Positions 1 through 64,000 of a stretch of DNA of 64,000 nt are shown in pieces. Within the stretch, counting starts at the first letter, position 1, and every line of letters starts with the position of its first letter. The notes beneath the pieces are model-generated. The model saw only the letters and a list, made by a program, of their open reading frames with translations, searched no databases and was not told the DNA's origin. A program made the position numbers and the translations under genes. Source of the DNA: Sphaerisporangium album (GTDB lineage: Bacteria > Actinomycetota > Actinomycetes > Streptosporangiales > Streptosporangiaceae); the NCBI RefSeq assembly GCF_003323745.1, contig NZ_QOIL01000012.1, positions 1 to 64,000 on the forward strand, given 5' to 3'.

Positions 1-124
1 CACGGACAGGATCAGGAGATCAACCTGGCCATTGACCAGGACTTTTGATGGCCGCCGACCAGGAACCGCTGTCCGTCAGCCTCGACTTTTCTGTCCGCTG
101 ATCAAGAGTTCCACGTGACCGCTC

Positions 125-1285
125 TCACGCTGCCACGGTTTCGTGCACGCTGGGGTGATATCGCGTCTGATCCGGCGCCACGTGTCTGGCGGTTTCCAGT
201 GACTCCATCGCCTCTGCGTGGCGTGCCGTCCACACCTCGGCGCGTGCGCGGTCCACCCAGTAATGACCGGCCCGTGCCGCCGGATAGCCGTTCGGCATCC
301 GTACCTTCGCGGCTCGCTCCAAGGCCTTTCCGTGCCTGTCTCGATCGCTGGCCATCGCCATGCCGTGAATCAGGCAGTTCGTCGGTCCGAACACCACCTC
401 ATAGGCAGGCGTCTCTCCCGTCTGTTCGGCGATGCGTGTCGCCTCCCCGAGCCAGTCCTCCGCACCGTCCGGATCGCCTTGGCGGCCGGTCAGGACGGCC
501 GCCTTCAGGTGCAGGGCGCCGCGTACGGCCTGCGTGGCGACCTCGCCGTCGTCGTCCAAATCTCGGAGTGCCTGCTCCACGAGCCGCACGCCACGATCAT
601 GGCGTGCGGCGTCGGCCATCAACTGGGCGCGGTTCCATCGTTCGATGGCGACTTCCCTCGGATCGCCCGACTGCGCGGCCGCTGCCGCCATGCGGGACAG
701 GCCGAGCCGGGCCAGGTCATTGAAGCCGATTCTGTGGGTGACGACATATACGGTCCGGCAGACCTCCGACAGAATCCAGTGAGCACGCTCCCGGTCACGA
801 CCAGGGGGGTCGTGCAACAGGACAAGGTGGTTGGCCTCCGCGATCAAAGCCGGTAGATCCTTCCCGATCTCGACGAACCTGCCCTGCGCGCGTTTTTCGA
901 TCAGGCCGCGGAGTTCTGTTTCCAATACGGGCAGCGGTCGTGGCGGTGGATCGTCCTCCAGTGGGTGGACGTCCCAGCCGTCAAGCGCCACGGCGATCGG
1001 GGCGAGGAGCGTGTCCAACTGATCCTTTTGGAGCATGTGGATGTAGGGCTGCCCGCGCAGCGTGGACATGTCGACTCCCATGGCACGGGCGACCGCCGCG
1101 AGGATGGGTTCGCTGGGATGCCTGTCACCGCTCTCGATTCGCGACAGCATCGACGGGGAGACGTGCGCGCGTTTCCCGAGATCCCTGAGTGAATATCCAC
1201 GCAACGCACGCAGCTCAGCGATACGCGGCCCGATGCCCTTCTGCTCATGCTTGCCCTGATTTACTGGCGCAACACGCTCGTACAT
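125..1285 (-). CDS. XRE-family helix-turn-helix regulator with a long helical C-terminal domain
   Basis: The protein has 386 residues. An N-terminal Cro/C1-type helix-turn-helix lies at about residues 18-75; RIAELRALRGYSLRDLGKR and SPSMLSRIESGDRHPS are readable there. The remaining 300 residues are Ala/Arg/Leu-rich helices resembling the TPR-like sensor domain of many actinomycete XRE regulators. Such proteins often control adjacent small genes or development, but the target is unknown here. The ATG at 1285 is preceded by a G-rich stretch (GGCGGGG) that could serve as ribosome binding site. No partner protein of the DUF397 type, which often accompanies this family, is visible. The DNA-binding domain is certain; the function is not. 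Confidence 0.85.
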   Translation of the reverse strand: MYERVAPVNQGKHEQKGIGPRIAELRALRGYSLRDLGKRAHVSPSMLSRIESGDRHPSEPILAAVARAMGVDMSTLRGQPYIHMLQKDQLDTLLAPIAVALDGWDVHPLEDDPPPRPLPVLETELRGLIEKRAQGRFVEIGKDLPALIAEANHLVLLHDPPGRDRERAHWILSEVCRTVYVVTHRIGFNDLARLGLSRMAAAAAQSGDPREVAIERWNRAQLMADAARHDRGVRLVEQALRDLDDDGEVATQAVRGALHLKAAVLTGRQGDPDGAEDWLGEATRIAEQTGETPAYEVVFGPTNCLIHGMAMASDRDRHGKALERAAKVRMPNGYPAARAGHYWVDRARAEVWTARHAEAMESLETARHVAPDQTRYHPSVHETVAA

Positions 1286-1516
1286 AGGCCCCGCCCTTGC
1301 CTTGAAGCATCGATGACTTCAGACTACGGCGTGGGGCTTTCTTGCTGCAGGATAATTGCTCTTGCGGATACGGTGACAGCACGGCGTTCTCGCTGTGGTG
1401 ATCCCTTTAGATGACGGACGCGATGTCCATCAGCAAATTGATCCGCCAATCAGCTTCTACGGTTATCGGGTGATCAGCCCAAAGCTGTCCCCATGGGCCG
1501 CGACGTATGTGCGCAG

Positions 1517-1856
1517 CGGTCGACGCCGGGGCGCAGCAGCCGTACGGCCTCGGCGTTGTCAAGGCCCTGGGCGACGACGGCCCATCGAAGCCCACTTCGT
1601 CACCGCGTACGCCCAGCGCGCCGGAGTGCCGCCGGACTACCCTGCCGCCCAGGTAGCGGCCACGGCCGCCATCGCCACCCACTGCGCGCGGATGGCCGAC
1701 AGCACCTCGCGCAAGGCCCTGTGGTCAGCGGCCAGGCGCTTGGAAACGACCACCCTGCTCGGCGCCTTCAAAATCCACCCGCTCACCGGAGCCCAGACCG
1801 CCCACCGAACCGTACTCGTACGCTGGGGAGCGGACGGGCTGACTTCGTCAGTGTGA
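1517..1856 (+). pseudogene. Remnant of a type 1 periplasmic (branched-chain amino acid type) substrate-binding protein
   Basis: The stretch after about 1590 translates to a region (HFVTAYAQRAGVPPDYPAAQ, later TTTLLGAFKIHPLTGAQ and RTVLVRW) that reads like the C-terminal lobe of LivJ-type substrate-binding proteins. Just upstream, a different frame gives QQPYGLGVVKALGDDGP, which would precede that part in an intact protein. A frameshift near 1575 therefore separates the two pieces. No signal peptide or N-terminal lobe is present and there is no matching start codon or ribosome binding site. I read it as a decayed 3' fragment of a larger gene. It lies in the 634-base gap between the XRE gene and the lipoprotein gene; the rest of that gap shows nothing else. 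Confidence 0.6.
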
Positions 1857-1919
1857 GCGAGAGCGCTCGTAGGACAGCAATCAGGCGATCGGGTCGCCGA
1901 TCACATGTTCGTTGCCGGG

Positions 1920-2441
1920 TCAGCAGTAGTCGGCGTGGATCTCCTGGCGGAAAGACTCTTCTGACTGTGGCGTCGCCTTTCCGATCCAGTTCACCACCTG
2001 GGTGCTGCCCGCGAGCTTCGGCGGCACTTCGTCCCGCAGGAACGCGGAGCCGGTGGGACGGTCGCTCGACAGTCGAACTTTCACATCAAGGTGAGGCGGC
2101 ACGGGGGACGTCAAAGAATTCTCTTGTTTCGCGAAACCCCGCGCGTCCCCCAGAACGACCATTCCCCTCTGCACGTCTGGCCGATTGGGCTCTGACGCCT
2201 TCCATACAAGCCGTTCGGTCTCCCAGTCCGCCACCTCAAACGACGAGATAGCCTCACCATCGCATAACGGAACCACGAATCTGAGTTGGCCGTCGCCCGT
2301 GCGGCCGACTCCGACGGGCCGAGGGAGATCGTCCCCGAGCGGAGGACGACATGCCGCCAGCAGTAAGGCGCAGGACGAAATGAGAATCACCCTGGCCGCC
2401 GCCGGCTGTACTCGTGTCCAATCATGTGCGAGAGGACTCAT
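1920..2441 (-). CDS. Putative lipoprotein in the ECF sigma operon
   Basis: This 173-residue protein has an N-terminal hydrophobic segment (about residues 18-31) ending in LLLAAC, a lipobox with Cys31 as the lipidation site, so it is predicted to be anchored outside the membrane. The rest is a soluble domain of unknown family with no recognised motif. Its ATG overlaps the TGA of the upstream gene by four bases (2438-2441), so translation is probably coupled to the CU044_5270-type protein and the sigma factor. A much longer frame runs upstream through the neighbouring gene, but the lipoprotein signal and the overlap place the start at 2441. The role is unknown; it may belong to the envelope signal handled by this sigma factor. 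Confidence 0.75.
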   Translation of the reverse strand: MSPLAHDWTRVQPAAARVILISSCALLLAACRPPLGDDLPRPVGVGRTGDGQLRFVVPLCDGEAISSFEVADWETERLVWKASEPNRPDVQRGMVVLGDARGFAKQENSLTSPVPPHLDVKVRLSSDRPTGSAFLRDEVPPKLAGSTQVVNWIGKATPQSEESFRQEIHADYC

Positions 2442-3355
2442 TTCTGGCCGGCGCCGTCTACCAGCTTGGCGTCCAGGCGGGCCGTCAGGGTGAGCGGCGT
2501 GCCCGCCTTGATCTCCGGGTCGGTGCCGTCCGCGGTCTGGACGCCGTACGTGCCGAGGAAGCGGAAGTCGACGGGGTCGAGGATGAGGTCGTAGCGGGCG
2601 TCCCGGCCTGTGTAACTGAACGCGACCCCCCGCCTGCCGGCGGCGTCCGCGACGTCCTCGGTGACGCTCACTCCGGGGATCGTCGCGAGGCCCCGGAACA
2701 GCGCCGCCCGCACGTCCGGCGGGAGCGCCAGGGTGCCCATGAGCTGATAGACGGCCTGGAAGAGCTGCTCGTCCATGGAGGGAGCCGGCCCCGAACGCCA
2801 CGTCCGCCGGTCCAGGTCCTCCAGCGTCACGCGGATCCTCCCCAGCACGCTCTCGGGGGTGACCGGCTGCTGGGCCAGGTCGGCCGCGCCGAGCCCCGGA
2901 TGGTTGCCCTGCACGAGCAGCTTACCGTTGGGGAACAGGCTCGCCACCTGCTTGCCGTCGACGCTCGTCCACTCCTCGGAGACGACGCGCCGGGAGAGGT
3001 CCACGCCGAGGGCACCGCGGTACGGAGCCTGGAGTTCCTTGATGTACAGCCACTGGCCAGGGCCGGGCACCTGCCCACGGTCGTCGTAGGCGGCCTGCGC
3101 GGCCCGCTCGCCCAGCTCCCGCACGCTCGCCACCGGCACGGCGCGGGGACGGTCGCGTGCCACCACCACGGTGGTGCCCACCGCCACGGCCAGTGCGCCC
3201 GCGACCGCGATCCGTCGGCCGAGCCGCCTGGCGTGCCGCGGCCCATGGCGGAGCTCGCGTTCGCGCGCCGCCGCCAGCAGCCGCGCGCGGGCGGCATCCT
3301 CGGCCCGCGCCGTCATCGGCGGCGTGTCGCGCCTGAAGTCCTTGATCGTGCTCAT
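2438..3355 (-). CDS. CU044_5270-family membrane protein, probable partner of the ECF sigma factor
   Basis: The protein has 305 residues: a basic cytoplasmic N-terminus of about 50 residues, one membrane segment at about 52-66 (IAVAGALAVAVGTTVVVA), then a long outer domain. The layout and the outer domain (GQWLYIKE near the start, SYTGRDARYDLILDP near the end) match the actinobacterial CU044_5270 family, which is usually encoded directly after an ECF sigma gene. By analogy with membrane anti-sigma factors it may restrain the sigma factor until an envelope signal arrives; that role is inferred. Its ATG overlaps the sigma stop codon by four bases, with GGAG lying inside the sigma gene. Confidence 0.8.
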   Translation of the reverse strand: MSTIKDFRRDTPPMTARAEDAARARLLAAARERELRHGPRHARRLGRRIAVAGALAVAVGTTVVVARDRPRAVPVASVRELGERAAQAAYDDRGQVPGPGQWLYIKELQAPYRGALGVDLSRRVVSEEWTSVDGKQVASLFPNGKLLVQGNHPGLGAADLAQQPVTPESVLGRIRVTLEDLDRRTWRSGPAPSMDEQLFQAVYQLMGTLALPPDVRAALFRGLATIPGVSVTEDVADAAGRRGVAFSYTGRDARYDLILDPVDFRFLGTYGVQTADGTDPEIKAGTPLTLTARLDAKLVDGAGQK

Positions 3356-3918
3356 ATCGGCTCCTCGTCTCCTAGTGCGGCCCGCGCCTTCTTCCTGGCC
3401 CGGTGCAGCCGCGACCGCACGGTTCCCAAAGGAATGCCGAGCGCCTGGGCGACCTGCTCGTAGCTGAAGTCCTCCCAGGCCACCAGCAGCAGCACGTCGC
3501 GATCGCCGCGCGACAATGACGCGAGCGCCCCCGCCAGCTCGCGGTCCTTGTCGCGCGCGGCGACCCTGCTGACCACGGCGTCGGCCATCGGCTCCGGCAA
3601 CGGATCCACGCCCGTGCGGGCCAGGGCTCGGAGCATGCGCTCCTCCTGACGCCTGTGCCGGGCGATGAGCGTGGTCGCGATGCCGTACAGCCAGGGCCGG
3701 GCCAGCGGGAACGCCGGGTCGTACGACCCGCGTCGCCGGAACGCGGCCAGGAAGGTCTCCGCCGCGATGTCGTCGGCGGCCTGCGTGCCCACCCGCCGCG
3801 CGGCGTACAGGTGGATCTGTCGTGCGTACCGGTCGAACAGCGTGGCGAACTGCTCCGGATCGCCTGCGGATCGCCGGATCACCTCGGCGTCGTCGAGCTC
3901 GGCCGTCTCAATGGTCAA
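3352..3918 (-). CDS. ECF-type RNA polymerase sigma factor
   Basis: This 188-residue protein has sigma-70 region 2 (ATLFDRYARQIHLYAARR, then ADDIAAETFLAAFRRR) at about residues 22-70. Region 4 (DRDVLLLVAWEDFSYEQVAQ followed by GTVRSRLHRARKKARAAL) lies at about 138-182. No region 3 is present, as expected for the extracytoplasmic-function class. The start appears to be TTG at 3918, because a strong AAGGAGG sits just upstream and no ATG or GTG fits. It heads a three-gene unit in which every junction overlaps by four bases (sigma, membrane protein, lipoprotein), which argues for a co-translated signalling module. The 136 bases upstream, to the binding-protein gene, should hold its promoter; no clear ECF-type motif stood out. 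Confidence 0.92.
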   Translation of the reverse strand: MTIETAELDDAEVIRRSAGDPEQFATLFDRYARQIHLYAARRVGTQAADDIAAETFLAAFRRRGSYDPAFPLARPWLYGIATTLIARHRRQEERMLRALARTGVDPLPEPMADAVVSRVAARDKDRELAGALASLSRGDRDVLLLVAWEDFSYEQVAQALGIPLGTVRSRLHRARKKARAALGDEEPI

Positions 3919-4054
3919 CGGCCCTCCTTAGTGTCGGTCGGTCACCCTGCTGTCTCCCGCACGCCCCGTAGAGGTTCTCGGAGGCGAAGGAAAGGTGACG
4001 TACGCCACAGGCTTGGAGGTATCGCCCACGCACGACGGCGACGGCAAGGAGGGG

Positions 4055-5044
4055 TCAGCTCGCTGGAAGCCAGGGCTTGATCTTGTCGGGGTTGGCGGTG
4101 ACCCATTTCTCGGCGGCGGCTTCGGGGGTCATCTTGTCCTCGGAGATGTACTTGGCGACGAGGTTCTGGTCGTCGTTGGTCCAGGTGAAGTTCTTGACGA
4201 GCTGGTAGGCGGGGCCGGCGGCGTCGGCGAACTTCCTGCTGACGATCTTGTCGAGCTCGTAGGGCGGGTAGTCGCACGCGACCTTGGCGGCGTCGGCGTC
4301 GCAGCCCTCGGTGTAGGCGGGCAGGTTGACCTTGACCAGTTTCACCTCGGACAGGAACCACTGGGGCTCGTAGAAGTAGCCGATCATCGGCTTCTTCTGC
4401 GTCTCGGCCTGCCGGAAGCCGGTGATCAGCGCGGCCTCGCTCCCGGCGTAGACGACCTTGTAGTTCAAATCGAGGTTCTTCACCAAGGCTGCGTCGTTGG
4501 TGACGAAGGACGGGTCGCCGTCGAGCAGCTGCCCCTTGCCGCCGGACTCGGAGGTCTTGAACAGGTCCGCGTACTTGTTCAGGTTCTTGTAGTCGGTGAT
4601 GTCGGGGTACTTCTCGGCCATCCACGGCGGCACGTACCAGCCGATCACGCCTTTGTTCCCCGTCGGACCGGCCTCGACGGCGACCTTCTGGTCCTCGATG
4701 TACTTCTTCTTCAGGTCGTCGTGGCCCCAGTTCTCCACGATCGCGTCGACCTCGCCGGTGGAGAAGCCCTGCCAGGCGACCTCCTCCTTGAGGTCCTTCT
4801 TGGTCACCGTGCAGCCGAGCTCTTTCTCGGCGACGTAGGCGATCACGGCCGCGTTGGCCTCGTACCCGACCCAGGGGTTGATCGCGAGGTTGAGCGCGCC
4901 GCACGCCTGCTTCGCCGAGGAGGAGCCCGAGCCGGACGCGGCCGGGGCCGCCGTGGTCTCGCCCACCTTGGCGCCGGCGCACGCGGAGACCGTGGACACG
5001 AGGAGACAGGCCGCTCCGGCGAGCGCGATCCTGGGAACTTTCAT
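4055..5044 (-). CDS. Glycine betaine/choline-type ABC transporter substrate-binding lipoprotein (ProX/OpuAC family)
   Basis: The protein has 329 residues with a lipoprotein signal peptide (LAGAACLLVSTVSACAG; the lipobox Cys is about residue 27). The mature part has the OpuAC fold: LAINPWVGYEANAAV at the N-lobe, WYVPPW and YFYEPQWF supplying aromatic residues of the kind that cage a quaternary ammonium group. The start at 5044 is set by AGGAGG five bases upstream. It is the last gene of a three-gene unit (ATPase, permease, binding protein). The ligand is probably glycine betaine, choline, proline betaine or carnitine; the neighbouring choline-dehydrogenase-like and Rieske genes suggest a carbon or nitrogen source rather than only an osmoprotectant. 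Confidence 0.9.
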   Translation of the reverse strand: MKVPRIALAGAACLLVSTVSACAGAKVGETTAAPAASGSGSSSAKQACGALNLAINPWVGYEANAAVIAYVAEKELGCTVTKKDLKEEVAWQGFSTGEVDAIVENWGHDDLKKKYIEDQKVAVEAGPTGNKGVIGWYVPPWMAEKYPDITDYKNLNKYADLFKTSESGGKGQLLDGDPSFVTNDAALVKNLDLNYKVVYAGSEAALITGFRQAETQKKPMIGYFYEPQWFLSEVKLVKVNLPAYTEGCDADAAKVACDYPPYELDKIVSRKFADAAGPAYQLVKNFTWTNDDQNLVAKYISEDKMTPEAAAEKWVTANPDKIKPWLPAS

Positions 5045-5064
5045 CAGGTCCTCCTGAGGGGGTG

Positions 5065-7059
5065 TCAGAGCCGCCCATGGGCGGCGGCGTCGGCGCGCCG
5101 GGCCGCGGCCTTGGTGAGCGCGGCGAGCATGGTGCCGAGCACGACGATCGCGAGGCCCGCGGCCAGGCCCTTGCCGCGAAGCTGGAGCTGGGAGAACCCC
5201 GACACCACGTCGTAGCCGAGCGCGCCCGCGCCCACGAGGCCGCCGACGACGACCATGGCCAGCACGTAGATCAGGCCCTGGTTGGCGGCGAGGGCGACCG
5301 CCCGGCGGGCCATCGGGAGCTGCACCTTGGAGATGACCTGCCACGGGCTCGACCCGGCGGCCGTGGCGGCCTCCACCGCGCTCACCGGCACGCCCCGGAC
5401 GCCGTCGGCCACCAGCTTGATCGCCACGGGGGCCGCGTAGACCACAGCCGCGATGATCGCGGTGAAGCGCGTCGCGCCGAACAGGCCGAGGATCGGCACG
5501 AGGTACACGAAGGCGGGCATGGTCTGCCCCGCGTCGAGGATCGGGCGGATCACGCGGTCGGCGCGGCCGTCCCGTCCCATCCACACGCCGGTCACGACGC
5601 CGAGGGCCATGACGAGGACGGTGGCGACGAGCGTCGCGGCGAGCGTCACCATGCCGTCCTGCCACAGGCCGAGCGCGACGAGCAGGGCGAGGCAGGCGGC
5701 GCAGACGACGGCCACGCGCACGGTGGTGAGCACGAGGGCGGCCGCGGTGACGACGAGCAGCACGAGCCACCACGGCGAGCCGGTCAGCACGGCCTCGAAC
5801 GGGTTGAGCAAGCCGTAGGTGACGACGTTCTTCAGGGCGTTGGTGTAGGTGTACAGGTTCGCCTGCGCCCACTGGCTCGCCGCGTCGGCGGCCCTGCGTA
5901 CGTGGGAGCCGAGGCCGGCCTCGCCGGGGAACACGGCCGCCCACACGTAGACGTGCGAGAGGTACACCAGCACCGCGGTGGCGGCGAGGACGGCGGTCAC
6001 CTGGACGCGGCGCCAGAGCGGGCGGCGGGCGCGCCCGGCGCGGCGGGCGGTCTCGACGCGCCGGCCCGCGGCGGAGGTCACGCGGTCGAGCACGATCGCC
6101 ATGATCACGATGGCGAGGCCGGCGTTGAAGGACGTGCCGACGTCGAGCGTCTCCAGCGCCTTGAGGACGGTCTTGCCGAGTCCGGGCGCGTCGATGAGCG
6201 CGGCGATCGTCGCCATGGACAGGGCCGCCATGATGGTCTGGTTGACGCCGACGATGATGGTCCGCTTGGCGAGCGGCAGCCGTACCTTCGCGAGCAGTTG
6301 CCAGGGGGTGGAGCCGAGCGACGCGCCCGCCTCGACGGTCTCGGGGGGCACCTCCCTGATGGCGTGGGAGGTGATGCGGATCGCGGGCGGGATCGCGTAG
6401 ATCATCGTCGCCACGGTGGCGCTGGCCGGGCCGATCAGGAAGAAGAGCGTGAGCGGCGCGAGGTAGACGAACGTCGGCATCGTCTGCATGAAGTCGAGCA
6501 CGGGGCCAGCGAGCCGCTCGAACCGATCGCTCAGCCCGGCCCAGACGCCGAGCGGGATGCCGACGGCCAGGGACAGGACGACGGCCGCGAGCGTGAGCGC
6601 CAGCGTGTCCATGCTCTCGCGCCACAGGCCGAGCAGCCCGAACGAGGCGAACCCGGCGGCGGTCAGCAGCGCGACGCGCAGGTTGGCGTACAGGACGGCC
6701 ACCGCCGTGGCGATGCCGGTGACGCCGAGCCAGCCGACCACGGGGACCGGGCGGCCGAAGGAGGGGGCGCTGATCAGGGCCTGGACGAAGGTGACGAACT
6801 GGTCGATGAACAGGCGGATGTAGTTGACGAAGTAGAGGAACAACGGGTTCTCGTTGCGGCTGTCGTCGATGACGTCGGCCGCCGCGCCGATGCGCTCGTG
6901 CAGGGGCGTCAGCTCGGCGCCGCCGAGCGGCAGGGTGGCCTGGCCCCGGAAGATCAGCCACAGGACGAGCCAGGCGGCCAGGATGCCCGCGAGGAGGTAC
7001 GGGCGCGTCCATACCGGACGCCGGGCGGGCACGGGCGCCGTGACCTGGGACGTCACCAC
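5065..7059 (-). CDS. Tandem-fused ABC transporter permease of the ProW/OpuAB type
   Basis: This 664-residue protein has two full binding-protein-dependent permease domains in tandem. The first (about 130-330) carries GSTPWQLLAKVRLPLAKRT and the second (about 460-655) carries GSSPWQVISKVQLPMARRA; both are EAA-loop-like segments that contact the ATPase. Single ProW/OpuAB permeases are about half this length and act as homodimers, so here one chain supplies both halves. Hydrophobic segments are spread over the whole length. The start is GTG at 7059 with only a weak G-rich ribosome binding site. It lies between the ATPase gene (76 bases away) and the binding-protein gene (20 bases away) in one operon. 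Confidence 0.92.
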   Translation of the reverse strand: MVTSQVTAPVPARRPVWTRPYLLAGILAAWLVLWLIFRGQATLPLGGAELTPLHERIGAAADVIDDSRNENPLFLYFVNYIRLFIDQFVTFVQALISAPSFGRPVPVVGWLGVTGIATAVAVLYANLRVALLTAAGFASFGLLGLWRESMDTLALTLAAVVLSLAVGIPLGVWAGLSDRFERLAGPVLDFMQTMPTFVYLAPLTLFFLIGPASATVATMIYAIPPAIRITSHAIREVPPETVEAGASLGSTPWQLLAKVRLPLAKRTIIVGVNQTIMAALSMATIAALIDAPGLGKTVLKALETLDVGTSFNAGLAIVIMAIVLDRVTSAAGRRVETARRAGRARRPLWRRVQVTAVLAATAVLVYLSHVYVWAAVFPGEAGLGSHVRRAADAASQWAQANLYTYTNALKNVVTYGLLNPFEAVLTGSPWWLVLLVVTAAALVLTTVRVAVVCAACLALLVALGLWQDGMVTLAATLVATVLVMALGVVTGVWMGRDGRADRVIRPILDAGQTMPAFVYLVPILGLFGATRFTAIIAAVVYAAPVAIKLVADGVRGVPVSAVEAATAAGSSPWQVISKVQLPMARRAVALAANQGLIYVLAMVVVGGLVGAGALGYDVVSGFSQLQLRGKGLAAGLAIVVLGTMLAALTKAAARRADAAAHGRL

Positions 7060-7135
7060 GCCGCCGCCCGCGTCGCGGCGAGGGCGTCGTGAGGGTGTCT
7101 CACATCGCGATCACGTCCGAGAACCGGAGGACGCC

Positions 7136-8197
7136 TCACTCCGCGATCACCTCCAGGACCTCGGCGGCGCCGACCACGCCGAGCAACTCGCCGTCCGCCA
7201 CGACCCGCACGGGTCGGTCCGCGCGCAGGACGGTGGGCACGGCCTCCTTGATGACGACGTCCGGCCCCAGCTCGGGCCCGTCCAGCGCGTCGCCGGCCTC
7301 GGGCGGCCGCATGATCCAGCGCAGGGTCAGGACGTGTGAGCGGGAGACGTCCCTGACGAACTCGCGCACGTAGTCGTCGGCGGGCGCGCCCACCACCTCG
7401 TCCGGGGTGCCGGTCTGGACGAGCGCGCCGTCGCGCATGACCAGGATGCGGTCGCCGAGCCGCAGCGCCTCGCCGAGGTCGTGCGTGATGAAGACCATCG
7501 TCTTGCCGACCTCGCGGTGCAGCCGGATGACCTCGTTCTGCATGTCGCGCCTGATCAGCGGGTCGAGCGCCGAGAACGGCTCGTCGAAGAACAGCACCTC
7601 GGGGTCGCCGGCGAGGGCGCGGGCCAGGCCCACCCGCTGCTGCATGCCGCCGGAGAGCTGGTCGGGGTAGGAGTCCGCGTACCCGGTCAGGCCGACGAGG
7701 TCGAGCATCTCGGTCGCGCGGCTGTACCGGGGGGCCTTCTTCACACCTTGGATCTCCAGGCCGTAGGCGATGTTGTCCAGCACCCGGCGGTGCGGCAGGA
7801 GGCCGAAGTGCTGGAAGACCATCGCGAAGCGGTGGCGGCGGAGGTCGCGAAGTTGCTTGTCGGCGGCCCTGCGGATGTCCGTGCCGTCCAGGACGATCTC
7901 GCCCGCGGTGGGCTCCACCAGGCGGGTCAGGCAGCGGACCAGCGTCGACTTGCCCGAGCCCGACAGGCCCATGACGACGAACACCTCGCCGCGCCGCACC
8001 GAGAACGACGCGTCGCGCACGGCGGCGACGCAGCCGGTGCGCTCCTTGAGCTCGGCGCGCGACAGCTCGGCGAGCGGGGAGCCGGGGACGTCGGCCGCCC
8101 GTGGGCCGAAGACCTTCCACAGGCCGCGCACGTCGAGGATCGCCGGGTTCTCGCTCGCGGCCGTCGGGGAGGTCTCTGCCGGCGACGTCGCCGTCAT
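7136..8197 (-). CDS. Quaternary amine ABC transporter ATP-binding protein (ProV/OpuAA family)
   Basis: The protein has 353 residues. Walker A ([12 protein letters not shown]), the ABC signature ([15 protein letters not shown]) and Walker B ([15 protein letters not shown]) are all visible, and the [20 protein letters not shown] segment is typical of ProV/OpuAA. After about residue 270 a CBS-like region follows; in relatives this part senses ionic strength. The start at 8197 was chosen over the longer frame because GAGGTG lies just upstream of this ATG and the extra N-terminus does not resemble ProV. It is the first gene of the transporter operon. Confidence 0.93.
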
Positions 8198-8626
8198 GGT
8201 CACCTCGCGGGTCGAGGGGGGTGGAGGCCGGTCACGCCCCCAGGTGCCACCGGGACAGTGACCTGCCACGGACCACTCCAAAAGGCATTTCGGTTGCATA
8301 TTGCGCACCGGAATGCTTAATGAGGAACAGAATCGACCTTCGCGGGTGCCCCGTCAAGGCTTGCCGGGTTTCCCTTCCCGACCGAAACCCGCACGGCGAG
8401 ACCCCCCGATTCGTGAGAAGCACCGAACCCACGACCGCTCACGTGGACTCGCCGCACAAGGGCGCCGGTAACCACCGCCGCCCCTTCCCGCCGACGCGTC
8501 GCCGATCGTTGTCGCCACACCAGCGGAACGAAGCGGTGACCGCGCACGTGCGGCGCGGCGGCGGTGAGTGGGGCGGCACGGGTCAGGGCTGCCGAGGCGA
8601 TCGGCCCAGGATCCGGTCGCCATGTC
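8198..8626. other. Intergenic region between the transporter operon and the GMC oxidoreductase gene
   Basis: This 429-base stretch has no convincing gene. Its left part must hold the promoter of the transporter operon (read leftward) and contains an imperfect dyad with TTGCG/GCAA half-sites at 8292-8309. Its right part is the 3' flank of the GMC oxidoreductase gene. Open frames seen on either strand here are Arg/Pro/Ser-rich and do not resemble proteins. Confidence 0.6.
8292..8309. promoter_or_regulatory. Candidate operator upstream of the ProU-like operon
   Basis: The + strand reads GGTTGC, five bases, then GCGCACC. The left arm is identical to that of the perfect dyad at 10348-10366 in front of the IclR gene, while the right arm lacks one A. 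Its place, about 100 bases upstream of the ATPase start, suits an operator. Assignment to the local IclR regulator is an inference. Confidence 0.3.
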
Positions 8627-10273
8627 TCAATCGGTGGCCACGGGTGAGTGGCCGGGGTGGCGGTAGAACTCGGTGTGGTCCGGGGGCAGGGGGGTGTCGC
8701 CGAGGATGAGATCGGCGGATTTCTCGGCGAGCATCATCACGGGGGCGTAGATGTTGCCGTTGGTGATGTAGCGCATGGCGGAGGCGTCCACGACGCGCAG
8801 GCCGTCCAGTCCGTGGACGCGCATCGTCGCCGGGTCCAGCACGTCGCGGTCGCCGACGCCCATGCGGGCGGTGCAGGACGGGTGCAGGGCGGTCTCGGCG
8901 TCGCGGGCCACCCAGTCGAGGATCTCCTGGTCGGTCTGGACGGACGGCCCGGGGCTCAGCTCGCCGGCGTTGAAGTCGTCCATGGCGGGCTGGCCGAGGA
9001 TGGCGCGCGCGACGCGGACCGCCTCCACCCACTCCCGCCGGTCCTGCTCGGTGGACAGGTAGTTGAAGCGCAGCGCGGGCCGCACGGCCGGGTCGGCGCT
9101 CCGGATCTTCACCGAGCCGCGCGCGTCCGAGTACATCGGGCCGATGTGCACCTGGTACCCGTGCCCTCCGGCGGGCGCCGAGCCGTCGTAGCGCACGGCG
9201 AGCGGCAGGAAGTGGAACATCAGGTTCGGGTACGCCACCTCGTCGTTGCTCCGCGCGAAGCCGCCCGCCTCGAAGTGGTTGGTCGCCCCGGGCCCCGACC
9301 GCAGGAACAGCCACCGCGCGCCGATGTCCAGGCGCCGGCGCCACTTCATCGCGGGCTGCATCGACACCGGCCGCCTGCACCCGTACTGGACGTACACCTC
9401 CAGGTGGTCCTGCAGGTTCTCCCCCACACCGGGAAGGTCGTGGACGGGCGCGACGCCCACGGCCTCCAGCTCGGCGGCGGCACCGACGCCGGAGAGCTGG
9501 AGGAGCTGCGGCGTGTTGATCGACCCGCCGCAGAGGATGACCTCGCCCGCCCGTACGGTGCGGCCGTTGTACTGGACGCCGACCGCCCGCCTGCCCTCGA
9601 AGAGGACCTTCGTCACAAAGGCCCGCGTCCTGACCTCCAGGTTGGGGCGGCTCTTCACCGGGTGCAGGTACGCGCGGGCGGCGGACAGCCGGCGGCCCCG
9701 GCGGATGTTCCGGTCGAACGCCGCGAACCCCTCCTGCCGGAAGCCGTTCACGTCGTCGGTCAGCGGGTACCCGGCCTGCTGGACGGCCTGGAAGAACGCC
9801 TCGAACAGCGGGCCGGACGCCGGGCCGCGTTCGAGCACCAGCGGTCCGCCGTGGCCGCGGAAGGGGGTGCCCGGGTCGGCCGTGCTGTTCTCCATCTTCC
9901 GGAAGTACGGCAGGCAGTGGGCGTAGTCCCAGGTCTCCATGCCGGGGTCGGCGGCCCAGCGCTCGTAGTCGAGCGGGTTGCCGCGCTGGAAGATCATGCC
10001 GTTGATGCTGCTGGACCCGCCGAGCACCTTGCCCCGGGCGTGGTAGATGCGGCGGCCGTTCATGTGCGGCTCGGGCTCGGACTCGTACTTCCAGTCGTAG
10101 AAGCGGCTGCCGATCGGGAACATCAGCGCGGCGGGCATGTGGATGAACACGTCCCAGGGGTAGTCCGGGCGACCGGCCTCCAGGACCAGCACCCGGACGG
10201 ACGGGTCGGCGGACAGCCGGTTGGCCAGAACGCAGCCGGCCGATCCACCACCGACGATGACGAAGTCGTACAT
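8627..10273 (-). CDS. GMC-family oxidoreductase, choline dehydrogenase-like
   Basis: This 548-residue flavoprotein, close in length to E. coli BetA, starts with the FAD-binding [14 protein letters not shown]. It carries the GMC signatures [13 protein letters not shown] (about 92-104) and [14 protein letters not shown] (about 260), and ends with the catalytic His/Asn pair in HPSCTARMG and NGNIYAP. In choline dehydrogenase these residues oxidise the alcohol to the aldehyde. The longer frame was rejected because the FAD motif begins right after the ATG at 10273. The adjacent quaternary-amine transporter and Rieske oxygenase support choline or a related amino alcohol as substrate, although GMC enzymes vary widely. 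No betaine aldehyde dehydrogenase gene is visible in the window. Confidence 0.85.
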
Positions 10274-10347
10274 TCTTGCCCTCGTCTCGCTGTCGTCGCG
10301 CTCGCGCGGACGGAGATCGACGTTCGTTCGTAGCGATTGACGCACAA

Positions 10348-10366
10348 GGTTGCGGTGGACGCAACC
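10348..10366. promoter_or_regulatory. Perfect inverted repeat between divergent GMC and IclR genes (candidate IclR operator)
   Basis: GGTTGCG and CGCAACC form perfect 7-base arms around a 5-base spacer. The site lies 75 bases from the GMC start and 60 bases from the IclR start, in the shared divergent promoter region. IclR regulators commonly bind short palindromes in such places and control both themselves and the divergent gene. The dyad is directly seen; the binding protein is inferred. Confidence 0.55.
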
Positions 10367-10425
10367 ATTGAGTATCGAATGCCCAAATGGACTTGGCCAT
10401 CGCCGACCGCCTACAGTCCGGGGCT

Positions 10426-11196
10426 ATGGGCAACGATTCGTCGGCCGGCGTGCAGTCGGTCGACCGGGCGATCAGCGTGCTGGAGATCCTCTCCCAGCGT
10501 GGCGAGGCCGGCGTCAGCGAGATCGCGGCCGAGATCGGCGTCCACAAGTCCACCGCCTTCCGGCTGCTCGGCGCGCTGGAGGCCAGAAGCCTGGTCGAGC
10601 AGGCCGAGGACCGCGGCAAGTACCGGCTGAGCTTCGGTGTGATCCGCCTCGCGGGCGGCGTCTCGGCGCGCCTCGACCTCACCCAGCAGGGCCGGCCCGT
10701 CTGCCGCCGGCTCGCCGAGGAGGTCGGCGAGACCGTCAACATCGCCGTCGTCCGCTCCCACTACGCGGTGAACCTCGACCAGGTGCGCGGCTCGTCCGCC
10801 GTCACCGCGCACAACTGGGTCGGCCAGCTCACTCCCCTGCACGCCACCTCCAGCGGCAAGGTGCTGCTCGCCCACCTGGACGACGGGCACCGTGACCGGC
10901 TGCTCGCCGCCGCCGGCCTGCCCCGGTTCACGCCCGCGACCCTCACCACGGCCGCCGAGCTCCTGCCGCAGCTCGACGAGGCCCGCGCCCGCGGGTACGC
11001 CGTGACGGTGGAGGAGTACGAGATCGGGCTGAACGCGATGGCCGCCCCCGTGCGGGCCTACGACGGGGAGGTCGTGGCGGCCGTGAGCGCCTCCGGGCCG
11101 GCGTACCGCTTCACCGAGGCGCGCATGCACGAGCTGGTCCCCGTCCTGATCGCCGGCGCGGCCGACATCAGCCACCGCCTGGGCTACGCGGGCTGA
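10426..11196 (+). CDS. IclR-family transcriptional regulator
   Basis: This 256-residue protein has a winged helix-turn-helix at about residues 8-65 (VDRAISVLEILSQRG, then HKSTAFRLLGALEARSLVEQ) and the IclR effector domain at about 80-250 (LHATSSGKVLLAH and GYAVTVEEYEIGLNAMAAPV). The start at 10426 gives the usual N-terminus; an in-frame ATG at 10387 is possible, and neither has a strong ribosome binding site. The gene is divergent from the GMC oxidoreductase gene and convergent with the Rieske gene, so it probably governs the cluster. Related regulators respond to small carboxylates or aromatic compounds; here an intermediate of quaternary amine breakdown is a reasonable guess. Confidence 0.92.
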   Translation: MGNDSSAGVQSVDRAISVLEILSQRGEAGVSEIAAEIGVHKSTAFRLLGALEARSLVEQAEDRGKYRLSFGVIRLAGGVSARLDLTQQGRPVCRRLAEEVGETVNIAVVRSHYAVNLDQVRGSSAVTAHNWVGQLTPLHATSSGKVLLAHLDDGHRDRLLAAAGLPRFTPATLTTAAELLPQLDEARARGYAVTVEEYEIGLNAMAAPVRAYDGEVVAAVSASGPAYRFTEARMHELVPVLIAGAADISHRLGYAG

Positions 11197-11208
11197 GCCC
11201 GGCGCCGG

Positions 11209-12324
11209 TCAGCGGGTGATGCCGAGGCGGCCCGTGACCCACTCGTGGAAGTCGGCGATGTGGTGCTCGCTCGGCACCAGCACGCCCCCGGCCGCGTACG
11301 CGCGCGAGGCCATCGCGGGCTGGCAGCGCTCGCACGCCTCGAAGTCCTGCACGTTGACCCGGTGGAACAGCTCGACGGAGGGGCCGAGGTCGCTGCCGCC
11401 GTCCACGACCTCGGGCAGGAACAGCCAGTCGCACTCCACGACCGTCCGGTCGGCGGCCAGCGGGAACATGCGGTGCACGATCGCGTGGTCGGGGACCAGG
11501 TTGACGAAGACCTGCGGCCTGATGGTGATCGCGTAGTACCGCCGGTCCTGGTCGTCACTGACTCCCGGAATGCGGTCCACGCCCGGCGAGCCGTCGATCG
11601 TGAACCCCTCGACCTCGTCGGCGAAGGCCGCGCCGTGGCCGACGTAGTACTGCGCCGCGTACCCCTCGGCGAACTCGGGCAGCACCGCGGTCAGCTCGGG
11701 GTGGATCGTCGCGCAGTGGTAGCACTCCATGAAGTTCTCGACGATCAGCTTCCAGTTGGCCTTGACGTCGTACGCGATCCTGCGGCCGACCTTGAGCTTC
11801 TCGATGCCGTAGTTCTCGATGGAGGCGAGGTCGCCGAGCCGGGTCGTCACCGCGCCGAGCACGTCCTGCTCGAAGGGCGGCGGTTCGGCGGCGAGGCAGA
11901 CCCAGACGTAGCCGATCCACTCGCGGGCGTGCACGGTGACCAGGCCGTACTCCCTGCGGTCGATGTCGGGCATCTTGCTCAGGTTGGGGGCGGCGATCAG
12001 CGTGCCGTCGAGGTCGTACGTCCACGCGTGGTACGGGCAGGTGAAGGCGCGCCGCACCCGGCCGGACTCCTCGGTGCACAGACGGGCGCCGCGATGGCGG
12101 CAGACGTTGAGGAACGCGCGCACCGAGCCGTCCCCGGCGCGGCTGACGATCACGCTCTCGCGCCCGACCCGCGCGGTGCGGAACGCGCCCGGCCCGTCGA
12201 GGTCGGCGGACCTGGCCACGCAGAACCACATCGACTCGAAGATCCGCTCCTGTTCGAGGGCGAAGACGGCCTCGTCGGTGTAGAGGCCGCCCGCCAGGGT
12301 GGCGATCAGGCTGGACGTCACCAC
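11209..12324 (-). CDS. Rieske non-haem iron oxygenase of the quaternary-ammonium (carnitine/betaine) type
   Basis: This protein of about 371 residues has the Rieske ligands CRHRG (Cys75, His77) and CPYHAW (Cys96, His99), then mononuclear iron ligands in ENFMECYHCATIHPE (His203, His208). The residue three before the first His is Glu200. Most ring-hydroxylating oxygenases have Asp as the bridge, while carnitine oxygenase CntA and related quaternary-ammonium oxygenases have Glu; the length also matches CntA. I infer oxidative C-N cleavage of a betaine-like substrate. No reductase gene is adjacent, so electrons must come from elsewhere. The start is taken as one of two consecutive GTG codons (12324 or 12321) behind GAGGGG; the frame is open further upstream without a ribosome binding site. 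Confidence 0.85.
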   Translation of the reverse strand: MVTSSLIATLAGGLYTDEAVFALEQERIFESMWFCVARSADLDGPGAFRTARVGRESVIVSRAGDGSVRAFLNVCRHRGARLCTEESGRVRRAFTCPYHAWTYDLDGTLIAAPNLSKMPDIDRREYGLVTVHAREWIGYVWVCLAAEPPPFEQDVLGAVTTRLGDLASIENYGIEKLKVGRRIAYDVKANWKLIVENFMECYHCATIHPELTAVLPEFAEGYAAQYYVGHGAAFADEVEGFTIDGSPGVDRIPGVSDDQDRRYYAITIRPQVFVNLVPDHAIVHRMFPLAADRTVVECDWLFLPEVVDGGSDLGPSVELFHRVNVQDFEACERCQPAMASRAYAAGGVLVPSEHHIADFHEWVTGRLGITR

Positions 12325-12362
12325 GACTACCCCTCGGGTTCTGAATGGCGGAACAGATCGCG

Positions 12363-12375
12363 CTGTGCGCAACAG
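12363..12375. promoter_or_regulatory. Candidate operator upstream of the Rieske oxygenase gene
   Basis: CTGT, five bases (GCGCA), then ACAG. Read toward the Rieske gene it contains TTGCGCAC, the same core found in the dyad upstream of the transporter operon. It lies about 40 bases upstream of the start. Weak on its own; the recurrence of the core in three places of one cluster is what makes it notable. Confidence 0.3.
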
Positions 12376-12558
12376 ACTGCGTCCCAGGTGAGCCGCCTGT
12401 CAATACGCCGCGAACCGCCCCTCACGGGTACGGGGTGTAGTCGTCATGGAGGGGGTCGGTGGAGGCCGGGGGCTTTCCCGGGGGCCATGTTTGTATTACT
12501 CGGTCCGGTCCGGCGCCGGGCGGTATTTCTTCCCGGGGGCCGGTGGCTATCCGGAAAG

Positions 12559-13107
12559 ATGTCCGTCATGCGCCTCGAATGGCACCTCTGGGGATATGTC
12601 GTTATAGCTACAGTTCTATGCCTCCCCGCCGCCGTCCTCGCGGCGCATTTACTGGCCACTTGGCGCTCCCGCCGGGGTCGTCCGCGCCCATTTCGTACGG
12701 CGTACGCCGATGTTTTCTCCGTCACCGGAACCCTCCCGTGGATCTGGATGATCTTGACGCCGGGATCCGCTTCGGGGGTCACGCTGCTGCCTCTCAGCGA
12801 TCTGGCCGAGCTCGCGACGGCCCCGCCGGGAACGGTGTTGGCGCAGGTGGGAGGCAACCTGCTCGTCTTCGCGGCGCTCGGCGCGCTGCTGCCCGTACGG
12901 TCGCCGCGCCTCGCCTCGGTCTGGCGCGTGGCCCTCCTGGCGGCCGCTTTGTCGATCACCGTCGAGGTGTTGCAGTACGGACTGCACCTCGGCCGGGTGT
13001 CCTCCGTGGACGACGTCCTGCTCAATTCGGCGGGAGCCGCGCTCGCGAGCCTCGCCACACGGCGGTGGCACGCACGCCCCTTGACGACCGGGACCGGTCC
13101 ACAATAG
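12559..13107 (+). CDS. VanZ-family membrane protein
   Basis: This 182-residue protein has four likely membrane segments (about 10-30, 48-62, 88-108 and 115-130) and the VanZ-like closing motif: an acidic/aromatic helix ITVEVLQYGLHLGRVSSVDD followed by a small-residue helix NSAGAALASLA. In enterococci VanZ gives low-level teicoplanin resistance, but most actinomycete homologues have no known role beyond an envelope link. The start at 12559 follows GGAAAG; a second ATG is three codons later. It stands alone, 150 bases before the GntR gene. Confidence 0.8.
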   Translation: MSVMRLEWHLWGYVVIATVLCLPAAVLAAHLLATWRSRRGRPRPFRTAYADVFSVTGTLPWIWMILTPGSASGVTLLPLSDLAELATAPPGTVLAQVGGNLLVFAALGALLPVRSPRLASVWRVALLAAALSITVEVLQYGLHLGRVSSVDDVLLNSAGAALASLATRRWHARPLTTGTGPQ

Positions 13108-13258
13108 CGACCCCAGAAAACCCCGGAGATCACCACATAGGCACGATTCGCTCAAAAGAAGCACGGGACCAACCTCCGTATCTGTGCGATCGTGGACAAG
13201 GCGGGGCAAGTTCTCTGGAGACGCGGACCGCATTGGTGACTGAGGGTGATAGAGAGTG

Positions 13259-14011
13259 ATGGCATCTTCCCCGGTTCCACATGAACCCCCGATCTATCGC
13301 CGCATCGCCGATCGTCTGCGCCAGGCGATCCTGGCGGGCGAGTTCCGGGATGGGGATCGACTGCCGGGCGAGAACGCCCTCATGTCCGAGTACGGCATCG
13401 CCAGGGCGACGGCGCGGCAGGCCCTGGCCGTTCTCATCAACGAAGGGGTGGCCGTGCCGAAGCGCGGGTCGGGGGTCTACGTACGCCATTTCCGGCCGAT
13501 CCGGCGCCACGGCTCGCGCCGCCTCTCGCGCGAGCAGTGGGGCACCGGGAAGGCGATCTGGGACTCCGACGTGACGGGCCGCCCCTTCACGGTGGACGAC
13601 ATCGTCATCGCGCGCGAGGCGGCCGCCGAGGACGTCGGCCGCGTGCTCGGATGCGGGGAGGTGTGGGTGCGCCGGCGGCGCTACTCGGTCGACGGACGGC
13701 CCGTGCAGCTCGCCGCCTCGCACTTCCCCGCCGACCTGGTCGAGGGGACGCCGATCACGGTGCCCGACACCGGCCCCGGCGGCGTCTACGCACGCCTGGG
13801 CGACCTCGGCCACGCGCCCGTGCACTTCACCGAGGAGGTGCGCGCCCGCATGCCGTCCCCCGACGAGGCCGCCAAGCTGCGGCTTCCCGCCGGGACGCCC
13901 GTGATCGAGGTGTGCCGGTCGGCCTTCGCGGCGGGCGGCACGGCGGTCGAGCTCAACAAGATGATCATAGACGCCGCGTCGTACGTACTTCAGTACGACT
14001 TCGACGCATGA
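13259..14011 (+). CDS. GntR-family regulator with a UTRA effector domain
   Basis: This 250-residue protein has a winged helix (about 8-75; PIYRRIADRLRQAILAGEF, GDRLPGENALMSEYGIARAT, PKRGSGVYV) and a C-terminal UTRA ligand-binding domain (about 95-240). The layout is of the HutC subfamily. ATG at 13259 directly follows a GTG in the same frame (13256), and GAGGG lies upstream. The downstream small gene starts 124 bases later and may be read with it. The ligand is not evident. The start of the binding domain (RHGSRRLSREQWG) is typical of actinomycete HutC-type proteins whose targets remain unknown. Confidence 0.92.
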   Translation: MASSPVPHEPPIYRRIADRLRQAILAGEFRDGDRLPGENALMSEYGIARATARQALAVLINEGVAVPKRGSGVYVRHFRPIRRHGSRRLSREQWGTGKAIWDSDVTGRPFTVDDIVIAREAAAEDVGRVLGCGEVWVRRRRYSVDGRPVQLAASHFPADLVEGTPITVPDTGPGGVYARLGDLGHAPVHFTEEVRARMPSPDEAAKLRLPAGTPVIEVCRSAFAAGGTAVELNKMIIDAASYVLQYDFDA

Positions 14012-14135
14012 GTCAAGGGTGACGTCAAGCGTTAGGTTGACCTGTCCCCACCGATCATTGATTTCTCTAGAGATGTCCCTCACCGTGAGGGTGAAAGGTA
14101 CAAACCTGGCGCACCTCGTGGGAAGGGTGGACGGG

Positions 14136-14360
14136 ATGTCGTTCGACCGGCACCTCGCCGAGATCGCCCGGGAGTTCCCCGACTGGACCATCTGGAGGAG
14201 CGACGCCGGGCGATGGTGGGCCACCCGGCACCGCCTGCTGACCGAAGAGGAACGCGAGGCGGGCAGTGCCATGACCATCGACGCCGACGATTCCGAGGGC
14301 CTGCGCGAAAGGCTGCTGGAGCAGCAGGAACTCCTGCCCCCGGCCGATCCCGAGACCTGA
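14136..14360 (+). CDS. Small conserved-looking hypothetical protein
   Basis: A 74-residue acidic protein with an aromatic patch (FPDWTIWRSDAGRWWATR) and a charged helical tail. The frame is open 39 codons further upstream, but the upstream part is not protein-like and AAGGGTGG lies before the ATG at 14136. Short actinomycete proteins with paired Trp-Trp segments of this sort often accompany regulators, and this one follows the GntR gene. No function is proposed. A strong hairpin follows the stop codon. Confidence 0.6.
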   Translation: MSFDRHLAEIAREFPDWTIWRSDAGRWWATRHRLLTEEEREAGSAMTIDADDSEGLRERLLEQQELLPPADPET

Positions 14361-14387
14361 TCGCCTGCGACGCCGGCGGCAGGAAGC

Positions 14388-14426
14388 GCGGAAACCTCCG
14401 ACCCGATCGGGGGCGGAGGTTTCCGC
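14388..14426. terminator. Strong bidirectional hairpin terminator
   Basis: Perfect 13-base arms (GCGGAAACCTCCG and its complement) around a 13-base loop, placed between the + strand small gene (ends 14360) and the - strand coiled-coil gene (ends 14456). Symmetry and position suit a terminator for both directions. Confidence 0.85.
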
Positions 14427-14455
14427 GTCGGCCTCGTGGAGCGTCCCGCACCCGC

Positions 14456-15883
<1,428 letters not shown>

Positions 15884-16068
15884 GGCTGAGCCCTGGGGGT
15901 CTGGATTCGAGTGGGGGTCGTGCATCGGGTGGCGACACGTCAGGACACGACTTTCCTGCCATCTGCCGGACTCCGCAACCCGAACGCATGGCCTCATGCG
16001 GTCTTATAGCGCCTACCACCCTGTAACACGTGGAAACCGGCAGATGGCCGCATGGCATCCTCGGTGAC

Positions 16069-16623
16069 ATGAGTGAGTCCTCTCCGGCCGTCCCGTACGT
16101 CGCCGCGCTGGGCGCCGACGCGCCGTCCATCCACCCCGAGGCGTACGTGGCGCCGTCCGCCGTGGTGGTGGGCCGGGTGCGGCTGGGACGGGGCGCGAGC
16201 GTCTGGTACGGCGCCGTCCTGCGGGGTGACGACGAGGCGATCGAGATCGGCGACGAATGCAACGTCCAGGACCTGGCCTGCCTGCACGCCGACCCGGGGT
16301 TCCCGGCCGTCCTGGAGCACCGGGTCAGCGTGGGGCACCGCGCGGTGGTGCACGGCGCGCACGTCGAGGCGGGGGCGCTGGTGGGCATCGGCGCGGTCGT
16401 GCTCAACGGCGCGCGGGTGGGCGCGGGGTCGCTGGTGGCGGCCGGGTGCGTGGTGACGCCGGGCAGGCGTGTGCCGCCGGGGGTGCTGTTCGCCGGGGTG
16501 CCGGGCGCGATCGTCCGCGAGCTCACGGACGCCGACCGGGCCACCTTCGCCCGTACGCCGGACAACTACATGGCCAAGGCCGCCCGCCACCGCGCCGCCA
16601 CGCCCGTGCCGCCCACGCCCTGA
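16069..16623 (+). CDS. Gamma-carbonic-anhydrase-family left-handed beta-helix protein
   Basis: This 184-residue protein has hexapeptide repeats (SAVVVGRVRLGRGASVWYGA onward) that build a left-handed beta-helix, with His residues at the metal positions of gamma-carbonic anhydrases: one in CLHAD and two in GHRAVVHGAH. Family members include active carbonic anhydrases and proteins called PaaY or YrdA. The start at 16069 gives the usual N-terminus; the longer frame was rejected. The gene is single, divergent from the coiled-coil gene and followed by a hairpin. Whether it is an active anhydrase cannot be told from sequence alone. Confidence 0.88.
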   Translation: MSESSPAVPYVAALGADAPSIHPEAYVAPSAVVVGRVRLGRGASVWYGAVLRGDDEAIEIGDECNVQDLACLHADPGFPAVLEHRVSVGHRAVVHGAHVEAGALVGIGAVVLNGARVGAGSLVAAGCVVTPGRRVPPGVLFAGVPGAIVRELTDADRATFARTPDNYMAKAARHRAATPVPPTP

Positions 16624-16630
16624 CTCCCCG

Positions 16631-16661
16631 CCCCGGCCGCGTGCGAGGCCGCGGGCCGGGG
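16631..16661 (+). terminator. Hairpin after the gamma-carbonic-anhydrase-like gene
   Basis: CCCCGGCC and GGCCGGGG form perfect 8-base arms around a 15-base loop, starting eight bases after the stop codon. No T-run follows, which is usual for high-GC actinomycete terminators. Confidence 0.6.
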
Positions 16662-16712
16662 GAAGGCGGGCGGGGTGCGCTCCCGGGGCCGGTGAGCTGC
16701 GTCACCAGTAGC

Positions 16713-18065
16713 ATGGCCGCCGTGCAGTGGGACCCCTTCGAGGCGATCGAGCGGGATGTCCGCGCCATGCTCGCGGACCCGCGGTGGGCCGACGTCCCGG
16801 CGCCCACGCAGGCCCAGGCGATGGCCGCCCGCCTGCTGCGCACCGAGGACGGCGCCTGCTGGCTGTTCGGCGCGCACGCCCGCTGGTACCGCCACGACGC
16901 CTCGGACGGCGCCTGGCACCTCTCCGCGCCCCCGGCGGACCCGGGCGTGCGGGCCGCCGCGCGCGCTCCCCAGCCGCCTCCTCCGATCCCGGACGAGCTG
17001 CTGCCGGGCCCGTCGGACCTGTCGTACGACCGAGGCTCCACGCAGGCGTTCGTGGGGCCGGACGTGTCCCGCCAGATGACCGTGCGCATCCGCGAGCTGC
17101 TGGTCGAGGCGTGCCGTCCGAAGGAGGACGTCCCGCTGGTGTCGGGGCCGCTGCGCGAGACGTTCTACGCGGACGTCACGGCGGCGGTCGCGGCGATCTG
17201 GGGGACGATCATGTGGTGCGCCTACGCCCCGGCGTTCGACGGCAACGAGGTGCTGCTGTCGATGTTCGGCGAGTTCCTCGCGCGCCCGCTGCCCGGGGAC
17301 GACTGGGTGCGGTGGCTGCCGCCGATGCCGCTGGAGGCGCTGACCGGCCTGTACGCCGAGCGGCTGGACCACGGCGCCCAGGGGCAGGGGTTGCGCCTGG
17401 CGGGGCTGATGGCCGGCACCGCCCGCGTCCTGGCCCCCGACCCGCGTTTCTCGCCCCGCGCGGGCGCCCTGCTGGCGATGGTGGAGCCCTTGCTGGCGCG
17501 TCCGTGGCTGGACCACCGGGCCCGGGGCGCGACGGCGGTCAGGGACGCCTGGCTGGGCCGCTGCCCGCGCCCTCTGAGGGCCGCCGTGCTGGCCGAGACC
17601 TCGCCGGAGGACCACTTCCGGCACCGCCTGTACGACATGGTGGAGGCGCTGTCGTTCGTCGCGTCCCACGGGGCGGACCCCCGGGCGGTGGCGGCCTCGC
17701 TGCTGGCCGCCGACGTCCACGAGCTGGCGCCCGGGGAGGCGGCGCGGCTGTACCCGTTGCTGGATCCCGAGCTGCGGCGGACGTACTACGCGGTGCTGGT
17801 CGGCCCGGACCATCCCCTGCGCGGCTGCTGGCCCCGGGACGGTGAGCCGCCGGACGCCCTGCACCCGCCCGACCGGGCCTCGGCGGCGGCGCTGCTGGGC
17901 GCGGGCTACGCGACGGGGCTGGCGTGGTGCGCGCTGACGGGGACGGCGCCGCCTCCGCGCGGGTTCCCCTCTTCGGCGGCGACGGTGAGCTGTCTGATCG
18001 GCGAGCGCGACGACCCGCTGCCCGAAGCCCCAGAGACCTCAGGTGAATGGATACACCACACCTGA
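16713..18065 (+). CDS. Hypothetical actinobacterial protein, all-helical
   Basis: This 450-residue soluble protein has no recognised domain. The N-terminal 60 residues (WLFGAHARWYRHDASDGAWH) look like a short beta domain of the kind that reads an index or ligand. The rest is mainly helical, with Arg/Leu/Ala-rich blocks and a conserved-looking YYAVLVGPDHPLRGCWP near residue 355. Codon use has the strong third-position GC of a real gene. The start at 16713 is the first in-frame ATG after the upstream hairpin. It seems to be a single-gene unit. I do not recognise the family. Confidence 0.75.
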   Translation: MAAVQWDPFEAIERDVRAMLADPRWADVPAPTQAQAMAARLLRTEDGACWLFGAHARWYRHDASDGAWHLSAPPADPGVRAAARAPQPPPPIPDELLPGPSDLSYDRGSTQAFVGPDVSRQMTVRIRELLVEACRPKEDVPLVSGPLRETFYADVTAAVAAIWGTIMWCAYAPAFDGNEVLLSMFGEFLARPLPGDDWVRWLPPMPLEALTGLYAERLDHGAQGQGLRLAGLMAGTARVLAPDPRFSPRAGALLAMVEPLLARPWLDHRARGATAVRDAWLGRCPRPLRAAVLAETSPEDHFRHRLYDMVEALSFVASHGADPRAVAASLLAADVHELAPGEAARLYPLLDPELRRTYYAVLVGPDHPLRGCWPRDGEPPDALHPPDRASAAALLGAGYATGLAWCALTGTAPPPRGFPSSAATVSCLIGERDDPLPEAPETSGEWIHHT

Positions 18066-18294
18066 GCCACCCGTCGTGACCTAAACGTTGAATTAGGTAA
18101 TTTGATACTTACCTCGCGTATATCATTCCCCGCCCCCCTATACGGGGATTTGGCCGAATTGTGATCTACGATCCTGGAAATGGTTCCACGAGGACACGGG
18201 CGGCCCGGCGAATGGTCCCGATGGGCCATGTCGCCGAAAGCCACCCGGCCGTAACCTCGAAGTGGGTGTGGGCTGCGGAAGGAAGGACGACGCG

Positions 18295-18456
18295 GTGGGG
18301 CACGACAACCTGGACTCGAGAGTCCATGACCGTGTCGCGTTGGACGAGATCGCGCTCTACGCGGAGGTGCTCAGCGCCGTCGCTGTCAGCGAACGACAGC
18401 TGACGTTGGATGAACTCGACAACGCGCTCGGATTGCGTACTTCGGTGAGTCACTGA
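18295..18456 (+). CDS. Small acidic hypothetical protein (53 residues)
   Basis: GTG at 18295 preceded by GGAAGGA six to eight bases upstream opens a 53-residue frame (HDRVALDEIALYAEVLSAV, then ERQLTLDELDNALGL). It reads as two amphipathic helices with a balanced, protein-like composition, unlike the Arg/Pro-rich shadow frames around it. Short proteins of this kind recur in Streptosporangiaceae to my recollection, always unassigned. It stands alone between an AT-rich stretch (18085-18170) and the CsoR gene. Confidence 0.6.
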   Translation: MGHDNLDSRVHDRVALDEIALYAEVLSAVAVSERQLTLDELDNALGLRTSVSH

Positions 18457-18570
18457 AGAAGGTCGCAGAACTGGTCCCGGACTCCTCGGGGGTTCGGGAC
18501 GGTTTTGTGAAAAGGCCACTTACCACCCGGCGTGACTAGTCCGACCGGGCCGGGAAACGGCCGGACACTA

Positions 18571-18852
18571 CTACGAGCGCACTAGCCTCGCTATCGCCGC
18601 CGAGGCCTCCTTGACCTTCGCCTCCGCCTCGGGGCCGCCGTTGTTGATGGCGTCCGTGACGCAGTGGCCGATGTGGTCCTCCAGGAGCCCCAGCGCCACG
18701 GCCTGCAGGGCCCGCGTGGCCGCCGACACCTGCGTGAGGACGTCGATGCAGTAGGAGTCTTCCTCCACCATGCGCTGGAGGCCGCGAATCTGCCCCTCGA
18801 TCCGCCGAAGTCTGGTCAGATAAGCCTGCTTGTCTCCGCTGTACCCATGCAT
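18571..18852 (-). CDS. csoR: CsoR-family metal-sensing repressor
   Basis: This 93-residue all-helical protein of the CsoR/RcnR family has a Cys-His-Cys ligand set: the Cys in DSYCIDVLTQ, the His in EDHIGHC and the Cys that follows it. This is the copper(I) set of CsoR. Apo-CsoR represses and copper releases it. No copper ATPase or chaperone gene is adjacent, so its targets may lie elsewhere, with autoregulation here. The start is ATG at 18852. An operator-like dyad sits 11 bases upstream of it. Copper is the likely ligand, but other CsoR-like proteins sense sulfide or other metals. Confidence 0.88.
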   Translation of the reverse strand: MHGYSGDKQAYLTRLRRIEGQIRGLQRMVEEDSYCIDVLTQVSAATRALQAVALGLLEDHIGHCVTDAINNGGPEAEAKVKEASAAIARLVRS

Positions 18853-18862
18853 AACGTCTACA

Positions 18863-18879
18863 ATACCGGTTCGGGGTAT
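18863..18879. promoter_or_regulatory. Candidate CsoR operator
   Basis: ATACC, seven bases, then GGTAT, ending 11 bases upstream of the csoR start. CsoR sites in actinobacteria are GC-rich dyads of the TACCC/GGGTA kind in the csoR promoter, and this one overlaps such a pattern (GGGGTA). The dyad is seen; binding is inferred. Confidence 0.55.
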
Positions 18880-18916
18880 ACCACAGCGGCGCGCGCGTCG
18901 GGCACCCGGGGTCGGC

Positions 18917-20020
18917 TCAGCGTCCCCCGGCCGCCTTCGCGCCGCGGCTTCGCAGCTCGCCGGCCAGTTCCTCCCAGCGCGCGGCGACGACCGGCGCGGC
19001 GTGCCGTGCCGCCGACTCCCGCGCCCCCGCCGACAGCACCATGCGCTGACGCTCGTCGTCGATCAAGGTCAGCATCGCGCCGGCGAACGCCTCGACCTCG
19101 TCCTCGCCCCTCGGCACCAGCACGCTGTCGCGGCCAGGGGTGACGAACTCGCCCGCGCCGCGCGCCCCCTCGAACCCGACCACGGGGACGCCGCAGCCGA
19201 GCGCCTCGATCACCGTCATGCCCGGGCTCTCGGCCAGCGAGGTGACCGCCACCAGGGACGCCTTGGCGAACTCGCCGGGCAGGTCGGGCGTCGTGCCCAT
19301 GAAGTACACGTTGTTGTGCAGGTTCAGGCTGCCGACCAGCGCGCGCAGCCGCTTCTCCTCCGGCCCGCCGCCGTAAAGCCGCAGCCGCCAGTCCGGCCGC
19401 TTGTCCGCCACGATCGCGAAAGCGCGGACGAGCTGGTCGAACGCCTTGCCCGCCAGCCACCTGCCGCCCGCCGACACGATGCGGTTGTCCATGCGCGAAC
19501 GCGGCCACGGGCCCTGCGCGAGCGCGTCCGGGACGACCTCCAGCCTCGGCCCGCCGGCGCCCTGGAAGATGCGGGCGAAGTCGTCCCTGACCGTCTCGGT
19601 CGAGGTGACCACGGCGTCCAGCTTGGGGTAGAAGCGGCGGACCGGGTCCGGCACCGCCGGGCGGCTCCACTCGCGGGCGACGCGCAGCATCTCGCGCGAG
19701 ACGTGCCGGGCGGCCTGCACGCTGAGCCCCGCGCGGGTGGTGACGAGCAGGTCGGCGCGCATCCCGCGCAGGGCCCGCCACAGGGCCATCTCGGTGCGCA
19801 TCTGCCCGCCGGGCAGGAGGTGCCGGACGCCGGGCCGCGCGTCGATCAGCCAGCGCACCGAGAGCCGCCGGTCCACCGGGAAGAACGGGGTCTCGCGGAC
19901 CCGCCGGACGCTGACGATCTCCACCTCGTGCTTGGACGCGAGCGCCGCGGCCAGGTTGAGCACCGCCCGCGTGTCGCCGCGCATGCCGTACACCGAGGGC
20001 ACGAGAAAGCAGATCTTCAT
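18917..20020 (-). CDS. Glycosyltransferase family 4
   Basis: This 367-residue protein has a GT-B fold. The N-terminal domain begins MKICFLVPSVYGMRGDTRAV. The C-terminal donor-binding domain has GGRWLAGKAFDQLVRAF, RLYGGGPEE and the EX7E signature ESPGMTVIEALGCG. Family members move sugars from nucleotide donors onto wall polymers, glycolipids or small molecules; the closest guess is envelope glycan or teichoic-acid-type synthesis. The ATG overlaps the stop of the upstream gene by four bases, so the two proteins are probably made together. The acceptor is unknown. Confidence 0.88.
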   Translation of the reverse strand: MKICFLVPSVYGMRGDTRAVLNLAAALASKHEVEIVSVRRVRETPFFPVDRRLSVRWLIDARPGVRHLLPGGQMRTEMALWRALRGMRADLLVTTRAGLSVQAARHVSREMLRVAREWSRPAVPDPVRRFYPKLDAVVTSTETVRDDFARIFQGAGGPRLEVVPDALAQGPWPRSRMDNRIVSAGGRWLAGKAFDQLVRAFAIVADKRPDWRLRLYGGGPEEKRLRALVGSLNLHNNVYFMGTTPDLPGEFAKASLVAVTSLAESPGMTVIEALGCGVPVVGFEGARGAGEFVTPGRDSVLVPRGEDEVEAFAGAMLTLIDDERQRMVLSAGARESAARHAAPVVAARWEELAGELRSRGAKAAGGR

Positions 20021-21009
20021 CCGCCCACCTCGAGGCGCAGCTCGTCGTCGGGGGTGTAGCACGGGCGGACCGGCACCCCGTCCACCCGGGTGTCGGGGTA
20101 CTGGACCCGGCGTCCCTTGCCGTCCACGTCGTCGATGTGCGCCCCGAGCGGCAGCGGGACGTCGAGGCCGTCGACCTCCAGCGACGGCTCCCACAGCCCC
20201 TCGTACTCCGGCGTCGCGGCGATCACGTCGCACAGCGACAGGGCGGCGTGGAAGCGCACGCCCTTGACGGTCGCGGTGGCCGTCACCGCGGTCTCGGGGC
20301 CCGCCGAGCGGCGCAGGGCGAGACGGGCGGTGTGGTGGGAGTCGTCGTCGTCGAAGCCGGTGTAGGCGAGCAGGCCGGTGACCTCGAACCTGCCCTCGCG
20401 GAACCACACCGCCCGGACGTCCGCCACCGGCTCGACCTGGAAGATCTTGACGGCGAGGTAGCCGCCCCGCGTGCGGTAGGCGCGGTAGGCGAGGGTGCGC
20501 CGGCTGAGCGCGTAGGCGTCGAGGCGGTCGAGCGAGAAACCGGGGTCCACGCACTGGACGCGCGTGCGCCTGACCCGCAACCCGGACCGTTCCCACGTGG
20601 GGCGACCCGCGTCCCCGTCCGGGGGCTCCGCGAGAGCGGGGGCCGGGCCGGGCGGCTTCGCGCCGGGTTCGGCGTCGGGCTTGGCGTCGGGCTTGGCGTC
20701 GGGCTTGGCGTCGCCAGGCTTCTCGTGGCCGGCGAGATCGCCGCTTTCCAGGTGGTCACGGCCGGGTTCGTCGTGTTCGAGGTAGGCGTCCCAGCGGCCC
20801 GGCGTCAGGCCGAGCGGCGCGAGCGACACCGCGACCGACGCCTCCCGCACCTCGGCCCCGGACGTGCCCAGCACCACCTGGGCCTCGGTGCCCGTGCCTC
20901 GCTGCCGCAGGACCAGCCGGGTTCCGTCGGCCAGCGGCTCGGCGATGGCGAGCCGGAGCGAGAGGACATCGGCCATCGTGACCTCGGCATCGGTAACGAC
21001 AACGCGCAC
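20017..21009 (-). CDS. Hypothetical protein coupled to the glycosyltransferase, with an Asp-Ala-Lys-Pro linker
   Basis: A 330-residue protein with two beta-rich parts (about 1-80 and 135-330) joined by a low-complexity linker with three or four copies of DAKP (about 98-118), coded by a 12-base tandem repeat at 20663-20712. The beta domains recall the accessory domains attached to TarS/CDP-glycerol-type polymer transferases in actinomycetes, but I see no catalytic motif. The four-base overlap with the glycosyltransferase start implies a shared task. The linker length probably varies between strains because of the repeat. Confidence 0.7.
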   Translation of the reverse strand: MRVVVTDAEVTMADVLSLRLAIAEPLADGTRLVLRQRGTGTEAQVVLGTSGAEVREASVAVSLAPLGLTPGRWDAYLEHDEPGRDHLESGDLAGHEKPGDAKPDAKPDAKPDAEPGAKPPGPAPALAEPPDGDAGRPTWERSGLRVRRTRVQCVDPGFSLDRLDAYALSRRTLAYRAYRTRGGYLAVKIFQVEPVADVRAVWFREGRFEVTGLLAYTGFDDDDSHHTARLALRRSAGPETAVTATATVKGVRFHAALSLCDVIAATPEYEGLWEPSLEVDGLDVPLPLGAHIDDVDGKGRRVQYPDTRVDGVPVRPCYTPDDELRLEVGG

Positions 21010-21118
21010 CGCGCCCCCTCCCCGTCGATTGAGCCGCGCGACGTTGAGGTTACCGTGATTTCTCCGTTATGTGGAGAAAGGTTTTCGGGTCCTGCCTTTC
21101 GCCTGTTGGCGAAGGACG

Positions 21119-21175
21119 GAGCCGGGCCCTGGACGACGGGATTTTCCACCGGTACGGCCGTCTCGGGCCCGGCTC
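21119..21175 (-). terminator. Inverted repeat downstream of the EtfD-like gene
   Basis: GAGCCGGGCCC and GGGCCCGGCTC form perfect 11-base arms with a 35-base loop, 24 bases after the stop codon of the Fe-S oxidoreductase gene. Probably a terminator that separates it from the glycosyltransferase pair. Confidence 0.55.
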
Positions 21176-21198
21176 GGGAACGCCTCCCGGACGGACGC

Positions 21199-23358
21199 TC
21201 AGGCGCCGACGGGCTCGTCCATCTGCCCGTGCCGGCCCCGCTCGCCCTTGACCGAGGTGATCAGGAGCTGGGCGACGTCCACGACCTCCAGCGACTCCTT
21301 GGCCTGGCCGCTGTTCTTCTTCTCGTTGATCGCGTCGCCCAGCATCACCAGGCAGAACGGGCAGGCCGTGGACACGGTGTCGGGGTCGGTGGTCAGCGCC
21401 TCGTCCACCCGCTCGGTGTTGATCCGCTTGCCGATCCGCTCCTCCATCCACATGCGCGCCCCGCCCGCGCCGCAGCAGAACCCGCGCTCCTTGCACCGGT
21501 GCATCTCCTGCGTCCGCACCCCCGGCACCTTGGCCATGATGTCGCGCGGCTGGGCGTACACCTTGTTGTGCCGGCCCAGGAAACACGGATCGTGGTAGGT
21601 GATCTTCTCCTCGATCGGCGTGACCGGGGTCAGCCTGCCCTCCTCCACCAGCCTGGCCAGCAACTGGGTGTGGTGCACCACCTCGAACATCCCGCCCAGC
21701 TGCGGATACTCGTTGGCCAGGGTGTTGAAGCAGTGCGGGCAGCTCGCCACGATCTTCTTCACCCCGGCCTCGTTCAGCGTCTCGATGTTCTGCCGGGCCA
21801 GCATGTCGAACAGGAACTCCATGCCCAGCCGGCGGGCCGGGTCTCCGGTGCACGCCTCCATGGGGCCGAGCACGCCGAACTTCACCCCGGCGATGTGCAG
21901 CAGCTCGGCGACGGCCTTGGTGGTCTTCTTCGCCCGGTCCTCCAGCGCGCCCGCGCAGCCGACCCAGAACAGGTATTCGAGATCGTCGGGCACCTTCTCC
22001 TCGATGACCTGGACCTCGATCGGGTCGACCTCGCGCGAGGCCAGCTCCTCGATCCACTCGGCGCGCTTCGTCTCCGGCACCCCCCACGGGTTGCCCTTGT
22101 TCTCCAGGTTCTTGAGCATCACGCCGGCCTCGGAGGGGAAGCTGGACTCGATCATCACCTGGTAGCGGCGCATGTCGATGATGTGGTCGATGTGCTCGAT
22201 GTCCACCGGGCACTGCTCGACGCAGGCGCCGCAGTTGGTGCACGACCACAGCACGTCGGGGTGGATGACGCCCTGCTCGCCGACCAGCGGCCTGCCCGCC
22301 AGGGCCAGCACGTCCTCGGGCAGATCGGCCCGTTCCTGCTCGCCGGCCATCAGGTAGGGGGCGATGGCGAAGGCGTGGTCGCGCTGGTCCAGGATCAGCA
22401 TCTTGGGCGACAGCGGCTTGCCGGTGTTCCAGGCCGGGCATTGGGACTGGCAGCGGCCGCACTCGGTGCAGGTGTAGAAGTCCAGGAACCCCTTCCAGGT
22501 GGTGTCCTCGATCTTGCCGCGGCCGAACACGTCGGTGTCGGGGTCGGCCTCCTCGAAGTCCAGCACCTTGCCGTTGCTGCGCATCTGGGGCACGGCGCCC
22601 AGGCCGTCGGGACGCCGTGAGAACGCGACGTTCAGCGGCGCCAGGAAGATGTGCAGGTGCTTGGAGTTCACCACGATCACCAGGAACACCAGCATGACGC
22701 CGATGTGCAGCAGCAGCCCCACGGACTCCAGCGCCTCGCTCGTCGGCAGCACCTTGGCCACCGCCTCGGACGCGAACGCGCCTGACTTGTACGGGAAGCT
22801 GCCGGTGTTGACGGCCGCCCCTCGGAACAGGAACATCGTCCAGAGCACGTTGAAGATCATGAAGAGGATGAGCCAGGCGCCGCCCAGGTGCGAGCCGGAG
22901 AACCGCGACTCGCGTCCGAGCTTCTTGGGCGAGTTCTTGACGCGGATGGCCGCGAAGGCCACGAGGCCCAGCAGGCAGGCGACGGCGATGAGGTCCTGGA
23001 GGAAGCCGAGGACGGGCCAGGTGCCGACGAGCGGGATGTGGAAGTCCGGCGTGCCGGTGATCGCGCCCTGGATCAGCGCGCCGTAGGCCTCCAGGTAGAC
23101 CGTCGCCAGGATGACGAACGCCCAGAACACCACGAAGTGCGCCACGCCCGACGGCGTCCACTTGAGCAGCTTCTTCTGCGCGAACACCTCGACGACCTGC
23201 GCCTTGAGCTCGGCGCCTGCGTTCTCCCTGGCGTACTGCACGCGTTCGGGAGCGGGCTGGCCGCTCGTGGCGAGGCTGTATAGCCAGTGCGCGCGGCGAC
23301 CGGCGAGGGTGACCGCGAGCGCGGTCATCACGAGCCCGATGATCGCTACCAGGAGCAC
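21199..23358 (-). CDS. Membrane-bound Fe-S oxidoreductase, EtfD-like (electron-transfer flavoprotein:menaquinone reductase)
   Basis: This 719-residue protein has five or six membrane helices in the first 260 residues, of the NarI/DsrM-like b-type haem kind. Two [4Fe-4S] ferredoxin motifs follow (CTECGRCQSQCP, near residue 296, and CTNCGACVEQCP, near 380). Two CCG-type cysteine-rich domains close the protein (CPHCFNTLANEYPQLGG and DPCFLGRHNKVY, then RGFCCGAGGARMWMEE). The layout matches Rv0338c (EtfD) of Mycobacterium, which passes electrons from fatty-acid beta-oxidation via Etf to menaquinone. A Glu-Val-rich soluble hinge joins the parts. The adjacent TetR gene suits control by fatty-acid status, which is inferred. 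Confidence 0.85.
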   Translation of the reverse strand: MLLVAIIGLVMTALAVTLAGRRAHWLYSLATSGQPAPERVQYARENAGAELKAQVVEVFAQKKLLKWTPSGVAHFVVFWAFVILATVYLEAYGALIQGAITGTPDFHIPLVGTWPVLGFLQDLIAVACLLGLVAFAAIRVKNSPKKLGRESRFSGSHLGGAWLILFMIFNVLWTMFLFRGAAVNTGSFPYKSGAFASEAVAKVLPTSEALESVGLLLHIGVMLVFLVIVVNSKHLHIFLAPLNVAFSRRPDGLGAVPQMRSNGKVLDFEEADPDTDVFGRGKIEDTTWKGFLDFYTCTECGRCQSQCPAWNTGKPLSPKMLILDQRDHAFAIAPYLMAGEQERADLPEDVLALAGRPLVGEQGVIHPDVLWSCTNCGACVEQCPVDIEHIDHIIDMRRYQVMIESSFPSEAGVMLKNLENKGNPWGVPETKRAEWIEELASREVDPIEVQVIEEKVPDDLEYLFWVGCAGALEDRAKKTTKAVAELLHIAGVKFGVLGPMEACTGDPARRLGMEFLFDMLARQNIETLNEAGVKKIVASCPHCFNTLANEYPQLGGMFEVVHHTQLLARLVEEGRLTPVTPIEEKITYHDPCFLGRHNKVYAQPRDIMAKVPGVRTQEMHRCKERGFCCGAGGARMWMEERIGKRINTERVDEALTTDPDTVSTACPFCLVMLGDAINEKKNSGQAKESLEVVDVAQLLITSVKGERGRHGQMDEPVGA

Positions 23359-23454
23359 GGGTCCTCCAAACTAGGGCGTTGGCTGCCCAGCGTAGACACA
23401 CCGGTCATCCACCGTGACGGCGAAGCCACTCCGAATAGTACCCGGCAGTAACTT

Positions 23455-23535
23455 ATGGCCATGCACGGGTACGACCCCAGGCCTTACCACGACTGGAACA
23501 GTGCCCATGACAATGCACAGAACAATGCTCTGTGA
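23455..23535 (+). CDS. Possible 26-residue peptide between the divergent EtfD-like and TetR genes
   Basis: ATG at 23455 opens a 26-codon frame (MAMHGYDPRPYHDWNSAHDN, then AQNNAL) ending at a TGA. The peptide is very hydrophilic, rich in His, Asn, Asp and aromatic residues and poor in the Arg/Pro/Gly usual for chance frames in this genome, and early codons mostly end in C or G. There is no ribosome binding site, so it would need leaderless translation. The end of the frame overlaps a dyad (23516-23534). I consider it possible but unproven. Confidence 0.2.
   Translation: MAMHGYDPRPYHDWNSAHDNAQNNAL
23516..23534. promoter_or_regulatory. Inverted repeat near the 3' end of the TetR gene
   Basis: CACAGA, seven bases, then TCTGTG, 21 bases beyond the stop codon of the TetR gene and about 160 bases upstream of the EtfD-like start. 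It may be an operator for the TetR protein or a weak terminator; the absence of a G/C-rich stem favours the former slightly. Confidence 0.3.
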
Positions 23536-23555
23536 AGGTCTCGGGCCGGGATCGA

Positions 23556-24143
23556 TCAGTCGGCGCCGAGGTAACGCTGGATCGTCGGCGCGAGAAGGCC
23601 GACGAGCTCCTCGATGTCGACGGACGCCACCGGCTCCACCTGGAGGACGTACCGCAGCAACACCACGCCAAACATCTGCGCGAACGCCGCCTCCATGCGG
23701 AGCGGCGGGATGTCCAGGCCGACCGCCACCCGCTCCAGGATCGCCCGGGTCATGAACTCGCGGATCATCGCGACGACCCGCTCGTTGGTCATCGCGCTGC
23801 GCACGAGCGCGACGATGGGCTCGCGCGCCATCGGATCGGCGGTCATCGTCAGGATGAACCTGGCGACCCGCTCGCCGACCTCCTCGCGCGGCCCCTCCAG
23901 AACGAGGGGGATCACCTTCGAGGGATCCACGGGCAGGTGGAGGGCCGCGACGAAGATGCCCTCCTTGGTGTCGAAATAGTGGTGGACGAGCGCCGGATCC
24001 ACCCCGGCCTCCCGGGCGATGCCCCGGATCGTCGCCTTGTCGAACCCCTTCTCCGCGAAGATCTTGCGGGCCGCGACGACGATCTCGCCGCGCGTGTCCG
24101 CCGAGCCTGGGCGCCTTCCCGGACGCCGTCTTTCCGCCGTCAC
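23556..24143 (-). CDS. TetR-family transcriptional regulator
   Basis: This 195-residue protein has an N-terminal TetR DNA-binding domain (AARKIFAEKGFDKATIRGIA, then AGVDPALVHHYFDTKEGIF) and a C-terminal all-helical ligand domain with a TetR_C pattern. GTG at 24143 has GGAAGG seven bases upstream; an in-frame ATG at 24188 would add 15 residues without a clear ribosome binding site. It lies just upstream of the EtfD-like gene on the same strand with 197 bases between them. Regulation of that gene, as with fatty-acid-responsive TetR proteins, is likely but not shown. Confidence 0.9.
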   Translation of the reverse strand: MTAERRRPGRRPGSADTRGEIVVAARKIFAEKGFDKATIRGIAREAGVDPALVHHYFDTKEGIFVAALHLPVDPSKVIPLVLEGPREEVGERVARFILTMTADPMAREPIVALVRSAMTNERVVAMIREFMTRAILERVAVGLDIPPLRMEAAFAQMFGVVLLRYVLQVEPVASVDIEELVGLLAPTIQRYLGAD

Positions 24144-24204
24144 CCCTCCGCCTTCCGCGCCGTCATCGCCGGTCTCGGATCGGATCATGCCGACAAGGAC
24201 CCGA

Positions 24205-25023
24205 TCATGTCGAGGTGGAGGACGCCGCGAAGTGCAGCCGGGCGAAGGCCAGCCCTTCGGCCAGGTCGTCGATGCGCTCGCTGCGGCCGGCCGCCTTCCG
24301 GGTGTTGATCTCCAGGACGATCAGGCCGCCGTACCCGGCCGTGGCCAGCCGCTCCAGGACGCGGGCGCAGGGCTGACCACCCCGGCCGGGCACCAGGTGC
24401 TCGTCCTTGTTGGTGGTGCCCACGCCGTCGGCGAGGTGCAGGTGGGCGAGGCGGTCGCCGAGCTTCTCGGTCATCTGCAGCGCGTCGGACCCCGACACGG
24501 CCGTGTGGGACAGGTCGAGGGTGACCTGGGGGAAGTCGTGGTCGACGACGTCCCAGCCCGGGGAGTACGGGACGACCTCGGCGCCGCGGGCGCGCAGGGG
24601 GAACATGTTCTCGACCGCGAAGATGACGTCGGTCTCGTCGCGCATGCGGGCGAGACCGGACTCGAAGTCGCGGGCGTAGTCGCGCTGCCACCGGAACGGC
24701 GGGTGCACGACCACCGTGCGCGCGCCGAGCCGCTCGGCGGCCTTCTGCGCCTTGACCAGCTTGGCCCAGGGGTCGCGGCCCCAGACGCGCTGCGTGACGA
24801 GGAGACAGGGGGCGTGGACCGCCAGGACGGGGATGCCGTAGTGGTCGGACAGGCGCTCGATCACGTCGATGTCCTGGCTGATCGGGTCGGCGCCGACCAT
24901 GACCTCGACGCCGTCGTAACCGAGGCGCGCGGCCAGCTCGAAGGCGTCCGGAGTGCGCTCGGGATACACCGACGCGGTGGACAATGCGATCTTGGCGTTC
25001 GGGACACGGATGACGTCGGTCAC
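24205..25023 (-). CDS. Sugar phosphate isomerase/epimerase-like TIM barrel (AP endonuclease 2 family)
   Basis: This 272-residue xylose-isomerase-like TIM barrel has the metal-site motifs [32 protein letters not shown] and HLHLADG, and ends with VLEINTRK. These His/Glu/Asp positions match the triple-metal or single-metal site of the family. Members act as sugar isomerases, inosose dehydratases or DNA endonucleases; the sequence does not decide among them. The start at 25023 is ATG. It stands apart from the TetR gene and its substrate is unknown. Confidence 0.85.
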
Positions 25024-25129
25024 ATCTGCCAGCCTAAGCCGGGTCGCGCCCAGGTCGCGTTGCGCAACCCGGATGCAACGGAGATCACACGCGCCTGTAC
25101 GGCGTTATGCCTGGTCTAGCGTATTCCCC

Positions 25130-25828
25130 ATGGCGCGGATCGTCGATGGGGCCATTCCCAGCCCGAACATATGGAACTCGCCCCGGACCTACGAGCTGGA
25201 GAACCGGGCGGTCGACCCGGACGGCGTCGCCGAGGCGGCGATGTCGGCGATCCGCCCGTGGACGGGGGGCGCCGTCCTCGACATCGGCTGCGGCACGGGC
25301 TACCACCTGCCGCGGCTGGCCGCCACGGCGCACACGGTCATCGGCGTCGAGCCGCACGCCGGGCTCGCCGCGCTCGCCGCCGAACGCTGCCGCGGGCTGC
25401 CCCGCGTGTACGTGCGCACGGCGACCGCCCAGGCGCTGCCCGTCCCCGACTCCTCGGTGGACGTCGCCTTCGCCCGGTGGGCGTACTTCTTCGGGCCCGG
25501 CTGCGAGCCCGGGCTGCGCGAGCTGTCCCGGGTGGTGCGGCGCGGCGGCGCGGCGTTCGTCATCGACCTGGACGCGGGCCGCGGCGACTTCGGCGCGTGG
25601 TTCAGCCGCACGGTGCCGTCCTACTCGGCGGCGGCCGTGGAGGCGTTCTGGTCGCGGCAGGGCTGGCAGCGCCGGGAACTGGACCTGCGCATGGTCTTCT
25701 CCACCCGCGCCGACCTGGAGGCCGTCCTGCGCATCGAGTTCGCCCCCGACGTCGCCGAGGAGGCCATCGCGCGCACGCCGGGGCTGGAGGTCGCCTACCC
25801 GAACATCCTGCGCTGGCGCCTGTTCTGA
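25130..25828 (+). CDS. Class I SAM-dependent methyltransferase
   Basis: This 232-residue protein has SAM-binding motif I (VLDIGCGTGYHLPRL, about 43-57), an acidic residue at the end of beta-2 (VIGVEPHAGL) and motif III (ELSRVVRRGGAAFVIDLD). It resembles the UbiE/MenG-like Methyltransf_11 group. The substrate is not evident. The start at 25130 was picked because a TAGCGT element lies about ten bases before it, as in leaderless actinomycete genes; the longer frame was rejected. The next gene starts 80 bases later with its own promoter. Confidence 0.85.
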   Translation: MARIVDGAIPSPNIWNSPRTYELENRAVDPDGVAEAAMSAIRPWTGGAVLDIGCGTGYHLPRLAATAHTVIGVEPHAGLAALAAERCRGLPRVYVRTATAQALPVPDSSVDVAFARWAYFFGPGCEPGLRELSRVVRRGGAAFVIDLDAGRGDFGAWFSRTVPSYSAAAVEAFWSRQGWQRRELDLRMVFSTRADLEAVLRIEFAPDVAEEAIARTPGLEVAYPNILRWRLF

Positions 25829-25854
25829 CACCCCTCATCCAGGGATGCGCCGGC

Positions 25855-25886
25855 TTGACCTTGACGTTGACGTCAAGGACTAGCGT
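25855..25886 (+). promoter_or_regulatory. MerR-type promoter with internal dyad
   Basis: TTGACC (-35, 25855-25860) and TAGCGT (-10, 25881-25886) are 20 bases apart, the overlong spacing typical of promoters activated by MerR proteins. Within the spacer CCTTGAC and GTCAAGG form perfect 7-base arms around six bases (25859-25878), a likely binding site for the MerR protein encoded just downstream. Confidence 0.65.
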
Positions 25887-25908
25887 GAGCGCGGATCAGG
25901 GAGGACCG

Positions 25909-26289
25909 ATGCGGATCGGCGAGCTGGCGAGGCGGGCGGGGGTGAGCACCCGGGCGCTGCGCTACTACGAACAGCAGGGGCTGCTTGCGGCCAGGCGGAC
26001 GTCCAACGGCTACCGGCAGTACGACGAGTCCGACCTGAAGCTGGTCGCCGAGATCCGCTCTCTGCTCACGGTGGGCTTCACGCTGGAGGACGCGCGGCCG
26101 TTCGTCGAGTGCCTGCGCGCCGGCAACGGCTCCGGGAACGCCTGCCCCGAGTCCGTCGAGGTCTACCGGCGCAAGCTGGCCGAGATCGACGAGCAGATCC
26201 GCACCCTGTTCGGCCGCCGCGCCGAGGTGGCGGCCCAACTCGCCGAGGCGTGCCCGGGATGCGCGCTGAGAACCGGAGGAACGACATGA
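25909..26289 (+). CDS. MerR-family regulator with C-terminal cysteines
   Basis: This 126-residue protein has a MerR winged helix at residues 1-70 (MRIGELARRAGVSTRALRYY and the following GYRQYDESDLKLV), a dimerisation helix and a C-terminal ACPGCAL with two Cys, plus Cys69 and Cys80. A CxxC near the C-terminus could bind a metal or sense thiol redox state. The start at 25909 has GGAGG. It overlaps the thioredoxin gene by four bases, so a redox role is attractive. The dyad-bearing promoter upstream suggests autoregulation. Confidence 0.9.
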   Translation: MRIGELARRAGVSTRALRYYEQQGLLAARRTSNGYRQYDESDLKLVAEIRSLLTVGFTLEDARPFVECLRAGNGSGNACPESVEVYRRKLAEIDEQIRTLFGRRAEVAAQLAEACPGCALRTGGTT

Positions 26290-26600
26290 TCACGCTGACC
26301 GCCGAGAACTTCGCCGAGCAGGTGCTCGAAAGCGACAAGCCCGTCCTCGTGGACTTCTGGACGGATTGGTGCCCGCCGTGCCGCATGGTCGCGCCGATCC
26401 TGGAGGAGATCGCGGGCGAGTACGCCGACCGGCTGACCGTCGCCAAGCTGAACGCCGAGGACTACCCCGAGATCGCCTCCCGGTACGGCGTCATGGGCTT
26501 CCCGACGATGAACCTGTACCGGGACGGCGAGGTCGTGCGCCAGGTCGTCGGCGCCAAGCCCAAGCGGCTGCTGCTGGCCGAACTGGAGGGGCAGTTCTAG
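26286..26600 (+). CDS. trxA: Thioredoxin
   Basis: This 104-residue thioredoxin has the active site in FWTDWCPPCRMVAP; the usual WCGPC is WCPPC here. The cis-Pro loop is in GFPTMNLYRDG. The protein should reduce disulfides in the cytosol with thioredoxin reductase, which is not encoded nearby. A Pro in the second active-site position is unusual and tends to raise the redox potential; this is inferred. The start overlaps the MerR stop by four bases, so the pair is co-translated. A hairpin at its 3' end closes the unit. Confidence 0.95.
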   Translation: MITLTAENFAEQVLESDKPVLVDFWTDWCPPCRMVAPILEEIAGEYADRLTVAKLNAEDYPEIASRYGVMGFPTMNLYRDGEVVRQVVGAKPKRLLLAELEGQF

Positions 26601-26628
26601 CGCCCGCTCCAGCCCCCGCGGCGGGCGC
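26600..26628 (+). terminator. Hairpin after the thioredoxin gene
   Basis: GCGCCCGC and GCGGGCGC form perfect 8-base arms with a 13-base loop; the first arm begins at the last base of the thioredoxin stop codon. It would end the MerR-thioredoxin transcript before radA. Confidence 0.6.
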
Positions 26629-26672
26629 GCGGCCGATGTGCTTTGTCGGTGCGGGCCGATAACGTGCCCCCC

Positions 26673-28106
26673 ATGACCAAGACGCAGAAGGCCGGGTACC
26701 GCTGCGCCGAGTGCGGGTGGCGCACCTCCAAGTGGGTGGGCCGCTGCGGCGAGTGCCAGGCGTGGGGCACGGTCGACGCCGAGGACGCCCGCGCGGGCGT
26801 GCACGTCGTCCAGGGGGGTGCCGTGACCTCCCCCGCGCTGCCGATCGGCCAGGTCAAGGCCGAGTTCGCCCGCGCACGCACCACCGGCGTCGGCGAGCTC
26901 GACCGCGTGCTCGGCGGCGGGCTCGTCCCCGGCGCCGTGGTGCTGCTCGCCGGCGAGCCGGGCATCGGCAAGTCCACGCTGCTGCTGGAGGCCGCGGCGA
27001 GCATGGCCCGCCACGAGACCGTCCTGTACGTCACGGGCGAGGAGTCCGCCGCCCAGGTGCGCATGCGCGCCGACCGCATCGGCGCCATCCAGGACCAGCT
27101 CTACCTCGCGGCGGAGACCGACCTCGCCGCCGTGGTGAGCCACGTCGAGAAGGTCCAGCCCCGGCTGCTGATCGTCGACTCCGTGCAGACCATCGGCTCG
27201 TCCCAGGCCACGGGGGTGCCGGGCGGCGTCACGCAGGTCCGCGAGGTCACGGGAAACCTAGTGCGCCTGGCCAAGGACCGCGGCCTCTCCACGGTCCTGG
27301 TCGGCCACGTCACCAAGGACGGCTCGATCGCGGGCCCCCGCGTGCTGGAGCACCTGGTCGACGTCGTGCTGCACTTCGAGGGCGACCGCCACTCCCGGCT
27401 GCGCATGGTGCGGTGCATCAAGAACCGCTTCGGCCCCACCGACGAGGTCGGCTGTTTCGACCTGAACGAGCGCGGCATCGTGGGGCTGCCCGACCCGAGC
27501 GGCCTGTTCGTCTCGCGCCGCTCCGAGCCCGTCCCCGGCACGTGCGTCACCGTCACGGTCGAGGGCACCCGCCCGCTGCCCGCCGAGGTGCAGGCGCTGG
27601 TCGGCCCCACCGAGGCCCAGCAGCCGCGCCGCTCGACCTCCGGCCTCGACCCCTTCCGCGTGACGATGATCCTCGCCGTCCTGGAGCGCCGGCTGAACGC
27701 CCGGCTGAGCGGCTGCGACGTCTTCACCGCGACCGTCGGCGGCATCCGGCTCAACGACCCCGCGGTCGACCTCGCGGTGATGCTCGCCGTGGCCAGCGCG
27801 GCGGGCGACCGTCCCCTTCCGCCGGGCCTGATCGTCCTCGGCGAGGTGGGGCTGGCGGGCGAGCTGCGCCCGGTCAGGGACATCCGGCGCAGGGTGGCCG
27901 AGGCCGCCCGGCTCGGCTTCTCGCACGCCCTGGTCCCCACCGGCTCGCTCGAACAGGAAGCGCCCGCGCTGCCGTCCCCGGACGGGCGCGAGGCCCGCAG
28001 GCCGGTCCCGGTGGCGAGGCCGCCCATCCGCACGACGAACTTCTCGCAGGGTTTCGACGTCACAGAAGCAGAGAACGTCTGGGACGCGTTGACGCACGTC
28101 ACATGA
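26673..28106 (+). CDS. radA: DNA repair protein RadA
   Basis: This 477-residue protein has an N-terminal C4 zinc finger (CAECGW and CGECQAWG), a RecA-like ATPase domain with Walker [12 protein letters not shown], the RadA motif KNRFG (in [14 protein letters not shown]) and a C-terminal Lon-like domain. It helps branch migration in recombinational repair. The start at 26673 is the ATG directly before the zinc finger; the longer frame adds ten residues. It is followed at 77 bases by disA, the usual actinobacterial and firmicute neighbourhood, in which RadA modulates DisA. Confidence 0.97.
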
Positions 28107-28183
28107 GCCGCGCCGCCGCGCTCCCGGTCCGGGACGCCATATCGCCGCTAAACTGGGCGAGGTCAGCGACCATCGGGGGTCAA

Positions 28184-29272
28184 GTGGCGAACAACTCCAA
28201 GGGCGTCGACGATCGCCGACGACCCACCCTTGCCGCGCTCGCTCCGGGCACCGAGCTTCGCGACGGCCTGGAGCGCATTCTGCGTGGGCACACGGGCGCG
28301 CTCATCGTCCTCGAATACCATCGCGGGGTCGAAGAGGTCTGCACGGGCGGGTTCACGCTCGACGTCGAGTTCTCCGCGACGCGCCTGCGCGAGCTGGCCA
28401 AGATGGACGGCGCCATCGTGCTGGACTCGGCGGCCAACAAGATCGTGCGCGCGGCCGTCCACCTCGTCCCCGACCCGTCCATCCCCACCAACGAGTCCGG
28501 CACCCGCCACCGCACCGCCCAGCGCGTGGCCCGGCAGACGGGCTCGCCGGTCATCTCCATCAGCAAATCGATGCGCATCATCGCGCTGTACCTCGACGGC
28601 GTCCGGTACGTGCTGGAGGAGTCGGCGGCGATCCTGTCCAAGGCCAACCAGGCGCTCGCCACGCTCGAACGCTACAAGATGCGCCTGGACGAGGTCTCCG
28701 GCACGCTGTCCGCCCTGGAGATCGAGGACCTGGTCACGGCGCGCGACGTCGCCGTGGTGGTGCAGCGGCTGGAGATGGTGCGCCGCATCTCCGGCGAGAT
28801 CGAGGGCTACGTCGTCGAGCTCGGCACCGACGGGCGGCTGCTGTCGCTCCAGCTCGCCGAGCTGGTGGCCGGGGTCGAGGAGGACCGCGACCTCATCCTG
28901 CGCGACTACCTTCCCGCGCAGGGCGGGCACCGGCCGCGCTCGGTGGCCGATTCACTCGCCGAGCTGGACCGGCTGTCCCCGGGCGACCTGCTCGACCTGT
29001 CGGCGGTGGCGCACGTCCTCGGGCACGACGGCTCCGAGGCGCTGGACAAACCGGTCAGCCCGCGCGGCTACGGCCTGCTCGCCAAGGTGCCCCGCCTGCC
29101 CGGCAGCGTCGTCGACCGGCTCGTCGACCACTTCGGCGGCCTCCAGAAGCTCCTGGCTGCCAGCACCGACGACCTCCAGTCGGTGGGCGGCGTCGGCGAG
29201 TCCCGCGCCCGCAGCGTCCGCGAGGGCCTCTCCCGCCTCGCCGAGGCGTCCATCTTGGAGCGATACGTCTGA
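28184..29272 (+). CDS. disA: Diadenylate cyclase DisA, DNA-integrity scanning protein
   Basis: This 362-residue enzyme makes cyclic di-AMP from two ATP. The N-terminal DAC domain has the DGA motif ([10 protein letters not shown]) and the RHR motif (GTRHRTAQR), both catalytic; a helical spine and a C-terminal HhH domain that binds branched DNA follow ([20 protein letters not shown]). GTG at 28184 preceded by GGGGGT gives the normal N-terminus (bacterial DisA is 350-375 residues); a second in-frame candidate is ATG at 28102, overlapping the radA end. The c-di-AMP riboswitch before the NlpC/P60 gene in this window is the natural reader of its product. Confidence 0.97.
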
Positions 29273-29275
29273 GGT

Positions 29276-29296
29276 GGGGCGCCCTTGCCGCGCCCC
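29276..29296. terminator. Convergent hairpin terminator
   Basis: GGGGCGC and GCGCCCC form perfect 7-base arms around seven bases, between the 3' ends of disA (+) and the membrane protein gene (-). Confidence 0.7.
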
Positions 29297-29303
29297 GAAC
29301 GGG

Positions 29304-30017
29304 TCAGGAACGGCGCAGGTGGAAGATCACCTTGGGGCTGCGCAGGGTGCCCAGGCGCGCCATGGCGACGTACGTGCCGTCGTGCGCCTTCGGATGCGAG
29401 GCGCGGCAGTCCGGCCCCGACCGGTGGCGGTCCCAGTCGACCATGCGCACGTGGGGGACGCCGCGCCGGAGCCGGCGGACCTCCTTGCGCTCGCCGCTCA
29501 GGCAGTCGGACGTCGACCAGACGCGGTCGTCGCCCGAGGTGATGCGGACCTCCACCGCCCGCGGCCCCACGTCCACCGAGCAGTCGACGCGGCCGGTGTT
29601 GACGACGGCGAGCAGGAATCGCGGGGTGCCCTTCCGGTGGTAGACCTCCGCCTCGCCGCGAAGGCTGAGCACCAGGTCGGACTTCTCGCACGGGTCGCCG
29701 GGCCGCTGGGTGGGGGTGGGCGTGGGCTTCGGCGTCACGGGCGCGGGTGTGGGGACGGCGGCCTTGGCGGCGGGCGGCGGAGTCGGCGCGGTCGCGGTCA
29801 GGGTCGTGGACGGGGTCGCGGTGACCGTCGCCGTGCCGCCCTTCGGGGCCGCGCCCCCATGCCGTGAGTTCGGCCCGGACCCCCCGGACGCGCTCGTGCA
29901 GGCCCATGCCACGACGGCCACCACGACGAGGGCGCCGGTGAGCACCGACACCCTGCGGCGCCAATAGACGTCCGGCCCCTCTACGCCGACGTCGCCACGG
30001 AACGTGTCCGGATCCAT
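29304..30017 (-). CDS. Membrane-anchored protein with a Pro/Thr linker and a secreted beta domain
   Basis: This 237-residue protein has a membrane segment at about 22-40 (VSVLTGALVVVAVVAWA) with a Cys directly after it (WACTSASG). A Thr/Ala/Pro linker (about 60-118) follows, and then a domain of about 115 residues with paired cysteines (CEKSDL, DCSVD, DCLSG, DCRASH). The cysteines suggest an extracytoplasmic, disulfide-bonded domain. The start at 30017 overlaps the palindrome at 30014-30030. It is divergent from mutY. The family is not recognised. Confidence 0.75.
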   Translation of the reverse strand: MDPDTFRGDVGVEGPDVYWRRRVSVLTGALVVVAVVAWACTSASGGSGPNSRHGGAAPKGGTATVTATPSTTLTATAPTPPPAAKAAVPTPAPVTPKPTPTPTQRPGDPCEKSDLVLSLRGEAEVYHRKGTPRFLLAVVNTGRVDCSVDVGPRAVEVRITSGDDRVWSTSDCLSGERKEVRRLRRGVPHVRMVDWDRHRSGPDCRASHPKAHDGTYVAMARLGTLRSPKVIFHLRRS

Positions 30018-30030
30018 ACTGACAGTATGG
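30014..30030. promoter_or_regulatory. 17-base palindrome over the start codon of the membrane protein gene
   Basis: CCATACT-GAC-AGTATGG has perfect 7-base arms. It covers the ATG of the leftward gene (30015-30017) and an ATG of the rightward frame. Such a position would block initiation when bound. No local regulator can be assigned. Confidence 0.45.
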
Positions 30031-30227
30031 AGACTTGTGAGCCGCCGGGCGTGTCGACCCGCCGATCCCCCAAAACCCTCACCACGAAACCGTCCGCCAA
30101 ATCCCCCCAAACCCCCAGCAATCCCCACGCGTCGGCGAGTAGGGGCGGCGGCGATGCCGGCGCCCTCGTACGGCGAGGTATGCGGTGGACGCTCGTGGAC
30201 ACCGCAGGAGGTTCTAGGCTCGGCGGC

Positions 30228-31097
30228 GTGGGAAACGGACTACACGCGGCCATCCTCGACTGGTACGCCGACAGCGCGCGGGATCTGCCGTGGCGGCGGC
30301 CCGAGGCGACGCCCTGGGGCATCCTGGTCAGCGAGATCATGCTCCAGCAGACTCCGGTGGCCCGCGTCCTGCCGATCTGGACGGAGTGGATGGAACGCTG
30401 GCCCACGCCGGCCGACCTCGCCGCCGAGCCGCCCGGCGAGGCCGTGCGCCACTGGGGGCGCCTCGGATACCCGCGCCGCGCGCTGAACCTGCACGCGTGC
30501 GCCCGCGCGATCACCACCGGCCATGACGGCCGCGTCCCCTCGACGTACGACGAGCTGCGCGCGCTGCCGGGCATCGGTGACTATACGGCCGCGGCGGTCG
30601 CGAGCTTCGCGTACGGCCGCAGCCACGCGGTCCTGGACACGAACGTGCGGCGGGTGCTGGCGCGGGCCGTACGGGGCGAGGAGTACCCGCCGACGGCGAC
30701 CACGGCGGCGGAGCGCAAGCTGGCCGAGTCGCTGATACCGCCCCTGGACGCGCCCCGGTGGGCGGTCGCGGTCATGGAGCTCGGCGCCCTCGTCTGCACG
30801 GCCCGCACGCCCCGCTGCGCCGACTGCCCGGTGGCCGCGATCTGCGCCTGGCGCCTCGCGGGCCGGCCGCCGTACGAAGGCCCTGAGCGACGTGGGCAGA
30901 CGTACGCGGGCACCGACCGTCAGTGCCGCGGACGGCTGCTGGCGGTCCTCAGGGACGCGCACGGCTCCGTCGCGAAGGCCGACCTGGACGCGGCGTGGAC
31001 GATCGACCCGGTCCAGCGCGAACGCGCCCTCGACGGCCTCGTGGCCGACGGCCTCGCCGAACCCCTCCCCGACGGCACCTACCGCCTCCCGGCCTGA
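30228..31097 (+). CDS. mutY: A/G-specific adenine glycosylase MutY
   Basis: This 289-residue HhH-GPD base excision enzyme removes adenine mispaired with 8-oxoguanine. The helix-hairpin-helix is in LPGIGDYTAAAVASFAYG with the catalytic Asp in HAVLDTNVRR; the Fe-S cluster ligands are in CTARTPRCADCPVAAIC. MLQQTPVARVLPIWTEWM is the mismatch-reading part. The longer frame from 30027 is not protein-like, so the start is taken as GTG at 30228 (GNGLHAAILDWYADSARDLP), with a TAGGCT element and AGGAGG upstream. The C-terminal NUDIX-like domain of E. coli MutY is absent; only a short winged tail follows. Confidence 0.95.
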   Translation: MGNGLHAAILDWYADSARDLPWRRPEATPWGILVSEIMLQQTPVARVLPIWTEWMERWPTPADLAAEPPGEAVRHWGRLGYPRRALNLHACARAITTGHDGRVPSTYDELRALPGIGDYTAAAVASFAYGRSHAVLDTNVRRVLARAVRGEEYPPTATTAAERKLAESLIPPLDAPRWAVAVMELGALVCTARTPRCADCPVAAICAWRLAGRPPYEGPERRGQTYAGTDRQCRGRLLAVLRDAHGSVAKADLDAAWTIDPVQRERALDGLVADGLAEPLPDGTYRLPA

Positions 31098-31110
31098 GCT
31101 TCGGGGCGCC

Positions 31111-32055
31111 TTAGGCGGCCAGTTTGAGGCCGAGGGACGTGAGGTTGCGGCGGGTCCAGTCGAGTTCGTCGGCCAGGGTGGCGACCAGGGCGGCGGGGCC
31201 CTTGCCCTTGGCGGGGGACGCCAGGCCGTGGGCCTCGACCTCGATGTGCGCCCCGCCGGTGCCCGGACCGGCCAGGATGGTGGCCAGCGTGTTCTCCAGA
31301 ATCGACTCGGTGCCGGGAACCTCGCCGGTGTGGTTGTGCACGTGGCCCAGCTTGACCACGGTCGCCCCGGCGGCGGCCACCCCGCGCAGCGCGGCGCCCG
31401 GCTCCTCGACGCCGCAGGTCAGGTGGCAGGCGTCCAGGCAGACGCCGAGGTATTCGGAGTCGATGCCGCACACCCGCCGCACGACCTGCTCGGTGGTCTC
31501 CAGCACGCAGCCCGGCCACGGCTGGAAGCCGACCCTGATCGTCTTGCCGGTCACGCTGTGCAGGCCGCGCAGCTCGCGCGAGAGCCGGTCCAGGCGCCGG
31601 GAGGCGATGGCGTGCAGGTCGGCGGGCCAGTCGCGGCGCCAGCCGATGGGGATCGTCGAGATGCTGCCGAACCGGACGTCCTCCGGCAGCAGGAAGGCGA
31701 GGATCTTCGCCAGCGCCATGGTGTACCGGTACCGCTCGGGCTTGGCCCAGTCGGGCCCGGGGCTGTCCTGCCCCATGCCGCGGCCGCCCGCGCCGTTGAG
31801 GCTGACGACCTCCAGGCCGCGCTCCTCCAGCGAACGGCGCAGCCGGACCAGCTCGATGCGGTCGGCGGTCAGGTGGTCGGCGACCGCGGGGGCCAGCCAC
31901 AGGCCGATGCCCAGCCGGTCCACCCCGAGGCGCCTGCGCACCGGCACGGCGTAGCGGGTGAGGTGCGCGATGAGGTTCTCGAGGTCCTCCGCGGGGTGCA
32001 CGCCCGCGTTGTAGGACACGTGAACGAGCGTGCCGTCCTCATGACTCAGGCGCAT
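31111..32055 (-). CDS. Sugar phosphate isomerase/epimerase-like TIM barrel, EboE-like
   Basis: This 314-residue xylose-isomerase-like barrel starts with VHVSYNAGVHPAEDLENLIA and has metal-site signatures VSLNGAGG, VGFQPWPG, VCLDACHLTCG, LGHVHNHTG and EVEAHGL. The N-terminal NAGVHPAE and the LGIGLWLAP stretch match EboE proteins, which in other bacteria belong to an ebo cluster that makes or exports a metabolite. No eboA, eboB or other ebo gene is in this window, so this is an orphan. ATG at 32055 has GGGAGG upstream; the reading frame starts higher but that part is not conserved. Confidence 0.72.
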   Translation of the reverse strand: MRLSHEDGTLVHVSYNAGVHPAEDLENLIAHLTRYAVPVRRRLGVDRLGIGLWLAPAVADHLTADRIELVRLRRSLEERGLEVVSLNGAGGRGMGQDSPGPDWAKPERYRYTMALAKILAFLLPEDVRFGSISTIPIGWRRDWPADLHAIASRRLDRLSRELRGLHSVTGKTIRVGFQPWPGCVLETTEQVVRRVCGIDSEYLGVCLDACHLTCGVEEPGAALRGVAAAGATVVKLGHVHNHTGEVPGTESILENTLATILAGPGTGGAHIEVEAHGLASPAKGKGPAALVATLADELDWTRRNLTSLGLKLAA

Positions 32056-32438
32056 TGGGTGCCTCCCAGGCGTACTGCTCTTCACGGGCTCCGTCGCCTC
32101 GCACGGCCCGGTAGGGTCGCGCGGCACGGCGGAGGGTCTCCTGCCTGCCGGGAATCCGGCCTGGCCCGCCCGAGTCTGCCCGGGGACGCCATCTGGCGCG
32201 TCCGCCCGGCAGCGGATCCGCCGCTACGTCGGCGGGCGGATCTCGGTCTACCGCACCGTACTCAGTGGATCTTGTGAACCACTTGGTCGAGACTTGGCCC
32301 GATTCGCTCTACGGAGTGTAGTACTACCTTCGGTGGTGGCATAACTGATCTCGCCAAAGAGATCTCACGAAATACGGAAGACCCCCCGTGAGTCTGCTCA
32401 CAGGGGGTCTTCGCGGAGAGTTCAGCCGATTGTCGGCC
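32056..32438. other. Intergenic stretch between the EboE-like gene and clpC
   Basis: 383 bases without a gene. It holds the clpC terminator (32378-32411), the presumed EboE-like promoter with an upstream AT-rich segment (32318-32375: GAGTGTAGTACTACCTTC), and no coding signal on either strand. Confidence 0.6.
32378..32411 (-). terminator. clpC terminator
   Basis: AAGACCCCC then GTGAG, a TCTG loop, CTCAC and GGGGGTCTT: two nested perfect stems separated by single mismatched bases, 28 bases after the clpC stop codon. This is the clearest terminator in the left half of the window. Confidence 0.9.
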
Positions 32439-34994
<2,556 letters not shown>

Positions 34995-35009
34995 CTCGTC
35001 GCTCCTCAC

Positions 35010-35303
35010 AGAGCGGTCAGGCAGCTCGGGATATCCGGGCCCGCCGCATCCGCATGCTAGCCCCGACCGGTGACCGCTCTATACACCAGACGTTCCCCGA
35101 GAGCAGGGCGTTCACGCTCCATCCAACTACTGTTGGGGGCCTACGTGTTCCCGCTACGCCCGAAGCGAACGACGTTTAACATCGCTGATATCCGCGAGGC
35201 CCCCGGCCGCGCACCGGGACGATCACTCACGCATAACGCGATCATGCGGCTATGGCGGCGATTGGTCCCATCACCGCCACAGCCGGCTGATCACAAAGAG
35301 CCG
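35010..35303. other. Promoter region between lsr2 and clpC
   Basis: 294 bases. It must contain the clpC promoter, read leftward. A ClgR-like operator lies at 35147-35170 and a TATAGA-like element at about 35076-35081 read on the - strand. No coding signal is visible. Confidence 0.5.
35147..35170 (-). promoter_or_regulatory. ClgR-type operator upstream of clpC
   Basis: The - strand reads GTTCGC, five bases, GCG, within a longer dyad from GTTC (35147-35150 on +) to GAAC (35167-35170). GTTCGC-N5-GCG is the operator form I recall for ClgR, the activator of clp and lon genes in Streptomyces. It lies about 150 bases upstream of the clpC start. No ClgR gene is in the window. Confidence 0.7.
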
Positions 35304-35636
35304 TCAGTGTGCCGCTTCGTACTGCTCCACGACGGAGGAGGCAATACGACCGCGCTCACTCACGGAGATGCCGTGGGCCTTGGCCCAGGCCCTGATCTCC
35401 GAGCTCTTTTCCCGGGACGGACGCTGCCCGCCACCACGCTTACGGCCCCGCGCCGGCGCACCTTCGGCCTTACGCGCACCCGAGACGAAAGAGGACAGCG
35501 CCTCGCGCAGCTTCTTGGCGTTGTCGTCGCTCAGGTCTATCTCGTAGGCGGAGCCATCAATCGCGAAGGAGACAGTCTGATTGGCCTCGCCGCCATCGAG
35601 GTCGTCGATGAGTATCTTCTGGATCTGCGTGGCCAT
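35304..35636 (-). CDS. lsr2: Nucleoid-associated protein Lsr2
   Basis: This 110-residue protein silences AT-rich and foreign DNA by binding the minor groove and bridging it. The N-terminal oligomerisation domain (IQKILIDDLDGGEANQTVSF) and the C-terminal DNA-binding domain with the RGR hook (ISVSERGRIASSVVEQY) are readable; the linker is Arg/Gly-rich. The frame is open upstream to 35711, but the Lsr2 N-terminus begins at the ATG at 35636, preceded by AAAGGA. A small membrane gene lies 117 bases upstream on the same strand and clpC follows downstream. Confidence 0.97.
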   Translation of the reverse strand: MATQIQKILIDDLDGGEANQTVSFAIDGSAYEIDLSDDNAKKLREALSSFVSGARKAEGAPARGRKRGGGQRPSREKSSEIRAWAKAHGISVSERGRIASSVVEQYEAAH

Positions 35637-35753
35637 CTGGCAATCCTTTCGCAGAGCATTGTTCGATTCGCCTGCTAAACATATACCCACTAACCCTTGT
35701 TGACAATTCAAGGGCCGTGTCGATTGAGGAACCGGGGACCCGCCCTGCCGGGG

Positions 35754-35897
35754 TCAGTCGGAAGCCCCGGACTTCTCCTGTGGTTCCGCCGCCTGCCGCC
35801 GGCCTGCCGCTTCCGAACGGAGTAGCTTGACCACGGCTACGATGACCACCGCAGCCACAACGCCGGGCGGTATCAACGCGGACAATACATCGCTCAT
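35754..35897 (-). CDS. Small single-pass membrane protein upstream of lsr2
   Basis: A 47-residue frame: start MSDVLSALIPPGVVAAVVIV, then AVVKLLRSEAAGRRQAAEPQ and a charged tail. One clear membrane helix (about 7-24) followed by basic then acidic residues, as in small membrane proteins with a cytosolic tail. GAGG lies four bases upstream of the ATG at 35897, and the codons mostly end in G or C, so this is likely a real gene that is too short for ordinary gene callers. It precedes lsr2 by 117 bases on the same strand. Confidence 0.6.
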   Translation of the reverse strand: MSDVLSALIPPGVVAAVVIVAVVKLLRSEAAGRRQAAEPQEKSGASD

Positions 35898-37013
35898 TGA
35901 TCCTCGCTCCACGCGGGGGGGGCGGCATTCACCGGCCCCCCACGCTAATTGTCACACGGTACCCCGTGGGCCCGTACCGTGGTCGCCTGATCAGGGAGTC
36001 AGCACCGACTCTATCCCCACAGGAGGTCAGCACGGGTTGCGGGGCGGGCGCCAAACGCCGGCGGAGGACCGTTCCACAACTTTCCCGATCTCATCAGGCT
36101 CCTTACCGGATGCCCTTGGAATGGCGGTCTCCGAAAACACCGCCGGAGCCGCCACGACGAGGCCGTCCACGCCGATAATGCCGATGTAGACGGGGATCCG
36201 TGACGACAACGACGCGCCTCGGTCTTGTCGCGGGACGCCTGTCCGACGGCTTGTAGGCGGAGATTAGCGCGCCGGGACGGGCCCGAAGATGACGGCGGGC
36301 CACCCGGAGACGGTAATGCCGTCGAGAACCAAGAGCCGGGCGAAGTCGGTCCCGCGCTTCATCGCCGCGAGGGAATCGGCGGCGCCGCCGCCCGTCCACC
36401 GCGGGACGGATCTTCGCCGCCTTCTTCGCCGGGCGTCACACCGTACCGGGAATGTGTCTCATAGGTCCCGGACGGTATACACGCCGAACGCAATGGCTCC
36501 ACCAAGAACAGGAAGGCGCGCCGAAGACCGCCGCGTCAGGATCGGCGGGGATTTCCAACGGAGAAGACGAGAAGGCGCCGGCGATCGGCGTCAGGAGCGA
36601 TGCCGGGACCGGCTACGCGGGGCCGCTATCACCGCCGAACGACAGGGCCGCGGAGAGGGACGCGGGCGTGTGCGGCGGCGAGCCGCCGGCGTCCGCCGGG
36701 CGGGCCGTACGGCCGGCCAGAAGGGGCACGGGTCCGTGCGGACCCCGGCCGGCGCGGACGCGGCCGTGCGCGGCGCTCTGAGGGACGTGGCGCGCTCCGG
36801 CGCGCTCGGGAGGGGGATGCTTGGGCTGACCGACGCGGGGCGGTTCTGCGGTCATCTGATCGCCTTTCGCGACAAGCGAAGGTGGATTCGGGTTCGTGCA
36901 AGGTCCTATCGCATATAGCGGTCTGTCCGTTACCGATTCGCCAATGTTGGCATGACCAATCCCGAGGCGGCCGAGTCCCGCCGGGCCCCGGGAGGGAAGG
37001 CCCCGGATACGCG
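35898..37013. other. Long gap without a convincing gene
   Basis: About 1.1 kb. Several frames are open on both strands, but all are Arg/Pro/Gly-rich shadows. Weak remnants can be read on the - strand: LPVLGGAIAFGVYTVRDL before a stop near 36470, a 32-codon frame near 36270-36370 (LLVLDGITVSGWPAVIFGP) and VYIGIIGVDGLVVAAPAVFS near 36200. These look like pieces of small hydrophobic proteins and may be decayed genes; none has a ribosome binding site. No tRNA or repeat was found. Confidence 0.4.
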
Positions 37014-37045
37014 TCAGGGCCGGAGGAGCTCCCCCCCGGCCCTGA
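37014..37045 (-). terminator. Terminator of the RDD-family gene
   Basis: TCAGGGCCGG and CCGGCCCTGA form perfect 10-base arms with a 12-base loop, 13 bases after the stop codon. Confidence 0.8.
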
Positions 37046-37057
37046 TACGGCGACCTT

Positions 37058-38299
37058 TTACTTGACCTTGACGACCACCGTGTTCGCCACCTTGTCGTGC
37101 AGCGCCTGCTGGAGCGGCTTGTCCCAGAACAGCCACAGGACGTTCACGAGCGAGAAGATCCACGCGATGTACTTGATGATCGGGATCCACTGGAGAATGT
37201 TCGGCCCGAAGAGGACGATCGCTCGCTTGCCCACCACGTCGGTGGGCAGCGGGCTGTCCAATGTGCCGCCCACCGGGACGACCTTGATGCCCATGGCGAT
37301 CTTGCCGACCGTCTGTCCACGCTGCCGGAGCATCAGGAACTCGTAGGCCACGTAGACGGCCCCGGTGATGATCGCGGTGATCAGCGCGGCGATGAAGACC
37401 CCACCGCCTTCGGTGACGGTCCCTGTCGTCAGGTCGATGCTGGGCGCGGTGATGAGGATCGCGCCGACGATGGCCGAGAGGATGAACGTCGGGATCGCCA
37501 GGATCACGGCGTCGATGATGCGCGCGACGAGGCGCTGCCACCACTCGGCCAGCGGCGCCGGGGCGCCCGGGGGGACCGGGCCTGCGGCGCCGTACGGCTG
37601 CTGGTAGCCGGGCGTCTGGGCGTACCCCTGCTGGCCGTAGCCCTGCGGGGAGTACCCGGGCTGGCTGTAGCCCTGCTGCCCGTAGCCCTGCTCGCCATAG
37701 CTTTGCTGCTGCTGGCCGTACCCCTGCTGGCCGTAGCTCTGGTCGCCGTACCCCGGCTGGGCCGCCTGCTGGCCCTGCTGGCCGTACTGCTGCTGACCGT
37801 AGCCCGGCTGCTGACCGTAACCCGCCTGCTGGCCGTAGCCCTGCTGCTGGCCGTACGCCTGCTGGCCCTGCTGGCCATAAGCCTGGTCGCCGTAGCCCTG
37901 CTGCTGGCCCTGCTGCCCGTACTGCGGCTGCTGACCGTACGCCTGCTGCCCCTGCTGGCCGTACGCCTGCTGCTGCCCGTACGCCTGGTCGCCGTAGCCC
38001 TGCTGCCCGTACTGCGGCTGCTGGCCGTACCCCTGCTGGCCCTGCTGCCCGTAGCCCTGGCCCGCCGAGGACTGGCCGTAACCCTGCTGCTGCCCGTACT
38101 GCGGCTGAGCCTGCTGGCCGTACTGCGGCTGCTGGCCGTAGCCCTGCTGCTGCCCGTACTGGTTGGGGTGTTCCGATGTCGGCTGGGGACGGTGGACGAC
38201 CGTCACCTCAGGATCGGTCTGATGCCCGTATTGCGGAGAGCCGGACGACGGGTTGTCGTCCGGTTCGTCGCGTGGGTACGGCGGCTGTCCGGTGCTCAC
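37058..38299 (-). CDS. RDD-family membrane protein with a long Gly-Tyr-Gln low-complexity N-terminus
   Basis: This 413-residue protein has an N-terminal stretch of about 230 residues built from repeats of the [10 protein letters not shown] and AYGQQ kind. An RDD domain follows, with three membrane helices (about 255-280, 300-325, 365-385); ARIIDAVI and [20 protein letters not shown] are typical. RDD proteins are envelope transport or ion-handling proteins of mostly unknown role. The tail resembles prion-like domains and could form assemblies at the membrane. The start is GTG at 38299 with GAGGTGA upstream. The repeat DNA makes its length likely to vary between strains. Confidence 0.85.
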
Positions 38300-38415
38300 C
38301 GTGTCACCTCACTTCGGCTTCGCATGCGGCATATGTCAGACACGCATGCTGTGGTGTTGCCCAACGTAGCGACAGCCGCATCAACAGTCACCTTTCCACC
38401 GGGTCATCGCGAGGG

Positions 38416-38961
38416 TCAAGATCGGGGGACCAGATGGAGCAGCATGCGCGTGTTGCCGAGGGTGTTGGGCTTGACGTGTTCCAGGTCGAGGAACTCGGCT
38501 ACGCCCTCATCGTAGGAGTCGAGCAACTCGGCGTACACCTCCGGAGACACCGGAGTGCCCTGGATCGGGGCGAAACCGTGCCTGGCGAAGAATTCGACCT
38601 CGAATGTCAGGCAGAAGACCCGCCGCAGCCCCAGATCGCGAGCCGCGTCGATGAGCGCGCCGACGATCATATGCCCGATTCCCAGGCCACGGCAGCGAAT
38701 GTCGACGGCGACGGTGCGGATCTCCGCGAGGTCCTCCCAGAGGACGTGGAGCGCGCCGCACCCCACGACCGCGCCGTCCCGTTCTGCCACCCAGAACTCC
38801 TGGACGTCCTCGTAAAGGGTGACGGTCGACTTGCGCAGCAGGCGCGGGCCGTCGCCGGAGTAGGTGTCGACCAACCGCCTGATCGCCCGGACGTCGGGCG
38901 TGCGGGCTCGTCGCACCACGACCGTGCTGCCGGAGGGCACGGAGGCCACGACCTGCTCCAT
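38416..38961 (-). CDS. argA: N-acetylglutamate synthase-like GNAT acetyltransferase
   Basis: This 181-residue GNAT protein has the acetyl-CoA site in VDIRCRGLGIGHMIV, the acceptor region in VVRRARTPDVRAIRRLVDTY and a closing segment VFCLTFEVEFFARHGF. Its length and sequence match the short actinobacterial ArgA (Rv2747 type), which acetylates glutamate in the first step of arginine synthesis. No other arg genes are nearby. The start is ATG at 38961, just before the GNAT domain; the long upstream extension is not conserved-looking. Confidence 0.85.
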   Translation of the reverse strand: MEQVVASVPSGSTVVVRRARTPDVRAIRRLVDTYSGDGPRLLRKSTVTLYEDVQEFWVAERDGAVVGCGALHVLWEDLAEIRTVAVDIRCRGLGIGHMIVGALIDAARDLGLRRVFCLTFEVEFFARHGFAPIQGTPVSPEVYAELLDSYDEGVAEFLDLEHVKPNTLGNTRMLLHLVPRS

Positions 38962-39283
38962 GAGGCGCCAGGGTATCCCGCCGGGCCGGTCGCCCGTCTC
39001 CGGCGTTACCGCATCGATTCCGGTATCGGACCACCCGAAACCCCGCCGCCCCGACACCCTTGTGGCGGAGGGTAACGGTGTGAACGCATGGTGTCGAAGG
39101 TGCGACGGCGCCATCCGCTTCGGCGGGATTTGACGTTCCTCACACTCGCGGACCTGCGCGGCCCACGCCCATCGTGTGGTCAAAAGCCCGTAAACGCAGC
39201 GTAATGCGGCTTCGTAAGCACTTCGCGCGTGATCGTCCTGTGATGCCCCGGTTGTGAAACCTCAACAGAATCCGCAGTTCCGG

Positions 39284-39312
39284 TTGAGGCGGAACCGTGG
39301 CTGCACTAGTGT
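39284..39312 (+). promoter_or_regulatory. Promoter of the c-di-AMP riboswitch transcript
   Basis: TTGAGG (39284-39289) and TAGTGT (39307-39312) with 17 bases between them, a good match to a vegetative sigma promoter. Transcription would start near 39319 and enter the riboswitch about 30 bases later. Confidence 0.6.
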
Positions 39313-39347
39313 CCAGCGTCGATGCCGGTCATCGCGCAGCGGTGGCC

Positions 39348-39541
39348 GCGCCGCCGAATCCCGGCCGCGTCCCCGTAGCGGCGGGAACCGGGGACCCAAC
39401 GGCGCACGCAGGGGGCACGCCCCCGGCGAGCCGCCATCCCCGGGGTGAATCCGAGAGGGAGGGCATGGACGTGTCCTCTGTGGTCACGCGCTCGGTAGGG
39501 CTACTCCGGCCCGAACCCGTCAGCTAACCCGGTAGGCGGCC
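39348..39541 (+). promoter_or_regulatory. ydaO/yuaA-type cyclic di-AMP riboswitch
   Basis: The RNA has the conserved blocks of the ydaO class in order: CCGCCGAATC (39351-39360), GCGGGAACCGGGGACCC (39381-39397), CCCCGGGGTGAATCC (39438-39452) and CCGAACCCGTCAGCTAACCC (39511-39530), followed by GGTAGGCGG. A variable stem carries the extra arm in the middle. It ends one base before the Shine-Dalgarno of the NlpC/P60 gene, so c-di-AMP binding probably lowers expression of this wall hydrolase, as known for actinobacterial and bacillar ydaO targets. disA in the same window makes the ligand. Confidence 0.92.
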
Positions 39542-39559
39542 GAGGAGAGGAGCTCGTTG

Positions 39560-40627
39560 GTGCAGCCTAGGCGCACGCCTGGTAGAAGCGCGGGCAGGCA
39601 TGCCCGTCCGGAACGAACAGAGCGCGCCCGAGCCGGCGGAGTGACCAAGCGCCTTCCACGCCGGATCGCGCTCGTCGCCGCCGCCCTGACGGCCCTGACG
39701 TTCGGCACGCCGCTCGTGTCGGCGACCGCCGAGCCGAAGCCGAGCCTCAAGGAGCTCAAGAACCAGGTCGAGAGCCTCTACAACCAGATCGAGTCGCTCA
39801 CCGAGCAGTACAACGGCCAGAAGGAACGCCTGAAGCAGGCGCAGCGCTCCGCCGACCTCGCCAAGAAGACCCTCATCCGCAGTGAGACCGACCTGGAGCA
39901 GAAGCGCCGCCAGGCGGCGCTGTACGCCCAGGACGCGTACATGACCGGCGGCGTGGGGTCCTCCCTGGCACTCGCGATGTCCGGCGACCCTGACGGCTAC
40001 CTGGACCGCGCGGCGACCACCTACGCCCTGCAACTGCAGCAGGGCGAGGAGGTCTCCCAGATCACCAAGGCCATGGACATCGCCGAGCGCGCGAAGGAAA
40101 GCGCCAAGGCGCGCGAGGGCGAGGTCAAGAAGCTCGTCGCCGACCTGTCCTCACAGCGCGACAAGATCCGCAAGCTGGTCGCCAGGACCGAGAGCGCGCT
40201 GTTCAAGCGGGCGCTGTCGCAGGCAGGGCAGACGTACGGCAGGGCCACCCGCATCGACATCCCGATCCCCGGCCAGGGCAAGGCGGCCGAGGCCGCCAAG
40301 TGGGCGATGACCCAGCAGCTCAAGCCGTACGTGTGGGGCGCGGCGGGTCCGAGCACCTACGACTGCTCCGGCCTGGTGATGTGGGCCTACCAGAAGGTCG
40401 GCATCAGCCTGCCGCACTACACCGGCGACCAGTGGACCGCGGGCACGCACATCAACCGGGAGGACATGCGCCCGGGCGACCTGGTCTTCTTCTACAGCGA
40501 CCTGCACCACGTCGGCATCTACATCGGCGGCGGAATGATGGTGCACGCCCCGCGCACGGGTGACGTCGTGCGGGTCGTCCCGCTGGGCAACCGACCGTTC
40601 GCCGGAGCCGTGCGCATCGCCGACTGA
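39560..40627 (+). CDS. NlpC/P60 peptidoglycan endopeptidase under a c-di-AMP riboswitch
   Basis: This 355-residue secreted protein has a Sec-type signal segment at about residues 30-55 (RRIALVAAALTALTFGTPLV) and a coiled-coil region (about 60-210; VESLYNQIESLTEQYNGQKE). The C-terminal NlpC/P60 domain has the catalytic Cys in TYDCSGLVMWAYQ and the His in DLHHVGIYIGG. It cuts peptide stems of peptidoglycan. GTG at 39560 with GAGGAGAGG nine bases upstream is the most likely start, giving a long n-region; a GTG at 39641 would give a usual signal peptide. Coiled-coil NlpC proteins of this kind act in cell separation. Confidence 0.92.
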   Translation: MQPRRTPGRSAGRHARPERTERARAGGVTKRLPRRIALVAAALTALTFGTPLVSATAEPKPSLKELKNQVESLYNQIESLTEQYNGQKERLKQAQRSADLAKKTLIRSETDLEQKRRQAALYAQDAYMTGGVGSSLALAMSGDPDGYLDRAATTYALQLQQGEEVSQITKAMDIAERAKESAKAREGEVKKLVADLSSQRDKIRKLVARTESALFKRALSQAGQTYGRATRIDIPIPGQGKAAEAAKWAMTQQLKPYVWGAAGPSTYDCSGLVMWAYQKVGISLPHYTGDQWTAGTHINREDMRPGDLVFFYSDLHHVGIYIGGGMMVHAPRTGDVVRVVPLGNRPFAGAVRIAD

Positions 40628-40631
40628 CCCC

Positions 40632-40671
40632 GTTCGGGGCGCGGACGCCCGCATCGCCGACCGCCCCGAAC
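40632..40671 (+). terminator. Hairpin after the NlpC/P60 gene
   Basis: GTTCGGGGCG and CGCCCCGAAC form perfect 10-base arms with a 20-base loop, five bases after the stop codon. Confidence 0.65.
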
Positions 40672-40751
40672 CGCCGATCCGAAGGCTCGGCCATAGGCAC
40701 AGCGCGCCGGACGGCGGGCGGCCGATTCCCGGGGTGGCGGACCCCCGCGGG

Positions 40752-41000
40752 CTAGATCAGCCTGCGGCGGGCCGCCCATGCCACGGCCTCGATGGCGGTG
40801 GCGACGCCGATGCGGTCGCAGATGCCCCGGAGGCGGCGCCTGACCGTACGGCCGCTGACGTCGAGCCGCCGGCCCACGCGGTCGACGGTCACGCCCTTGG
40901 CCAGTTCGGCGAGCAATAGAAGATCATCGTCACTCAATCCCACGCCGTCTGATCCCGGGGGAATGTCATTCCCTCGGGAAACCAGATCCGGATACGCCAT
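40752..41000 (-). CDS. Stand-alone LuxR-type helix-turn-helix protein (82 residues)
   Basis: Almost the whole protein is a GerE/LuxR-like DNA-binding domain (LSDDDLLLLAELAKGVTVDR, then VSGRTVRRRLRGICDRIG, then AVAWAARRRLI). No receiver or ligand domain is present. The ATG at 41000 has GGAGGA seven bases upstream, while the open frame upstream of it has none. Small proteins of this kind act as orphan regulators of development or secondary metabolism in actinomycetes. Targets are unknown; no partner kinase is nearby. Confidence 0.8.
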   Translation of the reverse strand: MAYPDLVSRGNDIPPGSDGVGLSDDDLLLLAELAKGVTVDRVGRRLDVSGRTVRRRLRGICDRIGVATAIEAVAWAARRRLI

Positions 41001-41515
41001 CGGGTGTCCTCCCCCACGACGAACTCGGCACATACTCGGAATGCTTCTAGCCCGCCCGTCAGGAACGGTAAACGCCACGTTCAAAGGTCGTCAAGCTCCG
41101 GCCCTCCATAGGTGTTAGCTTCTTGATTGACATACCAGTGCATATGTGAACTACTCATGACATGTTCGCGAACCCATAGGCTAGGCCTGACATGCGGGAA
41201 GATCGACGAAGGCACCGGCCGGGGACGCGGCCCCGGACGCCCGCGATGCTGGTCGACGACGGGTTCGGCGGCGCGTGCGGTGGGATCACCCCCGCCGCGC
41301 ATATAAGATCAACGCCTCTCCGCCCCTAATTATCCGTGAAATCACGGGTGCTTTCCGACCTTTTCCGGCCGGACGCGCCCGCGTACGGAAGGTGTCCCCG
41401 CGACGGCTTTAGACTCTATGGATCTCGCCCGGCCGCGTAATCGGCACGGGCTCTTCGATTTGGATCTCGGCCGGTCCCCGGATCACGGCCGTCCCCGCCC
41501 ACGCGGGCGAAAGGG
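41001..41515. other. Gap between the HTH gene and coaX
   Basis: 515 bases with an unusually AT-rich core (41100-41160). The - strand holds a 25-codon frame at 41081-41158 (MSSSHMHWYVNQEANTYGGP, then ELDDL), without a ribosome binding site and with unusual A/T-ending codons; it may be a leader or chance. Two short dyads are present: GTTCGCGAAC (41164-41173) and CCGTGA/TCACGG (41334-41347). The promoter of the HTH gene should lie in the left part. Confidence 0.45.
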
Positions 41516-42298
41516 TCAGCTGGTGTTGCGGTTGTAGATGAGCCGCAACCCGATCAGCGTGAGCCACGGCTCGTGCACGTCGATCGATCGCGCCTCGTCC
41601 ACCACGGGGGACGCGAGCGAGCCGGTGGCCACGACCGTGACGTCGTCGGGGTCGGCGGCCAGCTCGGGCGCCATGCGCTCGACGATGCCGTCGACCTGCC
41701 CCGCGAAGCCGTAGATGATGCCGGCCTGGAGCGCCTCGACGGTGTTCTTGGCGATCACCGAGCGGGGGCGCACGAGCTCCACCTTGTGGAGCTGGGCGCC
41801 CGCCGCCGCCAGCGCGTCCACGGAGATCTCGATGCCGGGGGCGGTGATCGCGCCGATGTACTCGCCCTTGGCGGACACGGCGTCGAACGAGGTCGCCGTG
41901 CCGAAATCGACGATCACGCACGGCCCGCCGTACAACGTGATGGCCGCGAGCGCGTTGACGATGCGGTCGCTGCCGACCTCCTTGGGGTTGTCCATGCGTA
42001 CCGGGACGCCGGTGCGGACGCCGGGCTCGACGACGACGGCGGTGACGTCGCCGTAGTAACGCCGGCACATCTCGCGCATCTCGTTCAGCACGGACGGGAC
42101 GGTGGAGCAGATGGCGATGCCGCTGATGTCGGCGCCCTTGAGCAGGGGGCTCTGGCCGAGCAGCCCCTGCAGGACGACCGCGATCTCGTCGGCGGTGCGC
42201 CTCGCGTCCGTGGCGAGGCGCCAGTGCTCGATGAGCTCCTCGCCCTCGAAGAGGCCGAGCACGGTGTGCGTGTTGCCGACGTCGATCGTGAGCAGCAT
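41516..42298 (-). CDS. coaX: Type III pantothenate kinase CoaX
   Basis: This 260-residue ASKHA-fold kinase phosphorylates pantothenate, the first step of coenzyme A synthesis, and is not inhibited by CoA. Motifs: the phosphate-1 loop DVGNTHTVLGLFEG, GVPVRMDNPKEVGSDRI and DFGTATSFDAVSAKGEYIGA. The ATG at 42298 shares its A with the last base of the nadC stop codon (TGATG), so translation is coupled. panC, encoded upstream, makes its substrate. No other pantothenate kinase gene is in the window. Confidence 0.96.
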   Translation of the reverse strand: MLLTIDVGNTHTVLGLFEGEELIEHWRLATDARRTADEIAVVLQGLLGQSPLLKGADISGIAICSTVPSVLNEMREMCRRYYGDVTAVVVEPGVRTGVPVRMDNPKEVGSDRIVNALAAITLYGGPCVIVDFGTATSFDAVSAKGEYIGAITAPGIEISVDALAAAGAQLHKVELVRPRSVIAKNTVEALQAGIIYGFAGQVDGIVERMAPELAADPDDVTVVATGSLASPVVDEARSIDVHEPWLTLIGLRLIYNRNTS

Positions 42299-44856
42299 CA
42301 AGCCCCCCGTAGGTCCAGAGCGATGTCGAGTGCGGGCGCGGAGTGGGTCAGCGCCCCCACAGCAAGGTAGTCAACACCGGTTTCGGCGACCTCACGCGCC
42401 GATTCCAAGCTGAGACCGCCGCTGGCCTCCAGGCGCGCCCTGCCGTCCACCAGGCGCACGGCCAGCGCCAGTTCCTCGACGGTGAAGTTGTCCAGCAGGA
42501 TCTCCTCCGCCCCTTCCGCCAGCACCGGTTCGAGCTGGTCGATCCGGTCCACCTCCACCTCGATGGGCAGCCCGGGGTACGCCGACCGCACCGCGCGGAA
42601 CGCCTCGGCGACCCCACCCGCCGCCACCACGTGATTGTCCTTGATCAAGGCCGCGTCCGAAAGGGACATGCGGTGGTTCACCCCGCCGCCGCACCTGACC
42701 GCGTACTTCTCCAGGGCGCGCAGTCCTGCGAGGGTCTTGCGGGTGTCGCGGACGCGCGCCCTGGCGCCGTCCACGGCCCTGACCCAGCGGTGGGTGAGCG
42801 TGGCGATCCCCGACAGGTGGGTGAGCAGGTTGAGCGCGGTGCGCTCGGCCGTGAGGAGGTCGCGCGCCGGGCCGGTCAGGGTCATCAGGACGTCCCCGCG
42901 CGCGACGCGCTCGCCGTCCTTCACGTGGCGCTCGGCCGTGACGCGTCCCTGGGAGGCCGCGAGGAACACCGCCTCGGCGACCGCGAGGCCCGCCACCACG
43001 CCGTCGGCGCGGGCCACGAGGTCGCCGACGGCCGTCTGACCGGCCGGGACGGTGGCGATCGTGGTCACGTCACCCTCTTCGGCGATGTCCTCGGCGAGGG
43101 CCGTGTCGATCACCGCGGCGACCGCCGCCGGGTCGAGGCCGGCCAGGGTGAGGTCCGCCTCCAGGTGGCCGGCGAGCGCCGTCTCCGCGGGCCCGCCTTC
43201 ATGCCGCCGGTATGTCATGCCCAGTCCTTCCTCGCCCAGGATCACATCCAGGTGTCCCAGCCATCCGGCATCGTCGCGCTCAGGGTGGTCCTCGCGCCAG
43301 TGCGAGCCGCGCGTCTCCTCGCGGGCCCCGGCCGCCGCGACGAGCGCGGTGGCCACCGTGAGCAGGTTCGTGGTCTCCCAGGACTCCGTGCACGGCTCGA
43401 CGGCCACGGGCGTCCACCGGGCGTCCAGGAGGCCGCGGGCGACCTCCGACAGGCTCGCCGCGCCGCGCAGCACGCCCGCGCCCGCGCTCATCCGGCCCTG
43501 GACGCGGGCGCGCGCCCGGGGGTCGACCAGCCCGGCGGCGCGGCCGTCGTCCACCGGCTCGCCGGGCGCGGGACGCACCGCGGCGAGGTCGGCCGCGATG
43601 CGCTCGGCGAAGACGAGGCCCTCCAGCAGCGAGTTGGACGCGAGCCGGTTGGCGCCGTGCACGCCCGTGCAGGCGACCTCGCCGCAGGCGTACAGGCCGG
43701 GGACGCTGGTGCGGCCGCGCAGGTCGGTGCGGACGCCGCCGCTGGCGTAGTGCGCCGCGGGGGCGACCGGGATGGGCTCGCGGACCGGGTCGATGCCGTG
43801 CTCCAGGCAGATGGCGTGGATCGTGGGGAAGCGCGTGCGCCACTTCTCCTCGCCGAAGTGCCGCGCGTCGAGGTGGACGTGGGGCGCTCCGGTCTCCAGC
43901 ATCCTGCGCATGATCGCCTTGGCGACGACGTCGCGGGGGGCCAGCTCGGCGAGCTCGTGGACGCCGGTCATGAACCGCTCGCCCGCGTCGTCGAGGAGGA
44001 CGGCGCCCTCACCACGCACGGCCTCGGAGATGAGCGGCTGCTGCCCGGTCGCGTCCTCGCCCAGCCACAGCACCGTCGGGTGGAACTGGACGAACTCCAG
44101 GTCCCGCACGACCGCCCCGGCCCGCAGCGCGAGCGCCACGCCGTCGCCCGTGGAGACGAGCGGGTTGGTGGTGGCGGAGTAGACCTGCCCCATACCTCCG
44201 GTGGCCAGCACGACGGCGCCCGCGCGGACCGCGCCCACGCCGTCCCTGGCACCCTCGCCCATCACGTGGAGGGTGACCCCGCAGGCGGCGCCGGAGGCGT
44301 CCTTGAGCAGGTCCAGCACGAGCGCGTGCTCGATGACCTCGATGCCGCCGCGCTCGGGCCCCGGGGCGGCCGCCCGTACGGCCTCGATCAGGGCTCGCTG
44401 CACCTCGGCGCCGGTCGCGTCGCCGCCGGCGTGGACGATGCGGTCGCGGTGGTGGCCGCCCTCGCGGGTGAGCTGGAGCCTGCCGCCGGGGTCGCGGTCG
44501 AAGCGCGCGCCGTGCCGCATGAGGCGGCGCAGCGCGTCCGGGCCCTCGGTCACCAGGGTCTGCACGGCCCGCGGGTCGCAGAGGCCGACGCCGGCGACCA
44601 GCGTGTCGCCGAGGTGCTCGTCGGGCGAGTCGGCGGGGTCGAGCACGGCGGCGATCCCGCCCTGCGCCCAGCGCGTGGAACCCGCGGACAGCACGTCCTT
44701 GGTGACGACGAGCACCCGGGCGCCGGGGGCGAGCTCGGCGTAGTGCAGCGCCACGGTGAGACCCGCGATGCCGGACCCGACGACGACGACGTCCGCGTGG
44801 ACGGTCCAGCCGGGGGCGGGCGCGGTGAGCCGCCGGGGGATGGGCGGGTGGGACAT
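42298..44856 (-). CDS. nadBC: Fused L-aspartate oxidase and quinolinate phosphoribosyltransferase (NadB-NadC)
   Basis: One uninterrupted frame of 852 residues contains both enzymes. Residues 1 to about 560 are NadB: FAD site VVVVGSGIAGLTVALHY, active-site part SAGSTRWAQGGIAAV, HGANRLASNSLLEGLVF, then a succinate-dehydrogenase-like helical end. Residues about 580 to 852 are NadC: AEDIAEEGDVTTIA, RDTRKTLAGLRALEKYAVRC, GGGVNHRMSLSDAALIKDNH and ILLDNFTVEELALAV. No stop or new ribosome binding site appears at the junction (EGLGMTYRRHEGGPAETALA). Together they cover the first and third steps from aspartate to nicotinate mononucleotide; NadA is not in this window. The ATG at 44856 has GGGGAG upstream. 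Confidence 0.93.
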   Translation of the reverse strand: MSHPPIPRRLTAPAPGWTVHADVVVVGSGIAGLTVALHYAELAPGARVLVVTKDVLSAGSTRWAQGGIAAVLDPADSPDEHLGDTLVAGVGLCDPRAVQTLVTEGPDALRRLMRHGARFDRDPGGRLQLTREGGHHRDRIVHAGGDATGAEVQRALIEAVRAAAPGPERGGIEVIEHALVLDLLKDASGAACGVTLHVMGEGARDGVGAVRAGAVVLATGGMGQVYSATTNPLVSTGDGVALALRAGAVVRDLEFVQFHPTVLWLGEDATGQQPLISEAVRGEGAVLLDDAGERFMTGVHELAELAPRDVVAKAIMRRMLETGAPHVHLDARHFGEEKWRTRFPTIHAICLEHGIDPVREPIPVAPAAHYASGGVRTDLRGRTSVPGLYACGEVACTGVHGANRLASNSLLEGLVFAERIAADLAAVRPAPGEPVDDGRAAGLVDPRARARVQGRMSAGAGVLRGAASLSEVARGLLDARWTPVAVEPCTESWETTNLLTVATALVAAAGAREETRGSHWREDHPERDDAGWLGHLDVILGEEGLGMTYRRHEGGPAETALAGHLEADLTLAGLDPAAVAAVIDTALAEDIAEEGDVTTIATVPAGQTAVGDLVARADGVVAGLAVAEAVFLAASQGRVTAERHVKDGERVARGDVLMTLTGPARDLLTAERTALNLLTHLSGIATLTHRWVRAVDGARARVRDTRKTLAGLRALEKYAVRCGGGVNHRMSLSDAALIKDNHVVAAGGVAEAFRAVRSAYPGLPIEVEVDRIDQLEPVLAEGAEEILLDNFTVEELALAVRLVDGRARLEASGGLSLESAREVAETGVDYLAVGALTHSAPALDIALDLRGA

Positions 44857-44965
44857 GGATCGCTCCCCTCATTTCGTCAACATGACGATAACGGACGAGG
44901 CAAGACGGCGAGGTAGAGGGGTGGGGCGAATGGCGTTATCGCAGGTGAAAGCCCAAAGTACCGGA

Positions 44966-45844
44966 CTAGGGGGCGAGGGTGAGCACGACGTTGTCGATCA
45001 GCCGGGTGCCCCCTACCTTCGCCGCGACGACGAGGATCGCCTCCCCCTCGTGGTCCTCTCCGACGGCGTCGAACGTCGCGGGGTCGACCAGGCTCAGGTA
45101 GTCGAGCGCCAGCGGAGGATCGGCCACCGCCGCCGCGTCCAGCACGGCGTGCGCCGCGCCCAGGACGTCCTCGGGACGCTTGTGCGCCGCGCCCTCGCGA
45201 AGGGCCGCCGAGAGCGCCAGGGCCGTGGCGCGGTCGGCGGCCGAGAGGTAGCGGTTGCGGCTGGACAGGGCGAGCCCGTCCGGCTCGCGGACCGTCGGCG
45301 CGCCCACGATGTCGATCGGCAGGTTGAGATCGGCGACCATGCGGCGGATCATCGCGAGCTGCTGGGCGTCCTTCTGCCCGAAGACGGCGACGTCGGGCCG
45401 GACCAGGTTGAACAGCTTGAGGACGATCGTCAGCACGCCGTCGAAGTGGCCCGGGCGGAAGGCCCCCTCCACGATCGTGCCCATACGGCCGGACGAGACG
45501 CCGACCTGCCGGTCGGGCAGGTAGATCTCGTCGGCCGCCGGGGCGAAGACCAGCTCGACGCCCTCGGCCGCGCAGACCTCCAGGTCGGCGTCGAACGTCC
45601 GGGGATAGCGGGAGAAGTCCTCGCTCGGGCCGAACTGGAGGGGGTTGACGAAGATGCTCACCGCGACGTGCCCGGCCCGCTCGCGGGCGTGGCGGATCAG
45701 CGAGCGGTGCCCCTCGTGCAGCGCCCCCATCGTGGGGACCAGCGCGAGCGTCCCCGGTCCCTCGTCCCCCGCGGAGGCGCCGACGCCGAGCGCCGCACGG
45801 GCCGCGAGGAGCTCGGAACGGTCATGCGCGACGATCACGTCCAC
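44966..45844 (-). CDS. panC: Pantothenate synthetase PanC
   Basis: This 292-residue enzyme joins pantoate and beta-alanine with ATP. The signatures are [18 protein letters not shown] (with HxGH), [34 protein letters not shown] and a KMSKS-like LSSRNRYLS. The start is GTG at 45844. The preceding gene on the same strand is the DUF2520 protein, which ends 60 bases earlier, and nadBC follows 109 bases later, so CoA and NAD precursors are made from one stretch. Confidence 0.97.
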
Positions 45845-45904
45845 AGGTCGCCTCCAGGGGTCTGCCGCCGGGCGCCCGGCCCGGCCGCGTCGGTGTCCGC
45901 GGTT

Positions 45905-46795
45905 TCACGTCCACGTGTTGCCGCCGAGCGCGTCGAGCAGGCGCTCGGCGGCCTCGGGCTTCAGCAGCCCGGCCGCGAGGGCGCGGTCGGCGGTGAGCCG
46001 GGCCAGCGCGATGTACGCGTCCGCGGCCTCGGGCGCGGCGAGGATCAGCGCGTCGACGTGCCTGCGCACGGTGCCCGCGTCGCCGCGCACGACCGGCCCG
46101 GTGAGCCCGGCCAGGCCGAGGCGCAGCGCGTTGTCCAGGGCCGCGCCGAGCAACGGCCCCAGCATGCGGCCCGGGTGCTCGACGCCGATCTTCCTCAGCA
46201 GTTCCTGCGACTCGGCGATCAGCGTCACCATGTGGTTCGCGGCGCCCGCCAGGGCGGCGTGGTAGAGCGCGCGGTCCTCGTCCGGGATCCACACCGGCTC
46301 ACCGCCCATCTCGATCACCAGGGCCTCGGCGACGGGCCTAAGCACCTCGGGCGCGGTGACGCCGAACGAGCAGCCCACCAGGCGGCGCAGGTCGTCGTCC
46401 CTGCCGGTGAAGGTCATCACGGGGTGGAGCGCGAACGGCAGCGCGCCGGCGGCCGTGGCCGGTTCGAGGACGCCGAGGCCGTACGCGCCGCTGGTGTGCA
46501 GGAGCATCTTGCCGCGCAGGTCCACGCCGGTGGCGGCGAGGCCGGAGACGAGGCCGGGCAGCACGTCGTCGGGGACGGTGAGCAGCACCAGCTCGGCCTG
46601 GCGGATGACGTCCTCGGGCCGGGAGAGTCCGATGCCGAGACGCTCGGCGGCCCGGCGGCGCGAGTCCTCCGAGACCCCGGCGGCGGCCGCGACATGATGC
46701 CCGGCCTGCGCGAGCGCGGCGCCGAGCACCGAGCCCACCCGCCCGGCGCCGAGCACGCCCACCGCGAGGCGCCCCGGCCGGTCGCTTGTCCGCAT
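45905..46795 (-). CDS. Rossmann-fold and DUF2520 protein, possible ketopantoate reductase
   Basis: This 296-residue protein has an N-terminal NAD(P)-binding fold (VGVLGAGRVGSVLGAALAQA) like the F420-dependent NADP reductase/PanE superfamily and a C-terminal DUF2520 domain (about 150-290; EMGGEPVWIPDEDRALYHAA). Proteins of this kind are commonly encoded beside panC or panB; a ketopantoate-reductase role has been proposed for unrelated PanG proteins and may apply here, but is not shown. ATG at 46795 was preferred over 46816 as the fold begins soon after; neither has a strong ribosome binding site. Confidence 0.78.
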   Translation of the reverse strand: MRTSDRPGRLAVGVLGAGRVGSVLGAALAQAGHHVAAAAGVSEDSRRRAAERLGIGLSRPEDVIRQAELVLLTVPDDVLPGLVSGLAATGVDLRGKMLLHTSGAYGLGVLEPATAAGALPFALHPVMTFTGRDDDLRRLVGCSFGVTAPEVLRPVAEALVIEMGGEPVWIPDEDRALYHAALAGAANHMVTLIAESQELLRKIGVEHPGRMLGPLLGAALDNALRLGLAGLTGPVVRGDAGTVRRHVDALILAAPEAADAYIALARLTADRALAAGLLKPEAAERLLDALGGNTWT

Positions 46796-47046
46796 CACGT
46801 TCCCGTTCACCTTCATGTATCGAAACCCAGTCGTCCAGAGTAACGGGCGCGCCCCGGGTCGCCGTGGTTCGGCTCCTGTTGGACGCGTTTCCGCGTTGAC
46901 TTGGGCAATCAAAAGGTGATTTCTGCGTATATATATGCCTAAAGAGGGACGTGCTTTGGTGTCGCCGGTCGCGAATCATCACGGCCCATCGGGGCGGTCA
47001 AGATGAGGGTCAAAGCGCGCCGTCATCGTTGGTAGCGTCCAGTGAC

Positions 47047-48012
47047 GTGTGGATGACGTGGCAGGAGGCCTTCCAGCGAGCGCTTTACGGCGAAGACGGC
47101 TTTTACATGCGCGAGCGCCCCTCCGGCCACTTCCGCACGTCCGTCGGCGCCTCCCCCGTGTTCGCCGCCGCGGTGCTGCGTCTGCTGATCATCGTCGACG
47201 CCCGGCTGGGCGGCCCCGACCGGCTCGACCTGGTCGACATCGGCTCGGGGGACGGCCTGCTCGTGACCGAGGTGCTGCGCGCGGCCGAGCCCGAGCTCGC
47301 CGGGCGCCTGCGCGTCACGGCCGTGGACCTCTCGCCGCGGCCCGCCGGCCTTCCCGAGGGCATCGCCTGGACGGCCGCGCTCCCCGAGAGCATCACCGGG
47401 CTGGCGATCGCGAACGAGTGGCTGGACAACGTGCCCGTGGACGTCGCCGAGCGGACGCCCGAGGGCCCGCGGCTCGTGCTCGTCGACCCGGGGACGGGCG
47501 CGGAGCGGCTGGGCGGCCCGCCGCAGGACGCCGACCGGCTCTGGCTGGAGCGGTGGTGGCCGCTCGGCTCCACGGGCCTGCGCGCCGAGATCGGCAGGCC
47601 GCGCGACGAGGCCTGGGCGGCGGTCGTGACCCGGCTCACGCGCGGGCTCGCGGTGGCCGTCGATTATGCACACCCTGTGGATAACCGGCCGCCCCTGGGC
47701 ACCCTGGCCGGATACCGCGACGGGGCGTGCGTACCCGCCGTACCCGACGGATCCTGCGATATCACCGCACACGTCGCGCTGGACGCGTGCGCGGCCGCGG
47801 GCGAGCGGGCCGGCGCGATATCCACAACGTTGACCACGCAACGACAGGCCCTGCGCGATCTGGGCGTCACCGGAGCCCGGCCCCCGCTGAGCCTCGCGTC
47901 CACCGATCCGGGCGGCTACCTGCGGGCGCTCGCGCGGGCGTCGGAGGAGGCCGAGCTGATCGACCCGGACGGCCTGGGCGGCTTCGGCTGGCTCGGCCAG
48001 TGGAAGATCTGA
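47047..48012 (+). CDS. SAM-dependent methyltransferase of the MidA/NDUFAF7 type
   Basis: A protein of about 321 residues. MTWQEAFQRALYGEDGFYMR at the start, LVDIGSGDGLLVTEVLRAA (SAM motif I) and ITGLAIANEWLDNVPVDV (motif IV-like) are typical of the MidA/DUF185 family; human NDUFAF7 methylates an arginine in complex I. Here the target is unknown. The start is GTG at 47047 or ATG at 47053. A TAGCGT element ends nine bases before the GTG, which would suit leaderless translation. The gene is divergent from the DUF2520 gene. Confidence 0.85.
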   Translation: MWMTWQEAFQRALYGEDGFYMRERPSGHFRTSVGASPVFAAAVLRLLIIVDARLGGPDRLDLVDIGSGDGLLVTEVLRAAEPELAGRLRVTAVDLSPRPAGLPEGIAWTAALPESITGLAIANEWLDNVPVDVAERTPEGPRLVLVDPGTGAERLGGPPQDADRLWLERWWPLGSTGLRAEIGRPRDEAWAAVVTRLTRGLAVAVDYAHPVDNRPPLGTLAGYRDGACVPAVPDGSCDITAHVALDACAAAGERAGAISTTLTTQRQALRDLGVTGARPPLSLASTDPGGYLRALARASEEAELIDPDGLGGFGWLGQWKI

Positions 48013-48016
48013 CCGG

Positions 48017-48152
48017 CCTCCGCGACCTGAGCCCGTTCCTCCGCGACCTGAGCCCGTTCGACCGGCCCGCCGTCCTCAGCCTGTTCTGAGCAGCCCGCCG
48101 ACCTCGGCCCGTTCGACCGGGCCGCCTGCCTCGGCCTGTTCGCCCGGCCCCG
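48017..48152. repeat. Tandem repeats between the methyltransferase and P450 genes
   Basis: The block begins with two perfect 21-base copies (48017-48037 and 48038-48058; CCTCCGCGACCTGAGCCCGT plus T). Three degenerate units of about 27 bases each follow, with the recurring core CCTCGGCC(T/C)GTTC. It starts inside the flank right after the methyltransferase stop and ends next to the P450 stop, so it fills the convergent gap. It is not coding and does not form a simple hairpin. Confidence 0.75.
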
Positions 48153-48157
48153 GAGCG

Positions 48158-49387
48158 TCAGCCCGTGCTGACCTTCAGGGACTCCAGGCCGCGGATGACG
48201 TAGTTCGGCTTCCAGGCCGGCTCCTCCACGAGCTCCAGCTTGGGAGCCGTCCGCAGCAGCGCTCCGAACGACTCGGCGAGCTCCACCCGGGCCAGGGGCG
48301 CGCCCAGGCAGAAGTGGAGGCCCGCTCCGAACGAGATGTGCGGGTTGTCCTTCCGGCCCAGGTCCAGCCGGCCCGGGTCCGCGAACACCGCGGGGTCGCG
48401 GTTGGCCGAGCCGAACAGCAGCGCCACCTCGACGCCCTTGGGGATCTCCACCTCGCCGATGGTGATGTCCTGAAGCACCCAGCGCTCGAACATCTGGAGC
48501 GGGGTGTCGAAGCGCATCAGCTCCTCCATCGCCGAGGGCAGCAGCGAGGGGTCGGTGCGCAGCCGTTCGAGCTCGGCGGGGTTGCGGAACAGCGACCACC
48601 AGCCATTGCCCGTCACGTTGACCGTCGCCTCGTGCCCGGCGTTCAGCAGCAGCACGCAGGTGCCGATCAGCTCCTCCTCGGTGAGCCGGTCTCCCTCGTC
48701 CACGACCTGAGCGAGCGCGCTGATCAGGTCGTCCCCGGGGTCGGCCCGGCGCGCGGCGGCGAGCCCGGCGAGGTAGTCGGAGAACTCCGACGCGGCGCGC
48801 ACCGCCGTGTGCTGGGCCTCCTCCGAGGGGGTCAGCTCGTACATGCCGCAGATGTCCGCCGACCACGGGCGCAGCAGGTGGCGGTCGGACTCCGGGACGC
48901 CCAGCATCTCGGCGATCACGGTCACCGGCAGCGGCTCGGCCACCTCGGCGATCAGGTCGCCGCCGCCGCGCTCGACGAAGGCGTCCACCAGCTCCCCGGC
49001 GATGCGGCGGACGCGGGGGCGCAGTTCCTCCACCATGCGGGGCGTGAACGCCTTGGACACCAGGCGGCGCAGCCGCGTGTGGACGGGAGGCTCGACGTCC
49101 AGCATCCCGGCGCGGATGACCCGCCAGAAGGGCTCCTGGAAGTCGGGCTCGGGCTCGCGCCCGTACTCCTCGTGCGAGGCCACATGCAGGTAGGAGCGGC
49201 CGAGCCGGCGATCGCGCAGCGCCGCGTTGACGTCCTGGTGGCGTGCCACGAGCCATTGCCCGGTGGGCTCGAAGAAGCTGACGGGCGCGGTCTCGCGGAG
49301 CTCGCGGTAGACGTCGTACGGATGGGCGACGAACTCGGGGTTCCATGGGTCGAACTGCACGAAGTCATCGTAAACACGAAATGTCAC
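48158..49387 (-). CDS. Cytochrome P450
   Basis: This 409-residue soluble bacterial P450 has the haem-binding loop FGAGLHFCLGAPLARVEL, the K-helix AMEELMRF and the I-helix LLNAGHEATVNVTGNGW. In the I-helix the usual acid-Thr pair is changed: AGHEA instead of AGHET or AGHDT, as in the EryF group, where substrate helps activate oxygen. The start is GTG at 49387. No ferredoxin or reductase gene is adjacent and no biosynthetic cluster surrounds it, so the substrate cannot be guessed. It is the only P450 gene of the window. Confidence 0.95.
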   Translation of the reverse strand: MTFRVYDDFVQFDPWNPEFVAHPYDVYRELRETAPVSFFEPTGQWLVARHQDVNAALRDRRLGRSYLHVASHEEYGREPEPDFQEPFWRVIRAGMLDVEPPVHTRLRRLVSKAFTPRMVEELRPRVRRIAGELVDAFVERGGGDLIAEVAEPLPVTVIAEMLGVPESDRHLLRPWSADICGMYELTPSEEAQHTAVRAASEFSDYLAGLAAARRADPGDDLISALAQVVDEGDRLTEEELIGTCVLLLNAGHEATVNVTGNGWWSLFRNPAELERLRTDPSLLPSAMEELMRFDTPLQMFERWVLQDITIGEVEIPKGVEVALLFGSANRDPAVFADPGRLDLGRKDNPHISFGAGLHFCLGAPLARVELAESFGALLRTAPKLELVEEPAWKPNYVIRGLESLKVSTG

Positions 49388-49449
49388 TCAAATCACCCAC
49401 CCCAGGCCTGCCCGGCTCAAGACACCCCCACCGCCGCGGGGCCGCCGCC

Positions 49450-50226
49450 TCAGGACGCCCCCGGCACCCCGGGCTCGGGCGACTCCTCGTACCGCTCGCG
49501 CAGCTCCACCGGCCGCTGCCGCCCGGCCCGCTTGCGCGCCCGGATGTTCAGCAGCTCGACGACCAGCGAGAACGCCATCGCGAAGTAGATGTAGCCCTTG
49601 GAGATGTGCTGCTCGAACCCCTCGGCGATCAGCACGACACCGATCAGCACCAGGAACGACAGCGCCAGCATCTTGATGCTCGGATACCGCTCGACGAACT
49701 CGCTGATCGGCCGGGCCGCGAACAGCATCACGATCACCGCGACGATCACCGCGGCGACCATGACGCCGAGCTGGTCCACCATGCCGACGGCCGTGATCAC
49801 CGAGTCCAGCGAGAAGACGACGTCCAGCAGCATGATCTGCACGATCACGGCCCCGAAGGACGCCGCCACCCGGCCGCTGGAGTGCCCGGAGGTGCCCTCC
49901 AGGCTGTCCCCGATCTCGAACACGCTCTTGCCCAGCAGGAACAGCCCTCCGAGGATCAGGATCAGATCTCGCCCGGATATCCCGTGCCCGAACACCTCGA
50001 ACAACGGCGTGGTCAGCCGCACCACCCAGGACAGCGCCAGCAGCAGCGCCAGACGGCTGAGCAGCGCCAGCCCGAGGCCGACCTTGCGCGCCCGGTCGCG
50101 TTGTTCGGGAGGTAGTTTCCCCGCGAGGATCGAGATGAAGATGATGTTGTCGATGCCCAGAACGATCTCCAGGGCGACCAGGGTGAAGAACCCGATCCAG
50201 ATCGTGGGGTCGGCAACCCAATCCAT
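49450..50226 (-). CDS. TerC-family integral membrane protein
   Basis: This 258-residue protein has seven to eight membrane helices. The paired acidic motifs EIVLGIDNIIFISIL and DVVFSLDSVITAVG are the TerC signature, with conserved Asp residues thought to bind metal ions. TerC proteins are linked to tellurite resistance and, in other bacteria, to manganese export to secreted metalloproteins. A hydrophilic Arg/Glu-rich C-tail follows. The start at 50226 has GGAGGAG seven bases upstream. Single gene, divergent from the SAM-IV riboswitch transcript. Confidence 0.92.
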   Translation of the reverse strand: MDWVADPTIWIGFFTLVALEIVLGIDNIIFISILAGKLPPEQRDRARKVGLGLALLSRLALLLALSWVVRLTTPLFEVFGHGISGRDLILILGGLFLLGKSVFEIGDSLEGTSGHSSGRVAASFGAVIVQIMLLDVVFSLDSVITAVGMVDQLGVMVAAVIVAVIVMLFAARPISEFVERYPSIKMLALSFLVLIGVVLIAEGFEQHISKGYIYFAMAFSLVVELLNIRARKRAGRQRPVELRERYEESPEPGVPGAS

Positions 50227-50347
50227 GAACACTCCTCCAGATCCGCGCACGTCACGACCCGCCGGGGGGGCGAGCCGTTCCCTGTCCAACGCACGAGGCC
50301 CCACCGGAGTTCGCCCCGATCACCACCCCTGATCCGGACATCCGAGG

Positions 50348-50378
50348 TTGCGGGGACGGCGGGTCGGTGGGTTATAGT
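50348..50378 (+). promoter_or_regulatory. Promoter of the SAM-IV riboswitch transcript
   Basis: TTGCGG (50348-50353) and TATAGT (50373-50378) with 19 bases between them. TATAGT is a strong -10 element for this genome and transcription would start at about 50385, right at the riboswitch. Confidence 0.6.
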
Positions 50379-50386
50379 CCCGACTA

Positions 50387-50503
50387 GGTCATGAGTGCCA
50401 GCGCCAAGCCCCGGCTCGCTGGCCGGCAACCCTCGCGCTCGCGGCGGGGTGCCCCGGGTGAGGACCAGGTCCGGCGCGTGGTGTGCCGGGCAAGCGCGGG
50501 CTC
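50387..50503 (+). promoter_or_regulatory. SAM-IV riboswitch
   Basis: The sequence follows the SAM-IV class nearly base for base: GGTCATGAGTGCCAGCGCCA at its start, CCCGGCTCGCTGGCCGGCAA (50410-50429), GGGGTGCCCCGGGTG (50446-50460), GGACCAGGTCCG and the pseudoknot strand GGCAAGCGCGGGCTC at the end. SAM-IV is found in Actinomycetales upstream of sulfur-metabolism genes and turns them off when S-adenosylmethionine is abundant. It precedes the cysteine-desulfurase-like gene by 50 bases. Confidence 0.93.
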
Positions 50504-50553
50504 CGTCATCTCAACGCCATGACCGAGGGCCCCTGACCTCCAGGAGGCCGGCG

Positions 50554-51894
50554 TTGTCCGCTGTCACCGATCTGACCAGCCCTTTCCCCACCGCCGTCGT
50601 GCCCGCCCAGCCCGTCCCCGCCGGTCGGCACGAGACGCCGGGCATCCCCGCCGTGCTCGGCGCCGACCTGGAGGTCCCCGTCAAGGGGGGCGAGCTGGTC
50701 CGGTACGTCAACCTCGACTACGCCGCCAGCGCGCCCTGTCTGGAGCCGGTGAGCGCGGCCGTCGCCGCCGCGCTTCCGGCCTACTCCAGCGTGCACCGCG
50801 GCGCCGGGTACGCCTCCCAGCTCACCACAGCCCGGTACGAGCAGGCCCGCCACACCGTCCGCGCCTTCGCCGGCGCGCGGCCCGGCGACGCCGTCGTGTT
50901 CACCCGCAACACCACCGACGCGACGAACCTGCTGGCCCGCTGCCTGCCCCGGGGCACCACCGTCGTGGTCTTCGAGACCGAGCACCACGCCTCGCTGCTC
51001 CCCTGGACCGGCGCCGTCCGTCTCGCGCCGCCCGCCTTCCCCGGGGAGGCCGTGCGCGCCGCCGACGAGACGCTCGCCGCCATCGACGGCCCCAAGCTGC
51101 TGGTCGTCACCGCCGCCTCCAACGTCACCGGCGAGCTGTGGCCGATCGCCGCGCTGGCGCACATCGCCCACCGCCACGGCGCCCGTATCTTCGTGGACGC
51201 CGCCCAGCTCGTCCCGCACCGCCGGCTCAACCTGACCGCGCTGGACCTCGACTACGTCGCGTTCTCCGGGCACAAGCTCTACGCCCCGTTCGGCGCGGGC
51301 GTGCTCATCGGCCGGCCCGACTGGCTCGCGGACGCCGACCCCTACCTGCGCGGCGGCGGCGCGTCCGCCGACGTCACGGGCGGGGCCGCCGAAGGATCGC
51401 CGATCACGACCGAGTGGAGCGGCGACGCCGAGCAGCGGCACGAGGCCGGCACGCCGAACGTCCTCGGCGCGATCGCGCTGGCCGCCGCCTGCGACGCCCT
51501 GTCCACCACCGGCTGGACCGCCCTGGTCAAGCAGGAGGAGCGCCTGATCGGCCTGCTGCGCGACGGGCTCGCGCGCCTCGACGGCGTGCGCGAGCTGTCG
51601 CTGTGGGGGCCCGGGCACCCGCGCGTCGGCATCGTCTCCTTCATCGTGGACGGCTGGACCGCGCGCGAGGTCGCCGAGGCGCTGTCGTCGGAGTACGGCA
51701 TCGGCGTGCGGGACGGCCGGTTCTGCGCGCATCCGTTCGTCCGGCACCTGCTCGACGGGGCCGGACGGCTCGACGACGGCACCTGCGCGGAGGGCACGGC
51801 CGGCGCCGTCCGGGCGTCCATCGGCATCGGCACCACCGAGGAGGACGTCCTGAGGCTGGTCACCGCCCTCTCGGATCTTGTCTCCCGCCGGTGA
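50554..51894 (+). CDS. Aminotransferase class V, cysteine desulfurase-like, under a SAM-IV riboswitch
   Basis: This 446-residue PLP enzyme has the N-terminal NLDYAASAPCLEPV, TRNTTDATNLLARCLP, ASNVTGELWPI, a DAAQL stretch and the PLP lysine in FSGHKLYAPFGAGVLIG. The C-terminal domain binds substrate (GVRDGRFCAHPF holds a candidate reactive Cys). The start is TTG at 50554, with AGGAGG six bases upstream; upstream frames overlap the riboswitch and are not coding. Control by SAM suggests a role in sulfur supply. It resembles the NifS/Csd family more than EgtE, but the reaction is not certain. Confidence 0.88.
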   Translation: MSAVTDLTSPFPTAVVPAQPVPAGRHETPGIPAVLGADLEVPVKGGELVRYVNLDYAASAPCLEPVSAAVAAALPAYSSVHRGAGYASQLTTARYEQARHTVRAFAGARPGDAVVFTRNTTDATNLLARCLPRGTTVVVFETEHHASLLPWTGAVRLAPPAFPGEAVRAADETLAAIDGPKLLVVTAASNVTGELWPIAALAHIAHRHGARIFVDAAQLVPHRRLNLTALDLDYVAFSGHKLYAPFGAGVLIGRPDWLADADPYLRGGGASADVTGGAAEGSPITTEWSGDAEQRHEAGTPNVLGAIALAAACDALSTTGWTALVKQEERLIGLLRDGLARLDGVRELSLWGPGHPRVGIVSFIVDGWTAREVAEALSSEYGIGVRDGRFCAHPFVRHLLDGAGRLDDGTCAEGTAGAVRASIGIGTTEEDVLRLVTALSDLVSRR

Positions 51895-51903
51895 CGTGAC
51901 AGC

Positions 51904-53097
51904 ATGGGGTTCATGACCGAACCTCGTGCCGGAGCAGCGCACACCGGGGGGCGCACCGAGCGCGTCGTGGGGATCGGCGCCGGGGCCAAGGAGCTCGCCA
52001 CCGAGGACATGATCCTCAACATCGGGCCCCAGCACCCCTCGACCCACGGCGTGCTGCGCCTCAGGCTGGTCGTGGACGGCGAGCGCATCGTCTCGGCGGA
52101 GCCGATCATCGGGTACATGCACCGGGGCGCCGAGAAGCTGTTCGAGGTGCGCGACTACCGGCAGATCATCGTGCTGGCCAACCGGCATGACTGGCTGTCG
52201 GCCTTCGCCAACGAGCTGGGCGTGGTGCTGGCCGTCGAGCGCATGCTCGGCATGGAGGTCCCCGTGCGGGCGGTGTGGGCCCGCACCCTGCTCGCCGAGC
52301 TGAACCGCGTGCTGAACCACCTCATGTTCCTGGGGTCCTATCCCCTGGAGCTCGGCGCGATCACGCCCATCTTCTACGCCTTCCGCGAGCGCGAGATGTT
52401 GCAGGCCGTCATGGAGGAGATCTCCGGCGGGCGCATGCACTACATGTTCAACCGGGTCGGCGGGCTGAAGGAGGACCTGCCGTACGGCTGGCTCGACCGG
52501 GTGTCGCGGACGGTGGGGGACGTGCGCGGGCGGCTGTCCGACATCGAGAACCTGATCTACGGCAACGAGATCTTCCTCGCCCGCACCCGCGGCGTCGGCG
52601 TTCTCGACCGCGAGACGATCATGCAGTACGGCGTGAGCGGGCCGATCGCCCGCGCCTCCGGCGTCGACCTGGACCTGCGCCGCGACGAGCCGTACCTCGC
52701 GTACGCCGAGCTGCCGGTCAAGGTCGCCACCCGCTCGGCCGGCGACTGCCACGCCCGTTTCGAGGTTCTGCTCGACCAGGTGAAGGACTCGCTCGACCTC
52801 GCCGACGCGTGCGTGGAGCGGCTGCGGTCGCTGCCTCCTGGGCCGATCAACCAGCGGCTGCCCAAGGTGCTCAAAGTGCCCGAGGGGCACACCTACGCGT
52901 GGACCGAGAACCCGCTGGGGCTCAACGGCTACTACCTGGTCTCGCGCGGCGAGAAGACGCCATGGCGGCTGAAGCTGCGCAGCGCGTCGTACAACAACAT
53001 CCAGGTGCTCAGGGAGATGCTTCCCGGCCATCTCATCGCGGACATGGTCGCGATCCTGGGCTCGATGTTCTTCGTCGTCGGGGACATCGACAAGTAA
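51904..53097 (+). CDS. NuoD-like NADH-quinone oxidoreductase subunit D, orphan copy
   Basis: This 397-residue protein has all the usual motifs of the 49-kDa subunit: [65 protein letters not shown] and a C-terminal [18 protein letters not shown]. No other nuo gene is in this window. Many actinomycetes carry a second incomplete set of nuo genes, and this lone copy could belong to one. Start ATG at 51904, or at 51913. It is nine bases after the stop of the desulfurase-like gene, so the SAM-IV transcript probably extends over it. Confidence 0.9.
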
Positions 53098-53235
53098 GCC
53101 AGGTCACCATTTATGGCGTTTTACCAGGCGAGGCGCGACGGGGTCGGCGGGCGCGGGTTTAAGTCCCTCGCTGAGGTGCAGAGACACCTTGCGTAAAGGG
53201 ACAGGGGTGAAGAGACAAGGGTGGCTCCTTGCGGT

Positions 53236-53268
53236 GCGGGGCCCGGCAGGTCGACCGCCGGGCCCCGC
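53236..53268. terminator. Strong hairpin between nuoD and the DUF3180 gene
   Basis: Perfect 12-base arms (GCGGGGCCCGGC and GCCGGGCCCCGC) around nine bases in the convergent gap of 284 bases. The rest of the gap contains nothing recognisable; a T-arm-like GGGTTTAAGTCCC at 53155 is not part of a tRNA. Confidence 0.85.
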
Positions 53269-53381
53269 AGGCGTTTCCGGGCGCGTTCCCCGTGGACGGC
53301 CCTCAGGGACAACCGCCCGTGGGCGCACAGGCGCCTTCCCCACGGCAGAGTGGTGCACTTCTCCGCGATGGGCGCCGCGAC

Positions 53382-53837
53382 TCAGGCACGCGCCTGGTCG
53401 TCCGGGTCCTTGGGCACCCGGCAGCAGTGTTCGAGGTAGAGGGCCGCGCAGACCAGCACCACGCAGGCGATCAGCGACCCGCCGGACAGGAAGAAGTCGC
53501 GCCGGGGGCTGTCCTGGTCCAGCAGCGGCAGCACGTAGAGCACGAAACCGGCGAAGATGCCCGCGCAGGCCGCCCCCACGTACGCCGACGCCTTGGCCAG
53601 GGCGGCGAGCCGGGCCACCGCCAGCGGCTCCACCGGCTTGGTGTCGGGCCTGCGCTCGATGCGCGCGCGGGTCATCCACCCGCTGTACGCCTCGCCCACC
53701 GCCAGCAGCAGCACGGTGGGAATCGCCGTCCACGGGACGGTCGGCAGGTCGGAGTAGACCTGCTGCAGCACGACCCACGTCACCAGGGCGAACCCGGCCA
53801 CCAGCACGACGAGCACGCCGGGACGGCTCGGTGTCAC
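53382..53837 (-). CDS. DUF3180 membrane protein
   Basis: This 151-residue protein has four membrane segments (about 7-25, 36-50, 82-104, 119-136). DUF3180 proteins are found directly after folK in many actinobacteria, as here (30 bases downstream of the folK stop), and their function is unknown. GTG at 53837 with GGAGGATCGC upstream is the start. The N-terminal PTVLLLAVGEAYSGWMTRA is the conserved-looking part. Confidence 0.85.
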   Translation of the reverse strand: MTPSRPGVLVVLVAGFALVTWVVLQQVYSDLPTVPWTAIPTVLLLAVGEAYSGWMTRARIERRPDTKPVEPLAVARLAALAKASAYVGAACAGIFAGFVLYVLPLLDQDSPRRDFFLSGGSLIACVVLVCAALYLEHCCRVPKDPDDQARA

Positions 53838-53867
53838 GCGATCCTCCTCCTCGTTCCCAGGCCGGGG

Positions 53868-54374
53868 TCAGTCGGGCGGCTGGAGGGCGAGGTCGGGGCG
53901 CAGCCGTACGCCCTGCTGGTCCAGGTCGGCGAGCAGGCCGGCCACCGAGCCCCGCCCGGGGAGCACCGCACCGGGATCGGCCTGCGACCACGGGACCAGG
54001 ACGAACGCCCGCTCGTGCGCCAGCGGGTGCGGAAGCGTGAGCTCAGGATCCTCCGACAGCAGGTCGCCGACCATGATCAGGTCGACGTCCAGCGTACGCG
54101 GCCCCCACCGCACCTCGCGGACCCGGCCGAACGCGGCCTCGACGCCGAGGGCCCGTTCGAGGATCGCCTTCGGGCCGAGCGTCATCGTGCTGCCGATCAC
54201 CACCGCGTTGAGGTAGGCGCGCTGGTCCGGAGGCCCGCCGACCGGGTCGGTCTCGTACACCGGCGACACCGCCACGAAGTCGAGCCCGGGAGCGTCGAAC
54301 AGCGCGTCCACGGCGCCCTGGAGCGTGTCGAAGCGGCGGCCGACATTGCTGCCGAGCGCCAGGACGACCTTCAT
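53868..54374 (-). CDS. folK: 2-amino-4-hydroxy-6-hydroxymethyldihydropteridine pyrophosphokinase
   Basis: This 168-residue enzyme activates hydroxymethyl-dihydropterin with ATP. VVLALGSNVGRRFDTLQGAV at the start and VRWGPRTLDVDLIMVG (with the metal-binding DVD) are the FolK signatures; SPVYETDPVGGPPDQ is the substrate loop. The start codon overlaps the folB stop by four bases. Together with FolE, FolB and FolP it makes dihydropteroate. Confidence 0.97.
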   Translation of the reverse strand: MKVVLALGSNVGRRFDTLQGAVDALFDAPGLDFVAVSPVYETDPVGGPPDQRAYLNAVVIGSTMTLGPKAILERALGVEAAFGRVREVRWGPRTLDVDLIMVGDLLSEDPELTLPHPLAHERAFVLVPWSQADPGAVLPGRGSVAGLLADLDQQGVRLRPDLALQPPD

Positions 54375-54733
54375 TCCCGCCTCCTCCTGATGGTCACGAC
54401 AACGTCGTCGAAGGGCAGCGGGATCGGCGCGGCGGGCTTGTGCACCTTCACCTCGGCCTCCTCGACCAGCTCGCTCGCCAGGCACGCGTCCGCCAGGCGC
54501 CGGGCCAGGGTCTCGATGAGATCGACCGGCTCCCCCTCGACGATGGCGGACAGCCGCAGGGCCAGCTCGCCGTAGTCGACGGTCTTGGACAGGTCGTCGC
54601 CGGCGGCCGCGGGAGCGGTGTCCAGGAAGAGCGTGACATCGACCACGAACTCCTGCCCCAGCTCGCGCTCGGCGGGCAGGCACCCGTGCCTGCCGCGCGC
54701 CCTCAGCCCCAGCAGGCTGATGCTGTCACTCAT
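54371..54733 (-). CDS. folB: Dihydroneopterin aldolase
   Basis: This 120-residue enzyme converts dihydroneopterin to hydroxymethyl-dihydropterin. SLLGLRARGRHGCLPAEREL is the conserved N-terminus and DYGELALRLSAIVEGEP and LIETLARRLADACL form the core; the C-terminal VKVHKPAAPIP is usual for FolB. ATG at 54733 lies inside the 3' end of the upstream NTF2-like gene (8-base overlap), so translation is coupled. Confidence 0.96.
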   Translation of the reverse strand: MSDSISLLGLRARGRHGCLPAERELGQEFVVDVTLFLDTAPAAAGDDLSKTVDYGELALRLSAIVEGEPVDLIETLARRLADACLASELVEEAEVKVHKPAAPIPLPFDDVVVTIRRRRE

Positions 54734-55166
54734 CCGCCTGATCATCCTCGTCATCGTCGGCCTGCAGAACCGGGGAGCCGTGGTAGATCCAGAGCTTCCA
54801 GCCCGCGGGAGTGCGGACGAAGGTGCTGGTCGCGACCACCCGGCCCGCGGCGAAGGTCGCGTCGTCGGTGTCGGCCGCGGTGAGGATGTTCTCGGCGCAG
54901 GCGAGCACGGCGACGTCGCCCACGACGGTGGTGCGGACGTCGGTCAGCACGAACTGGATGTACGTCGTGTTGGCCATGATCAGCGCCCAGGAGCGCAGGA
55001 CCTCGGCGCGGCCCGTCACGGCCGACCAGCCGGGATGGACGCACATCGCGACCCGGCCGTCCTCGTCCTCGGCCCAGATCTCGGTCATGCGGTCGAGGTC
55101 GCCGCTCTCGATGGCGGTGTAGAACGCCTCGTTGAGTTTCTCGATCTCCGCTGCGGTGGTGCTCAT
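54726..55166 (-). CDS. SnoaL/NTF2-like protein inside the folate operon
   Basis: This 146-residue cone-shaped alpha+beta protein (KLNEAFYTAIESGDLDRMTE, then WAEDEDGRVAMCVHPGWSAV, closing WKLWIYHGSPVL) belongs to the NTF2/SnoaL-like ketosteroid-isomerase superfamily. It overlaps folP by four bases and folB by eight bases, so it is embedded in the folate operon. Similar proteins occupy this place in other actinomycetes. Its job in pterin chemistry is unknown; a role in handling a labile pterin intermediate is a guess. Confidence 0.88.
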   Translation of the reverse strand: MSTTAAEIEKLNEAFYTAIESGDLDRMTEIWAEDEDGRVAMCVHPGWSAVTGRAEVLRSWALIMANTTYIQFVLTDVRTTVVGDVAVLACAENILTAADTDDATFAAGRVVATSTFVRTPAGWKLWIYHGSPVLQADDDEDDQADE

Positions 55167-56020
55167 CGGACTTCCTCCCGCCCGTGCCAGGCCGCCGCCA
55201 CCCGGACGGCGTCGGCGTTGGGACGCACATGGTGCACGCGCACGCACCAGGCGCCGGCGTGGGCGGCCAGCGCGGTGACCGCCAGCGTCGCGTCGTCGCT
55301 GCCGCTGAACGGCCTGGGCGTGCCCTCGGGATCGGCCAGGAGGCGGCCGAGGAAACGCTTGCGCGACGCGCCGATGATGATCGGATAGCCCAGCCGGCCG
55401 AGCTCGCCGATGCCCGCGAGCAGGGACCAGTTGTGCTCGGACTTCTTCGCGAAGCCGAGGCCGGGGTCGACGATGATCTGCTCTTCCGAGACCCCCTCGG
55501 CGAGTACGGAGTCGACCCGCTTGCGCAGCTCTTCCGAGACCTCGCCGACGACGTCGGAGTAGATCGCGCGATTGTCCATGTCGTGGCTGTGGCCGCGCCA
55601 GTGCATCACGACGTAGGCCACGCCCGAGGCGGCCACCACGCGGGGCATCGCCGGATCGGCCAGCCCGCCGCTCACGTCGTTCACCAGCCGCGCCCCCGCG
55701 CGCACCGCGGCCTCGGCGACCTCGGCGCGCATCGTGTCGACGCTGACCGTCACGCCTTCCTGGGCGAGGGCGCGGATCACCGGCTCGACCCGGCGCAGCT
55801 CCTCGGCCAGGGACACGCGGGCGGCGCCCGGTCGCGTGGACTCGCCGCCCACGTCGACGAGGTCGGCGCCCTGTTCGACGAGGTCAAGGCCGTGGCGGAT
55901 GGCGACGTCGGGGTCGAACCACTGGCCGCCGTCGGAGAAGGAGTCGGGGGTGACGTTGACCACGCCCATCACCAGGCAGCGCCCCGCGTCGGGGAGCCCC
56001 GGCACCGTCCATGTGGTCAT
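55163..56020 (-). CDS. folP: Dihydropteroate synthase
   Basis: This 285-residue TIM barrel joins hydroxymethyl-dihydropterin pyrophosphate and p-aminobenzoate and is the target of sulfonamides. Motifs: MGVVNVTPDSFSDGGQW, ADLVDVGGESTRPGA, RLVNDVSGG, DPGLGFAKKSEHNW and IIGASRKRFLG. The start at 56020 fits the usual N-terminus; the longer frame is not conserved. It overlaps the NTF2-like gene by four bases. Confidence 0.97.
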   Translation of the reverse strand: MTTWTVPGLPDAGRCLVMGVVNVTPDSFSDGGQWFDPDVAIRHGLDLVEQGADLVDVGGESTRPGAARVSLAEELRRVEPVIRALAQEGVTVSVDTMRAEVAEAAVRAGARLVNDVSGGLADPAMPRVVAASGVAYVVMHWRGHSHDMDNRAIYSDVVGEVSEELRKRVDSVLAEGVSEEQIIVDPGLGFAKKSEHNWSLLAGIGELGRLGYPIIIGASRKRFLGRLLADPEGTPRPFSGSDDATLAVTALAAHAGAWCVRVHHVRPNADAVRVAAAWHGREEVR

Positions 56021-56117
56021 GGCGTCAAGCCTAGGTGGTTCTCGGGGGCGATCTGCGCCTTGGGTCCGGCTTGTGGATAACGAATCGGCCGGGCCACCCG
56101 CGGTCGCACAGGCGGAA

Positions 56118-56705
56118 TCAGCGGCGGCCCAGGATGAGGGCCATGGCCTCGGCCCGGGTCTTGTCACTGTCGCGGAAGTCGCCGCGCACCGCCGAGGTGA
56201 TCGTCTTCGCGCCCGGCTTGCGCACGCCGCGCATCGTCATGCACAGGTGCTCGGCCTCGATCACCACGATGACCCCGCGCGGGGCGAGGACGTCCATCAG
56301 CGCGTCGGCGATCTGGGACGTCATGCGCTCCTGGACCTGGGGACGCCGGGCGTAGACGTCGACCAGCCGGGCGAGCTTGGAAAGGCCGGTGATCTGCCCC
56401 TTCTCGTTCGGCACGTAGCCGACGTGGGCGACCCCGTGGAACGGCACGAGGTGGTGCTCGCAGGTGGAGAAGACCTCGATGTCCTTGACCAGGACCATCT
56501 CGTCGTGGTCGGCGTCGAAGACGGTGGTCAGGACATCCTCGGGCGACTGCCCCAGCCCGGCGAACTGCTCGGCGTACGCGCGGGCGACCCGGGCGGGGGT
56601 GTCGACCAGGCCGTCCCGGTCCGGATCTTCACCGATCGCGAGGAGGATCTCGCGAACGGCCTTCTCGATCCGGGCCGAGTCGACCTTGAGGGGGTTCACG
56701 CTCAC
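56118..56705 (-). CDS. folE: GTP cyclohydrolase I
   Basis: This 195-residue enzyme starts folate synthesis from GTP. The zinc ligands and active site are in [19 protein letters not shown] and [19 protein letters not shown] at 56705 lies four bases after the ftsH stop and has GAGG upstream; a GTG two codons later is the alternative. The 97-base gap to folP suggests one transcript from ftsH to DUF3180. Confidence 0.97.
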
Positions 56706-56709
56706 CCGG

Positions 56710-58725
<2,016 letters not shown>

Positions 58726-59019
58726 CCGATGCGGAACCCCTGCGGGCCCGTCCCTTCCTGAACACGGCCTGACACCCCGGGCGGACCCGGGGCTAGCGGC
58801 ATCCAACCGCTCCTACTGACAACCTGACAATCTGACAACCCGGAGAAAAGTGGCTCCCTCCGAGACATCCGAAGGTACACCGGGGCGCCGCGCAGGGTCA
58901 CTGCTCCGGCGACACCGGCTTTGTCCTACCAACGTACGTCAGGCGGCCCGGTGTTCCCCACGGCGAGACCGAATAAGGGGGCGACTCACCGGTAATGGAC
59001 CCGGAACTTCGCTCAGGGC

Positions 59020-59577
59020 TTACTCGGCGCCGTACACGTGACGCGCGAGGGTGCCGATGAAGGGGAGATTGCGGTACCGCTCGGCGTAGTCGAGGCCGTA
59101 CCCGATCACGAACTCGTTGGGGATGTCGAAGCCGACGTACTTCACGTCGATCGGCACCTTCACCGCGTCCGGCTTGCGCAACAGGGTGCAGATCTCGACC
59201 GACGCGGGGTCGCGCGAGCGCAGGTTGTGCACGAGCCACGACAGCGTCAGCCCGGAGTCGATGATGTCCTCGACGACCAGGACGTGCCGCCCGGCGATGT
59301 CGGTGTCGAGGTCCTTCAGCGTGCGCACGACGCCCGAGGACTTGGTGCCCGCCCCGTAGGACGACACGGCCATCCAGTCCATCTCGACCTTGATGTGCAG
59401 CGCGCGCGCCAGATCGGCCATGACCATGACCGCACCCTTGAGCACCCCGACGATTAAGAGATCCTTGCCCGCGTAGTCCGCGTCGATCTGCCCGGCGAGC
59501 TCCTTGATCTTCGCCTGAAGTTCTTCCTCGGGAATGAGGACCCTTTCCAGGTCCTTGCCCATGTCAGCTGCGTCCAC
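59020..59577 (-). CDS. hpt: Hypoxanthine phosphoribosyltransferase
   Basis: This 185-residue purine salvage enzyme has the PRPP-binding motif VLVVEDIIDSGLTL and the KGAVMVMADLARAL and RKPDAVKVPIDVKYVGF parts typical for Hpt. GTG at 59577 is taken as start because GAAGGAAA lies upstream and the following VDAADMGKDLERV resembles the Streptomyces N-terminus; an ATG five codons later (59562) is possible. tilS lies directly upstream with a 13-base gap, the common actinobacterial order tilS-hpt-ftsH. Confidence 0.95.
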   Translation of the reverse strand: MDAADMGKDLERVLIPEEELQAKIKELAGQIDADYAGKDLLIVGVLKGAVMVMADLARALHIKVEMDWMAVSSYGAGTKSSGVVRTLKDLDTDIAGRHVLVVEDIIDSGLTLSWLVHNLRSRDPASVEICTLLRKPDAVKVPIDVKYVGFDIPNEFVIGYGLDYAERYRNLPFIGTLARHVYGAE

Positions 59578-59590
59578 CTGGGGATTTCCT

Positions 59591-60568
59591 TCACAAGAGG
59601 GTGCTGGCGAACACCAGGGTGCCATACCGCCGGACCACTCCCACCCCCCCGGGCAGTTCGACCATCCGCTGCCCGCGCCACTGCGTGACCAGCCGGTCCA
59701 CCTCCGCGATGTGGACGGCCGCGAGCGCCGACGCGTTCGCCCCCGCCGCCAGGGCCGCCCGCTGGATCACCCTGCGCCGCACGGCGGCGGGCAGGTCCTT
59801 GATGCCGTCCACGGTCAGCTCGACCCCGATGCCCCTGACCTGCCCGTACACCTCGTCGGCCCAGTCGTCCAGCGCGTCGGCGTCGTCCCTGCACAGGGCG
59901 GCGGTACGGGCGAGCGCCTCGGTGACACCGGGCCCTAGCGCGCCTTCCAGCACCGGCAGGACGTCGTGCCGGACGCGCGAGCGGGCGTAGGAGTGATCGG
60001 TGTTGTGCGGGTCCTCCCAGGGCGCCAGGTCCAGCGCGACGCAGGCCGCGCGGGCCGTCGCGCGGGAGACGCCCAGCATCGGCCTGCGGTAGAGGCCCGA
60101 GACCGCCGCCATCCCGGCGAGCGACCGGGTTCCGCTGCCCCGCGCGAGCCGCAGCAGGACCGTCTCGGCCTGGTCGTCGAGGGTGTGCCCCAGCAGCACG
60201 GCCGACGCGCCCAAGCGGCGCGCGGCGGCCGAGAGCGCCTCGTACCGGGCGTCGCGGGCCGCGGCCTCGGGACCGCCCTCGCGCCCCACCGTGACGGTCA
60301 GCACCTCGGCGGGCGCCAGCCCCAGAGTCCCCGCCAGGCCCGCGACGCCGAGCGCGCGCTCGGCCGAGCCCTCCTGCAGGCGGTGGTCGACGGTGAGCAG
60401 GCCCGCGCGCAGGCCCACGCGGGGCGCGGCGAAGCCCAGGCAGGCCGCGAGCGCGAGAGAGTCGCCCCCGCCGCTGCACGCGGCCAGAACGAGCGCCCCG
60501 GCCGGCAGGTCGCCCAGCGACAGGCGCACGGCACGCCGGATCTCGGCGACGGCGGGATGCGGACCCAT
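59591..60568 (-). CDS. tilS: tRNA(Ile)-lysidine synthetase
   Basis: This 325-residue N-type ATP pyrophosphatase modifies the wobble cytidine of tRNA-Ile2 with lysine and is essential. The P-loop is in [18 protein letters not shown], the substrate-binding part in [20 protein letters not shown], and a C-terminal helical domain follows. The start is ATG at 60568. Length fits the actinobacterial form, which lacks part of the E. coli C-terminal domains. Confidence 0.95.
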
Positions 60569-60609
60569 GCTCCTAGTCTGTATTCATGGCCGCGCCTCCG
60601 GCACGGCGG

Positions 60610-60724
60610 TTCATGAGGCTGTGCCTATGGCCTCGCTCCGCTCGGCGTGTTCGGGGCGCCTATGAGCCTGCGCCCCGAACCTCGTTCACGGCCTCGCTCC
60701 GCTCGGCGGGTTCAGGAGGCTGTG
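60610..60724. repeat. Nested direct repeat and hairpin between tilS and the metalloprotease gene
   Basis: A 19-base direct repeat (GGCCTCGCTCCGCTCGGCG, at 60629-60647 and 60690-60708) flanks a hairpin, and a second near-repeat surrounds it: TTCATGAGGCTGTG at 60610-60623 and TTCAGGAGGCTGTG at 60711-60724. The whole looks like a duplicated unit around a terminator. The CTCGCTCCGCTCGG sort of block is frequent in actinomycete genomes. Confidence 0.7.
60649..60680 (-). terminator. Hairpin in the repeat, terminator of the metalloprotease gene
   Basis: GTTCGGGGCGC and GCGCCCCGAAC form perfect 11-base arms around ten bases, 31 bases after the stop of the metalloprotease gene. Confidence 0.7.
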
Positions 60725-61809
60725 TTTCCGTTGGACGCGGGCAGTTGGGGGGCGTTGATCACGCGGTTGATCCAGAGCTCGGGGTCCTTGATCTCGGCGT
60801 GGGAAGGCAGGGTCGCGGGCGAGCCCCACACGCGGTTGAAGCCGTCGATGCCGGTCTCGCCGACGACCTTGCGGACGAACGCGGCGCCCTCGGCGTACTG
60901 CTTCATCTTCAGGTCGACGCCGAGCAGCCGCCTCAGCGTCTTGTCGAAGCGCGAGCCGCCCTCGCGCCGGTGCTGGAACCTGGAGCGGATCTCGGCCACC
61001 GACGGCACCACGGCGGGCCCGACGGCGTCCATCACGTAGTCGCCGTGCCCCTCGACCAGCGTCATCACGGCCGTGAGCCGGTCCAGGATCTCCTTCTGCT
61101 CGGGAGTCTGGATGGCGTCGATCAGGTTGCCCTCGCCGCCCTTGATCGCGTCGGCGACGGCGTCGGAGGCGGCGCGCATGCGTTCGAGCAGCGTGCCGAG
61201 ATCGAGGTCGGAGGCCAGCAGGAACTCGGTCATCTGCGACCGGACGTACTCGCGCAGCCAGGGCACGCCCGTGAACTGCACGCGGTGGGTCTCCTCGTGG
61301 AGGCACACCCACAGGCGGAAGTCACGGGGGTTGACGCCGAGCTCGCGCTCGGTGTTGACGATGTTGGGCGCGACCAGCGTGAGCCGGCCCGTGGGCGACT
61401 GCCCGCTCGGGTCGGGCGGGAGGAACAGCTCGTACTGCCCCAGCACGCGCGTCGCCAGGAACGCGAGCACCGCCCCCACCTCGACGCCGGTCACCCGCGA
61501 CCCGACGACCCCGACGATCGCGGGGATCTGCGAGCGCCGCGCGTTCATACGCTCGGTCAGCGGTTCGAGGACCACCCGGAACCCGTCGACGTTGGCGCGG
61601 ATCCACCCGGGGCGGTCCACGATCGTGGCGGCCTCCGGCTCGGCCGCCCCGTCGATGCGGGCGAACTCCTGTACGTGCCCCTCGGCCTCGCGCGACAGCC
61701 TCCGGAGCTCGGAGACGGCGTGCTTCGCTTCCTCCCGGCTCACCTGCGGGCCGGGGCGGACTAGACGGACACCGGTCGATACGGCCAGATCCCAGTCGAT
61801 CACCTGCAT
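60712..61809 (-). CDS. Zinc-dependent metalloprotease-like protein (coenzyme F420-associated family)
   Basis: This 365-residue protein has a HEETH zinc motif (WVCLHEETHRVQFTGVPWLR, about 166-185) with a possible third ligand in the GHGDYV segment about 80 residues on. It matches an actinobacterial family annotated as zincin-like or F420 biosynthesis-associated, found near tilS in many genomes, with no proven substrate. ATG at 61809 follows GGTGGTGAAC; the longer GTG start adds three residues. The gene is followed by the hairpin at 60649-60680. Confidence 0.85.
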   Translation of the reverse strand: MQVIDWDLAVSTGVRLVRPGPQVSREEAKHAVSELRRLSREAEGHVQEFARIDGAAEPEAATIVDRPGWIRANVDGFRVVLEPLTERMNARRSQIPAIVGVVGSRVTGVEVGAVLAFLATRVLGQYELFLPPDPSGQSPTGRLTLVAPNIVNTERELGVNPRDFRLWVCLHEETHRVQFTGVPWLREYVRSQMTEFLLASDLDLGTLLERMRAASDAVADAIKGGEGNLIDAIQTPEQKEILDRLTAVMTLVEGHGDYVMDAVGPAVVPSVAEIRSRFQHRREGGSRFDKTLRRLLGVDLKMKQYAEGAAFVRKVVGETGIDGFNRVWGSPATLPSHAEIKDPELWINRVINAPQLPASNGNTAS

Positions 61810-61837
61810 GTTCACCACCGTACGTCGTCCGGGGTCG

Positions 61838-63247
61838 TCATGAGCACCCGCATCCGGAGACGAGGGCGGCCAGCCTGTCGAGCGCCGCCACGGCCCCGTC
61901 GGGATCGCGGACGTCGTCGGCCATGAACGCGAAGGCCACGAGCCGGCCGTCGGCGGTCCGCGCGAGACCTGTCAAGGTGTTCACCCCGTTCAACGTGCCC
62001 GTTTTGGCCCTTACCACTCCCGCCCCGGCCTTCGCCTCGCCCTTGGCGTAACGATGGCCGAGGGTTCCGGTGAATCCGGCGATGGGCAGGCCGCTTATCG
62101 CCGCCCGCAGGTGGGGGTTGGCGGGGGACGCCGCCAGCGAGACCAGGCGGGCGAGCGCGGCCGGGGTGATCCGGTTGCGGGTGGAGAGGCCGCTTCCGTC
62201 GTTGACGACGACCCCGGCGTCGGCGCCCAGCCGCTTCAGCGTGGCCCGCACGGCCTGGGAGGCGCCCGCGAAGCCGCCGGGCCGGCCTTCCTTGATCGCC
62301 ACCAGGTGGGCCAGCGCCTCGGCGAGGTCGTTGTCGCTCTCGGTCAGCATGTGCTCGACCAGCTCGTACACCGCCGGGGACTCCACCCGGGCGACCTCCT
62401 TGGCGCCCGCCGCGGCCTTCGCCCGCTTGATCGACTTACCGACTCTGACGCCGTACCGCTGGAGCTGGGCCGCGAAGGCCTCGGCGGCCGTCCGCGGCGG
62501 GTCGGCGTACCGGGGCGAGTTCTCGTTGCGCGGGTCCTGGCGGCCCTCGTCGATGGTCAGGGCCGTGACCGGGGCCACGCTGCCCTCGGGGATGTACCCG
62601 GGCTTCCAGCCGGGCGCCGTGCGCGGGCCGGAGAACAGGGAGTCGTCATAGGTGAGCGAGACCGCGGTGACACCGGCCGCCTTGAGCGCCTGCGCCGTGC
62701 GGGACGCCAGGGTGGCCAGGGACGCGAACCGGGGGTACCCGGGCCCGCGGGCCGACCTCGGGCTCGCCAGCGTCGGATCGCCCCCGCCGACCAGCGTCAA
62801 CGTGCCCGGCCTGCCCTGGAGCACGCGGGTCGCGATCTTGGTGTCGGGGCCGAGCTCGGTGAGCGCGGCGACGGCCGTCACGACCTTGGTGGTGGAGGCC
62901 GGCGTGATGCCGATGTCGGCCCTGCTGGCGAACAGCGTGGCTCCCCCGGAGACGTCGACGACCACGGCCCCCACGTTGCCGCCCAGCGCGGAGTCACCCA
63001 TCGCGCGGGTGAGCTGGGCGGCCAAAGTACCCTTTCCCGGGAGAGATCCTTCAGGGGCCGGTGGCAGGACGGGACCCGAGGTGACGATGGCGACGGGAGC
63101 CCGCGTCGGCGTGGCGGCCTTGACCGGCGGGCTCGCGGTGGCACCGCTCAGCCCTCCGGACGCGAGGACGTACGCGCCCACGGCGCAGACGAACGCCTGC
63201 AGCAGGGCGAGAGTCGCCACCGCCGCCGCGCGCTCGTGTCGTACCAC
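61838..63247 (-). CDS. dacB: D-alanyl-D-alanine carboxypeptidase/endopeptidase (PBP4 type)
   Basis: This 469-residue secreted penicillin-binding protein has an N-terminal hydrophobic segment (about 10-28) as signal or anchor. The three active-site motifs are STTK (in ITPASTTKVVTAV), SDN (in TESDNDLAEALAHL) and KTG (in RAKTGTLNGV). It trims peptide stems or crosslinks in peptidoglycan. The start is GTG at 63247 with AAGGGGG eight bases upstream. It is divergent from ppa with a 98-base shared promoter region; the metalloprotease gene follows 28 bases later and may be co-transcribed. Confidence 0.95.
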   Translation of the reverse strand: MVRHERAAAVATLALLQAFVCAVGAYVLASGGLSGATASPPVKAATPTRAPVAIVTSGPVLPPAPEGSLPGKGTLAAQLTRAMGDSALGGNVGAVVVDVSGGATLFASRADIGITPASTTKVVTAVAALTELGPDTKIATRVLQGRPGTLTLVGGGDPTLASPRSARGPGYPRFASLATLASRTAQALKAAGVTAVSLTYDDSLFSGPRTAPGWKPGYIPEGSVAPVTALTIDEGRQDPRNENSPRYADPPRTAAEAFAAQLQRYGVRVGKSIKRAKAAAGAKEVARVESPAVYELVEHMLTESDNDLAEALAHLVAIKEGRPGGFAGASQAVRATLKRLGADAGVVVNDGSGLSTRNRITPAALARLVSLAASPANPHLRAAISGLPIAGFTGTLGHRYAKGEAKAGAGVVRAKTGTLNGVNTLTGLARTADGRLVAFAFMADDVRDPDGAVAALDRLAALVSGCGCS

Positions 63248-63345
63248 CTCGCCGGCCCCCTTCTCACATGCGTCATCCTGGAAATACGTCTACGAGACAT
63301 TAACGCCCGTCCGGAGTGCCCGGACGGCTGAGCGGAGGAACCGCA

Positions 63346-63876
63346 GTGGAGTTCGACGTTGTCGTTGAGATTCCGAAAGGACAACGCAACAAGTACGAGG
63401 TTGATCACAAGACGGGCAGGATCCGCCTGGACCGCCTGCTTTTCACCTCCACGCAGTACCCCGCCGACTACGGCTTCATCGAGAACACCCTGGGCGAGGA
63501 CGGCGACCCGCTCGACGCCCTCGTGCTCCTGCAGGAGCCGACGTTCCCCGGCTGCCTCATCAGCTGCCGCGCGGTCGGCATGTTCCGGATGAAGGACGAG
63601 AAGGGCGGGGACGACAAGGTCCTGTGCGTGCCGGCCACGGATCCCCGCATGGAACACATCCGTGACATTCATCACGTCCCCGAGTTCGACCGGCTGGAGA
63701 TCCAGCACTTCTTCGAGGTCTACAAGGACCTGGAGCCCGGCAAGTCGGTCGAGGGGGCGAACTGGGTCGGCCGGGTGGAGGCCGAGCTGGAGATCCAGCG
63801 GTCGGCCAAGCGTCACCTCGATCACGAGGAGCACGCCGCCCCGGAGAACCCGCTGATCAACGGGGAGGAGCACTGA
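63346..63876 (+). CDS. ppa: Inorganic pyrophosphatase
   Basis: This 176-residue family I enzyme hydrolyses pyrophosphate to drive biosynthesis. The signature [11 protein letters not shown] holds the metal-binding Asp residues; [18 protein letters not shown] and [13 protein letters not shown] are conserved. GTG at 63346 with GGAGGAACCGCA upstream is the start; the frame continues ten codons further without a ribosome binding site. Confidence 0.97.
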
Positions 63877-63908
63877 CGCCGCCCACCCGCGAAGAAGACC
63901 GGCGGCCG

Positions 63909-63922
63909 GGGGCGCAGGCCCC
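63909..63922 (+). terminator. Weak hairpin after ppa
   Basis: GGGGC and GCCCC around four bases, 33 bases after the ppa stop codon. Plausible terminator; the remaining 78 bases to the window end show no supported gene. Confidence 0.4.
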
Positions 63923-64000
63923 GTGACGGCCGTGGTCTGACCACGCCCACCATGTGCGGGCGCCAGATGGACGCGACGCGCACCACGTCCCCGGTGCTGG

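Follow-up and report, generated by a model that had tools for sequence, protein, structure and literature searches.

The 64,000-nucleotide stretch of Sphaerisporangium album DNA considered here (the window) raises the question of whether the leader of a cell-wall hydrolase gene senses c-di-AMP and, if it does, how the signal would reach the gene and what part is played by disA, the c-di-AMP synthase gene some 10 kb away. A preliminary description had claimed that the conserved blocks of the ydaO class are all present in order at this place, and had named a covariance-model search with RF00379 as the check. That search was run as part of an Rfam scan of the whole window, which returned two matches only, RF00379 and RF00634. 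The RF00379 (c-di-AMP, ydaO/yuaA) match lies at 39353-39554 on the forward strand, covers model positions 1-134 completely, and scores 53.9 bits against a gathering score of 38 (E = 1e-9 for the whole window). The four core blocks, GGGGACCCA, GGGGTGAATCC, GTAGGGCTACTC and CCCGAACCCGTCAGCTAACC, are intact, and their columns are invariant across the 11 species of the genus alignment; the claim about the blocks is thus borne out. Judged by sequence, the observation of a c-di-AMP riboswitch before a wall hydrolase gene is confirmed: 39353-39554 is a genuine member of the ydaO class, and it occupies the 5' leader of the gene for a secreted NlpC/P60 protein.

At 202 nt against a 134-position model, the aptamer is long because of two hairpin insertions that are extra relative to the RF00379 consensus, one at 39394-39439, whose sequence varies within the genus, and the other at 39457-39492, seen in the genus alignment (both on the forward strand). 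Both occupy length-variable places, and it is these two longer hairpins that bring the aptamers of the genus to about 200 nt instead of the usual 140 or so. The P1 helix pairs GCCGCC (39350-39355) with GGCGGC (39535-39540), as read from the sequence and the genus alignment, with a mismatch at its inner end; in helix P2, the genus alignment contains compensatory changes. One detail of the preliminary description was wrong: the aptamer does not end one base before the ribosome binding site, as the Rfam model takes in GAGGAGAGGAG (39542-39552) as its conserved purine tail, a run that holds both the 3' strand of the pseudoknot and the Shine-Dalgarno sequence. The arrangement is conserved among relatives. 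The orthologous hydrolase was found in all 10 genus-mates, each with RF00379 just upstream (52-75 bits), and in the wider family, scans of 26 further ortholog loci found RF00379 at 20.

The gene directly downstream does encode an NlpC/P60 protein, as had been proposed (PF00877, 96.7 bits against a cut-off of 23). It runs from 39560 to 40627 on the forward strand and specifies 355 amino acids: an Arg-rich n-region and signal peptide (the hydrophobic signal sequence was read by eye), a coiled coil, and the NlpC/P60 domain. Comparison of relatives indicates that its translation start is GTG 39560. This codon is invariant in the genus alignment, whereas the alternative TTG 39557 is TCG in L074; the Arg-rich N-terminal extension, in frame with GTG 39560, is conserved; and orthologs with a short leader begin right after the equivalent Shine-Dalgarno sequence, which supports the same start. 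A start at GTG 39641 (MTKRLPRR...) was rejected, because the upstream frame is open in all 11 species, and it is also excluded by the short-leader orthologs and the invariant GTG 39560. Behind other c-di-AMP riboswitches of the family, a conserved CTG is apparently the sole in-frame start at proper Shine-Dalgarno spacing (loci L001, L023, L024, L027, L029, L030 and L015, as well as L002, L026 and L032).

A loop-tail pseudoknot has already been described for the ydaO aptamer (PMC5393176). In the window its 5' strand is CUCC, in a hairpin loop at 39504-39507, and its 3' strand is GGAG at 39544-39547, in the register seen in three other copies of the same genome (L002, L003 and L004). The 3' strand directly adjoins AGGAG (39548-39552), the best-spaced Shine-Dalgarno sequence, which lies 7 nt before GTG 39560 and is invariant in the 11 genus members. 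Over 56 distinct aptamers, loop-tail pairing came to 13.63, compared with 11.99 when tails were swapped among aptamers (sd 0.25, maximum 12.75), and thus beat 500 of 500 swaps, although the richness in purines of any Shine-Dalgarno sequence makes some chance loop-tail pairing likely. The scan was restricted by register; an unrestricted version caught spurious CCGG pairs within P1. The in-register pseudoknot of the window aptamer has only 4 bp, whereas relatives reach 9 bp and L002, L003 and L004 have 6-8 bp (e.g., CUUCCACG/CGUGGAAG and CUCCAA/UUGGAG). Three orthologous loci (L041, L045 and L050) have an extra hairpin between the aptamer and the Shine-Dalgarno sequence. In L045 and L050, this hairpin stands between the pseudoknot strand, GGAG(U), and the Shine-Dalgarno sequence; therefore, direct masking is not universal. 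No intrinsic terminator was found between the aptamer and the gene, the one weak match being deep in the gene and at chance level.

Conservation at the nucleotide level continues beyond the start codon. In the 11-species codon alignment, rare codons (those under 10% use) recur in at least 9 of the 11 species in exactly four of 368 columns, and all four (CCT, AGG, CCT and GGA; CCT makes up 3% of proline codons) fall in codons 3-8 (39566-39583, forward strand). The segment can fold as a hairpin at 39567-39582 (CUAGGC-GCAC-GCCUGG) whose pairs are kept in all 11 species; its covariation is not above that of shuffles, in a segment that varies too little to decide. Pairing of this element with GGUAGGCG as an anti-P1 was rejected, and the local hairpin is preferred, because the complementarity is broken in L066/L067 (GGUAAGCG). 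The conserved codons point to a putative RNA-level role around initiation. Our tentative suggestion, which we hold to be possible without thinking it the likelier case, is that throughout the genus the regulatory RNA extends past the start codon, and that, with the Shine-Dalgarno sequence adjoining the pseudoknot strand, the codon 3-8 hairpin completes a translational expression platform. If so, the coding sequence would itself be part of the c-di-AMP switch.

The position given earlier for disA, 28184-29272 on the forward strand, holds: ORF 28160/28184-29272 encodes DAC, DisA-linker and HhH domains (PF02457, PF10635 and PF12826), and a genome-wide search found no other DAC-domain gene. Directly upstream, 77 bp before disA, lies a radA-like gene (26643-28106, forward strand) with ATPase, Zn-ribbon and ChlI-like domains. 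From a single DAC gene with DisA architecture, the host is predicted to synthesise c-di-AMP. Across 32 genomes, the presence of RF00379 and that of DAC agree in 30, and therefore the reader depends on the writer. DAC is present in 15 of the 16 genomes with the riboswitch and absent from 15 of the 16 without it (Fisher p = 9e-7, uncorrected for phylogeny). The exceptions are G070, which has DAC and no RF00379, and G020, which has four RF00379 elements and no DAC gene. All four elements of G020 are on one contig, C101 (53,968 bases; L018), which is perhaps a contaminant or acquired contig. Family members lacking both DAC and RF00379 are G012, G016, G017, G018, G021, G023, G024, G028, G031, G033, G039, G040, G041 and G048; comparison suggests that c-di-AMP synthesis and the riboswitches were lost together in these genomes, and on a tree built from another riboswitch-associated protein the DAC state must change at least twice. 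G048, assembled as a single contig and 99% complete, sits within a group of DAC-bearing genomes, and it keeps the hydrolase at 59% identity with no RF00379 before the gene. The agreement across genomes, together with a lineage that lost both partners and retained the enzyme, makes the genomic evidence strong.

RF00379 matches above threshold number five in the genome (9.3 Mb, 62 contigs), and the window copy has the lowest score among them. None of the remaining four shares its contig; according to sequence and Pfam, they precede genes for an NlpC/P60 protein, a CHAP-domain protein, and two further secreted proteins, one with a coiled coil and no Pfam match and the other with no confident Pfam match.

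We consider it probable that the window element is a c-di-AMP OFF switch on translation of the hydrolase, its ligand coming from DisA, the only diadenylate cyclase of the genome. When c-di-AMP made by DisA is plentiful, the aptamer would close P1 and the loop-tail pseudoknot; the closed strand at 39544-39547, set against the Shine-Dalgarno sequence at 39548-39552, would exclude ribosomes, and no hydrolase would be made. As the c-di-AMP level drops, both pairings would open, the Shine-Dalgarno sequence would be freed, and hydrolase would be produced. What we infer is that this copy binds the ligand, that it acts in the OFF direction, and that it controls translation and not transcription; translational control seems likely because the known pseudoknot strand GGAG adjoins the Shine-Dalgarno sequence AGGAG. 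Measured against the translational OFF switch of the nlpC type, the locus has no terminator, and its pseudoknot strand lies where it may sequester the ribosome binding site in the ligand-bound fold; the lowest score of five copies, the 4-bp pseudoknot, and the intervening hairpin of L045 and L050 speak against this reading. The main rival is transcriptional attenuation, in which the same riboswitch would respond to c-di-AMP with premature termination, perhaps at GC-rich early-coding hairpins without a U-run (39567-39582 and about 39591-39610). On the one hand, rpfA of Streptomyces coelicolor and S. venezuelae terminates prematurely without a canonical terminator (PMC10117811; discussed in PMC9960051), and here two conserved hairpins lie just past the start codon, with nucleotide conservation reaching codons 3-8. 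On the other hand, no U-rich terminator was found, the hairpins are downstream of the start codon, the second is absent from the short-leader orthologs L043, L051 and L054, and the covariation is no better than in shuffles; we regard this output as unlikely, if a serious competitor. Far less credible is a degenerate aptamer that has lost its function. Its low rank among the five copies, the P1 mismatch, the short pseudoknot, and the long insertions could be read in that way; however, all core blocks are invariant with those of the genus-mates, the insertions are genus-wide and at length-variable places, and P2 shows compensatory changes.

A different matter is whether the enzyme is wired to DNA damage. 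The preliminary description saw in the window both writer and reader of a damage-to-wall link. The riboswitch on a wall hydrolase and the sole DAC gene nearby stand, but the reading of their proximity as a dedicated DNA-damage pair is not supported. In such a circuit, DisA would sense damage and signal through the riboswitch to the neighbouring hydrolase, which would account for the closeness of the genes. disA is indeed 10 kb off, on the same strand and beside radA, and the spacing of 9-18 kb is kept in 10 of the 11 genus members and 13 other genomes of the family (in most of the remaining family genomes, the two genes are on different contigs of draft assemblies); moreover, c-di-AMP affects RecA-dependent repair in M. 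smegmatis (PMC11653572). However, c-di-AMP diffuses, and the four other RF00379 elements of the genome are unlinked to disA. Outside the family, RF00379 lies within about 20 kb of a DAC gene in only one of eight genomes, and two family genomes, G046 and G026, keep the linkage of hydrolase and disA yet have no RF00379 match at the hydrolase gene. Work on Streptomyces ties c-di-AMP to ionic osmostress and development, the disA phenotype being one of ionic osmostress (PMC10117811). A LexA/SOS box was also considered and rejected: neither GAACNNNNGTTC nor a near-consensus site occurs near radA-disA or the hydrolase gene. The sequence thus lends the damage link no support, given the unlinked elements, the family synteny, and the missing SOS box. 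A link between DNA damage and wall remodelling is possible, a dedicated circuit quite improbable, and the proximity of about 10 kb is, as gene order suggests, a shared family-level arrangement and no requirement.

The window element can be compared with better-known members of its class. The ydaO construct that was crystallised is presumably the T. pseudethanolicus sequence. In the published construct (PMC5393176), CUCCUUCG/CGAAGGAG stand at the equivalent place, as read by eye; the aptamer core and loop-tail pseudoknot are shared with B. subtilis ydaO/kimA and T. pseudethanolicus ydaO, the RF00379 type members (PDB 4QLM, cited in PMC5393176). B. subtilis ydaO/kimA has an intrinsic terminator and a potassium transporter as its target, whereas the window element has no terminator and a hydrolase. 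The closest parallel is C. glutamicum nlpC (cg2402), where a ydaO-class aptamer also precedes a secreted NlpC/P60 peptidase gene (PMC9960051), and where a single DisA in a radA-disA operon, the lack of a canonical terminator, and CTCC/GGAG complementarity to the ribosome binding site recur. There, the riboswitch represses translation when c-di-AMP is high, with a drop in reporter protein and none in mRNA, and a CTCC-GGAG pseudoknot involving the ribosome binding site was put forward by the authors (PMC9960051). In contrast, the window belongs to a host of another order, its aptamer has the genus-wide hairpin insertions, and its gene lies about 10 kb from disA. In C. glutamicum, nlpC heads a seven-gene operon (PMC9960051). 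As in Streptomyces, there are several ydaO-like leaders per genome and one DisA, the Streptomyces leaders all preceding secreted cell-wall hydrolases (PMC10117811, PMC8079986); however, their target domains are Rpf, LysM and transglycosylase, and the rpfA element is reported to work on the transcript level in S. coelicolor (PMC10117811). In Actinobacteria, c-di-AMP riboswitches as a rule precede wall hydrolase genes (PMC10117811, PMC8079986, PMC11481543), the published precedents being nlpC of C. glutamicum and hydrolase genes of Streptomyces, six or seven in number, and the pairing of this sensor with this kind of enzyme is already known there. The locus adds a well-anchored orthologous family of such riboswitches on a wall hydrolase, and the question from C. 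glutamicum of whether the CUCC-GGAG pseudoknot blocks the ribosome becomes directly testable with it. The new details are the GTG 39560 start, the nucleotide-level conservation into codons 3-8, and a paralogous element with a conserved 14-codon leader ORF.

This paralogous riboswitch (L004; G000:C23:274518-274657, reverse strand) is followed by the short leader ORF and not by the main gene. The leader ORF is also found in genus-mates (L011, L013, L034, L076, L105, L106, L109 and L110); it begins GTG GAG and spans 14 codons in 9 of the 11 members of the genus (e.g., VEHPTPRSPSPGLP), whereas L107 has 11 codons and L108 lacks a matching stop. The start of the main, secreted protein lies about 300 nt further on. 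Behind the leader is a conserved hairpin, CGCCG-UCAGAAG-CGGCG, whose loop is the complement of a CUUCUGA stretch just ahead of the main start, and the element is possibly a riboswitch working through a leader peptide. The second Rfam match of the window, a SAM-IV riboswitch (RF00634, 96 bits) at 50387-50502 on the forward strand, apparently precedes an ORF resembling class-V aminotransferases (to 51894), after which comes a nuoD-like ORF; both were named by eye.
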